Assembly: GCF_003857015.1 (NCBI RefSeq)
Contig: NZ_QGGF01000367.1
Span: 1-45,378 of the forward strand
From: Micromonospora globispora
GTDB taxonomy: Bacteria > Actinomycetota > Actinomycetes > Mycobacteriales > Micromonosporaceae
Direction of reading: 5' to 3'
Length of the DNA stretch: 45,378 bases
Shown here: piece by piece, positions 1 through 45,378 of the stretch
How positions within the stretch are numbered: position 1 is the stretch's first letter
How the letters are laid out: each line of letters begins with the position of its first letter
Position numbers and translations under genes: made by a program
Notes under the pieces: generated by a model
What the model was told of the DNA's origin: nothing
Seen by the model: only the letters and a program-made list of their open reading frames with translations
Databases searched by the model: none

Positions 1-65
1 AACACACCACCGGCGAACGCGAGACCAGCAACACCAAGAACGCTCTTACGGAAGATCGTGTTCAT
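1..65 (-). CDS. Secreted lysozyme-like protein paralogue, 5' end only
   Basis: Only the first 21 codons and two bases lie in the window; the gene continues past the left edge. The start ATG is at 65 on the minus strand, with GGAG about 9 nt upstream. The visible residues begin MNTIFRKSVLGVAG and form the positive n-region and hydrophobic core of a Sec signal peptide. The DNA differs by a single base (GCG versus GCC) from the first 65 nt of the intact gene starting at 9515, so this is a recent paralogue or a member of a small family. The signal-peptide codons (CGT, GTT, CTT, GGT, GCT) are unusually A/T-ending for this genome, in both copies. The mature part cannot be judged here. Confidence 0.8.
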   Translation of the reverse strand, partial: MNTIFRKSVLGVAGLAFAGGV

Positions 66-221
66 GGGGGAAAGCTCCATTCGGGGGTCGGCGCACGCCC
101 GACGGGGGTCAGGGCCGCGCGCAAGCACCGTCAGGCGCCCAAGAAAGCAAAAAAGGGGAAAGTCTTCATCCGGGTCGACCGCGGGGCCGGGGGGCCTGCT
201 CGCGGCGCCGGGACCATGTGT

Positions 222-247
222 AACGACCACCGGCCGGCCATCATTCC
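222..247 (-). promoter_or_regulatory. ECF-type promoter, proximal (GGAAT-N18-GTT)
   Basis: On the minus strand a GGAAT (-35, 247-243) is followed by exactly 18 nt and GTT (-10, 224-222). The -10 context is CGTTACACAT. The same arrangement is found at the paralogous locus (9662-9687). It matches the published consensus of Streptomyces SigR and mycobacterial SigH. The predicted leader to the ATG at 65 is about 145 nt. Confidence 0.65.
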
Positions 248-315
248 GGGCCAGACCATCCCGCAGAGAAATCCCGCCGGGGGCGAGGCTGCTACCTCGG
301 CCGTCGAGGATGTGT

Positions 316-341
316 AACGCCCCCACCCCCGCCACGATTCC
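316..341 (-). promoter_or_regulatory. ECF-type promoter, distal (GGAAT-N18-GTT)
   Basis: A second GGAAT (341-337), 18 nt, then GTT (318-316) lies 94 nt upstream of the proximal promoter on the same strand, again with the context CGTTACACAT. Two such elements in tandem, both conserved at the paralogous locus, make chance occurrence unlikely. Confidence 0.6.
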
Positions 342-423
342 GCCGCCGGGATGCCGCCGGTCACACCCCCAAACCGGACACCGGCCCCACGGTCGCAGCC
401 GGGATGACCGGGGCCGGCACGGC

Positions 424-501
424 AAGATCCGCGCAACTTCAGGGAAACAGGCCCCTCCGAACGCGTTCAGGCACCACCTTCGGGGAAACTGCGCGGATCT
501 T
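424..501. repeat. Composite inverted plus direct repeat
   Basis: The outer arms AAGATCCGCGCA (424-435) and TGCGCGGATCTT (490-501) are a perfect 12-bp inverted repeat. Just inside them lie CTTCAGGGAAAC (437-448) and CTTCGGGGAAAC (478-489), an 11/12 direct repeat. A third, looser GCGGGAAAC follows near 521-529. The element has no counterpart in the otherwise paralogous region near 9800, so it may have been inserted independently. It could be a small dispersed repeat or a regulator-binding array. Confidence 0.55.
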
Positions 502-781
502 GGGGAGGCAGGCGCGAGTTGCGGGAAACGGCCCGCACCGGCCGCGCGAAGCGCCCCGGCCGCACGGCCGGCACGGACCGCGCGCAGGTCAGGGGTGTGG
601 CCCGCCATGACCAGCGCAGGGATCAAGCCTGACCGCCCGGAGCCGGACACGGCGGGCCACACCCCACCACCCAACCACCCAAGGCCGCAACACGGACGGC
701 CCAAAGCCAGCCACCCCCGAAGCACACCGCAAGACGGAACAAAAGCCTAAAATCGGACCCAGAGCCTAAGGAGGGTCAGCC

Positions 782-1078
782 GTGACCAGAGCGATGGAGA
801 TGCCCCGGGTCCAGGAGTGTGCCGTCAGGTCCTGCGCCTACAACCACACCAACGACTGCCACGCCTTTGCCATCACGATCGGCAGCAGCGACCACGCGCA
901 CTGCCACACCTTCATCGAGGCGCCGGTACGCGGCGGCATCGAGCAGATCAACGCCCAGGTCGGGGCGTGCCAGCGCGCCGACTGCCAGCACAACTCCGAC
1001 CTGGAGTGCCACGCTCCGGCGATCACCGTCGGCCCGCGGACGGACCTGGCGGACTGCCAGACGTACGTGAGCCGCTGA
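782..1078 (+). CDS. DUF1540 domain-containing protein
   Basis: A 98-residue protein of unknown function. It carries two tandem Cys4 modules. The first has the pattern C-x4-C-x-Y-N-x5-C-x-A-x-(I/V)-x-(I/V) ending in C-x-T-F, and the second is a close copy ending in C-x-T-Y. This is the hallmark of DUF1540, a small presumed metal-binding domain. There is no signal peptide or membrane segment. The GTG start at 782 is chosen because AAGGAGG lies 6-7 nt upstream; later in-frame ATGs lack such a site. It stands alone, converging on the mutase gene with a shared hairpin between the stops. The role is not known; metal sensing or storage is only a guess from the eight cysteines. Confidence 0.85.
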   Translation: MTRAMEMPRVQECAVRSCAYNHTNDCHAFAITIGSSDHAHCHTFIEAPVRGGIEQINAQVGACQRADCQHNSDLECHAPAITVGPRTDLADCQTYVSR

Positions 1079-1081
1079 CGC

Positions 1082-1110
1082 CCTCGGGCCCGGCGGGTGC
1101 GGGCCCGAGG
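1082..1110. terminator. Bidirectional hairpin between DUF1540 gene and ecm
   Basis: CCTCGGGCCCG (1082-1092) pairs perfectly with 1100-1110 around a 7-nt loop. It lies 3 nt after the DUF1540 stop and just after the ecm stop on the other strand, without a clear T-tract. Confidence 0.6.
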
Positions 1111-1114
1111 CGCG

Positions 1115-3121
1115 TCACGACAGGCCGTTGGCTTCGCGGATGACGGTGACCAGCTCGTCGATGATGCCGGTGAGGGCGAAGTCCTTCGGGGTGAACACCC
1201 GGGCGACACCGGCCGCCCGCAGCGTGTCCGCGTCTGAGGCGGGGATGATGCCGCCGACCACCACCGGCAGGTCACTCCGCCCGGCCGCCCGCAGCCCGTC
1301 GAGCACCGCCGGCACCGCGGCGAGGTGCGAGCCGGAGAGCACGGAGAGCCCGACCAGGTCGACGTCCTCCTCGACGGCGGCGGCCACGATCTGCCCGGCG
1401 GTGAGCCGGATCCCCTGGTAGACCACCTCGAAGCCGGCGTCGCGGGCGCGTACCGCGATCTGCTCGGCGCCGTTGGAGTGCCCGTCGAGGCCGGGCTTGC
1501 CCACCAGCAGGCGCAGCCGGCCGCTGCCCAGCTCGCGTGCGGTGGCGGCGACCCGCTCCCGGACCGCGGTGAGCGTCGCGTCGCCGCCGACCCCGGCCGC
1601 GCCGGAGAGGCCGGTGGGGGCGCGGTACTCGCCGAAGACCTGGCGCAGCGCGCCGGCCCACTCGCCGGTGGTAACCCCGGCGCGCACGCACTCCAGCGTC
1701 GCGGTCATCAGGTTGGTGGTGGTCGCGGCGTCCGCCCGGAGCCGGGCCAGCGCCGCGTCGACGGCCGCGGCGTCCCGTCCGGCCCGCCATTCGCGTACGG
1801 AGGCCGTGGCGGCCGCCTCGACCGCGGGGTCGACCTGCTCGACGGCCTCCGCGCCTGCGGCGGTAAGCGGGGACGGCTCGGTCTCGGTGAACCGGTTGAC
1901 GCCGACCACCACGTCGGTGCCGGCCTCCATCCGGCGGCGCCGCTCGGCGAGCGAGGCGACCAGGGCGCTCTTGAGGTAGCCGGTCTCCACGGCGGCCACC
2001 ACGCCGCCCATCTCCAGCACCTTCTCCAGCTCGACCCGGGCTCCGGTGACGATGTCGTCGACCAGCGCGGTCATCACGTGCGAGCCTTCGAAGAGGTCCG
2101 GGTACTCCAGCAGGTCCGACTCGTACGCCAGCACCTGCTGCATGCGCAGGGACCACTGCTGGTCCCACGGGCGGGGCAGGCCGAGCGCCTCGTTCCAGGC
2201 GGGGAGCTGCACGGCGCGGGCCCGGGCGTCGCGGGAGAGGGTGACGCCGAGCATCTCCAGGACGATGCGCTGGATGTTGTTCTCCGGCTGGGCCTCGGTG
2301 AGGCCGAGCGAGTTGACCTGGACGCCGTACCGGAAGCGGCGCTGCTTGGGGTTCTCCACGCCGTAGCGCTCACGGGTGATCTCGTCCCAGAGGGCGCCGA
2401 ACGCGCGCATCTTGGCGATCTCCTCGACGAAGCGCACCCCGGCGTTGACGAAGAAGGAGATCCGCTGGACGACGTCGCCCATCCGGTCGGCGGGCACCTG
2501 CCCGGAGTCCCGTACGGCGTCGAGCACGGCGACGGCGGTGGCGAGGGCGAAGCCGACCTCCTGCACCGGCGTCGCGCCGGCCTCCTGCAGGTGGTACGAG
2601 CAGATGTTCACCGGGTTCCAGCGGGGCATCTCGCGCAGGGTGTACGCAATGACGTCGGCGGTGAGCCGCAGCGACGCCGCCGGCGGGAAGATGTGCGTCC
2701 CCCGGGACAGGTACTCCTTGATGATGTCGTTCTGGGTGGTCCCGGCGCAGCGGGACAGCTCGGCACCCTGTTCCAGGCCGATGGTGCCGTAGAGGGCGAG
2801 CAGCCACATCGCCGGGGCGTTGATCGTCATGGAGGTGTTCATCTCGGCGAGCGGGATGCCGTCGAAGAGGGCCCGCATGTCGCCGAGGTGCGCCACCGGC
2901 ACCCCGACCCGGCCGACCTCGCCGGCGGCCAGTTCGTGGTCCGGGTCGTACCCGGTCTGGGTCGGCAGGTCGAAGGCGACCGACAGACCGGTCTGCCCCT
3001 TCGCCAGGTTGCGGCGGAAGAGCGCGTTGGTGGCCGCGGCGGAGGAGTGCCCGGCGTAGGTGCGCATCACCCAGGGCCGATCGCGCTCCGGCAGCCGGCC
3101 AGGGAGTGCCTTCTCATCCAT
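1115..3121 (-). CDS. ecm: Ethylmalonyl-CoA mutase (MeaA/Ecm-type, B12-dependent)
   Basis: A 668-residue coenzyme-B12 mutase. The N-terminal two thirds is the acyl-CoA mutase TIM barrel (RTYAGHS near residue 20, then NLAKGQTGLSVAFDLPTQTG and TTQNDIIKEYLSRGTH). The C-terminal 130 residues are the B12-binding domain with the base-off D-x-H-x-x-G motif, DGHSNG, His548. The barrel signatures follow Streptomyces MeaA rather than methylmalonyl-CoA mutase large subunits, so isomerisation of ethylmalonyl-CoA to methylsuccinyl-CoA is the best reading. Both domains are on one chain. The ATG at 3121 has no Shine-Dalgarno; a -10-like TAGACT ends 6 nt before it, which suggests a leaderless mRNA. A 14-bp palindrome lies just upstream. 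3-hydroxybutyryl-CoA dehydrogenase and a cobalamin adenosyltransferase lie within 5 kb. Confidence 0.9.
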   Translation of the reverse strand: MDEKALPGRLPERDRPWVMRTYAGHSSAAATNALFRRNLAKGQTGLSVAFDLPTQTGYDPDHELAAGEVGRVGVPVAHLGDMRALFDGIPLAEMNTSMTINAPAMWLLALYGTIGLEQGAELSRCAGTTQNDIIKEYLSRGTHIFPPAASLRLTADVIAYTLREMPRWNPVNICSYHLQEAGATPVQEVGFALATAVAVLDAVRDSGQVPADRMGDVVQRISFFVNAGVRFVEEIAKMRAFGALWDEITRERYGVENPKQRRFRYGVQVNSLGLTEAQPENNIQRIVLEMLGVTLSRDARARAVQLPAWNEALGLPRPWDQQWSLRMQQVLAYESDLLEYPDLFEGSHVMTALVDDIVTGARVELEKVLEMGGVVAAVETGYLKSALVASLAERRRRMEAGTDVVVGVNRFTETEPSPLTAAGAEAVEQVDPAVEAAATASVREWRAGRDAAAVDAALARLRADAATTTNLMTATLECVRAGVTTGEWAGALRQVFGEYRAPTGLSGAAGVGGDATLTAVRERVAATARELGSGRLRLLVGKPGLDGHSNGAEQIAVRARDAGFEVVYQGIRLTAGQIVAAAVEEDVDLVGLSVLSGSHLAAVPAVLDGLRAAGRSDLPVVVGGIIPASDADTLRAAGVARVFTPKDFALTGIIDELVTVIREANGLS

Positions 3122-3127
3122 GGCCGG

Positions 3128-3149
3128 AGTCTAAGTTACCGTTCAGTAA
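3128..3149 (-). promoter_or_regulatory. Putative -10 and palindromic operator of ecm
   Basis: Reading the minus strand, an imperfect 14-bp palindrome TTACTGAACGGTAA (3149-3136) is followed by TAGACT (3133-3128), six bases before the ecm ATG. The palindrome resembles operators of TetR-family regulators of acyl-CoA genes. Its position over the -10/-35 spacer would suit repression. The regulator gene is not in the window. Confidence 0.4.
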
Positions 3150-3272
3150 AACGGGCTGTGGAAAACCACACAGGTCCATGTCGCGGACGCCCGGTCGCAG
3201 AGCGCCCGGCATGGTCCGGATCGCCACACCCCGGGCACCCCGCGCTGGCGACCAGGTCGCACACTTGACGTC

Positions 3273-4121
3273 ATGGATGACGAGCTCGCGATCTCTGTAC
3301 GGGGACTGCGCAAGGCGTACGGCGACAACGTCGCGGTGGCGGGCGTGGACCTCGACGTCCACCGGGGCGAGGTGTTCGCCCTACTCGGCCCGAACGGCGC
3401 CGGCAAGACCACCACGGTGGAGATCCTGGAGGGCTACCGGCAGCGCGACGCCGGCGAGGTACGCGTGCTCGGCAGCGACCCGGCCCACCCCGACCCGCAC
3501 TGGCGCTCCCGGGTCGGCATCGTGCTCCAAGGCACTGGCGAGTTCGACCAGCTGACCGTGGGCGAGGTGGTCCGGCACTTCTCCGGCTTCTACCCCGACG
3601 CCGACGACCCGGACAAGGTCATCGAACGGGTTGGGCTGGCCGACAAGGCGAAGGCGCGTACGCACACCCTCTCCGGCGGGCAGAAGCGCCGCCTCGACGT
3701 GGCGCTCGGCATCATCGGCCGCCCCGAACTGCTCTTCCTCGACGAGCCGACCACCGGCTTCGACCCGGAGGCGCGGCGCGAGTTCTGGGAGCTGATCCGG
3801 GACCTGGTGGCCGCCGGCACCACCATCGTGCTGACCACGCACTACCTGGACGAGGCCGAGGCGCTCGCAGACCGGGTCGGCGTGATCGCCGGCGGCCGGC
3901 TGGTCGAGGTGGCCCCGCCCAACCGGCTCGGCAACCGGCAGGAGGCGCTGGCCACGGTTTCCTGGCGTACCCCGGACGGGGCGCGGGAGAGCGCGGAGAG
4001 CGCGACGCCGACGGCGCTGGTGGCGGAGCTGGCCGCGCGCTACGGCGGCGAGGTCCCCGGACTCACGGTGACCCGGCCGACCCTGGAAGACGTCTACCTG
4101 AAGATGATCGGACACTCATGA
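3273..4121 (+). CDS. ABC exporter ATP-binding protein (DrrA-like)
   Basis: A 282-residue nucleotide-binding subunit. Walker A is GPNGAGKTT near residues 39-47, followed by a Q-loop (IVLQGTGEF), the ABC signature LSGGQKRR, Walker B LLFLDEPTTG and the H-loop TTHYLDEAE. The roughly 60-residue C-terminal extension ending in TLEDVYLKMIG is typical of drug or lipid exporter ATPases of the DrrA/NodI group. The stop overlaps the start of the permease gene by 4 nt (ATGA), so both are translated together as one exporter. The ATG at 3273 lacks a Shine-Dalgarno sequence and may be leaderless. The substrate cannot be inferred from sequence. Confidence 0.93.
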   Translation: MDDELAISVRGLRKAYGDNVAVAGVDLDVHRGEVFALLGPNGAGKTTTVEILEGYRQRDAGEVRVLGSDPAHPDPHWRSRVGIVLQGTGEFDQLTVGEVVRHFSGFYPDADDPDKVIERVGLADKAKARTHTLSGGQKRRLDVALGIIGRPELLFLDEPTTGFDPEARREFWELIRDLVAAGTTIVLTTHYLDEAEALADRVGVIAGGRLVEVAPPNRLGNRQEALATVSWRTPDGARESAESATPTALVAELAARYGGEVPGLTVTRPTLEDVYLKMIGHS

Positions 4122-4963
4122 CGACCACGTTGAAGCCAGCGGCGGCGACCGCCGCGACCCCGGTTCGGCGGCTCGGGCCGGGCGCCCTCGTCCTGCGGCA
4201 GGGACGGTTGGAGATCACCCAGTTCCTGCGCAGCCGGGAATCCGTCGTCTTCACCATCGGCTTCCCGGTGATCATGGTCCTGGTCTTCGCCTCGATCTTC
4301 GGCAACGAGATCGCGCCCGGGGTGCGCTACACCCAGTACTTCATCACCGGCATGATCGCGACCGGCCTGATGATGGTGAGCTTCCAGAACCTCGGCATCT
4401 GGATCCCCATCGAGCGGGACCGAGGGGTGCTCAAGCGGTACCGCGGCACGCCCATGCCCAAGTGGGTCTACTTCGCGGGCAAGGTGATCATGGTGGTGGC
4501 GATCGGGATCGCCGAGACCGCCCTGCTGCTGGCCGTCTCGGTCGCGCTCTTCGACCTGCAACTGCCGTCCACCGCCGGCAGGTGGCTCACCTTCGGCTGG
4601 GTCTCGCTGCTCGGCGTCACCGCCTGCACGCTCTGCGGCATCGCCATCTCATCCCTGGCCCGGACCGCGCGCAGCGGCTCGGCCGTGGTAACCCCGGTCG
4701 CGCTGGTGCTCCAGTTCATCTCCGGGGTCTTCATCCTCTTCACCGAGCTGCCGAGCTGGATGCAGCAGGTGGCGGCCCTCTTCCCGCTCAAGTGGATGTG
4801 CCAGGGGCTGCGTGCGGTCTTCCTGCCGGAGAGCTTCGGCGCCCAGGAGCCCGGCGGCTCGTTCGAGCTTGGCCGGGTCGCCCTCGTGCTCGGCCTCTGG
4901 TGCGTGATCGGCCTGATGCTCTGCCTGGCCACCTTCCGCTGGACCACCAAGCGCGACGGCTGA
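4118..4963 (+). CDS. ABC-2 type transporter permease
   Basis: A 281-residue integral membrane subunit with six predicted hydrophobic segments: one near residues 45-65, a pair near 65-95, then near 120-150, 155-185, 190-215 and 250-272. The family motif region is seen as ERDRGVLKRYRGTPMPKWVYFAGK and the late segment as LPSWMQQVAALFPLKWMCQGLRAVF, both typical of the ABC-2 (DrrB-like) permease family. It is translationally coupled to the upstream ATPase through an ATGA overlap. One homodimeric permease plus one ATPase would make a complete exporter. The substrate is unknown. Confidence 0.92.
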   Translation: MTTTLKPAAATAATPVRRLGPGALVLRQGRLEITQFLRSRESVVFTIGFPVIMVLVFASIFGNEIAPGVRYTQYFITGMIATGLMMVSFQNLGIWIPIERDRGVLKRYRGTPMPKWVYFAGKVIMVVAIGIAETALLLAVSVALFDLQLPSTAGRWLTFGWVSLLGVTACTLCGIAISSLARTARSGSAVVTPVALVLQFISGVFILFTELPSWMQQVAALFPLKWMCQGLRAVFLPESFGAQEPGGSFELGRVALVLGLWCVIGLMLCLATFRWTTKRDG

Positions 4964-5012
4964 CCGCCGCGCAGGGCCGTCCGGCGGGCCGGCGGCTGTC
5001 ACACTCACCGGC

Positions 5013-5490
5013 ATGGCTCACCCACTGACCCGGCGCCGGCTGCTGCTGGCCGGCTCCGGCGCGGCCGCCGTGGCCGTGGTCGGCGGTCTCACCGCCCGGG
5101 AGCTGTCCCGCCCCCGCCTCGGACCAGCGCCGACCCAGCCGGACGCCCCGGTGGGCGACGAGCGCCTGATCCGGATCAGGTCCGCCGCCCGCGGCCGGGA
5201 GGTGGGCTTCTGGACCGCCGTCCCGGAAGGGTACGGCGACGGCCGCGGCCTGCCCGTCTGCCTGGTCCTGCACGGCGCCTCCGCCACCGCCGAGGACTTC
5301 CCGGGCTTCGGCTTCGCCCGCTTCCTCACCGACGCGGTACGCCGTGCGCGCCCTGGCTCGGGCGCTGCCCGAGCCGCCGGTCCGCGCCGAGCGGGCCGAC
5401 GGCCGGCACAACTTCGCCTACTGGAGCACCGTCATCCCGGACGCGTTCGCCCTCCTGGGTGCCGCCCTCACGCCGCCCCGCGCAGCATGA
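5013..5490 (+). pseudogene. Decayed alpha/beta-hydrolase (Tat-exported esterase), internal deletion
   Basis: The start at 5013 encodes an RRRLLLAGSG twin-arginine-like signal and the first strand of an esterase (VCLVLHGASATAEDFPGFGFARFLTDAV). The familiar C-terminal end of the same family, including GRHNFAYWSTVIPDAF with the likely catalytic His, is encoded in a different frame (+1) from about 5338 to the TGA at 5490. The central region that should hold the nucleophilic Ser elbow (G-x-S-x-G) and about 150 residues is missing. The junction is near 5337-5344. The sequence therefore shows an internal deletion with frameshift; a non-functional relic is the simplest reading. It follows the ABC exporter by 49 nt. 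A reading without the frameshift runs to 5540 with no resemblance to the family. Confidence 0.75.
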
Positions 5491-5523
5491 CGCCCCCGGC
5501 ACACGACCGGGGGTGTCGCGCTG
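5483..5523. terminator. Bidirectional hairpin between esterase relic and dehydrogenase gene
   Basis: CCCCCGG (5493-5499) pairs with CCGGGGG (5507-5513) around a 7-nt loop. The stem extends outward through GACG/TGTC and GCAGC/GCTGC. It sits between two convergent 3' ends. Confidence 0.5.
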
Positions 5524-5527
5524 CGGC

Positions 5528-6376
5528 TCAGTACGTGTAGAAGCCCCTGCCGGTCTTGCGACCCAGGTCGCCGGCGGTGACCATGCGCTGGAGCAGCTCC
5601 GGCGGGAAGAACTTCTCGTCCGCGGTGTCGGTGTAGATGTTCTTCGAGGCGTGCAGCAGCACGTCCACGCCGGTCAGGTCGGTGGTGGCCAGCGGGCCCA
5701 TGGCGTGGCCGAAGCCGAGCCGGCAGGCGGTGTCCAGGTCCTCGGCCGAGACCACACCCGACTCGACCAGCTTGACCGCCTCGACGACCAGCGCGGCGAT
5801 CAGCCGGGTGGTGACGAACCCGGCGATGTCCCGGTTGACCACCACGACCGTCTTGCCGATCTCCTCGGCGAACGCCTTCGCCGTCGCCAGCGTCTCATCG
5901 CTGGTCTTGTAACCGCGGACCAGCTCGCAGAGCTTCATCATCGGCACCGGCGAGAAGAAGTGGGTGCCGACGACCGCCTCCGGGCGCTCGGTCACCGCAG
6001 CGATCTGGGTGACCGGGATGGCCGAGGTGTTGGTGGCCAGCACGGCATCCGCCTTGCAGATCTTGTCCAGCGCGCGGAACACCTCGTGCTTGATATCCAG
6101 CCGCTCGAAGACCGCCTCGACCACGATGTCCGCGTCGGCAACCGCCTCCAGGTCGGTGGTCGGGGTGATCCGGCCCAGCGCCGCCTCAACGTCGGACGCC
6201 TCGATCTTCCCCTTCTCGGCGAACTTCTCCAGCGACTTCCGGATGCCGTCGACGCCCCGCTTAGTGGCCGCGTCGTCCAGGTCCCGCAGCGTCACCTGCC
6301 AGCCCGCCTGCGCCGCCACCTGGGCGATACCCGAGCCCATCAGCCCGGCACCGACGACCGCGAGTCGACCCGCCAT
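5528..6376 (-). CDS. 3-hydroxybutyryl-CoA dehydrogenase
   Basis: A 282-residue NAD(P)-dependent dehydrogenase that interconverts acetoacetyl-CoA and 3-hydroxybutyryl-CoA. The N-terminal Rossmann fold begins with VVGAGLMGSG (G9-x-G11-x-x-G14). The catalytic dyad is His139 (GTHFFSPVP) and Glu151. The C-terminal helical domain contains NRDIAGFVTTRL and GFGHAMGPLATTDLTG, and the length is normal for the single-domain family. The ATG at 6376 has GGGAG 6 nt upstream. In the ethylmalonyl-CoA pathway or butyrate-derived extender-unit supply, this enzyme feeds crotonyl-CoA toward the substrate of the mutase encoded 2.4 kb away. A crotonyl-CoA carboxylase/reductase is not in the window, so the pathway link is an inference. 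Confidence 0.93.
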   Translation of the reverse strand: MAGRLAVVGAGLMGSGIAQVAAQAGWQVTLRDLDDAATKRGVDGIRKSLEKFAEKGKIEASDVEAALGRITPTTDLEAVADADIVVEAVFERLDIKHEVFRALDKICKADAVLATNTSAIPVTQIAAVTERPEAVVGTHFFSPVPMMKLCELVRGYKTSDETLATAKAFAEEIGKTVVVVNRDIAGFVTTRLIAALVVEAVKLVESGVVSAEDLDTACRLGFGHAMGPLATTDLTGVDVLLHASKNIYTDTADEKFFPPELLQRMVTAGDLGRKTGRGFYTY

Positions 6377-6454
6377 CTGCTTCTCCCTCGCCTGATTGAG
6401 TGTCTGCCAGCACCCTAGTCGGCGAGCCTGAACGACCGCTAAGCCGTCTCCCGG

Positions 6455-7894
6455 TCAGATCTCCAGGGCCGGCTCCTCCGGTACGGTGCCGCGCTCCACC
6501 GCCACCCCGAGCGCCCGCAGGTCGGCGACGAAGTCCGGATAGCCCCGGTCCACGTGGTGCACGTGGGAGACCTCGGTGACCCCGTCGGCGCAGAGCCCGG
6601 CGATGATCAGCCCGGCGCCGGCCCGGATGTCCGTCGCGCGTACCGGGGCGCCGGAGAGGCGGTCCCGGCCGCGTACCACCGCGTGGTGGCCGTCGGTCTT
6701 GATGTCCGCGCCCAGCCGCATCATCTCGTTGGCGAACATGAACCGGCCGTCGAAGATGTTCTCGGTGATCAGGGACGCGCCATCGCTCACCGCGGCCAGC
6801 CCGATCGCCATCGGCAGCAGGTCTGTGGCGAAACCCGGGAACGGCAGGGTCACCACGTCCACCGCCGTCGGGCGGTCGTCCATGCGTACCCGGAAGGCCT
6901 CGCCGCGGGTCTCCACCAGGCCGCCCGCCGAGATGAGCTTGTCGAGCGCGACCTCGAGGAACGCCGGGTCGATGCCGGTCACCGTGACGTCGCCGCGGGT
7001 CATCGCGGCGGCGAACGCCCAGGTCCCGGCGACGATCCGGTCCCCCACCGTGGCGTGCCGGACCGGACGCAGCTCCGGCACCCCGACGATGTGCAGGGTG
7101 GAGGTGCCGGCTCCCTCGATCCGCGCCCCCATCCCGTTGAGCATGGTGCAGATGTCCACGATCTCCGGCTCCCGGGCGGCGTTGTCGATCACCGTGGTGC
7201 CCCGGGCCAGCACGGCCGCCATCACGAGGTTCTCGGTCGCGCCGACGCTGGGGAAGTCCAGCACGATGTCCGCGCCGTGCAGCCCGTCCGGCGCGGCGGC
7301 GATGACGAAGCCGTGCTCGCCGGAGATGTCCGCGCCCATCCGGGTGAGGCCGGCGATGTGCATGTCCAGGCCGCGGGAGCCGATCGCGTCGCCGCCGGGG
7401 TGGGCCACCCGCACGTACCCTCGGCGGGCCAGCAGTGGGCCGAGCACGCAGATCGACGCGCGCAGCCGCCGGACCAGGTCGTAGTCGGCCTCGGCGCCGG
7501 GCTGTTCCGGTACGTCGATGACGACCGACCGGGACCGCTCCACCCCACCCCGGGCCACCATCGGGTCGACCGGATCGTCGGCGGCGAACCGGACGCCGCA
7601 GCCGAGCCGGCGCAACACCTCACCCATGATCGCGATGTCGGTGATCCGGGGCACGTTCGTGATCACGCTCCGGCCGGGGGCGAGCAGCGCGGCGGCCATC
7701 AGTTTCAGCGCCGAGTTCTTCGCCCCGACCACGTGCACGGTGCCGGCCAGCCGCGCCTCACCGTGCACCCGGATGACGTCGACGTCGTTGAGCGCCGCGT
7801 CGCCGGCGTCGCCCGGACCCACCCCGGCGGGCCACCCGATCGCGCCCGGCCGCGCCGGGATGGTCAGGTCCGGTATCCGTAGGCTGTGCGTCAT
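6455..7894 (-). CDS. murA: UDP-N-acetylglucosamine 1-carboxyvinyltransferase MurA (Asp-type)
   Basis: Catalyses enolpyruvyl transfer to UDP-GlcNAc, the first committed peptidoglycan step, in the cytoplasm. The body has the two-fold EPT fold: [16 protein letters not shown] early, [15 protein letters not shown] in the active-site loop, [17 protein letters not shown] and a C-terminal [13 protein letters not shown]. The loop residue that is Cys115 in E. coli is Asp here (Asp169 counted from the ATG at 7894). M. tuberculosis MurA also has Asp, which confers fosfomycin resistance. The start is uncertain: the ATG at 7894 overlaps the ATG of the divergent adenosyltransferase in one CATG. The first 40 residues do not belong to the EPT fold, so a downstream start is possible. 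The pairing with the adenosyltransferase gene is conserved in mycobacteria. Confidence 0.92.
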
Positions 7895-8465
7895 GGCCGT
7901 CCACCTCACGCGCATCTACACCAAGGCCGGCGACGCCGGCATGACCAGGCTGAGCAACAACGAGCAGGTGCCGAAGACCGATCCACGGATCGCCGCGTAC
8001 GCGGATGTCGACGAGTGCAACGCGGCGATCGGCGTCGCACTCGCGCTCGGGCAGCTCGACGACGAGCTGCGGGCGGTGCTGGGGTCCATCCAGAACGACA
8101 TGTTCGACGTCGGCGCCGACCTGGCCACCCCGGTCGAGCAGAACCCGGCGTACCCGCCGCTGCGGGTCACCGAGGAGTACGTGGAGCGCCTCGAGGGCTG
8201 GTGCGACGAGTACAACGCACGCCTGAGCAAGCTTGACTCCTTCATCCTCCCCGGCGGCACCCCTGGCGCGGCGCTGCTGCACGTGGCACGGACGATCGCC
8301 CGGCGCGCCGAGCGTGCGGCGTGGGCCCTGGTCGCGCACGACCCCGATCGGACCAGCTCCCTTCCGGCAAAGTATCTCAACCGGCTCTCCGATCTGCTCT
8401 TTATCCTGGCAAGAACGGCAAATCCGGAGGGAGATGTGCTATGGGTGCCGGGCGGGAAGCGCTGA
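7893..8465 (+). CDS. pduO: Cob(I)alamin adenosyltransferase, PduO type
   Basis: A 190-residue ATP:corrinoid adenosyltransferase that makes adenosylcobalamin. The N-terminal ATP-binding stretch [14 protein letters not shown] (residues 7-20) and [21 protein letters not shown], the central FILPGG, the RRAER helix and the C-terminal [12 protein letters not shown] are all PduO-family signatures. The length is normal. The ATG at 7893 overlaps the divergent murA ATG, leaving no room for an upstream Shine-Dalgarno independent of murA, so a leaderless transcript is likely. The product is the cofactor needed by the mutase at 1115-3121. A 25-nt overlap couples it to the VOC gene. Confidence 0.92.
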
Positions 8466-8860
8466 CCGTCGGCGCCCTGCACCACGTCGAAGTCTGGGTG
8501 CCGGACCTCGACGCCGCTCGGCGCAGCTGGGGCTGGCTCCTGGGCGAGCTGGGCTGGACGCCGTTCCAGGACTGGCCGGCCGGGCGGTCCTGGCGGCTCG
8601 GCGCCACCTATTTGGTGCTGGAGGAGCCCCCGGCGCTCTCCGGGCGGGTGCACGACCGGCTCGCGCCGGGGCTCAACCACCTGGCCTTCCACGCCGGCCC
8701 GCCGGCCGCCGTGGACCGGCTGGTCGCCGCCGCGGCGGAGCACGGCTGGACCCTGCTCTTCCCCGACCGGCACCCGCACGCCGGCGGCCCGCAGACGTAC
8801 GCCGCGTACCTCGCCGACGGACAGGGCTACGAGGTGGAACTGGTCGCGTCGACCGACTAG
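8441..8860 (+). CDS. VOC family (glyoxalase-like) protein
   Basis: A 139-residue protein with paired beta-alpha-beta-beta-beta modules of the vicinal oxygen chelate fold. The sequence starts at LHHVEVWVPDLDAARRSWGWLLGELGW, and the second half has LNHLAFHAGPPAAVDRL and a final GYEVELVAS. Likely metal ligands are His in the first strand (LHHVEVWV), His in LNHLAFHA and the Glu in YEVELV. The ATG at 8441 is preceded by GGAGGGA at a suitable distance and overlaps the upstream gene by 25 nt, so the two are probably co-translated. The substrate is unknown; members of this fold include dioxygenases, epimerases and resistance proteins. Confidence 0.85.
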   Translation: MGAGREALTVGALHHVEVWVPDLDAARRSWGWLLGELGWTPFQDWPAGRSWRLGATYLVLEEPPALSGRVHDRLAPGLNHLAFHAGPPAAVDRLVAAAAEHGWTLLFPDRHPHAGGPQTYAAYLADGQGYEVELVASTD

Positions 8861-8864
8861 ACGC

Positions 8865-8900
8865 CGCTGGCCGGCACCCCGTCAGGGATACCGGCCAGCG
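8865..8900. terminator. Bidirectional hairpin between VOC gene and secreted-protein gene
   Basis: CGCTGGCCGG (8865-8874) pairs perfectly with 8891-8900. The 16-nt interval can itself pair CCC with GGG. It lies 4 nt after the VOC stop and about 20 nt beyond the stop of the convergent gene. Confidence 0.7.
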
Positions 8901-8921
8901 GTCGTTTCACGTTTTGAGTTG

Positions 8922-9515
8922 TCAGTTGTTCCAGTGCTGGGCGACCAGGTCAGCGGCCTGCTGCTCCCACTGGGCGTAGGCGTCCGGGTAGGCCGACACC
9001 TGCACCGTCTGCGCGGCCTCGGTCAGGGGCATGTCCTGCCACCCGTCGACCTGCTTCAGACCCTTCTGGAAGGCCATGGTCGAGTACTCGGGGTCGGTGA
9101 TCTGCTCCGGGGTACCCCAACCCGAGGAGGGGCGCTGCTGGAACAGGCCCAGCGAGTCGTGGTCGTTGCGGTCACCCAGGTGACCCAGGTTCTCCAGCTT
9201 CGACTCCTGCAGGCTGGTGCCGATGGAGATGACCGCGGCCCGCTCGTTCAGGCCCGACTTCTTGGTGGCGGCGATGATCGCCTTCGCATTGCCAACCTGC
9301 TCGTCGTTCAGGGTGATCTTCGACTGCGCGCCCTGCACACCATGCGGCATCAGCTTGGCGGTGTCCACGCCCGGCTTGTCGGCCTGCACGGCCACGGCGG
9401 CGGGCTTGGCGTCGACCGGGGTGGCGGCGTGGGCGGTCATCGGACCGGCGAACACACCACCGGCGAAGGCGAGACCAGCAACACCAAGAACGCTCTTACG
9501 GAAGATCGTGTTCAT
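8922..9515 (-). CDS. Secreted lysozyme-like (cell-wall) protein
   Basis: A 197-residue exported protein. Residues 1-30 are a Sec signal peptide ending at AHAA. A low-complexity Ala/Val/Pro stretch follows to about residue 65. The conserved C-terminal domain has ERAAVISIGTSLQESKL, then the HDSLGLFQQRPSSGWGT block, DPEYSTMAFQKGLKQ and ASAYPDAY-type ending (here VSAYPDAYAQWE). This domain is common in secreted actinobacterial proteins and looks like a small lysozyme-fold transglycosylase, with the Glu in LQESKL as candidate acid. That function is inferred, not shown. The ATG at 9515 has GGAG upstream; a longer reading to 9581 is rejected because the signal peptide begins at 9515. A paralogue with a nearly identical start lies at the left edge, and both have tandem ECF promoters. 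Confidence 0.82.
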   Translation of the reverse strand: MNTIFRKSVLGVAGLAFAGGVFAGPMTAHAATPVDAKPAAVAVQADKPGVDTAKLMPHGVQGAQSKITLNDEQVGNAKAIIAATKKSGLNERAAVISIGTSLQESKLENLGHLGDRNDHDSLGLFQQRPSSGWGTPEQITDPEYSTMAFQKGLKQVDGWQDMPLTEAAQTVQVSAYPDAYAQWEQQAADLVAQHWNN

Positions 9516-9661
9516 GGGGGAAAGCTCCATTCGGGGGTTGGCGCACAACGCCGAAAGGGGGGTCGGCACGTGCGCAAGCACCGTCAGGCGCTCAAAGGGG
9601 GGAAAGTCTTGGGGATCCGGCGCGCGGGGCGGGGCCTCTTCGCGGCGCCGGGACCATGTGT

Positions 9662-9687
9662 AACGACCGGCGGGCCACCATCATTCC
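9662..9687 (-). promoter_or_regulatory. ECF-type promoter, proximal (GGAAT-N18-GTT)
   Basis: GGAAT (9687-9683), 18 nt, GTT (9664-9662), with CGTTACACAT at the -10. It is equivalent to 222-247 at the paralogous locus; spacer bases differ while the two boxes and spacing are kept. The predicted leader is about 137 nt. Confidence 0.65.
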
Positions 9688-9739
9688 GGGCGCGCACCCC
9701 GCCTCGCGGGGGGTCTCCCTCGGCCGTTCACCGGTGTTC

Positions 9740-9765
9740 AACGACTCGCGCCCGCCCACGATTCC
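9740..9765 (-). promoter_or_regulatory. ECF-type promoter, distal (GGAAT-N18-GTT)
   Basis: GGAAT (9765-9761), 18 nt, GTT (9742-9740). It is equivalent to 316-341 at the paralogous locus. The sequence after GTT has diverged (GTTGAACA here versus GTTACACA), so the boxes and spacing are better conserved than their surroundings. Confidence 0.55.
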
Positions 9766-10228
9766 GGCCCCCGGATGCCGCCGGTCACACCCACAAACCG
9801 GACATATGGCCCGGGCCAGACGACGCCACCCACACCCCCGCCTCGTCGCAACACCATGGACGTCATCGGAGCCAGGAGACCTCCAGGACGTTCCACTCGC
9901 CGCACTGAACGGGGGACGGCAAACGGACAATCGCCCCAGAACGCGCCAGCGGCTGCCCCGGGCCGGGCCAGCCGGGCGAGATGCACTCCAGGGTGGCGAC
10001 GGCCCCGCCTCCGGGCTTCGTGAACCGGGCGGGCGGACGTACGGCGGACGCCGACACGCACGTCATGACGGGAGGGGAGCAGCGGATGGCCGAGGGATCG
10101 CCGGGCCGGTGACGCGCGGCCGGGCGACGCGGGACCACGGCCCGGGTGACCCCGGGACCACGACCGGGTCGGGGCCCCGCCGCGACCGGAGCAGTGATCG
10201 GGCCTGACCGGAGCCGGGCACGGCGGTC

Positions 10229-10246
10229 GCCGCCTGACAAGGCGGC
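10229..10246 (-). terminator. Hairpin after DUF2550 gene
   Basis: GCCGCCT (10229-10235) pairs with AGGCGGC (10240-10246) around a GACA tetraloop, 35 nt after the DUF2550 stop. There is no T-tract. It may close the atpC-DUF2550 unit. Confidence 0.4.
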
Positions 10247-10280
10247 TACCGACGGCGCAAGCGACCGGAGGTGGAGCGGA

Positions 10281-10736
10281 TCAGGCGGCGGGCCAGTCCT
10301 GGGACGCCAGACGCGGCGAGACCGCCCCCGGAGGGGCGGCCTCGAGCCAGGACAGGAAACCGGTGACGGTGGAGCGGGCCATGGCGATCTCCACCGGCGC
10401 GTGGTGACTGGTACAGCGGAGGATCACCCAGTCGGCCGGCATGGAGAGCCGTTCTTGTCCCTCGGGCAGTCGCCGACGCTCCACGGCCAGCCCTTTACGG
10501 GAGAGCACCCGTTTGGGTCGCAGGGCGAAGCTGAACATCCGGTACCAGCGGAGTTCGTCGCCGACGAACCGGCCGAAGCCGGGCGACCAGCCGCGGCCGT
10601 CGAGGATCGTGGAGACCCGGACGCTGAGCCGGATGATGCCTCCGCTGCGCGTGAACAGGGCCCGCCGGATGAAGAGGATCAGAAGCGCGGCAAGCACCAC
10701 CGCGATGCCGATTCCGATCCCTTCCACGATCTCCAT
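10281..10736 (-). CDS. DUF2550 membrane-anchored protein (Rv1312-like)
   Basis: A 151-residue protein with one N-terminal membrane segment (about residues 5-24) followed by the DUF2550 domain: RSGGIIRLSVR, GWSPGFGRFVGDELRWYRMFSF and the rest of a beta-rich cytoplasmic part. The function of the family is unknown. In mycobacteria the orthologue (Rv1312) directly follows atpC, as it does here 12 nt after the atpC stop, so co-transcription with atpC is likely. No Shine-Dalgarno is visible before the ATG at 10736, which is in keeping with translation coupled to atpC. The membrane topology is predicted from hydrophobicity only. Confidence 0.87.
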   Translation of the reverse strand: MEIVEGIGIGIAVVLAALLILFIRRALFTRSGGIIRLSVRVSTILDGRGWSPGFGRFVGDELRWYRMFSFALRPKRVLSRKGLAVERRRLPEGQERLSMPADWVILRCTSHHAPVEIAMARSTVTGFLSWLEAAPPGAVSPRLASQDWPAA

Positions 10737-10748
10737 CGGCGGGTCGGC

Positions 10749-11027
10749 TCAGCGCGCCGGAGTGGCGGGGGTGGCGCTCTCGGCGAGGACCGTGACGCCC
10801 TCACCGGTCACCGAAAGGAAACCGCCAGCGACGTCGTACGCGAGCTGCTCGCCACCGACCTGCTTGATGCGTACCTGGCTGGGCTCGGCGAGCTGGCCGA
10901 GCAGGGGCGCGTGCCCCGGCAGCACACCCAGCTCACCCTCGGTCGTCCGGGCGACGACCATCTCGGCCTCGCCGGACCAGACCTTCTCCTCGACGGCTAC
11001 GAGCTCGACGTGAAGCTGCTGTGCCAC
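10749..11027 (-). CDS. atpC: F1Fo ATP synthase subunit epsilon
   Basis: A 92-residue epsilon subunit of the F1 central stalk. The N-terminal beta-sandwich is complete (QLHVELVAVEEKVWSGEAEMV, TTEGELGVLPGHAPLLGQL). The protein ends soon after the sandwich, so the long C-terminal inhibitory helices of E. coli epsilon are mostly absent, as in mycobacteria. The GTG at 11027 has AAGGAG 5 nt upstream. It is separated from atpD by the LCP gene and a strong hairpin and is preceded by its own promoter-like sequence (11061-11090), unlike the usual atpD-atpC adjacency. DUF2550 follows closely. Confidence 0.93.
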   Translation of the reverse strand: MAQQLHVELVAVEEKVWSGEAEMVVARTTEGELGVLPGHAPLLGQLAEPSQVRIKQVGGEQLAYDVAGGFLSVTGEGVTVLAESATPATPAR

Positions 11028-11060
11028 GCTGTCTCCTTGCTGCGGCGGCGGATTGCCGAA

Positions 11061-11090
11061 AGTCTAGTCGCGGCCCCGAGGGGCACCCAA
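11061..11090 (-). promoter_or_regulatory. Putative housekeeping promoter of atpC
   Basis: On the minus strand TTGGGT (11090-11085), an 18-nt spacer and TAGACT (11066-11061) lie 34 nt upstream of the atpC GTG. The -10 fits TAnnnT. The MEDS promoter at 37045-37073 has the same TTGGGT -35. It would let atpC and DUF2550 be transcribed apart from the atp operon. Confidence 0.5.
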
Positions 11091-11180
11091 CGCGGGTGGC
11101 GAGAGCTGCGACACGCGTCGTCCGCGCCCACCGATCACGCCAGCGTGCCCGGCCGGCGCCGGGGCCCGCTGGCGGTCAGG

Positions 11181-12329
11181 TTAGCTGTTCTTTTGCTTGA
11201 ATTCCGGGTGCTCCAGCATGAACGCGTCCACCTGCTCGTTGCGCAGGGCGGCGAAGAAGTCCTGCGCCGGCGGCAGCAGCTTCTCCCCCTTGTACGCCGA
11301 GCCGGTGCCGATGGGCGCCCCCGGCAGCTTGATCGTCTCGATCGACGACGACCGGATGTTCTTCAGGGCCAGCGCGAAGTCGACCACGCTGTTGCCCCGG
11401 CCGTTGAAGATCAGCGACTGGCCCGCGGCCCGGATCACCTTGTCGAGCTTGATCGGGTTGGTCACCACGTCCGCGCTGAACGCCTGGTCGACCATCGCCT
11501 TGATGAACTGCTGCTGGTGCCGCTGCCGGCCGTAGTCGGCGTCCGGCACGCCGTTCTTCGGGTAGCGCTGCCGGACGTAGTCCAGCGCCTGCCAGCCGTT
11601 GAGGTGCGCGTTGCCCTTCTTGTACTCCGCCTGCGGGCCCAGGTATCCCCCGCCGCCCGGCCTGAGCTCCCGCATGGTGCCGTCCGGCTTGCGGTGCTCG
11701 GAGCGCACATCCCGCTCGATGTACATGTCGACGCCGCCCATCGCGTCGACGATCTTCTTGAACCCGGTGAAGTTGATGATCGCGCCAGCGTCGAAGCGTT
11801 CGATTCCGGTCACCTGCTGCACGGTCTTGGCGAGCAGTTCGAAACCGCGCGCGGCGTCCGGGTTCTGCCCGGGCACGAAGCTGCCGTGCGACATGGCGGC
11901 GTTCAGCTTGTCGGTGCGGCCCGCGAAGTTCGCCTTGGGGAACTCCGGGATCTCCACCCGCAGGTCCCGTGGGAGCGAGAAGAGGTAGCCACGGTCCATC
12001 CCGGCTGGCACGTGCAGGATCATGATCGAGTCGGCCAGCGGCCGCATCGACGCATTACGGGGGTCGATGCCGACCAGGAGGATGTTCAACGGTCCCTTGA
12101 TGGTGCTCTTGCGCTCCTGCGCGCCGGCCGCCTGGTCGCCGAAGAGGTCGCCCTTGCCGACCGCGCCCTCGTACCGGTGGAGCAGAGTCTCGTAGCCGAC
12201 CAGCACGGCGCCGCTGAGCGTCATGAGCACGACCCCGAAGATGGTGCACAACCGGGCCCACCGCGGCACGCCACGCCAGAGGGACCGCTTGCCGCCGTCC
12301 GCGCCGGCCTTACCCACGAGCATCTCCAT
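11181..12329 (-). CDS. LCP (LytR-CpsA-Psr) family cell-wall glycopolymer ligase
   Basis: A 382-residue membrane-anchored protein. A single transmembrane segment at about residues 29-50 is followed by the extracytoplasmic LCP domain: NILLVGIDPR, DSIMILHVP, the SLPRDLRVEIP catalytic-loop motif, NFTGFKKIVDAMGGVDM and a C-terminal YVRQRY plus DYGRQRHQQQFIKAM. Conserved Asp and Arg residues expected to bind pyrophosphate and Mg are present. Family members attach teichoic acids, arabinogalactan or other glycopolymers to peptidoglycan. The location is odd: it splits atpD from atpC. The ATG at 12329 is followed by a second in-frame ATG at 12323; neither has a strong Shine-Dalgarno. The glycopolymer substrate is unknown. 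Confidence 0.9.
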   Translation of the reverse strand: MEMLVGKAGADGGKRSLWRGVPRWARLCTIFGVVLMTLSGAVLVGYETLLHRYEGAVGKGDLFGDQAAGAQERKSTIKGPLNILLVGIDPRNASMRPLADSIMILHVPAGMDRGYLFSLPRDLRVEIPEFPKANFAGRTDKLNAAMSHGSFVPGQNPDAARGFELLAKTVQQVTGIERFDAGAIINFTGFKKIVDAMGGVDMYIERDVRSEHRKPDGTMRELRPGGGGYLGPQAEYKKGNAHLNGWQALDYVRQRYPKNGVPDADYGRQRHQQQFIKAMVDQAFSADVVTNPIKLDKVIRAAGQSLIFNGRGNSVVDFALALKNIRSSSIETIKLPGAPIGTGSAYKGEKLLPPAQDFFAALRNEQVDAFMLEHPEFKQKNS

Positions 12330-12487
12330 TCGTCACGCCCACAACAGGTAGACGGGCGCAGGCGACCGATTCGTTGCAAAGATCAACGCTCGGGTCGGTG
12401 AGCGTCGTGCCACGAACGGTACCCCCGGCGTGACAGAACCGCCTGTCCGAGAACCGGACACCTGCTGGGAGCGGGCCCCAAATGGGC

Positions 12488-12521
12488 GGAGGCCACCCCG
12501 GCATCCGCCGGGGTGGCCTCC
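12488..12521 (-). terminator. Strong hairpin terminator after atpD
   Basis: A perfect 15-bp stem (12488-12502 with 12507-12521) closes a 4-nt loop, 18 nt after the atpD stop. The downstream minus-strand sequence holds only a short ATTT run. It is the strongest hairpin seen in the atp region. Confidence 0.75.
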
Positions 12522-12539
12522 GTGGGTGTGATCGAGGTC

Positions 12540-14905
<2,366 letters not shown>

Positions 14906-14907
14906 GA

Positions 14908-16560
14908 TCAGCTCTCAGCCGGGCGGTCGGTCGTGCCCTCACGGAAGCGGGTCACCGTCTCGCGGTTCTCCTCGCCCTCGAGCGGCTTGGCCGGCGCCTC
15001 GTTGATCCGCTGCTCGTCCTCCTTGCCCAGGAACATCTGCTTGAACTCGGCGATGGCCCGGTCCAGGGTACCGATGATCTCGTCATCCCACTTGTTGTCG
15101 GCGATCGCCGCGAGGGTGCCCTCGTGCTTGTGCCGCAGGTACTGGAGGAACTCCGACTCGAAGCGCCGGACCTCGCCGACCGGGATGTCGTCCAGCTTGC
15201 CCTCGGTGCCGGCCCAGACCGAGACGACCTGGTCCTGCACCGGGTACGGCGAGTAGTTCGGCTGCTTGAGCAGCTCGACCAGGCGGGCACCGCGGTCCAG
15301 CTGGGCGCGGGAGGCCTTGTCCAGGTCGGAGGCGAAGGCGGCGAAGGCCTCCAGCTCGCGGTACTGGGCCAGGTTGAGCCGGAGCGAACCGGCGACCTTC
15401 TTCATCGGCTTCACCTGCGCGGCGCCACCGACCCGCGAGACCGAGGTGCCGACGTTGATGGCCGGCCGCACGCCCTGGTTGAACAGGTCGGTCTCGAGGA
15501 AGATCTGGCCGTCGGTGATCGAGATGACGTTGGTCGGGATGAACGCCGAGATGTCGTTGCCCTTGGTCTCGATCAGCGGCAGGCCGGTCATCGAACCGCC
15601 GCCCATCTCGTCGGAGAGCTTCGCGCACCGCTCCAGCAGCCGGGAGTGCAGGTAGAAGACGTCACCCGGGTAGGCCTCGCGGCCCGGCGGGCGACGCAGC
15701 AGCAGCGACACGGCCCGGTACGCCTCGGCCTGCTTGGTCAGGTCGTCGAAGACGATCAGGACGTGCTTGCCGCCGTACATCCAGTGCTGCCCGATGGACG
15801 AGCCGGTGTACGGGGCGAGGTACTTGAAGCCGGCCGGGTCGGAGGCCGGGGAGGCGACGATGGTGGTGTACTCCATCGCGCCCGCCTCCTCCAGCAGGCC
15901 CTTGATCGAGGCGATCGTGGAGGCCTTCTGGCCGATGGCGACGTAGATGCAGCGGACCTGCTTCTGCGGGTCGCCGGAGCGCCAGTTCTCGCGCTGGTTG
16001 AGGATCGTGTCCAGGGCGACCGTGGTCTTACCGGTCTTCCGGTCACCGATGATCAGCTGGCGCTGGCCGCGGCCGATCGGCGTCATGGCGTCGACCGCCT
16101 TGATGCCGGTCTGCATCGGCTCGAAGACCGACTGGCGGGCCATCACGTTCGGGGCCTGGAGCTCCAGCTCGCGGTAGCCCTCGTCCGCGATGTCACCGAG
16201 GCCGTCGATCGGCTGGCCGAGCGAGTTGACCACGCGGCCGAGGAAGGCGTCGCCGACCGGCACGGAGAGCACGCGGCCGGTGCGCTTGACGCGCTGCCCC
16301 TCCTCGATACCGCCGTAGTCACCGAGGACGACGACACCGATCTCCCGGACGTCGAGGTTCAGCGCCACGCCGAGCGTGCCGTCTTCGAACTCCAGGAGCT
16401 CGTTGGTCATGGTCGAGGGGAGACCCTCGACGTGGGCGATGCCGTCGCCGGCGTCGGCGACGGTGCCGACCTCCTCACGGGAGACGTCGGCCGTGTAGGA
16501 GGAGACGTAGCGCTCCAGGGCGCCGCGGATCTCCTCCGTCGAGATGGTCAGCTCGGCCAT
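14908..16560 (-). CDS. atpA: F1Fo ATP synthase subunit alpha
   Basis: The regulatory nucleotide-binding subunit of F1, 550 residues. The P-loop is GDRKTGKT (172-179). Other landmarks are GIAHVEGLP near the N-terminus, [24 protein letters not shown] and the arginine-finger region [10 protein letters not shown]. The acidic C-terminal tail beyond about residue 515 ([24 protein letters not shown]) is longer than in E. coli, as in other actinobacteria. In mycobacteria this extension limits ATP hydrolysis, so a similar role is possible here. AAGGAAG precedes the ATG at 16560. Confidence 0.97.
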
Positions 16561-16645
16561 CCTCTGCTTCCTTAAGTATCAGGGGCCCGGGATACCTAGT
16601 ACCGACCGGTCCGATGGCGTCGAATCAGGGCTGCGGAAGCGCTGG

Positions 16646-17467
16646 TCAGCTCTTCGCGAGCGCGTTGCGGGTCTCGTTGAGGCGGCGCAGGACGGTGCCG
16701 TCGTACAGGTCGGAGCCGACCCGCACGCTCACCCCACCGAGCACCTCGGGGTTGACCGTCTGCTTGACGGAAACCTCTCGACCGTACATCTCGGAGAGGC
16801 GGGCACCCAGGCGTCGCTCCTCCTCGTCACTCAGCGGGGCCGCCACGGTCACGTACGCGACCTGCCGGTCCCGCCGCTCGGCGGCCAGCTCGACCAGCCG
16901 GGTGAGCGCGCCGATGAAGGAGCGTCCCCCGAACCCGCCGAGCGCCACCTCGACGAGGCGGACGGTGACCGGACGGGCCTTGCCGGCGAGCAGCTCGCGG
17001 GCCAGGCCGGCCCGCTGCTCAGCCGGAGCGATCGGGTCGGAGAGCGCGTTGGAGAGCGCCGACTGACCCGAGACGACCTGGCCGAAGCGGAACAGCTCGT
17101 CCTCGACCTCACCGAGGTCACCGGACTTGTCGGCGCTCGCGAGGAGCGCCTCCACGCCCAGCCGCTCGGTGCCCTCGAGCAGCTCCGAGGGTGCCGACCA
17201 CCGGCCGGAGGCCAGCGAGGCGAGCAGGTCGAGCGCGTCCGCGCCGATCCGGCCCCGCAGCATCTCGCCGAGCAGGCCGGCGCGGTCCGCGCCGGACCGG
17301 GCCGGGTCGGACAGCGCCCGGCGCAGCCGCGGCTCGCGCCGCAACAGGGTGGCGACGGAGAGGATGTCGTCGGCGGTGGAGGCCACCGCCGACGGCTCCG
17401 CGCCGCGGACGTACGCGTCGAGGCGCTCGGCCGCGATCTTGTACGACTCCCGGCTGGCGGCCTGCAT
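16646..17467 (-). CDS. atpH: F1Fo ATP synthase subunit delta
   Basis: The stator-linking subunit, 273 residues, the long form usual in actinobacteria (E. coli delta is about 177). The N-terminal helical bundle begins ASRESYKIAAERLDAYV. The C-terminal signature VTVAAPLSDEEERRLGARLSEMYGREV and NPEVLGGVSVRVGSDLYDGTVLRRL is intact. Unlike mycobacteria, delta is not fused to a b-type subunit. The start overlaps the atpF stop by one base (TGATG), giving tight coupling. An 85-nt gap separates it from atpA. Confidence 0.95.
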   Translation of the reverse strand: MQAASRESYKIAAERLDAYVRGAEPSAVASTADDILSVATLLRREPRLRRALSDPARSGADRAGLLGEMLRGRIGADALDLLASLASGRWSAPSELLEGTERLGVEALLASADKSGDLGEVEDELFRFGQVVSGQSALSNALSDPIAPAEQRAGLARELLAGKARPVTVRLVEVALGGFGGRSFIGALTRLVELAAERRDRQVAYVTVAAPLSDEEERRLGARLSEMYGREVSVKQTVNPEVLGGVSVRVGSDLYDGTVLRRLNETRNALAKS

Positions 17468-18006
17468 CAGCGGGCCCCCGTGCTCTCGAGACCGCTCAGG
17501 AACCGGTCGACGGTGCCCTTGCGACGCGCCTCGTCGGCGAGCGACTCACCGACGATCCGGCTGGCCAGGTCCACCGCGATGGTGCCGACCTCGGTGCGCA
17601 GCTCGCGCACGATGGTGGCCCGCTCGGCGGCGAGCTGGTCCTTGCCGGCCGCGATGATCCGGTCGGACTCCTCGCGCGCCTTGGCGAGGATGTCCTGCCG
17701 GATGCCCTCGGCGTCGGCCCGGGCGTCGTCGCGGATCTTGGCGGCGTCGGTACGCGCCTCGGCGAGCTGCGCCCGGTACTGCTCGAGCAGCTTGTTGGCC
17801 TCGGCCTGGGCGGCCTCGGCGCGCTTGATGCCGCCCTCGATCGCGTCGACCCGGGCCTGGAACGTCTGCTCCATGCGGGGGAAGACGAACTTCATCAGCA
17901 CGAAGCAGAGCACGATGAAGGCGATGCCACCGACCACGATCTCCTGCCAGATCGGCAGGATCGGGTTGTGGGCTACCTCACCACCCTCTGCGGCGAGCAG
18001 GTACAT
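17467..18006 (-). CDS. atpF: F1Fo ATP synthase subunit b
   Basis: The peripheral-stalk subunit, 179 residues. A single N-terminal membrane helix (about residues 22-44) precedes a long charged coiled coil with Ala-rich heptads (KRAEAAQAEANKLLEQYRAQ onward). The GGGAGG sequence 7 nt before the ATG at 18006 supports the start. It is encoded between c and delta in the standard order. Confidence 0.95.
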   Translation of the reverse strand: MYLLAAEGGEVAHNPILPIWQEIVVGGIAFIVLCFVLMKFVFPRMEQTFQARVDAIEGGIKRAEAAQAEANKLLEQYRAQLAEARTDAAKIRDDARADAEGIRQDILAKAREESDRIIAAGKDQLAAERATIVRELRTEVGTIAVDLASRIVGESLADEARRKGTVDRFLSGLESTGAR

Positions 18007-18034
18007 GGATGACCTCCCGGTCGAGGGGCGGGTT

Positions 18035-19124
<1,090 letters not shown>

Positions 19125-19135
19125 CGCGTCCCTTC

Positions 19136-19372
19136 CTAAGTAGGCGTGCCGAGCTTACGGATGACCAGGACGACGCCCCCGGCCATGCCGAGCACGATGC
19201 CGATCCCCGTGGCGACACCACCGGTGTGCAACCACCGGTCGACCAGCCAGCCGATGAAGCCCCACACGAGCATGCCCGCGATCAGGTAGCTGAGCGCGGT
19301 CCAGCCCTGGCCGGCACCGGACGGAACGTCGCCCGGGCCGCCAGTGCTGGGGGGTTTCTGGTCACCGGCCAT
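19136..19372 (-). CDS. AtpZ/AtpI-type small membrane protein
   Basis: A 78-residue protein with two membrane helices (LSYLIAGMLVWGFIGWLVD and GIGIVLGMAGGVVLVI) after a polar N-terminus. This matches the small AtpZ/AtpI family linked to F1Fo assembly or c-ring formation. The ATG at 19372 is preferred to the longer in-frame reading, whose extra 48 residues are not family-like. No Shine-Dalgarno is seen; a TATCGT at 19388-19383 could be a -10 for a nearly leaderless transcript. A 15-bp palindrome lies 52-66 nt upstream. Its short distance to atpB marks it as the first gene of the atp transcript. Confidence 0.82.
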   Translation of the reverse strand: MAGDQKPPSTGGPGDVPSGAGQGWTALSYLIAGMLVWGFIGWLVDRWLHTGGVATGIGIVLGMAGGVVLVIRKLGTPT

Positions 19373-19423
19373 GACGGGGCGAACGATATCAGTCGAGTGG
19401 ACGAGGCTGTGCCTCACCCCCCG

Positions 19424-19438
19424 CACAACCTGGTTGTG
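19424..19438. promoter_or_regulatory. 15-bp palindrome upstream of the atp operon
   Basis: CACAACC-T-GGTTGTG is a perfect 7-bp inverted repeat with a one-base centre, in the 174-nt gap between the AtpI-like gene and the AtpZ-like gene. Its length and symmetry suit a dimeric transcription factor. No regulator can be named. Confidence 0.4.
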
Positions 19439-19546
19439 TGGGACACGGGTGGGCGAAGTCGTCTGGAGGCACGCTACTCCCCTTGCGCCACTGAGAGAAT
19501 GACCGATCGCGGACACATCGGCGTGCCGCCCGAAACGTGGGACAGG

Positions 19547-19978
19547 TCAGTTGTGGACGCGGCGCGCATGCACCGTGGTCAGCCACCAGACGTGCACGCC
19601 GGTCCACACCGCGACGCCCACGGCAATGCCGAGGCAGAGCGGGATCAGACCCGCCCAGCCAGTCGACGCCACCCCGATCATCAGCGCGATCAGCAGGCTG
19701 AACTTGGCGACGTAGAGGCCGACCCCGAAGGGCAGCACGAGCTGCGGGTCGCGGGCGTCGGCCCAGGCCAGCACCACGGTGGTGAGCGTGTAGCTGACCG
19801 CGGTGACGGCCACCCCGACCGCCGCGCCAAGCGCCGCGTCGGCGCCACCGGTCACCCCGCCGACCACCGCGGCCAGCGCGCCCAGCACCGCCGTGGCGAC
19901 CAGCAGCACCGGCAGGTGGCGCAGCCGCCAGCTGCGGTCCTCGGCCGCCTCCGCCGCGCGCGTCCCGGGCTCAGCCAC
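19547..19978 (-). CDS. AtpI-like membrane protein (Rv1303-like)
   Basis: A 143-residue protein with four hydrophobic helices (about residues 22-44, 47-70, 82-104 and 108-130) after an acidic N-terminus. By position and topology it corresponds to the ATP synthase protein I relative found between wecA and atpB in mycobacteria (Rv1303). The GTG at 19978 overlaps the end of glyA by 8 nt. It is separated from the AtpZ-like gene by 174 nt carrying the palindrome, so the atp genes may have both read-through and their own transcription. A direct role in assembly is inferred from family and location. Confidence 0.8.
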
Positions 19979-21261
19979 GGGGGTACGCCGGGAAGGCGGT
20001 GACCAGCTCGGTCACGTCGGCGGCGATCCGGGTCAGCTCGTCGGCGCCCCCGGGGGCGGCCGGATCGGTGCGGACCGCCCGGGCGATCAGCGCCGCCACC
20101 CGCCGCATCTCCCCCTCGCGCATGCCCTGGGTGGTGACGCTCGGGGTGCCGACCCGGATACCGGAGGCGATCATCGGCTTCTCCGGGTCGTACGGGATCG
20201 CGTTCTTGTTCAGCGTGATGCCGGCCGCGTCGCAGCGGGCTTCCGCGTCGGCGCCGCTCACCCCCACCTCGCGCAGGTCGATCAGGGCCAGGTGGGTGTC
20301 GGTGCCGCCGGAGACCGGCCGCATCCCCTCGGCCTGCAGCCCGGTGGCGAGCGCCTGGGCGTTGCTGACCACCTGCGAGGCGTACGCCCGGAACTCGGGC
20401 TGGGCGGCCTCGCGCAGCGCAACGGCCTTGGCCGCGACGGCGTGCATCAGCGGGCCGCCCTGGGTGAACGGGAAGACCGCCTTGTCGATCCGGGCGGCCA
20501 GCGACTCCCGGCACAGGAGCATGCCGCCGCGCGGGCCGCGGAGCACCTTGTGGGTGGTGCAGGAGACGACGTCGGCGTACGGCACCGGGGACGGGATGCA
20601 CCTTCCCGGCGACCAGCCCGATGAAGTGCGCGGCGTCCACCATCAGGTACGCGTCGACCTCGTCGGCGATCTCCCGGAACCGGGCGAAGTCGATCAGCCG
20701 CGGGTACGCCGTAGCGCCGCAGATGATCATCTTCGGCCGGTGGGCCAGGGCCAGGTCGCGAACCTCGTCGTAGTCGATCAGCTCGGTGTCCCGCCGCACG
20801 GTGTAGCCGACCGGGTGGAACCACTTGCCGGAGAAGTTCACCCGGCTGCCGTGGGTGAGGTGCCCGCCGTGCGGCAGGTCCATCGCCAGCACGGTGTCGC
20901 CCGGCTGCACCAGGGCGGCGTACGCGGCGAGGTTGGCGCTCGCGCCGGAGTGTGGTTGCAGGTTGGCGTGGTCGGCCCCGAAGAGCTCCTTCGCCCGGGC
21001 GAGGCCGATCTCCTCGGCCCGGTCCACCTCGGCGCAGCCACCGTAGTAGCGCCGCCCGGGGTAGCCCTCGGCGTACTTGTTGGTCAGCGTCGACCCGAGC
21101 GCGGCGAGCACCGCCGGGGAGGTCAGGTTCTCGCTGGCGATCAGCTGCAGGCCGCCGCGCAGCCGCTCCAGCTCACCGAGCACCACCCCGGCGATCTCCG
21201 GGTCGGTGGCACTGAGCTGCTGGAAGTCCGGCCCCCAGAAGGTGTTGCTCGCGTTCTCCAC
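19971..21261 (-). pseudogene. glyA: Serine hydroxymethyltransferase glyA, with +1 frameshift
   Basis: The N-terminal half (start GTG at 21261) has [16 protein letters not shown] and [16 protein letters not shown]. It runs in frame to GLVAGKVHP near 20595 and then leaves the family. The rest (from [20 protein letters not shown], with the PLP-binding Lys, to the stop at 19971) continues in another frame. One extra base in the G run at 20593-20595 (minus: CATCCCG instead of CATCCG) explains it exactly. Removing it restores H-P-S-P-V-P-Y-A-D and a 429-residue protein of normal length. As written, the first product lacks the PLP lysine. A sequencing error in a homopolymer is at least as likely as a true mutation. 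The product would interconvert serine and glycine with tetrahydrofolate. The start has no Shine-Dalgarno, and a divergent gene begins 35 nt away. Confidence 0.88.
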
Positions 21262-21296
21262 AGCGAACGAGTCTACGGAGCCGCAGACTGAAAGCC

Positions 21297-22781
21297 GTGA
21301 GATGCCTCGTCACCGGAGCCACGGGTTACATCGGTGGGCGGCTCGCGCCCCGGCTGCTGGCGGAGGGGCACACCGTCCGCTGTCTGGCCCGTAAGGCCGG
21401 CCGGCTGCGTGACGTGCCGTGGGCGTCCCAGGCCGAGATCGCCGAGGGCGACCTGCGGAAGCCGGAGACGCTGCCGGCCGCCTTCGACGGCGTCGAGGTG
21501 GCGTACTACCTGGTGCACTCGCTCGGCCAGGCCGGTTTCGAGGCGGCCGACCGGGAGGCGGCCACCGCTTTCGCCCAGGCGGCCCGCGCCGCCGGCGTAC
21601 GCCGGATCGTCTACCTGGGTGGGCCGGAGCCGGCGGAGGATCGGGAGGTCCCGTCGCCGCACCTGCGGTCCCGGGCCGAGGTGGCGCGGATCCTGCTGGC
21701 CAGCGGGGTGCCCACGGCGGTGCTCCGGGCCGCGGTCATCATCGGCTCCGGATCGGCCTCGTTCGAGATGCTGCGTTACCTGACCGAGCGGCTGCCCGCG
21801 ATGGTCACCCCGCGCTGGGTGCGCAACCGGATCCAGCCGATCGCGGTCCGCGACGTGCTGCGCTACCTGGTCGGCTGCGCGAGCCTGCCACCGGAGGTGA
21901 ACCGGGCCTTCGACATCGCCGGACCGGACGTCCTCACCTTCGAGGACATGATGCAGCGGTACGCCCGGGTGGCCGGGCTGCGCCGCCGGATCGTCCTGCC
22001 GGTCCGGGCGCTCACCCCGTCGCTCTCCTCGCACTGGGTCGGCTGGGTCACCCCGGTGCCGAGCTCCATCGCCCGACCGCTGGTGGAGAGCCTGATCCAC
22101 GAGGCGGTCGCCCACGAGCACGACATCGCCCGGTACGTGCCCGACCCGCCCGAGGGGCTGACCGGCTTCGACCAGGCGGTGGCGCTGGCGCTGGCCAAGG
22201 TCCGCGACGCGCAGGTGGAGACCCGCTGGTCGACCGCGAGCGGGCCGGACGCGCCGGCCGAGCCGCTGCCCAGCGACCCGAAGTGGTCCGGCGGCACGGT
22301 CTACACCGACGTCCGCGGCCGGACGGTGGACGCGCCGACGTCGGCGCTCTGGCGGGTCATCGAGGGCGTCGGCGGCGAGCACGGCTGGTACTCGTTCCCG
22401 CTCGCCTGGTCGGTGCGGGGCTGGCTGGACCGGCTGGTCGGCGGGGTGGGGCTGCGCCGCGGCCGGCGCGACCCGCACCGCCTCCAGGTCGGCGAGGCGC
22501 TGGACTTCTGGCGGGTCGAGGAGATCGTGCCCGGTGAGCTGCTCCGGCTGCGCGCGGAGATGCGGCTGCCCGGCCGCGCCTGGCTGGAGATGCGGGCCCA
22601 GCCGACCGACGGCGGTCGCAGCCGGTACGTCCAGCGGGCCGTCTTCCTCCCCCGCGGCCTCGCCGGCCACCTCTACTGGGGCGCGGTCGCCCCGTTCCAC
22701 GCGATCGTCTTCGGCGGCATGGCGCGCAACATCGCCCGCGGCGCCGAGCAGGCCCCCGCCCGCGAGGCCTGCGCCGCCTGA
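21297..22781 (+). CDS. NAD(P)-binding SDR / DUF2867 fusion protein
   Basis: A 494-residue two-part protein. Residues 1-300 form an atypical short-chain dehydrogenase/NmrA-like Rossmann domain starting with [19 protein letters not shown] (GxxGxxG), then YYLVHSLG and a conserved VRRIVYLGG. Residues from about 335 are a DUF2867 domain ([33 protein letters not shown]). The whole layout is widespread in actinobacteria and of unknown substrate. There is no canonical Tyr-x3-Lys dyad in the usual place, so redox activity is unproven. The GTG at 21297 is 35 nt from the divergent glyA start, and both transcripts are probably leaderless. It converges on the PBP gene with a 15-nt gap. Confidence 0.85.
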
Positions 22782-22796
22782 GCCGGGCATCCCCGG

Positions 22797-24908
22797 TCAG
22801 TTGCCGCCGCGGGGACCGGTGACCTGGTAGGCGATCGAGTAGTTGGGCGGGACGAAGTCGCGCACCGGCTGGCCGCGCAGGGCGTAGGCGAGCACGTCAC
22901 CCACCGCCGCGATCTGCCGCACCTGCACGCCACCGCCGACCGCGTCCCGTGGATCGTCCGGGTTCGCCGCGATGGTGGCCACCGCCAGCTGCGGGGTGAA
23001 GGCGACCACCGTCTCCGTGGCGTTCCGCTCGGAGCTGCCGGTCTTGCCGGCCAGCGGCCGGCGCAGCCGGGGCCGGAGCTCCTCGGCGGTACCGCCGTCG
23101 CAGCGCCGGTACATCGACTGGTCGCCGACCGGGCAGCGGGACGCGTCCGCCGCCGCCCGAGCCACGTCCGTGTCGAGCGCCTGCCGGCAGTTCGGCCTGC
23201 CGGCGGCCACCTCGTGCCCGGTGCTGTCGGTGATCGAGGCGACCGGTGAGGGCGCGCACCAGACCCCCTCCGCCGCCACCGTCGCGTACGCGTTGGCCAG
23301 GTCGAGCGGGGTGGTGGCCGACACGCCCAGCGTGAACGAGCCCCACTCCCGGGCGCTGTAGCGCGCCATGTCGGCGTCGTCCTTCGCCCGCAGGCCGATG
23401 CCGAGCCGCTGGGCCATCTCCACCACCCGGTCCGCGCCGACCTTCTGGGTCAGCCAGGCGAAGTACGTGTTCACCGAGCGCCCGTAGGCGCTCCACATGG
23501 TGCGGGGGCCGTTCATCCAGGCGGGGCTCGCGTTGGCCGGGCACCAGTAGCCGCCGCAGTTGGCCTGGCCGCCGTCGACGGTGTACTTGGTGATGATCCG
23601 CGACGGCGAGTTGTAGGTGGTGTTCAGCGGCAGCCCGGACTCCAGCGCGGCCAGCAGCGTGAAGAGCTTGAACGTCGAGCCGCCCTGGTAGCCGACGATG
23701 TCCCCACCGCCGGCGATCAGCTGGTTCACCGTGTTGGGGTAGTTCTCCTGGCCCGGCGGGTTGTCCGCGGTGCTGTAGTAGCGGTTCACCGCCATCGCCA
23801 GCACCCGGCCGGTGCCCGGCTCCACCACGGCGGTCGGCGCGGCGCGCCTGTTGCCCACGTCGTAGATCCGCAGCACCTGCTCGGTGGCCCGCTGCTGGAT
23901 GTCGGGATCGAGCGACGAGACGATCGAGAAACCGCCGCGGCGCAGCAGCCGCTGCCGCTCGTCCCGCGACGCGCCGAAGGCCGACTGTTCGCCCCACCAG
24001 CGGGTGAACCAGTCGCAGAAGAAGCCCCAGTCGTTGTGCTCGTCGGGCACCGCCGTGCAGTCGTTCGGCGTCGCGCTGGGCCGCAGCTGGAGTTGTTCGG
24101 CCTTGGCCTGCGCGGCCTCCTCGGCGGACACCTGGCCGGTCTCCACCATCCGGTCCAACACGTACGCCCGGCGGGCCAGGGCCGCCTCGGCGTCGCCGTT
24201 GATCGGGTCGTCGGTGGTGGGCGAGCGGACCAGCCCGGCGAGCAGCGCCGCCTGGGCGAGCGTGAGGTTCGCCGGGCTCGTGGAGAAGTACCGCTTGCTG
24301 GCCGCCGCGATGCCGTACGCCCCGGCGCCGAAGTACGCGATGTTGAGGTAGCGGGTGAGGATCTGGTCCTTGTCCAGCTCCCGTTCCAGCTTCAGCGCGT
24401 ACCGCATCTCGCGGATCTTGCGATCCACGCTGATCTCGGTGGCCCGGGCCCGCTCCTCCTCGGTCAGCCGGGGATCGCCGGCCAGCGCGTTGCGGACGTA
24501 CTGCATGGTCAGCGTGGAGGCGCCCTGCCGGCTCCCGTCGTCCGTGATGGCCGTGAGGGCGCGGGCCACGCCGCGCACGTCCACTCCGTGGTGCTGGTAG
24601 AACCTGGCGTCCTCGGCGGCCACGATGGCCTGCCGCATCACCGGCGCCACCTCGCTCAGCGGCACGTCCACCCGGTCCTCGAGGTAGAACGAGGTGATCA
24701 GGGTGCGACCGTCGTTGGCGTAGAGGTTGGACCGCTGGGCGGGCTGCGACGTCACCAGCGCCTCCGGCAGCTTCGAGTAGGGCATCAGCCCCTTGAAGCC
24801 GAGTCCGAAGACCAGCGCGGCCGGCAGCGCGGCCGCCGCCAGGGCGAGCCCGGCGAGCGTGCCGGCGAGTAGGACGGTGAACAGCTTGTCGAGATGGGCC
24901 CGGTTCAT
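22797..24908 (-). CDS. Class A penicillin-binding protein (transglycosylase/transpeptidase)
   Basis: A 703-residue bifunctional peptidoglycan synthase. One N-terminal membrane anchor (about residues 10-40) is followed by a GT51 glycosyltransferase domain with catalytic Glu99 in VAAEDARFYQHHGVD, QGASTLTMQYVRN and the RKIREM motif. The transpeptidase domain has Ser411 and Lys414 in GSTFK, an S-x-N motif (SVN) and KTGSS. Cysteines in GGQANCGGYWC and CRQALD/RCPVGD suggest extracytoplasmic disulfides. The ATG at 24908 has GGGGAG upstream. It does not belong to the usual backbone order and lies between the phosphatase and glyA. It is likely one of several class A PBPs. Confidence 0.94.
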   Translation of the reverse strand: MNRAHLDKLFTVLLAGTLAGLALAAAALPAALVFGLGFKGLMPYSKLPEALVTSQPAQRSNLYANDGRTLITSFYLEDRVDVPLSEVAPVMRQAIVAAEDARFYQHHGVDVRGVARALTAITDDGSRQGASTLTMQYVRNALAGDPRLTEEERARATEISVDRKIREMRYALKLERELDKDQILTRYLNIAYFGAGAYGIAAASKRYFSTSPANLTLAQAALLAGLVRSPTTDDPINGDAEAALARRAYVLDRMVETGQVSAEEAAQAKAEQLQLRPSATPNDCTAVPDEHNDWGFFCDWFTRWWGEQSAFGASRDERQRLLRRGGFSIVSSLDPDIQQRATEQVLRIYDVGNRRAAPTAVVEPGTGRVLAMAVNRYYSTADNPPGQENYPNTVNQLIAGGGDIVGYQGGSTFKLFTLLAALESGLPLNTTYNSPSRIITKYTVDGGQANCGGYWCPANASPAWMNGPRTMWSAYGRSVNTYFAWLTQKVGADRVVEMAQRLGIGLRAKDDADMARYSAREWGSFTLGVSATTPLDLANAYATVAAEGVWCAPSPVASITDSTGHEVAAGRPNCRQALDTDVARAAADASRCPVGDQSMYRRCDGGTAEELRPRLRRPLAGKTGSSERNATETVVAFTPQLAVATIAANPDDPRDAVGGGVQVRQIAAVGDVLAYALRGQPVRDFVPPNYSIAYQVTGPRGGN

Positions 24909-25048
24909 CAGCTCTCCCCGCAGGAGCCGGCCGTACGGACCCGTTCAGGATGACCGGAAACGGGCGTTACCCCGTCGCCTTTGCCAAAACGCGCAGGAAT
25001 TTCGCGGGAAAGGATGAAGTCGGACAGAGAACCTGTCGACCGGCGCGG

Positions 25049-25660
25049 TCAGGACAGCAGCGCGACGGCCAGCGGGTGCACGGTCTCCTCGATCTCGTCG
25101 GCCACCCGGCTGAAGCACTGGTCCCCGCGACCCCACGGGTCGTCCAGGTCGTCGGTGGGCAGTGGCGAGGCGCCCTGCCGGGCCGCGTCGGCGGCGGCGA
25201 CCAGGGCCGTCCCGCGGGCGTACACGGCCTCCGGGGTGGCCTCCACCGCGGGCAGCGCGGCGGCGTCCACCGCGCCCAGCAGCCGGCCGAACTCGCCCAG
25301 CACGAACGTGCGCGCCGCCGCGTCCGGGCGCAGCGCCACCACGTACTCGTGCTGGTCGGCGGTGGCGGTGAGGACCAGGTCGGCCGCGTCGATGAGATCC
25401 GACCGCAGCTTCCGGGCGGCGAAGCCGTCGACGGCACCGCCGCGGGAGATCACCTGCCGGGCCGCCGGCGGGTTCATCTCCTCGCCGGCGTGCCAGCCGC
25501 CGGTACCGGCGCTGTGGCAGTGCAGCAGCTCGTCGGAGCGGGACGGGTCGACCCCCAGCCGACCGAGCCGCTCCCGCACGGCGAGCACCAGCAGCCGCTC
25601 GGCCATCGGGGACCGGCAGATGTTGCCCATGCAGACGTGCAGGACGGTGAACGGCGGCAC
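25049..25660 (-). CDS. Low-molecular-weight protein tyrosine phosphatase family protein
   Basis: A 203-residue cytoplasmic phosphatase. The active-site P-loop CMGNICRS (Cys10, Arg16; C-x5-R) lies at the N-terminus as in all LMW-PTPs. The general-acid Asp is in DDPWG near residues 172-176. It is longer than the classic 150-residue enzymes because of an Ala-rich insertion around residues 115-160. The GTG at 25660 directly follows the tsaC stop (TGAGTG), so the two are co-translated. Possible roles are dephosphorylation of a tyrosine kinase or of arginine phosphate; sequence alone does not decide. Confidence 0.9.
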   Translation of the reverse strand: MPPFTVLHVCMGNICRSPMAERLLVLAVRERLGRLGVDPSRSDELLHCHSAGTGGWHAGEEMNPPAARQVISRGGAVDGFAARKLRSDLIDAADLVLTATADQHEYVVALRPDAAARTFVLGEFGRLLGAVDAAALPAVEATPEAVYARGTALVAAADAARQGASPLPTDDLDDPWGRGDQCFSRVADEIEETVHPLAVALLS

Positions 25661-26305
25661 TCAGACCCCCTGCGCCTCGAGGATGTCCGGCACCACGTCG
25701 CGCAGCTTTTCCAACGGGACCGCACCCTGGCGCAGCACCCGGGGCACCTCGCCGGTCAGGTCCACGATCGTGCTCGGCACCGGGTCCGCCGCGGGACCCG
25801 CCTCCAGGTACGCCCGGACCGAGTAGCCGAGCTGCTCCCGCGCCTCCTCGGCGGTGACCGCGGCCGGCTGGCCGACCTTGTTCGCCGACGCCACCGCCAT
25901 CGGCCCGGTCTCCCGCAGCACCTCCAGCGCCACCGGGTGCAGCGGCATCCGCACCGCCACCGTGCCGCTGGAGTCACCGAGGTCCCACTGCAGGCTGGGC
26001 GAGTGCTCCACCACGATGGTCAACGCTCCCGGCCAGAACGCCTCGACCAGGTCGCGCGCCGCACGGGGCAGCGAGAAGACCAGGCCGTCGAGGGTGTGCC
26101 GGGAACCGATCAGCACCGGCGGCGCCTGCCGGGAACCGCCCTTGGCGTCCGCGAGCGCCTTCACCGCGTACGGGGTGAAGGCGTCCGCGCCCACCCCGTA
26201 GACCGTGTCGGTCGGCAGGACGACGAGTTCGCCGTTCTTGACCGCCTCGATGGCAGCGGCGATGCCGCGGTCCCGGTCGGCGAGCGACCGACAGTCGTAG
26301 AGCAT
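25661..26305 (-). CDS. tsaC: Threonylcarbamoyl-AMP synthase (Sua5/YrdC family)
   Basis: A 214-residue YrdC-domain enzyme making threonylcarbamoyl-AMP for tRNA t6A37. Signatures include GELVVLPTDTVYGVGADAF near the N-terminus, PVLIGSRHTLDGLV, FWPGALTIVVEH and the nucleotide-site SGTVAVRMPLHPVAL followed by GPMAVASANKVG. It lacks the long C-terminal Sua5 domain, so it is the short form. The ATG at 26305 is chosen over an upstream in-frame GTG because it forms TGATG with the prmC stop and gives MLYDCRSLADRDRG, as in the mycobacterial relative. It is co-translated with prmC and the phosphatase gene. TrmO, which methylates t6A, is encoded at 38908. Confidence 0.92.
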   Translation of the reverse strand: MLYDCRSLADRDRGIAAAIEAVKNGELVVLPTDTVYGVGADAFTPYAVKALADAKGGSRQAPPVLIGSRHTLDGLVFSLPRAARDLVEAFWPGALTIVVEHSPSLQWDLGDSSGTVAVRMPLHPVALEVLRETGPMAVASANKVGQPAAVTAEEAREQLGYSVRAYLEAGPAADPVPSTIVDLTGEVPRVLRQGAVPLEKLRDVVPDILEAQGV

Positions 26306-27282
26306 CACGAGGAGCCAGTCTGCCACGCCGGGCGCGAGGTGGGGTGGTGGCCGTCCGCCCGCCGGGACGCGGTGGCGAACCGCGGGCGGCCGACCAGGTC
26401 CCGGTGGTCCTCGATCCGCTCGAACCGGCCGTCGGCGGCGAGCAGCGCCGGCACCGCCTCGCCCTGCGTGTCGTCGTGCTCGATGCCGAGCACCCCGCCG
26501 GGGCGCAGCAGCTCGGCCGCCCGGGCGACCACCGGCCGGATCACGTCCAGCCCGTCCGCGCCGCCGAAGACCGCCTCGTCCGGGTCGTGCCCCGCCACCT
26601 CAGGCGGTACGACCACCGACCGCGGCACGTACGGCGGGTTGCAGAGCAGCACGTCCACCCGGCCGACCAGCTCGGCCAGCAGCTGCGGGTCGGTGACGTC
26701 GGCGACCACCACCTCGATCGGGGTGTCCCCCGCGGCGGCCCGGTCGGCGGCGTTGCGCCGCAGCCACTTCAGGGCGGCCGGGGATCGTTCCACCGCCATC
26801 ACCCGGGCGTCCGGCAGCTCCTGAGCCACCGAGAGGGCGATCGCGCCGGAGCCGCTGCACAGGTCAACGACCTGCGGGGCGCTCCGCCGCCGTCCCTGCG
26901 CCACGCCCCAGCCGGCGAGCAGCTCGGTCTCCGGCCGGGGCACGAAGACGCCCGGGCCGACCGCCAGTTCCAGGTGCCGGAAGCCGGCGGAACCGGTCAG
27001 GTGCTGCAACGGCTCCCGGGCGAGCCGCCGGTCGACCAGCGCCTCGAAGCGGCCGAGCTGCGCCGGCGTGAATCCATCCGCCAGGGCCAGCCGGCCACGC
27101 GGCACATCCAGCACGTACGCGGCGAGCTGCTCCGCCTCCGCCCGGGGCGCCTCGATCCCCGCCTCGGTCAACGCCCGGGCCGCCCGCGCGATCGCACGGG
27201 AGGGCCGCTCACGTTCTGTCCCTTCGGACGGCTGTTGCGGCAGGGTGGTCACGAGATAATCATGAAGCGTCGCGGGCGACAT
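26305..27282 (-). CDS. prmC: Peptide chain release factor N5-glutamine methyltransferase PrmC
   Basis: A 325-residue SAM-dependent enzyme that methylates the Gln of the GGQ motif in release factors. The N-terminal helical domain (about residues 20-95) is followed by a Rossmann-type methyltransferase domain with VDLCSGSGAIALSVAQ, the acidic end MAVERS and the catalytic NPPYVP. The ATG at 27282 (MSPATLHDYL) is preferred; a longer in-frame reading to 27534 adds residues unlike PrmC and would overlap the divergent GGDEF gene. Its substrate gene prfA lies just beyond the GGDEF gene, so the usual prfA-prmC adjacency has been interrupted. The stop overlaps tsaC as TGATG. Confidence 0.93.
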   Translation of the reverse strand: MSPATLHDYLVTTLPQQPSEGTERERPSRAIARAARALTEAGIEAPRAEAEQLAAYVLDVPRGRLALADGFTPAQLGRFEALVDRRLAREPLQHLTGSAGFRHLELAVGPGVFVPRPETELLAGWGVAQGRRRSAPQVVDLCSGSGAIALSVAQELPDARVMAVERSPAALKWLRRNAADRAAAGDTPIEVVVADVTDPQLLAELVGRVDVLLCNPPYVPRSVVVPPEVAGHDPDEAVFGGADGLDVIRPVVARAAELLRPGGVLGIEHDDTQGEAVPALLAADGRFERIEDHRDLVGRPRFATASRRADGHHPTSRPAWQTGSS

Positions 27283-27325
27283 CACGAGCGGGTGCGTCCG
27301 GATGCACACCGACAGGGAGGTCCGA

Positions 27326-28876
27326 GTGGGCTGGCTCGACCGGGTCGACGACCAGGTTGACGCCCTCCGGCACGCCCGCGCGCTGCAGGAGGCGAGCCGC
27401 TCGGCGGAGGCGTGCACCGTCCTCGACCAGGTCATCCGCACCACCGACGACCCGCACGCCCGGGCCGACGCGCTGGTCCAGCGCCTCTCCGCGCTGATCA
27501 ATCTCGGTCGGACGGCGGAGTTCACCCGGGCCATCGAGGAAGCCTCCGCTGCGGTCCGCGACCTGGCCGAGCCCTACCTGCACGGCCACCTCAACGCGCT
27601 GATGGCCCTCGCCGCGCACCACCAGGGCGCGCTCGACCGCTGCGTCACCCACCTGGTCAAAGCTGCCCGCTCGCTGGGCGCCGACGACGACCCGGACCGG
27701 GACACCGCCTGGGGCTGGCACGACCTCGCGATGGCCTACTCCTACCTCAGCTTCCACGGCCACGCGCTCGGCGCGATCGAGCGGGCCCGCCAGGTCGGAA
27801 TGGCCGCCGGCATTCCGGAGGAGACCTTCGCCGCGCCGGGCATCCGGCTGCGCAACGCCGTCGCACTGGACCACAACGGGGACAGCGACGGTTGCCTGCG
27901 GGTGCTCCGCGACGTGGCCGGGGATCTCAACCGGTTCCTGCGTGCCGGTCGGGCCGGCAACATCCGGCCGAGCAGCCTGGCCGCGTACGGCTACGCCGCC
28001 GCCCGCCGCGCCGCGCTCGGCGACCGGGTGGAGTCCGGCACCGACGCCGACCCGGCCCGGCTGCTCGAACACGGCGGCGACAGCGCCCGCGCCCGGGACA
28101 TGCGCCAGCTCGGCCGGGCCTGCCTGGCCATCGCCGACGGTCGCCCGATCGAGGCGGTCACCCGGCTCGACACCGCCCAGGTCTCCGCCGAGACGCTCGG
28201 CGCGGCCGAGTCGGCCCGGCTGCGCAGCATCGCGCTGGCCCGGGCCGGCGACCACGCCGCCGCGCACCGGGCCGACCGGTACGCGTTCCGGCTCGCCGCG
28301 CAGCGCAGCGACCGGCTGCGGGACGTCTACATCGACGGCATCGCCGCCCGGATCGACCACGAGGACATGCGCCGCGAGGCGGCGCGGTACGAGGGCGAGG
28401 CGCTCACCGACCCGCTGACCGGGCTGCCCAACCGCCGCCGCCTGGAGCGCTACATCGGCGCGGTGGTGGCCCAGGGCGAGCGGGTGGTGATCGGCGTCTG
28501 CGACCTGGACGGCTTCAAGGCGGTGAACACCCGGCACGGTCACCACTCCGGCGACCTGGTGCTGCAGCGGATCGCCGGGGTGATCAACCGGGTGATGCGC
28601 CGGGGCGACTTCGTCGCCCGCTACGGCGGGGACGAGTTCGTGGTCGTGCTGCCCGGGGCCGGGATGACCGAGGCGGCAGAGGTGGCCCGCCGGATCAACG
28701 CGGCGGTGCGTACCGAGGACTGGGAGTCCCTGGTGCCCGGCACCCCGGTCGGGGTCAGCATCGGCTTCGCCGAGGTGGGCGGCGCGGGCGCGAGCCTGCG
28801 CGAGTCCCTCGGCGTCGCGTTCGAGCTGGCCGACCGGGAGATGCTCCGCGCGAAGGCCCGCCTGCGCGCCTCCTGA
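27326..28876 (+). CDS. TPR-like repeat and GGDEF diguanylate cyclase
   Basis: A 516-residue soluble protein. Residues 1 to about 350 are Ala/Arg-rich helical repeats resembling tetratricopeptides (for example AMAYSYLSFHGHALGAIERARQVG). Residues from about 360 form a GGDEF domain: LTDPLTGLPNRR, DLDGFKAVNTRHGH, the active-site RYGGDEF (434-438) and an intact inhibitory I-site R425-x-x-D428 exactly five residues before it. Active synthesis of c-di-GMP with product inhibition is therefore expected. The GTG at 27326 is chosen because GGGAGG lies 5 nt upstream; an earlier ATG at 27302 lacks this. It is inserted on the opposite strand between prfA and prmC, with only 7 nt between its stop and that of prfA. 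Confidence 0.88.
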   Translation: MGWLDRVDDQVDALRHARALQEASRSAEACTVLDQVIRTTDDPHARADALVQRLSALINLGRTAEFTRAIEEASAAVRDLAEPYLHGHLNALMALAAHHQGALDRCVTHLVKAARSLGADDDPDRDTAWGWHDLAMAYSYLSFHGHALGAIERARQVGMAAGIPEETFAAPGIRLRNAVALDHNGDSDGCLRVLRDVAGDLNRFLRAGRAGNIRPSSLAAYGYAAARRAALGDRVESGTDADPARLLEHGGDSARARDMRQLGRACLAIADGRPIEAVTRLDTAQVSAETLGAAESARLRSIALARAGDHAAAHRADRYAFRLAAQRSDRLRDVYIDGIAARIDHEDMRREAARYEGEALTDPLTGLPNRRRLERYIGAVVAQGERVVIGVCDLDGFKAVNTRHGHHSGDLVLQRIAGVINRVMRRGDFVARYGGDEFVVVLPGAGMTEAAEVARRINAAVRTEDWESLVPGTPVGVSIGFAEVGGAGASLRESLGVAFELADREMLRAKARLRAS

Positions 28877-28883
28877 CCCGTCG

Positions 28884-29972
28884 TCAGCGGCGGGTGAGCT
28901 CGGTCTCGCCGGCCAGGCGGGCGGCGCGGTCGGCCTCGGCAAGGGCGTCCAGCACGCCGTCCAGTTCGCCAGCGAGGGCCAGATCGAGGTTGTACGCGGT
29001 GTAGCCGATCCGGTGGTCGGTGATCCGGTTCTGCGGGAAGTTGTAGGTGCGGATCCGCTCCGAGCGGTCCACCGTGCGAACCTGCGCCTTGCGGGCGTCC
29101 GAGGCGGCCGCGTCGGCCTGCTCCTGGGCGGCCGCGAGCAGCCGGGCCCGCAGGATCCGCATCGCCTGCTCCCGGTTCTGGAGCTGGGACTTCTCGTTCT
29201 GGCAGGAGACCACGATGCCGGTCGGCACGTGGGTGATCCGGACCGCCGAGTCGGTGGTGTTGACCGACTGGCCGCCCGGGCCGGACGAGCGGAACACGTC
29301 GATCCGCAGGTCGTTCGGGTCGATGGTGACGTCCAGGTCCTCGGCTTCCGGCAGCACCAGCACGCCGGCGGCGCTGGTGTGGATCCGGCCCTGCGACTCG
29401 GTGACCGGGACGCGCTGCACCCGGTGCACGCCGCCCTCCCACTTGAGCCGGGACCAGACGCCGTTACCGCCCTCCGGCACGCCCTTGGTCTTGATGGCCA
29501 GCGAGACGTCCTTGACCCCGCCGAGGTCGGAGTCCTGCGCGTCGATCACCTCGGTGACCCAGCCGTGCCGTTCCGCGTACCGGGTGTACATGCGGAGCAG
29601 GTCCCCGGCGAAGAGGGCCGACTCCTCACCGCCCTCGCCGGCCTTGATCTCGACGATGACATCCTTGGCGTCGTGCGGGTCGCGCGGGATCAGCAGCTCC
29701 GCCAGCCGCTCCTCCAGCGCCGGCAGGGACTCCGCGATCGCGTCGGCCTCGGCGGCGAACGCCGGGTCCTCGGCGGCCAGCTCGCGGGCGGCGGCCAGGT
29801 CGGCCCGGGCCTGCTCCAGCTCGGCGGCCGCCTTCTGCAGCGGGACCAGCTCCGCGTAGCGCCGGCCCACCCGCCGGGCGGCGCCCTGGTCGGCGTGGAT
29901 GGCCGGGTCGGCCAGCCGCTTCTCCAGCTCGGCGTACTCGTCGAGGAGGGCGGCCAGGCGCTCACTGCTCAT
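28884..29972 (-). CDS. prfA: Peptide chain release factor 1
   Basis: A 362-residue class I release factor for UAA/UAG. The tripeptide anticodon region reads [10 protein letters not shown] (P-V-T at 189-191, RF1 type, not the SPF of RF2). The peptidyl-hydrolase loop is [10 protein letters not shown] (GGQ 233-235), and Gln235 is the expected target of PrmC. The ATG at 29972 ([13 protein letters not shown]) fits the family; an in-frame ATG 30 nt further upstream adds unusual residues. A strong hairpin lies between rpmE and this gene, so it may be transcribed partly on its own. Confidence 0.96.
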
Positions 29973-30037
29973 GCTGCGGATGCTCCTTCGACAAGACGAC
30001 AACGGACGGTACGGCGGAAAAGCGTGGAAACGGACGA

Positions 30038-30072
30038 ACGCCCGCGTCCGGCACGGAGCCGGACACGGGCGT
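30038..30072 (-). terminator. Hairpin between rpmE and prfA
   Basis: A 15-bp stem with one mismatch (30038-30052 with 30058-30072) and a 5-nt ACGGA loop, 11 nt after the rpmE stop. Downstream on the minus strand a short TTT run follows. It may end or attenuate rpmE transcription. Confidence 0.65.
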
Positions 30073-30083
30073 CGTCGGAAGAG

Positions 30084-30308
30084 TTACTTGGCCTTCTTGG
30101 CCTGAACCTTGGCGTACTTCTGCTGGAACTTCGCGACCCGGCCGGCGGTGTCGAGGACGCGCTGCTTACCGGTGTAGAACGGGTGGCAGGCGCTGCAGGT
30201 CTCGACGTTGATCGCGCCGCCCTTGGCGGTGCTGCGGGTCGTGAAGGTGTGACCGCAGGAGCAGCGGACCTCGGTGGTCACGTACTCCGGGTGGATGTTG
30301 GGCTTCAT
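30084..30308 (-). CDS. rpmE: Ribosomal protein bL31 (zinc form)
   Basis: A 74-residue large-subunit protein. It carries the C-x-C ... C-x2-C zinc ribbon (Cys16, Cys18, Cys38, Cys41), so it is the C+ form normally used in zinc-replete cells. It begins [20 protein letters not shown] and ends in the usual Lys-rich tail. The ATG at 30308 has GAAAGGA upstream; longer in-frame readings are not L31-like. In relatives rho directly precedes rpmE; here about 5 kb of accessory genes separate them. Confidence 0.96.
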
Positions 30309-30571
30309 GTCGCCTCGGTCCTTTCGTCGGTGGTCGCCGGGTCGCCGTCGGTCGTCCCGTCGCTGCGCGACGGGCTCGGGCGTGAACCGGAACCGGTGGC
30401 CGATTGACCAGTGTGCCATGGGCGTGGGCCGACCCGGTAAGCGGGCCACACACGGGGTCCGGCAGGCTCAACGCTCACCTCCCGGTACGCATTCCCGCTC
30501 GGCTCGCGGGGATTCGTGACGCCGTACGGTGGGGTCGGCCACGGGAGCCGGGACGAACGGGAGGTGCGGGA

Positions 30572-31468
30572 ATGTTCCGCCTGATCGCCACCCGGGGGCT
30601 GCCCGCGTCCGGCAAGACCACCTTCGCCCGCCGGCTCCAGCCGGGCGTGATCCGGGTCAACCGGGACGACCTGCGCCGGATGATGCACGGCGAGCGGCTC
30701 TTCACCCAGTGGGCCGAGGGACAGGTCACCAAGGTCCAGCGGGCCCAGGTGGAGGCGCTGCTGGCGGCCCGGGTGAGCGTCTGCGTCGACGACACCAACC
30801 TGCGCTCGCGGACCCTGCGGGACTGGGCCGAGCTGGCGCAACGGTACGGCGCCGCGTTCGAGGTGCACGACTTCACCGACGTACCGCTGGAGGAGTGCCT
30901 GCGCCGGGACGCCGCGCGGCCGGAGGCCGACCGGGTCGGCGAGGCGGCGATCCGCCGCCTGCACGAGCGCTACCTGGCCAACCGCGCGTTACCGCTGCCG
31001 GTGCCGGCCGTCCGAACCGGCGGGCCGGCGGCGGTGCACGAGGCCGACGCCGAACGGCCGGCGATCGTCCTGGTGGACATCGACGGCACGGTCGCGCTGA
31101 ACGTCTCCCGCAGCCCGTACGACATGACCCGGGTCGGCGAGGACGTCCCGAACGAGGCCGTGATCGCCGCGGTGCGGGCGATGCACGCGGCCGGGCACGG
31201 GGTGATCTTCTGCTCCGGCCGGGACGCCTCGGCACGCGCGGACACGGAGGCCTGGCTGGCCCGGCACGTCAAAGTGCCGTACCTGGCGCTGCACCTGCGG
31301 GCGATCGGCGACCACCGCAAGGACGCCATCGTCAAGCAGGAGATCTACGAGCGGGAGATCCGGGACCGCTACCGGGTGGTGGGCGTCTTCGACGACCGGA
31401 TGCAGGTGGTGCGGATGTGGCGTTCGCTCGGCCTGACCGTCTTCCAGGTGGCCGAGGGCGACTTCTGA
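30572..31468 (+). CDS. T4 Pnkp-like polynucleotide 5'-kinase / 3'-phosphatase
   Basis: A 298-residue bifunctional nucleic-acid end-healing enzyme. The N-terminal kinase has the P-loop GLPASGKTT (Lys15, Thr16; the same numbering as T4 Pnkp) and VNRDDLRRMM with the Asp/Arg pair of the kinase site, then DDTNL. The C-terminal HAD phosphatase has VDIDGTVAL (Asp169, Asp171; T4 Asp165 and Asp167), SGRD, HRKDAIVKQEIY and the closing DDRMQVVRMWRSLG ... VAEGDF, which tracks the T4 enzyme to its last residue. Domain order and length match T4 Pnkp, not the reversed order of mammalian PNKP. The ATG at 30572 has GGGAGG 7 nt upstream. No ligase is encoded nearby. It would be expected to repair DNA or RNA ends with 5'-OH and 3'-phosphate. 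It is divergent from rpmE. Confidence 0.88.
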   Translation: MFRLIATRGLPASGKTTFARRLQPGVIRVNRDDLRRMMHGERLFTQWAEGQVTKVQRAQVEALLAARVSVCVDDTNLRSRTLRDWAELAQRYGAAFEVHDFTDVPLEECLRRDAARPEADRVGEAAIRRLHERYLANRALPLPVPAVRTGGPAAVHEADAERPAIVLVDIDGTVALNVSRSPYDMTRVGEDVPNEAVIAAVRAMHAAGHGVIFCSGRDASARADTEAWLARHVKVPYLALHLRAIGDHRKDAIVKQEIYEREIRDRYRVVGVFDDRMQVVRMWRSLGLTVFQVAEGDF

Positions 31469-31511
31469 CGGGCGGGCCGCGGTGGTCAGGCCAGTCGGCG
31501 TCGGCGGCGAA

Positions 31512-31605
31512 CGCCGACGGGCTCCTCCCCCGGGACAGGAGCCCGTCGGCGAGCCGGGGCCGGTCCCGGGGCGCGGGGTCAGGCACCCCGCACCCGGGAC
31601 CGGCC
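31512..31605. terminator. Two consecutive strong hairpins between convergent genes
   Basis: The first hairpin is a perfect 15-bp stem (31512-31526 with 31537-31551, 10-nt loop). The second is a 13-bp stem (31558-31570 with 31593-31605) enclosing a further GGGGT/ACCCC pairing. They fill the 138-nt gap between the pnkp-like stop and the stop of the glycosidase gene and probably end transcription from both sides. Confidence 0.75.
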
Positions 31606-31606
31606 G

Positions 31607-34600
31607 TCACGCGGCGGGTGCCTCCCCCGAAACCTCCGCCGCGGTGAGGGTGACCGTCGCCTCGGCGCGTACGCCGTTGACGGTCACCGCGAGGACGACC
31701 TGCGCGTCGGGCCGGAGCGCGGTCAGCTCCCCGGTCGCCGGGTCGAAGCGGGCCACGTGCCACGGCTTGACCCCGCCGGCCGAGCCGATGTGCAGGTTCG
31801 GCGACCCGGACCAGTCCGCGCTGACCGGCGCGGCCACCGGGACCGTACGGCCACCGGGCTGGGTGAGCGTGGCGCTGACCCGGGCCGCCGCGCCGGCCGC
31901 CACGCTGGCCGGTGCGGCCAGCGCCAGCCGGTCGACGTGGGCGTGGAACTCCGCCTCGATCCAGCGCGGCCCCTCGGCCAGCGGGTCACGCCGGGCCTGC
32001 TCGGCCTCCTCCGGGGTCACCGGGTCGACGCCGAACTCGGTCCATCCGGTGAACCCGCCGAGCTGGGGCGGGGTCGACGGGTTCTTGCCCGAGTTGCCGT
32101 TGATCACGTACGGCACGCCGTCCACCCGGTCGGCGTGGAAGGTGCCGACGTGCCCGTTGACCATCAGCGCGCCCTTGCCGGTGCGGTGCTGGAAGTCGGC
32201 CAGCCACTGCTCCACCAGGGCCGCCTCCTTCCGGTCGAGGAGCTGACTGGCCTTGGCCGGGCTGGGGTCGCGCGGCGGGTGGTGGAAGAGCACCGCGACC
32301 GAGCCGACGGCCGGGTCGGCGGCCGCCGCGTCCAGGGTGTTCCGGAGCAGCTCCACCTGGTCGAACCCGCCGCCGCGCAGCGAGCCGGTGGCGGTGCTCA
32401 GGGTGACGAACCGGGTGCCCTGGTGGTCGAAGACCCGCGAGGTGTCGCCGAAGACGCTGCGGAAGTTGCTGATCGGCGCGCCCATGATCTCGTGGTTGCC
32501 CGGGACGTAGTACCACGGCAGCTCGCCGCCCAGCTCCTCGTCGAGGATCCGCTTCGCCAGCGTGAAGTCCGCCGGGTACGCGGTGTCCACGAAGTCGCCG
32601 TCGATGACGAGGAAGTCCGGCTTCGCCGCCTTGACCTCGCGGAGCGTACGGCGGGCCTGGGCGACCAGGTCGCTGTCCGGGTCGGCGGCGACGAACTGGG
32701 CGTCGGACATGACCGCGAAACGCCAGGTCGCCCCGTCCAGGGTGCCGTCGCGGAGGACCACCCGGTCGGTGCGGGGTGCCTCGGCCGGCGCCTCGACCGT
32801 CGGGGGCACCTTCGCCACCAGGTCGTCGATGACGGTTTCGCTGGTGTACTGCGCGGCCGGGTTGGTCTCGGCGACGTAGAACCGGCGGACCCGGACCGGG
32901 TACTGCACCCCGGCGGGGACGGTGAACTCGACGTACCGCCAGCCGGTCCAGGTGATGTACGGGCCGCGCAGCACGTGCTGGGTGTCCTGGGCGTCGTGCA
33001 GGTGCAGGCTGGGCCACTCCCCCTTGCCGTTGCCGTAGATCCACATCCCGAACGCCTGCGGCTGGCCGGGCACCTCGATCCAGGCCGGCGGGTCGGCGTA
33101 CGCGGCCCGGGTGCCGGTGGACTGGCTGAAGTCGTACGACAGCTTCAGGCCGGTGCCGGTGTGGCCGGGTGCCGGGGCGACCGAGCCGCTGGCCCGGGCC
33201 TGGCTGAACGTCCAGGAGGCGGCGTCGTCGAAGGTGGCGATCGAAACGTCGGTCAGCCCGACGGTCACCGGCAGCACGGTGGTGAAGTTTCCGACGTGGA
33301 CGGTGACCAGGGCGGAGCCGCTCTCCCCGAGCGCCTTGACGGATAGGTTGCCGTCGGCGGTCGGCGTGACGGCGAGCAGCTTGTCGTCGTACTCCAGCTT
33401 CAGGTCGGCCGGCTCGATGGGCGCGGTGTTCCCCTCCGCGTCGTAGCCGACCACCCCGAAGAGCCCGGTGTCGCCCGGCTTGTTCAGGCCGACCCGGTCC
33501 ACGGTGGAGTCGATCCGGGCCAGCGGGGCGAGAACGGCGAGGTCGAGGGTGCCGCTGGCCTCGTCCCGCCACGCGGTGACGGTGCTGCGGCCGGGCGCTC
33601 CGGCGCGGAACACGCCGTCGTCGTCCACCTTCCCCTGCGCGGCCGGGTTGGCCCGCCACTGCGGCTCCCCGGCGGCCGGCCCGTACGTCTCGTCGTAGCC
33701 GGCGGCGGTCAGGCGGCGGGTCAGCCCGGGGAAGACCCGGTCCGGCCGGCCGCCGCGGACCGGGGCGACGCCGGGCGCGGCGGTGGGGTCGGTCGCGGTC
33801 TCCAGCCAGTACCCGGTGAGTCGGCCGCTGCCCTGCGGCGCGTAGATGGCCAGGCCGTTCGGGACGGGCCGCTCGGTGCCGTCGGAGGGGCTGTTTTCCA
33901 CCTGCACCGCCACCGCGCCAGGCTCCCGGGCCAGCAGGGTCGACGAGCCGCCGCCGTCGAGGTTCAGCGCGGTGTACGCGCCGAGCTCGACCATCATTCG
34001 GCCCATTTCGGTCTGGGTGACGCCCCGGCTGTCCACCTGCCGGCCGTCCACGGTGAGCATGATCAGCCGGCGGCCGTCGGCGGAGAAGCCGACCGAGGTG
34101 CGCGGGGCCAGGGTCGGGTCCGCGACGGTCTGCACCATCCCGTCGCGGACCAGCACGTTGCCGCCGCCGACCGCGGAGCGGAGGGTGCCGCCGTCGGACG
34201 ACTTCGGCTGCCAGGTGAGGTCGACCGGGTCACCGGGGCGCAGCGCGGCGAGCGCGTCCGCCCCGGCGTCCCGGCCGAGCAGCACGGTGGTGCCGGCCGG
34301 GATCGGGCCGTCGCCGGCCGTAGTGGCGACCACGGCGACCCGGCCGCCGCTCACCGCGACCTCCGCGACCGGCCCGGCCGGCAGGGTGGCGGTGCCCTCG
34401 AAGCCGACCTGGATGATCCGGCCCAGCCCCTCGGCGGTGATTGCGGCGGCGTTGGTGTGCCCGGCGACCGGCGACTGGATCAGCTCGCCCGAGCGGATGC
34501 CGACGCCCTGGGCGGCGCCGGAGTTGTTGATGTCGAAGAAATCCCCGTTGACGGCGGCGACGGCGCGGGAGCGGTCCACCGCGGCGCGCAGCGGCTCGTC

Positions 34601-34981
34601 CCGGGTGACCGCCCCGGAGTTGACGTAATCGACGCTGACCCCGCCGGACAGGTCGGCGGTGAGCGCGTCGGCGCGCAGCCAGCCGTCGGCGTCGTACCGG
34701 TCGAAGGAGGTCAGGTCGAGACCGGGCGCGACCGGGCGGACGGTCTTCGCGGTCTCCAGGCCGCCGGCCGGTTCCAGGCCGGTGGTGGTGGCGACCGGGG
34801 TCTCCCGGGCCAGCGTCACCGCCGACGCGGGATAGGACGAGGAGGCGGGGGCGTCCTCGGCGGCGGTGGCGGTGTATCCGCCGGGCGCCGCGATGCCGGC
34901 CGGGGCCGGTCCGGTGAGGGTGAGCAGTGGCGTCAGCAGCAGGACGCCGGCGAGACGGGCGGATCGACTGCGGATACGCAT
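31607..34981 (-). CDS. Secreted phosphodiester glycosidase / metallophosphoesterase fusion
   Basis: An 1124-residue exported multidomain protein. Residues 1-32 are a Sec signal peptide. Residues about 90-375 form a phosphodiester glycosidase (NAGPA/DUF2233) domain: AVNGDFFDINNSGAAQGVGI, SVGFSADGRRLIMLTVDGRQ and NLDGGGSSTL. Several beta-sandwich/Ig-like stretches fill about 380-760. Residues about 765-1000 form a calcineurin-like phosphoesterase domain with VMSDAQF, DGDFVDT, PGNHE, FHHPP and NGHVGTFH. The first metal motif is D-x-Q rather than D-x-H. The last 110 residues are again beta-rich. The family removes GlcNAc- or sugar-phosphodiester caps, and the second domain could hydrolyse the exposed phosphate. 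A cell-wall glycopolymer substrate is a guess. The start ATG at 34981 has no clear Shine-Dalgarno. Confidence 0.87.
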   Translation of the reverse strand: MRIRSRSARLAGVLLLTPLLTLTGPAPAGIAAPGGYTATAAEDAPASSSYPASAVTLARETPVATTTGLEPAGGLETAKTVRPVAPGLDLTSFDRYDADGWLRADALTADLSGGVSVDYVNSGAVTRDEPLRAAVDRSRAVAAVNGDFFDINNSGAAQGVGIRSGELIQSPVAGHTNAAAITAEGLGRIIQVGFEGTATLPAGPVAEVAVSGGRVAVVATTAGDGPIPAGTTVLLGRDAGADALAALRPGDPVDLTWQPKSSDGGTLRSAVGGGNVLVRDGMVQTVADPTLAPRTSVGFSADGRRLIMLTVDGRQVDSRGVTQTEMGRMMVELGAYTALNLDGGGSSTLLAREPGAVAVQVENSPSDGTERPVPNGLAIYAPQGSGRLTGYWLETATDPTAAPGVAPVRGGRPDRVFPGLTRRLTAAGYDETYGPAAGEPQWRANPAAQGKVDDDGVFRAGAPGRSTVTAWRDEASGTLDLAVLAPLARIDSTVDRVGLNKPGDTGLFGVVGYDAEGNTAPIEPADLKLEYDDKLLAVTPTADGNLSVKALGESGSALVTVHVGNFTTVLPVTVGLTDVSIATFDDAASWTFSQARASGSVAPAPGHTGTGLKLSYDFSQSTGTRAAYADPPAWIEVPGQPQAFGMWIYGNGKGEWPSLHLHDAQDTQHVLRGPYITWTGWRYVEFTVPAGVQYPVRVRRFYVAETNPAAQYTSETVIDDLVAKVPPTVEAPAEAPRTDRVVLRDGTLDGATWRFAVMSDAQFVAADPDSDLVAQARRTLREVKAAKPDFLVIDGDFVDTAYPADFTLAKRILDEELGGELPWYYVPGNHEIMGAPISNFRSVFGDTSRVFDHQGTRFVTLSTATGSLRGGGFDQVELLRNTLDAAAADPAVGSVAVLFHHPPRDPSPAKASQLLDRKEAALVEQWLADFQHRTGKGALMVNGHVGTFHADRVDGVPYVINGNSGKNPSTPPQLGGFTGWTEFGVDPVTPEEAEQARRDPLAEGPRWIEAEFHAHVDRLALAAPASVAAGAAARVSATLTQPGGRTVPVAAPVSADWSGSPNLHIGSAGGVKPWHVARFDPATGELTALRPDAQVVLAVTVNGVRAEATVTLTAAEVSGEAPAA

Positions 34982-35138
34982 GGACGACAGTCAACCGGCA
35001 CCGAATAGAAGTTTCAATACCCTCCGGCTTGGCCGAAGGAAAATTTCACGCCTTCCTCCTGGTGGTGCGCGTGCCCCCGGCCTTCTCTGCCCCTGACGCA
35101 GCGTGTGCCGGGCGCGGGGCCAGCCCCCACTGTCACGT

Positions 35139-35209
35139 CCTTTGCTCTGCTGCACGATCCGCAACAGTCACCCTCCGCTCCTGTTGCGCCGAGGGCAGCA
35201 GAGCAAAGG
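35139..35209. repeat. Nested palindromic element
   Basis: A perfect 15-bp outer stem, CCTTTGCTCTGCTGC (35139-35153) with 35195-35209, encloses 7-nt spacers on both sides and a perfect 7-bp inner stem, GCAACAG (35161-35167) with CTGTTGC (35181-35187), around a 13-nt loop. The element is symmetric and lies away from both gene ends, so it is not a simple terminator. It may be a dispersed palindromic repeat or a structured RNA/DNA site. Confidence 0.7.
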
Positions 35210-35405
35210 GGGAATGCCGAGTCCTGCTCGGGACCCCGACGGGAAGGGAGGATCGCAGGTCACGGCGTCGGGGCAGCTCCTCGCCTTAGCGACCCGCCGT
35301 CCGCCGTCCGCCGACCGATCACCGACCGTGTCGGGTGTGGTTCCGGTGCTCCAGCGTCACCGACGGTCACGTGCGGCGCCACGGCGGCACCGCGACCGGA
35401 CGCGA

Positions 35406-35437
35406 AGAAGGGCACGGCCTCGCGGCCGTGCCCTTCT
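35406..35437 (-). terminator. Hairpin terminator after rho
   Basis: A perfect 14-bp stem (35406-35419 with 35424-35437) closes a TCGC tetraloop, 22 nt after the rho stop. No T-tract follows. Confidence 0.7.
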
Positions 35438-35459
35438 CATCGCTCCGGTCGGGAGAGGG

Positions 35460-36593
35460 TCACTCCCCCGGCGTCGACTTCGCGATCTGCATCAGGAACT
35501 CGATGTTGGTCCGGGACTGCTTGAGCCGGTCCAGCAGGAGGTCGAGCGCCGCCTGCGAGTCCAGCGAGTGCAGCACCTTGCGGAGCTTGTGGACGATCGC
35601 CAGCTCCTCCGGCGCGAGCAGGACCTCCTCCTTGCGGGTGCCGGAGGGGTTGATGTCGATCGCCGGGAAGACCCGCTTGTCGGCGATCTTCCGGTCCAGC
35701 TTGAGCTCGGCGTTACCGGTGCCCTTGAACTCCTCGAAGATGACCGTGTCCGCCATGGACCCGGTCTCCACCAGGGCGGTGGCGAGGATGGTCAGCGAGC
35801 CGCCGTTCTCGATGTTGCGGGCCGCACCGAGGAACCGCTTCGGCGGGTAGAGCGCGGTGGAGTCGATACCACCCGACATGATCCGGCCGCTGGCCGGCGC
35901 TGCCAGGTTGTACGACCGACCGAGCCGGGTCACCGAGTCGAGCAGCACGACCACGTCGTGCCCCAGCTCGACCAGACGCTTCGCCCGCTCGATCGCCAGC
36001 TCCGCCACCGTCGTGTGGTCCTGCGGCGGCCGGTCGAACGTGGCCGCGATGACCTCGCCCTTCACCGACCGAGACATGTCGGTGACCTCTTCCGGCCGCT
36101 CGTCCACCAGCACCACCATCAGGTGGCACTCCGGGTTGTTGCGGGTGATCGCGTTCGCGATCGCCTGCAGCACCATCGTCTTACCCGCCTTCGGCGGCGA
36201 GACGATCAGCGCCCGCTGACCCTTACCGATCGGCATCACCAGGTCGATGACCCGCGTGGTCAGGATGTGCGGCTCGGTCTCCAGCCGCAGCCGCTCCTGC
36301 GGGTACAGCGGAGTGAGCTTGTAGAACTCCGGACGACGCTTCGCCTCCTCCGGCTCCATCCCGTTGATGGTGTCGAGCCGGACCAGCGGGGCTTGTCGGC
36401 CGCTGCTCGCCGTCCCGGGGCGCACGGCGCCGGTGATGGCGTCACCGCGGCGCAGGCCGTACTTCTTGATCGAGACATCGGAGACGTAGACGTCGTTCGG
36501 GGCCGGCAGGTAGCCGTGGATCCGGACGAAGGCGCGATAGTTGTCGACGTCGATGATGCCGGCCACCGGGACGAGGGTGGTGTCAGTGTTCAT
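35460..36593 (-). CDS. rho: Transcription termination factor Rho, short form
   Basis: A 377-residue hexameric RNA helicase. It begins almost directly at the cold-shock/primary RNA-binding domain ([23 protein letters not shown]) and has a complete motor: P-loop SPPKAGKT (132-139), [10 protein letters not shown], Walker B VVVLLDS (214-220), [12 protein letters not shown]-loop region and the R-loop KGTGNAE (290-296). The N-terminal helix bundle and the long Arg/Asp-rich insertion of typical actinobacterial Rho (about 600-700 residues) are missing. No remnant is found in any upstream frame. The ATG at 36593 has AAAGG 6-7 nt upstream. It stands at the expected rho locus but may be a paralogue. A C-rich leader precedes it. 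Confidence 0.92.
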
Positions 36594-36633
36594 CGGGTGC
36601 CTTTCGGTGGAGGCGTACCGGCTCGCGACCGCT

Positions 36634-36675
36634 GTCGGGCGGGTATGGACGGGCCGGTGTGGGTGGTGGTGAGGG
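36634..36675 (-). promoter_or_regulatory. C-rich, G-poor (rut-like) segment in the rho leader
   Basis: Over 42 nt of the minus strand there are 26 C and only 5 G, in C-A-C-C-type runs, ending about 40 nt before the rho ATG. Such C-over-G bubbles are the known loading sites of Rho, and rho genes are often autoregulated this way. Confidence 0.45.
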
Positions 36676-37044
36676 CCGGCGCGGTGCGCGCATCGGCCGC
36701 CCCGCGATGGCCGCGGCGCCACAGAAACGACGCGGCGGTTCGCCGGCGAAGTCGACGCCGCCCACGGCGAAGGCCGCCGCGATGTGGGACGACGTCGGCT
36801 GGTCGCCGTGACGGGTGCGGCGGGATCGCCGTACCGGCAGGAACGGGACCGGTGGGAGGGACGACGCACCGGCGCGGTGCAGGACCGGCTTCGGTGCGAT
36901 GAGGACTCCGGGTGGCGCCGAGCGCCGGCATCCGGGTCTTCCCGCAGGTTAGCTCCCGCCGGCCGGCAGGGCAAGCACCCCGGGGGTCCGGCTTCCGGCA
37001 GCCCTGCCACACCGGGCGACCGTCGCCGCACCGGCAACGGCCCG

Positions 37045-37073
37045 TTGGGTCCGGGCCAGGCCGGCGTTACAGT
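37045..37073 (+). promoter_or_regulatory. Putative housekeeping promoter of the MEDS operon
   Basis: TTGGGT (37045-37050), a 17-nt spacer and TACAGT (37068-37073) lie 30 nt upstream of the GTG at 37104. Both boxes fit the SigA/HrdB pattern TTGnnn-17-TAnnnT. Confidence 0.55.
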
Positions 37074-37103
37074 GAGGGACGCGCCGACCGGAAGGCCATC
37101 AGA

Positions 37104-37964
37104 GTGACTGCTCCGACGGTGGTCGACCAGGTCAACCTGGGAGACCACGTCTGCTGGACCCACGACGACGAGAGCGAGGCTCTCGACGCCGTCGGCCGCT
37201 TCGCCGCCACCGGTCTTCGGCTCGGCCACAAGGTCATCTGCTTCACGAACGCCTCCACCCCGCAGGCGGTGCGGACCCACCTGGAGGCCGCGGGTGTGCC
37301 GACCGAGGCGGCGGTGGCTGCCGGCCAGCTGCGCATCCAGCCCGCGGTGGAGCACTACCCGACCGGGCGCCGGCTGGTCCCGCAGCCCCTTCTCGCGGCC
37401 CTCGTCGAGGAGGTCACCCGGGCGCAGCGGGAGGGCTACTCCGGTCTCCGGCTGGCCGGTGACATGGCGTGGGTGGTGGGCAGCGGCACCACCCTCGACG
37501 ACCTGTGCCGGTACGAGGCGCACGCCAACCGGTTGTTCGTGGACGGTCAGGTCGCCGGCATGTGCCTGTACGACCGGCGGCTCTTCCCGGCCGAGCAGCT
37601 ACGGGCGGTCGCGGCCGCGCATCCGGCGACCGCCGGACCACAGGCGGACCGGAACTGGACGCCGCTGCTGCGAACGTACCGCACGACGGACCCGCCGGGG
37701 CTGCGGTTGGTGGGGCAGGTGGACCGGAGCAACCGGGAGGCGTTCGCCGCCCTGCTCGCCGGCCTGACCCGCGAGGCCCCGGCCGACCGGCCGGTGGTGG
37801 TCGACGTCTCCGAGCTGAGCTTCGCCGACGTCGGTGCCGCCGCCGCCCTGGCCCGCGCGGACCGGGACGCCGCCGGGGGCGTACGGCTGGTGGGGTGTCG
37901 GCCGGCGCTGCGCCGGCTGCTCGGCCTGCTCCGCGACGGTGGCCCCGTGGAGCGGGCCGGATGA
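37104..37964 (+). CDS. MEDS domain and STAS domain protein
   Basis: A 286-residue cytoplasmic regulator. Residues about 8-185 are a MEDS (DcmR-like sensory) domain: LGDHVCWTHDDESEALDAVGRFAATGL, VICFTNAST, GYSGLRLAGDMAWVVG and a late YEAHANRLF. Residues about 200-280 are a STAS domain (LRLVGQVDRSNREAFAALL, VVVDVSELSFADVGAAAAL) as in anti-anti-sigma factors. The usual phosphorylated Ser after the conserved Asp (F-x-D-S-S-G) is replaced: here F-A-D-V-G-A. The GTG at 37104 has GGAAGG 8 nt upstream. It overlaps the next gene by 4 nt (ATGA), forming an operon with a partner MEDS-ATPase. The ligand sensed is unknown. Confidence 0.85.
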   Translation: MTAPTVVDQVNLGDHVCWTHDDESEALDAVGRFAATGLRLGHKVICFTNASTPQAVRTHLEAAGVPTEAAVAAGQLRIQPAVEHYPTGRRLVPQPLLAALVEEVTRAQREGYSGLRLAGDMAWVVGSGTTLDDLCRYEAHANRLFVDGQVAGMCLYDRRLFPAEQLRAVAAAHPATAGPQADRNWTPLLRTYRTTDPPGLRLVGQVDRSNREAFAALLAGLTREAPADRPVVVDVSELSFADVGAAAALARADRDAAGGVRLVGCRPALRRLLGLLRDGGPVERAG

Positions 37965-38911
37965 CCGCACCGACCGCTGGGCTGGTGGACGGCTTCGTCC
38001 ACGAGGGACTCTTCTACACCGACGCCGCGGGCCTGCTGGCGACCGCCGTGCCGTTCGTCGAGGACGGTCTCGCCGCCGGTGAGCCGGTGCTGGTGGCGAC
38101 GCCCGGGCCCCAGCTGGAGCTGATCCGCGCCGCGGTGGGGCCGACCGGGGACCGCGTCCGGTACGCGGACATGACCGAGGCGGGGCGCAACCCGGGTCGG
38201 ATCATCCCGTGGGTGCTCCAGGCGTTCGCCGACAAGCATCCCGGGCGTCGGGTGCGGATCATCGGCGAGCCGATCTGGGCCGGCCGCACCGAGCAGGAGT
38301 ACCCGGCCTGCGCGCAGCACGAGGCGTCGATCAACTGGGCGTTCGCCGGCCGCGACGCGAGCATCCTCTGCCCGTACGACGCGCGGTCGCTCGACGCCGG
38401 GGTGCTGGCGGAGGCGCGCTGCACCCACCCGGTGCTGGTCGACCGGAGTGGACGGCGGCGCAGTGGCGGCTACGCCCCGTCCGACGTGGTCGCCCGGCAC
38501 AACAGGCCGCTGCCCGTCCCGCCCGAGGCGGTGGCCGCGCTCCGCTACGACCTGGAGACGTTGCCGCAGGTGCGCCGGTTCGTCGCGGACCACGCGGCCG
38601 GTGCCGGCCTGGACGCCGACCGGGTGGCCGACCTGCAGATCGCGGTGACCGAGCTGGCGACGAACAGCGTCGCACACGCCGGCGGCGGGGGGACCCTGCA
38701 GGTGTGGCGGACCGGTACGCATCTGGTCTGCGAGGTCCACGACGACGGCTGGCTGGCCGACCCGCTCGCCGGCCGGCTGGCGCCGGCGCACGACGGCATC
38801 GGCGGCCGCGGACTGGTCATCGTGCACGCCCTCTGTGACCTGGTCCTGGTGCACAGCACCGCGGCCGGCACCACGGTACGGCTGCACATGCTCCGGGCGG
38901 GGACGGCGTGA
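37961..38911 (+). CDS. MEDS domain and HATPase_c (anti-sigma-factor-like kinase) protein
   Basis: A 316-residue regulator. Residues about 8-175 are a second MEDS domain (HEGLFYTDAAGLLATAVPFVEDGL, YPACAQHEASINWAF, CPYDAR). Residues about 200-312 are a GHKL ATPase of the RsbW/SpoIIAB type: N-box VTELATNSVAHAG, G1 VHDDGWLADP, G2 GIGGRGL and the final TTVRLHM. There is no histidine-kinase dimerisation domain, so it acts as a serine-kinase-like anti-sigma factor or an ATP-binding switch. The preceding gene supplies a STAS partner and the two overlap by ATGA, which suggests a stoichiometric pair. Its own stop overlaps the trmO start. The regulated sigma factor is not in the window. Confidence 0.87.
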   Translation: MTAPTAGLVDGFVHEGLFYTDAAGLLATAVPFVEDGLAAGEPVLVATPGPQLELIRAAVGPTGDRVRYADMTEAGRNPGRIIPWVLQAFADKHPGRRVRIIGEPIWAGRTEQEYPACAQHEASINWAFAGRDASILCPYDARSLDAGVLAEARCTHPVLVDRSGRRRSGGYAPSDVVARHNRPLPVPPEAVAALRYDLETLPQVRRFVADHAAGAGLDADRVADLQIAVTELATNSVAHAGGGGTLQVWRTGTHLVCEVHDDGWLADPLAGRLAPAHDGIGGRGLVIVHALCDLVLVHSTAAGTTVRLHMLRAGTA

Positions 38912-39312
38912 GCGGGTACGCGGTGCGCCCGGTGGGCCGGGTGGCGTCCCCGCTCACCGATCCGGACCTGGCCCCGAAGCAGGGCGACGAGGGGGCGCCG
39001 GAGGCGTGGCTGGTCTTCGACGAGGCGTACGCCCCGGCGCTGCGTGACCTGCGACCCGGCGCCGACGTGCTGGTGCTGACCTGGCTGGACCGGGCCCGGC
39101 GGGATGTGCTGGTCGTCCAGCCGCGCGGAGACCGGTCCCGCCCGGAGACCGGTGTCTTCAGCACCCGTTCCCCGCACCGGCCGAACCCGATCGGGCTGCA
39201 CCGGGTCCGGGTGCGCGAGGTGGACGGCCTGCGGGTGCGGGTGGCCGACCTCGAGGCACTGGACGGCACCCCGGTGCTGGACGTCAAGCCGGTGCTCGAC
39301 GGCGAGCGCTGA
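38908..39312 (+). CDS. trmO: TrmO/TsaA-family tRNA (t6A37) methyltransferase
   Basis: A 134-residue protein of the TsaA/TrmO beta-barrel family, which uses SAM to N6-methylate t6A at tRNA position 37. The signature block STRSPHRPNPIGLHRVRVREV is intact, as is the PEAWLVFDEAYAPAL region; the final LDVKPVLD motif is the usual family end. It is shorter than E. coli TrmO (about 235) and close to the archaeal and actinobacterial single-domain forms. The GTG at 38908 overlaps the upstream stop (GTGA), so it is co-translated with the MEDS-ATPase gene. A tRNA-methyl role is inferred from family. Confidence 0.86.
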   Translation: MSGYAVRPVGRVASPLTDPDLAPKQGDEGAPEAWLVFDEAYAPALRDLRPGADVLVLTWLDRARRDVLVVQPRGDRSRPETGVFSTRSPHRPNPIGLHRVRVREVDGLRVRVADLEALDGTPVLDVKPVLDGER

Positions 39313-39359
39313 GCCCGGCGGGGCGGGCCGGCCCGAGGACCGGCCAAGCCGCCCGGCTC
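39311..39359. terminator. Bidirectional hairpin between trmO and MBL genes
   Basis: An outer 11-bp stem with one mismatch (39311-39321 with 39349-39359) and an inner GGCCGG/CCGGCC stem (39326-39331 with 39340-39345) span the whole 45-nt gap and reach into both stop codons. Confidence 0.55.
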
Positions 39360-39987
39360 AGTGCCCCCGGGCGATCCACTCGTCGAGGTGGGGCGCCTCG
39401 TCGGCGATGGTGGTGCTGTCGCCGTGCCCGGTGCGCACGACCGTCCCGGGCGGCAGGGTGAGCAACCGGCTCCGGATCGACGCGATGATGGTGCCGAAGT
39501 CGCTGTAGGAGCGACCGGTGGCACCCGGTCCACCGGCGAAGAGGGTGTCGCCGGTGAAGACGACGCCGAGCTCGGGGGCGTAAAAGCTGCACGCGCCGGG
39601 GCTGTGACCGGGGGTGTGCAGCACCCGCAGCGTCGTACCGGCCACCTCGACGTCCGCCCCGTCGGCCAGTTCCCCGTCCGGCGGGGTGTCGGGGTGGACC
39701 ATGTCCCAGAGCACCCGGTCGGCCGGGTGCAGCAGCACCGGCGCGCCGGTGGCCCGGGCCAGTTCCGGCGCCACCCGGACGTGGTCGTCGTGGGCGTGGG
39801 TGGCCAGGATGGCGACCACCCGGCGGCCCCCGACGACCCGGCGGATGGCGGCCACGTCGTGCGGCGCGTCGATGACGACGCACTCGGCCTCGTCGCCGAC
39901 CACCCAGACGTTGTTGTCGACGTCGAAGGTCTGGCCGTCGAGGGAGAAGGTGCCGGAGGTGACGGTGTGGTCGACGCGGGCGGTCAC
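39358..39987 (-). CDS. MBL-fold hydrolase linked to mycothiol-dependent formaldehyde oxidation
   Basis: A 209-residue metallo-beta-lactamase-fold protein. The metal motif is THAHDDH (His64, His66, Asp68, His69), then [13 protein letters not shown] with His, GDTLFAGG with the bridging Asp and GHGDST near the end. It resembles the glyoxalase II branch and the mycobacterial Rv2260 protein, which is paired with the mycothiol formaldehyde dehydrogenase. A thioester-hydrolase role on S-formylmycothiol would complete the pathway, but this is inferred. The GTG at 39987 overlaps the mscR stop by 4 nt (GTGA). Confidence 0.9.
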
Positions 39988-41072
39988 GGGAAGACCACCA
40001 CCGAGCGCAGCACGTCGCCCTGGTGCATCCGGCTGAACGCCTGCTCGACCTGGTCCAGGGCGATCTCCTCGGTGACGAAGGCGTTCAGGTCGAGGCGGCC
40101 CTGCAGGTAGAGCTCGGTGAGCAGCGGGAAGTCCCGGCTGGGCAGGCAGTCGCCGTACCAGCTGGACTTGAGGGCGCCGCCGCGGCCGAACACGTCCAAC
40201 AGCGGCAGCTCGATCCTCATCTCCGGGGTCGGTACGCCGACCAGCACGACGGTGCCGGCCAGGTCGCGGGCGTAGAACGCCTGCTTCCAGGTCTCCGGCC
40301 GGCCGACCGCGTCGATCACCACGTCGGCACCGAAGCCGCCGGTGGCCGCCCGGATCGCCTCGACCGGGTCGTCGTCGGAGGCGTTGACGGTGTGCGTGGC
40401 GCCGAACTCGCGGGCCCAGTCGAGCTTGCGGGAGTCGGTGTCCACCGCGATGATCGTCGTCGCGCCGGCGAGCGCGGCACCGGCCACCGCGGCGTCCCCG
40501 ACGCCGCCGCAGCCGATCACGGCGACCGAGTCGCCCCGGGTCACCTGCCCGGTGTTCATCGCGGCGCCGAGGCCGGCCATCACGCCGCAGCCGAGCAGGC
40601 CGACGGCGGCGGGCCGGGCCCGCGGGTCCACCTTGGTGCACTGCCCGGCGTGGACCAGCGTCTTCTCGGCGAAGGCGCCGATGCCCAGCGCGGGCGACAG
40701 CTCGGTGCCGGCGGTGAGGGTCATCTTCTGCGCCGCGTTGTGGGTGTTGAAGCAGTACCAGGGGCGACCCCGACGACAGGCCCGGCAGACACCGCAGACG
40801 GCGCGCCAGTTGAGCACCACGAAGTCGCCGGGCGCCACCCCGGTGACGCCCTCCCCCACCTGCTCCACGATGCCGGCGGCCTCGTGCCCGAGCAGGAACG
40901 GGTACTCGTCGGTGATGCCACCCTCCCGGTAGTGCAGGTCGGTGTGGCACACCCCGCAGGACTGGACGCGGACGACCGCCTCGCCCGGACCCGGGTCCGG
41001 CACCACGATCGTGGTCACCTCCACCGGCGCCCCCTTGCGCCGCGACACGACTCCCCGGACTTCCTGGCTCAC
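39984..41072 (-). CDS. mscR: S-(hydroxymethyl)mycothiol dehydrogenase
   Basis: A 362-residue zinc alcohol dehydrogenase that oxidises the formaldehyde-mycothiol adduct and can reduce S-nitrosomycothiol. Catalytic zinc ligands lie in SCGVCHTDL and GHEAAG; the structural zinc loop is [15 protein letters not shown] with four cysteines. The NAD site is [11 protein letters not shown]. Sequence follows M. tuberculosis AdhE2 (Rv2259) closely, including [18 protein letters not shown] and [14 protein letters not shown]. The GTG at 41072 is chosen because AGGAGGGG lies 3-8 nt upstream; a longer in-frame reading to 41204 is not family-like. It implies that the host makes mycothiol. Confidence 0.93.
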
Positions 41073-41218
41073 GGTCCCCTCCTGCCCTGGTCGGTGATCA
41101 CGCTCCCTGGCGAAACTACCGCCGATCACGCTCGTCGGCCCACCGGTGAACGGCCGGTTATCCCGGCCGCTGCCGGGTACGCGGGGGAAACGTCTGTCCG
41201 GCACCGACGGGAGTGATC

Positions 41219-41635
41219 ATGAAGCTGACGCACTGGCCGTTGCGCCTCGCCACGGGGGCATTCATCCTCAACTCCGGCCTCGGCAAGCGCACCCTCGAGG
41301 GGGAGGCCGCCGCGGGAATGCACGGCATGGCGGTGGGCGCGATCCCGCAGCTCAAGCAGTTCGAGCCGGACCGCTTCGCGAAGCTGCTGTCCCGCAGCGA
41401 GATCGCCCTGGGTGCCGCCCTGCTCACCCCGTTCGTGCCGTCGCTCTTCGCCGGTCTGGGGCTGGCCGCGTTCGGTGCGGGGCTGGTGCAGCTCTATCTG
41501 AAGACACCCGGGATGCGGCAGCCGCACAGCCTGAAGCCGAGCGAGGCGGGCATCGGCCTGGCCAAGGACGTCTGGCTGGTCGGTGCCGGGCTCACCCTGG
41601 CGCTGGATTCGGTGACCCACCGGCGGCGCCGCTGA
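41219..41635 (+). CDS. DoxX-like membrane protein
   Basis: A 138-residue protein with three to four hydrophobic stretches (near residues 8-22, 60-90 and 112-130) and a basic C-terminus (HRRRR). The layout and LRLATGAFILNSGLGK start suggest a DoxX-like small membrane protein; the assignment is weak. The ATG at 41219 has GGGAG 5 nt upstream and is preferred to a GTG two codons earlier. It is transcribed divergently from mscR over a 146-nt gap, so a role near formaldehyde or thiol stress is possible but unproven. Confidence 0.65.
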   Translation: MKLTHWPLRLATGAFILNSGLGKRTLEGEAAAGMHGMAVGAIPQLKQFEPDRFAKLLSRSEIALGAALLTPFVPSLFAGLGLAAFGAGLVQLYLKTPGMRQPHSLKPSEAGIGLAKDVWLVGAGLTLALDSVTHRRRR

Positions 41636-41641
41636 CCGGGT

Positions 41642-41662
41642 CGGCCCCGCTACACGGGGCCG
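41642..41662. terminator. Bidirectional hairpin between DoxX-like and MFS genes
   Basis: CGGCCCCG (41642-41649) pairs with CGGGGCCG (41655-41662) around CTACA, between two convergent stops. Confidence 0.6.
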
Positions 41663-41674
41663 GCCACTGAACTG

Positions 41675-42979
41675 TCAGGCACCCGCCACGGCCGGGACCG
41701 GCGTGGCGGCGCGCTCGGCGGCGTGCCGCCGGCGGGCGGCGTTGCGGTATCGCAGCACCTGGACCGCACCGAGGCCCCAGAGCAGGTACTGCACCGCGAA
41801 CGCCCAGCGGAACGCGTCCAGCGTCGGGGCCGAGTGGCCGGCGGGGGTGGTCAGGTCGAGGACCACCCCGATGGCCAGGATCAGGACCATGGAGGCGACG
41901 AAGCCGCCGACGTTGACGATTCCGGTGGCGCTGCCGATCCGGTGGACCGGGTTGGAGGTGCGGGCGTAGTCGAAGCCGATCACCGAGCCGGGGCCGTTGA
42001 CGGCGAGGACGATCACCAGGGTCACCAGCAGCCAGTGCGGCGCGGGCCCGGGCCAGGCAAGTACCACCGCCCAGACCGCCGCGGTGCCGGCGGTGATCGC
42101 GAAGACCACGACGGAGCGGTGGAACGGGTGCCGGGCGCAGAGGTGCGCGATCACCGGGCCGCACACCAGGGTCGCGACGGTCATCAGGGTCAGCAGGGTG
42201 GCGGCCGCGGTCGGGCTCAGCCCCTGCCCCTGCACCAGGAACGGGTAGCCCCACAGCAGCGCGAAGACCGCGCCGGAGAACTGGGTGACGAAGTGGGACC
42301 AGAGCCCCAGCCGGGTGCCGGGCTGCGCCCAGGCGTCGGCGAGCTGCCGGCGTACGGTGGCCAGGGTGGGGGCGACGGCGGTGACGTGCTCGGCGAGCGG
42401 GGTGTCCCGCACCGCGACGAGCACCAGCAGCAGCACCGTCGCGCCGAGCGCCGCGGCGGTCAGGAACGCGGGGGTCCAGCCGGCGTGGTGCAGCAGCGCC
42501 ACCAGGGGTACGGCGCCGAGGACCGCGCCGAGCTGACCGATGGTGCCGGTGAGCTGCACCAGCAGCGGGTTACGCCGTCCCGGGAACCAGAACGCCACGA
42601 TGCGGAGCACGCTGATGAAGGTCATCGCATCGCCGAGGCCGACCAGGACGCGGGCGGCGACGGCGAGGCGTACGTCGGTGGCGACAGCGAAGCAGAGCTG
42701 CCCGGCGACCATGAGCGACCCGCCGGCGAGCAGCAGCCGCCGCGAGCCGAAGCGGTCGAGCAGCACCCCGACCGGGACCTGCATGGCGGCGTACACGGCG
42801 AGCTGGGCGACGGAGAAGGTGGCCAGCGCCGAGGCGTTGATGTGGAACCGCTCGGCGGCGTCCACCCCGGTCACGCCGAGCGAGCTGCGGTGGAACACCG
42901 CCGCCACGTAGGCGGTGACGGCGACCCCGAAGACCAGGGCGGCGGAGCGGCGCGGGGTCACGGTGGGCCCGGCGCTCAC
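41675..42979 (-). CDS. MFS transporter
   Basis: A 434-residue major facilitator with twelve predicted membrane helices. The A-motif-like loop GVLLDRFGSRRLLL lies between helices 2 and 3, and RVLVGLGDAMTFISVLRI follows in helix 4-5. The central cytoplasmic loop (about residues 205-240) separates two six-helix halves. The GTG at 42979 overlaps the stop of the GntR gene by 4 nt (GTGA), so the regulator and transporter are one operon. This favours a transporter for the small carboxylate or sugar acid sensed by the FCD-type regulator. The exact substrate is not deducible. Confidence 0.92.
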   Translation of the reverse strand: MSAGPTVTPRRSAALVFGVAVTAYVAAVFHRSSLGVTGVDAAERFHINASALATFSVAQLAVYAAMQVPVGVLLDRFGSRRLLLAGGSLMVAGQLCFAVATDVRLAVAARVLVGLGDAMTFISVLRIVAFWFPGRRNPLLVQLTGTIGQLGAVLGAVPLVALLHHAGWTPAFLTAAALGATVLLLVLVAVRDTPLAEHVTAVAPTLATVRRQLADAWAQPGTRLGLWSHFVTQFSGAVFALLWGYPFLVQGQGLSPTAAATLLTLMTVATLVCGPVIAHLCARHPFHRSVVVFAITAGTAAVWAVVLAWPGPAPHWLLVTLVIVLAVNGPGSVIGFDYARTSNPVHRIGSATGIVNVGGFVASMVLILAIGVVLDLTTPAGHSAPTLDAFRWAFAVQYLLWGLGAVQVLRYRNAARRRHAAERAATPVPAVAGA

Positions 42980-43638
42980 CGCAGGTTCCGCAGCACGTTC
43001 GCGGCGTTGTCGATGTGCGCGCCGACGGCGTCGAGCCAGGCGGCTGGGTCGTCGCTGTCGAGGGCGGCGAGCTGGGCGGCGTGCTCGGCGAGGACCACCT
43101 CGGCCCAGCCGGGCGAGAGCCGGAAACCGGCCTCGCCCATCCGGAGCTGCCGGTCGCGCAGCCGGTGGTACAGCTCGGCGAGGATCTCGTTGCCGGCCGC
43201 CTCCACGACGGTGGCGTGGAACGCGCGGTCGGCGGCCATCAGCGCGGTGACGTCCCCGGCGGCGTACGCCCGGCGCATCTCGGTCAGCCAGCGGGCCAGG
43301 TCGGCCCGGATCTCGGCCCGGCGCGGCCAGACCCGCTCGGCGGCGTGCAGCTCGACCAGCCGGCGTGCCTCGATGACGTCGGCGATCTCCCGGGCGGAGA
43401 CCGGCCGGATCAGCGCGCCGCGCTTCGGGTAGAGGGCGACAAGCCCTTCTGCCTCCAGCCGCAGCAGCGCCTCGCGGACGGGGGTGCGGGAGACACCCGC
43501 CGCCTCGGCAATCTCACCCTCGCTGATCAGCAGACCGCCCGGGTAGACCTGCTCGAGGATCGCCTGCTTGAGGTGCTGGTACGCCCGCTCGGCGGCCGAG
43601 GGCCCGGCGGCCCGCGGGGAGGCGGTGGGATGCGTCAT
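42976..43638 (-). CDS. GntR family regulator (FadR subfamily, FCD domain)
   Basis: A 220-residue transcription factor. The N-terminal winged helix reads AYQHLKQAILEQVYPGG and ISEGEIAEAAGVSRTPVREALLRLEAEGLV. The C-terminal FCD domain has RRLVELHAAERV, DRAFHATVVEAAGN and a later EHAAQLAAL, with Asp and His residues that usually bind a metal and an organic acid. The ATG at 43638 (MTHPTASP) is used; a 22-codon upstream extension is unlikely. An inverted repeat lies directly upstream, probably its own operator. It is translationally coupled to the MFS gene. Confidence 0.92.
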   Translation of the reverse strand: MTHPTASPRAAGPSAAERAYQHLKQAILEQVYPGGLLISEGEIAEAAGVSRTPVREALLRLEAEGLVALYPKRGALIRPVSAREIADVIEARRLVELHAAERVWPRRAEIRADLARWLTEMRRAYAAGDVTALMAADRAFHATVVEAAGNEILAELYHRLRDRQLRMGEAGFRLSPGWAEVVLAEHAAQLAALDSDDPAAWLDAVGAHIDNAANVLRNLR

Positions 43639-43644
43639 GTATCT

Positions 43645-43661
43645 ATCCTGCGTCCCAGGAT
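43645..43661. promoter_or_regulatory. Candidate GntR operator
   Basis: ATCCTG-CGTCC-CAGGAT is a perfect 6-bp inverted repeat with a 5-nt spacer, 7-23 nt upstream of the GntR ATG. A -10-like TAGATA overlaps its ATG-proximal edge. Position suggests autoregulation. Confidence 0.45.
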
Positions 43662-43712
43662 CGAGCAGGCACGAGGCCGGGCGCCGAAAGGTGGCCCAGG
43701 CCACGTGCCGGA

Positions 43713-44819
43713 TCAGGCCGAGCGCAGCCTGATCAGGCCCTGCTCATCCAGGGTGAACCGGGTCCGGTAGGGCGCGCCCAGCCCGTCCAGCAGGTCGGCC
43801 AGCCAGGCGGCGTCCGGGGCCGGGGCCGGTTCCAGGCGCATCCGCCGGATCCGGACCGGCACCAGCCGCAGCCGGCGCAGCTCGCCGGTGGCGGCATCGA
43901 ACGTCGGCAGGTGCAGCAGCCGCAGCTCCGGCCGATAGGTCTCCTGCCCGCCGATGCCCTCGTAGTCGTCGATCAGGTCCCCGGAGCCGTAGAGGATGAG
44001 CCGGCCCCGGTACCGCTCGATCGGGCGGGGGTGGTGCGACGAATGCCCATGGACCAGGTGCACGCCGGACTCGACCAGCCGGTGCGCGAACCGGACGTGC
44101 TCGTCCGGCACCTCGTAGCCCCAGTTCGACCCCCAGTGCACCGAGACCACGACCAGGTCCGCCGGGCCCGCCACCCGGGCGATCCGATCGGCCAGCGCGT
44201 CCGCCGTCGCCTCGGAGATCTCCGGCAGGTAGGCGACGCCGGCGCGCCCGGCCCCGGCGGCCCACTGCGGCGGGATCCCGCTGGACGGCGCACCCACCGA
44301 CCAGACCAGCAGCCGGCCGCCGCCATCGAGCGGCACCTCGGCCGGGCGCCACGCCGCGGTGTCGTCCCGGCCGGCGCCGGCGGGCGTGATCCCGGCCCGC
44401 CGAAGGGTGTCCAGGGTGTCGGCGAGCCCCTCCGGGCCGAAGTCCAGCACGTGGTTGTTCGCGAGAGCGCAGATGTCGAGGCGGGCGGCGGTGAGGCAGG
44501 AGACGTTCTCCGGGTGCATCCGGTAGTGGATGCCCTTGCCGGGGGCGTACTCGCCGCGGGCGGTCACCGACGTCTCCAGGTTCACGATCCGCACGTCGGG
44601 GCGGAGCGCGTCGAGGAGCCGCAGCGCGTCGCCCCACGGCCAGTCGGGCGGTACCGGGCGCGGGAGCGGTCCGGTGACCGACTCGGCCAGCTCGACGTAC
44701 CGGCGGGCGTCGGTGACCGCCTGCTCCCGCAGCGCGGGCGGACCGGGTCGGGGCAGGATCTGGTCCACGCCCCGGCCGGTCATCACGTCGCCGGCGAGGA
44801 AGAGGGTCAGCTCGGCCAT
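43713..44819 (-). CDS. CapA-family (PGA_cap) phosphoesterase-like protein
   Basis: A 368-residue protein of the CapA/PgsA metallophosphatase-like family, associated in some species with poly-gamma-glutamate capsule. Signatures are LTLFLAGDVMTGRGVDQIL at the N-terminus, VNLETSVT, ALANNHVLDFGPEGLADTLDTL with Asn-Asn-His, VVSVHWGSNWGYEVPDEHVRFAHRLVESG and VHGHSSHHPRPIERYRGRLILYGSGDLIDDYEG. No signal peptide is seen, so it is likely cytoplasmic here. The ATG at 44819 is chosen because the family begins there; a longer reading to 45320 is not family-like. No capB or capC homologue is near, so capsule synthesis is not implied. Confidence 0.88.
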   Translation of the reverse strand: MAELTLFLAGDVMTGRGVDQILPRPGPPALREQAVTDARRYVELAESVTGPLPRPVPPDWPWGDALRLLDALRPDVRIVNLETSVTARGEYAPGKGIHYRMHPENVSCLTAARLDICALANNHVLDFGPEGLADTLDTLRRAGITPAGAGRDDTAAWRPAEVPLDGGGRLLVWSVGAPSSGIPPQWAAGAGRAGVAYLPEISEATADALADRIARVAGPADLVVVSVHWGSNWGYEVPDEHVRFAHRLVESGVHLVHGHSSHHPRPIERYRGRLILYGSGDLIDDYEGIGGQETYRPELRLLHLPTFDAATGELRRLRLVPVRIRRMRLEPAPAPDAAWLADLLDGLGAPYRTRFTLDEQGLIRLRSA

Positions 44820-44922
44820 GCGGTGAGTCTTCCCGCCGGAGGGCTCGCGCACCGGACTGGTGGCGGGAATTGCACCGGTCGGGATCGAGTGAACGCGCGC
44901 CGGCCCGGGTACCTGGGCGGCC

Positions 44923-45378
44923 ATGACGGACGTGACGATCGTGGTGGCCACCCGCAACCGTCGGGACCAACTGCTGGAGCTGCTGCCCCGGCACACCGCC
45001 CCGGTGATCGTGGTGGACAACGGCTCCGACGACGGGACCCCGGAAGCGGTGGCGCGGGCCTTCCCCGACGTACGGGTGGTGCCGCTGGGCCGCAACGCCG
45101 GTGCCGGGGCGGCCCGCAACGTCGGAGTGGCGCTGGCCGACACGCCGTTCGTCGCGTTCGCCGACGACGACTCGTACTGGGCGCCGGGGGCGCTGGAGCG
45201 GGCCGCCGAGCTGCTGCACGCGCACCCCCGTACCGCCCTGCTGACCGGGCAGGTGCGCGTGGGGCGGGAGGAACGGCTGGACCCGATCTCGGCGGGCATG
45301 GCGCAGGCGCCGCTCGGCACCGCGCCGGACGCGCCCGGCCCGACCGTGCTGGGCTTCCTGGCCTGCGCGGTGGTGCTG
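44923..45378 (+). CDS. Family 2 glycosyltransferase, 5' part
   Basis: The first 152 codons of a gene that runs off the right edge. It begins MTDVTIVVATRNRRDQLLELL, then VIVVDNGSDDGTPEAV, LGRNAGAGAARNVGVALADTPFVAFADDDSYW. This is the GT-A fold of inverting GT2 enzymes with the D-x-D-type metal site DDD. The acceptor and donor sugars cannot be told. The ATG at 44923 lacks a Shine-Dalgarno. It is divergent from the CapA-like gene over 103 nt. Confidence 0.85.
   Translation, partial: MTDVTIVVATRNRRDQLLELLPRHTAPVIVVDNGSDDGTPEAVARAFPDVRVVPLGRNAGAGAARNVGVALADTPFVAFADDDSYWAPGALERAAELLHAHPRTALLTGQVRVGREERLDPISAGMAQAPLGTAPDAPGPTVLGFLACAVVL

Follow-up and report, generated by a model that had tools for sequence, protein, structure and literature searches.

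Classical RNA repair couples a healing enzyme to a sealing enzyme. In phage T4, as described in passages of PMC3400036, the polynucleotide kinase-phosphatase Pnkp turns 2',3'-cyclic phosphate/5'-OH ends into diol/5'-phosphate ends, and the RNA ligase Rnl1 then seals them. The window analyzed here, a 45,378-nucleotide stretch of Micromonospora globispora DNA taken at its full length, encodes a T4-type Pnkp with no ligase beside it. What can a healer do for a bacterium that lacks the sealer, and was it always alone?

A T4-type Pnkp gene between rpmE and rho

Judged by its sequence, the gene is a full-length T4-type Pnkp. The 298-aa frame has zero internal stops, the opposite strand carries a stop in frame 1, and GGAGGT lies 6 nt ahead of the ATG; promoter and terminator scans found nothing. 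Matches to PDB 4xrp (Pnkp1; E 1.9e-44, aa 4-298), PDB 1ltq (T4 Pnkp; E 1.2e-35, aa 2-298), and phrog_505 polynucleotide kinase (E 1.8e-92) run end to end, bearing out the full-length homology to T4 Pnkp proposed in an earlier, sequence-only reading of this DNA. Identity with the T4 protein is 36% (282 columns). Pfam places AAA_33 (kinase, aa 4-137) ahead of HAD_PNKP (phosphatase, aa 163-298), the order that reading had given, and Lys15, Asp169/Asp171, and the C-terminal VAEGDF (VASGDF in T4) are all as it described. The T4 catalytic residues, which we take to be K15, S16, D35, R38, D85, and R126 in the kinase and D165, D167, R176, R213, D254, K258, D277, and D278 in the phosphatase, align with 14/14 positions kept in the window protein, Ser16 being Thr. 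D85 varies within the family, being Asn or Glu in 10/47 ligase-bearing rows. By Pfam, the PNKP_ligase domain is absent from the window Pnkp. A metabolic P-loop kinase is ruled out by the two-domain match over the full length; the placement among metabolic kinases that the earlier reading had named as a refutation does not apply, since the Pnkp match spans each domain in full. L-seryl-tRNA(Sec) kinase was also rejected, as the kinase domain alone matched it, far under the curated cut-off.

Features of the Pnkp locus in window coordinates
Feature	Position	Strand	Basis
prfA (release factor 1), conserved neighbor	28884..29972	-	start codon picked by eye
rpmE (ribosomal protein L31), conserved neighbor	30084..30308	-	Pfam/synteny
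Spacer between divergent rpmE and Pnkp; site of the ligase gene in Rnl1-bearing relatives	30309..30571	.	synteny
GGAGGT, likely ribosome-binding site	30560..30565	+	sequence
Pnkp gene, 298 aa, T4-type 5'-kinase/3'-phosphatase	30572..31468	+	translation, structure, Pfam, phrog matches
Kinase domain, about aa 1-145	30572..31006	+	Pfam AAA_33 at aa 4-137
P-loop GLPASGKT, aa 9-16 (Lys15)	30596..30619	+	translation, T4 alignment
HAD 3'-phosphatase domain, aa 163-298	31058..31465	+	Pfam HAD_PNKP
HAD motif DIDGT, aa 169-173	31076..31090	+	translation, T4 alignment
NAGPA + metallophosphatase protein, 1124 aa; convergent neighbor in many Micromonospora	31607..34981	-	Pfam
rho, conserved neighbor	35460..36593	-	start set by alignment

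In the window, rpmE is followed by Pnkp, the NAGPA gene, and then rho. The earlier placement between rpmE and rho is correct for that stretch, but the 1124-aa NAGPA gene lies before rho. A scan of GTDB genomes provided the best 80 of 105 loci, referred to here as named loci, with Micromonosporaceae genera assigned by record titles. Divergent rpmE together with prfA adjoins Pnkp in 80/80 of these (best 80 of 105), and rho lies downstream in 71/80; the fetched stretch of the remaining 9 has no rho match, and 7 of those stretches stop less than 4 kb from Pnkp. The window neighbors (prfA, rpmE, the NAGPA protein, and rho) provide no prophage context. Recent phage capture or an assembly stray is ruled out by the 80/80 synteny among the best 80 of 105 loci and by decayed Pnkp pieces at the same site in other genomes (see below). 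A plasmid search returned 18 records with partial Pnkp matches and zero places covering 80% of the query.

The neighborhood has features of its own. The window rho is short at its N-terminus. Against the Rho frame (700 aa) of a close relative, L018, good alignment is confined to roughly the final 377 aa; the open frame's first 310 aa do not align, and local divergence marks the RNA-binding domain. Either a genuine change or an error of assembly or frame could account for this. In a genome with Pnkp only (G090), an 897-aa reverse-strand frame, by eye apparently a secreted enzyme, lies between rpmE and Pnkp (L178:1394-4087). In Actinoplanes, what is presumably a nitric oxide synthase oxygenase gene separates the repair unit from rho (L063:7675-8928 and equivalents).

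The ligase partners of relatives and their probable loss

Actinoplanes, Plantactinospora, and M. pattaloongensis carry a T4 Rnl1-like RNA ligase gene just upstream of Pnkp, often with an Rnl2-like ligase gene downstream. The unit is compact in Actinoplanes regularis (L063), where the gene of a 356-aa Rnl1-like ligase (PF09511) shares 4 nt with the start of Pnkp, and that of a 206-aa Rnl2-like protein (PF09414) begins 1 nt past the Pnkp stop. Among the named loci (best 80 of 105), 19 have Rnl1, 8 have an Rnl2-like gene alone, and 53 have neither. An Rnl2-like gene is also present at 16/19 Rnl1 loci, and the Rnl1 of L083 has an internal deletion.

Counts over 121 family genomes show that the loss is one-sided: no Rnl1 match lacks a Pnkp beside it, and Pnkp often occurs without Rnl1. 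Rnl1 was found at 44 places in 43 genomes, 44/44 upstream of a same-strand Pnkp, within 300 nt in 39/44 and, in the other 5/44, 0.7-1.7 kb away across intervening genes. Upstream Rnl1 is missing from 22/66 full-length Pnkp genes, in a count that left out Pnkp below 50% identity, HAD-only or kinase-only pieces, and one of the two pieces of an interrupted Rnl1 (G164). All but one of these 22 (21, the window included) adjoin rpmE and/or rho; the group also includes a Pnkp with an Rnl2-like gene (G134), one with an Rnl1-Pnkp pair elsewhere (G135), and a non-syntenic copy (G137). Outside the family, Rnl1 lies alongside 16/16 full-length Pnkp genes in 394 class genomes (upstream in 15, downstream in 1), in a search that scored 6 first-look candidates per genome and so may have missed copies.

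Two further lines of evidence bear on the nature of the unit. RlaP (RNA repair pathway DNA polymerase beta family) is encoded between Rnl1 and Pnkp in 4/4 loci read of one genus, g39 (L193:4276-4983, L324-L326; called by Pfam on one locus and by tblastn on the rest), which marks the unit as one of RNA repair. The closest phage match to the window Pnkp is that of Arthrobacter phage Bauer, 47% identical over all 298 aa, and the RNA ligase and kinase genes of this phage overlap by 4 nt. A phage-type cassette for RNA repair, pairing a ligase with Pnkp, was most likely the ancestral unit. Mycobacterium phage Aegeus and similar phages have no ligase within 2.5 kb of the kinase gene; given such surroundings in phages, distance alone does not equal loss. 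RlaP-like genes also adjoin Pnkp or HAD-only copies that are non-syntenic and may belong to prophages (L189, L191).

Within Micromonospora, the Actinoplanes Rnl1 and Rnl2-like queries matched 0/61 genomes, that of the window included. As a control, the Rnl1 query matches 43/121 family genomes and the Rnl2-like query 49/121, a number that includes weak matches. The rpmE-Pnkp gaps of loci without a full Rnl1, the window spacer among them, contain no Rnl1 remnant above chance, except at L083. A tree of prfA, rho, and rpmE unites all 66 Micromonospora-proper rows, none with Rnl1, and leaves the Rnl1-bearing M. pattaloongensis outside. The Pnkp tree puts Rnl1-bearing Plantactinospora beside Micromonospora with modest support; its syntenic copies do not fall on one side of a branch (2 changes), the non-syntenic L189 lies among them, and several long branches make its deep part unsure.

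Tree counts alone do not distinguish gain from loss. Loss is favored because the gene order is common to a phage and to genomes of other families. The simplest reading would be one ligase loss on the Micromonospora stem and more in other lineages, with the lone Pnkp of Micromonospora as a derived state. The earlier observation that no ligase stands beside Pnkp is true of the window genome but would reflect such a derived loss, since relatives have Rnl1-Pnkp or Rnl1-Pnkp-Rnl2-like units at that site.

Retention of Pnkp and other repair genes in Micromonospora

The orphan Pnkp shows no sign of relaxed selection in either domain. Catalytic positions are kept in 53/53 orphans, save one D277E and Ser/Thr at 16, among rows with at least 85% protein coverage and with the truncated M. 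okii copy (L096) left out. Median pairwise omega (NG86, 120 random pairs per group) is 0.213 for orphans (49 Micromonospora) versus 0.191 for partnered copies (16, from Actinoplanes and near genera). The corresponding values are 0.201 versus 0.193 for the kinase and 0.183 versus 0.179 for the phosphatase, and a smaller set yields 0.178 for orphans versus 0.205 for partnered copies. No functional reading emerged for 12 stem-specific residue changes in the orphans.

Pnkp above 80% identity is present in 33/61 genus genomes, with the copy of G053 split over two frames; G022 has a 58% identical copy with neither rpmE nor rho around it. Syntenic Pnkp is missing from 28/61. The sites read in 26 of those 28 all retain rpmE and rho, some with the NAGPA gene between them and some lacking it, and intact Pnkp is present at 0/26; as for the other two, the G003 contig stops beside rpmE and the G022 site lies outside the fetched set. 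Decayed Pnkp pieces remain at 2/26 empty sites: L227 preserves part of the C-terminus, and L247 preserves part of the N-terminus, its P-loop destroyed. Empty syntenic sites and decayed pieces indicate that Pnkp was formerly in the genus and disappeared on more than one occasion. By parsimony, the prfA/rho/rpmE tree requires at least 7 changes for the Pnkp-less label, and the genus tree requires at least 5 for Pnkp. In M. okii (L096:6001-6543), the kinase domain runs straight into VAEGDF, an apparent in-frame deletion with most of the phosphatase gone. Pnkp is dispensable in places, as evidenced by the 28/61 genomes without the syntenic gene, the M. okii phosphatase loss, and the two-frame copy of G053.

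The earlier reading had called for a genome search for ligases. In the window genome, Rnl1 was not found and two RtcB genes were, of opposite end chemistry: RtcB joins 3'-phosphate to 5'-OH ends, the very ends that Pnkp would remove. RtcB matches occur in 61/61 genus genomes, those of G041 and G060 by fragment alone. A table of long RtcB against Pnkp (21/13 vs 9/18) has p 0.04 with kinship ignored and G022 counted as Pnkp-bearing; RtcB2 has no association with Pnkp (p 0.57). No support is drawn from this link. In many Micromonospora, an RtcB-like gene adjoins a release-factor-like gene (G014:C19:70994-72372 and similar), an arrangement that resembles the RtcB2-PrfH operon; both window-genome RtcB matches belong to the other classes.

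PF09414 matches occur in 48/61 genus genomes. The sole RNA_ligase-family match of the window genome (L100) was rejected as an RNA ligase, since Pfam identifies it as an ATP-dependent DNA ligase; most other PF09414 matches are probably DNA ligases too, by like score and span, Pfam having been applied to L100 and L097 alone. L097:283-2151, from the Pnkp-bearing G037, is a 622-aa frame with a C-terminal RNA_ligase domain, unlike the L100 DNA ligase, and is a candidate extra RNA ligase in one species.

Hen1 matches occur in 31/61 genus genomes, 29 full and 2 partial (G031, G060). The Hen1_L model, which may miss the distant Pnkp1-type Hen1, has no match in the window genome. At L316:2473-6452 (G018), Hen1 overlaps an 838-aa kinase-metallophosphatase-ligase Pnkp, forming a complete Pnkp/Hen1 pair. 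In L322 (G031), frames like the L316 neighbors stay and the Hen1 match is down to 31 residues, a leftover suggesting that the Pnkp/Hen1 system, too, was lost in places. With partial Hen1 (G031, G060) counted as absent and G022 as Pnkp-less, the 61 genomes divide into 8 with Pnkp and Hen1, 25 with Pnkp only, 21 with Hen1 only, and 7 with neither (raw Fisher p 1e-4). When kinship is allowed for, 3 independent pairs remain on starred branches (5 on all), and the sign test for this opposition is not significant. No Rnl1, Rnl2-like, or full Hen1 match is present in 25/33 Pnkp-bearing genus genomes, the window's included.

Possible roles and comparison with known systems

The 80/80 syntenic loci (best 80 of 105) and purifying selection speak for a gene with a cellular role, not one passing through on a phage. 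This part of the role proposed in the sequence-only reading stands; its other suggestion, a resident anti-nuclease, would in the T4 sense need a sealing ligase. The following history is given about even chances. A phage-type Rnl1-Pnkp cassette would have settled at the rpmE-rho locus early in Micromonosporaceae; Rnl1 would have been lost on the Micromonospora stem and in other lineages, and Pnkp, kept with both domains under undiminished selection, would now be a stand-alone healer feeding RNA decay. Metal-independent RNases and ribotoxins that cut tRNA, rRNA, or mRNA would generate 5'-OH and 3'-phosphate or 2',3'-cyclic phosphate ends, which Pnkp would convert to 5'-phosphate and 3'-OH. The healed RNA would become a substrate of housekeeping nucleases for clearance and recycling, not religation. 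This decay role builds on the enzymology of 5'-phosphate- and 3'-OH-dependent nucleases.

Stand-alone healing is placed first because a classical 5'-phosphate/3'-OH RNA ligase was not found in the window genome. A kinase as constrained as the phosphatase points to 5'-OH substrates, hence to RNA rather than DNA. A broader proposal is tentative: healing without sealing might be a selected function in several lineages, with Pnkp as an eraser of ribotoxin-type RNA ends (also RtcB substrates), perhaps alternating with Pnkp/Hen1 in Micromonospora.

The strongest rival, although itself unlikely, is true RNA repair, in which Pnkp heals and an unlinked or unrecognized 5'-phosphate/3'-OH ligase seals, be it the Pnkp/Hen1 ligase or one too distant for the searches. 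Consistent with this, Rnl1 accompanies all 16/16 full-length Pnkp genes outside the family, Hen1 is present in 8/33 Pnkp-bearing genus genomes (its neighbor at L316 being a kinase-phosphoesterase-ligase protein), and G037 has its RNA_ligase-domain protein. Furthermore, parts of PMC7824862 describe the healing enzymes of jumbo phages as generally congruent with ATP-grasp ligases, which would make an orphan Pnkp state unusual. However, the 25/33 genomes without Rnl1, Rnl2-like, or full Hen1 include that of the window, in which the lone RNA_ligase-family match is by Pfam a DNA ligase.

Alternatively, Pnkp might clean 3'-phosphate/5'-OH DNA breaks for cellular DNA ligases, which appears improbable. 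T4-type Pnkp acts also on DNA, Micromonospora includes enediyne producers, and the window genome encodes an ATP-dependent DNA ligase. On the other hand, the partners seen beside Pnkp are RNA ligases or RlaP, and constraint on the kinase matches that on the phosphatase even though 5'-OH DNA ends are rare.

A resident anti-nuclease or antiphage/anti-toxin function, like that of T4 against PrrC, is still harder to credit. Phage ancestry of the cassette is plausible, and T4 Pnkp and Rnl1 restore cleaved tRNA-Lys according to passages of PMC3400036. The T4 strategy needs a sealing ligase, and it is weakened here because the partner types of relatives (Rnl1, Rnl2-like) and Hen1 were not found in the window genome. 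Slow decay of a relic that no longer has a function would explain the scattered losses, remnants, and truncated or broken copies, yet this reading is very improbable, since selection is unrelaxed and the catalytic residues persist throughout the genus.

Stand-alone healing remains the preferred reading, and parts of PMC13148394, which place a mycobacteriophage polynucleotide kinase among genes toxic on overexpression, are clear neither way for a healer role. Among the papers listed from the open-licence literature, none concerns an orphan T4-type Pnkp in Micromonosporaceae; as far as that listing shows, the resident Rnl1-Pnkp unit of this family and its one-sided ligase loss are new. If activity is confirmed, end-healing would be useful by itself in bacteria and ribotoxin damage would be linked to RNA decay, and the fate of 5'-OH/3'-phosphate RNA would become testable in the soil genus Micromonospora.

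Among known systems, phage T4 Pnkp (pseT) with Rnl1 (rnlA) shares domain order, full-length homology, and catalytic positions with the window protein, which differs in being cellular, syntenic across the family, and encoded in a genome where Rnl1 was not found. The ligase-kinase pair of phage Bauer has the same 4-nt overlap as Actinoplanes L063, whereas the window locus is without a ligase. The L063 unit is orthologous by position, at the same rpmE-rho site with a 76% identical Pnkp, and has two ligases where the window has none. Chromosomal T4-type Pnkp has a bacterial precedent in Capnocytophaga gingivalis, whose Pnkp1 (PDB 4xrp) is described in parts of PMC4411300; in the Pnkp1-Rnl-Hen1 system it works with Rnl and with Hen1, the latter not found in the window genome. 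The Pnkp/Hen1 repair system, present in other Micromonospora, likewise heals RNA ends, but does so with one kinase-metallophosphatase-ligase protein plus Hen1 and, unlike the window Pnkp, employs another phosphatase family and its own ligase domain.
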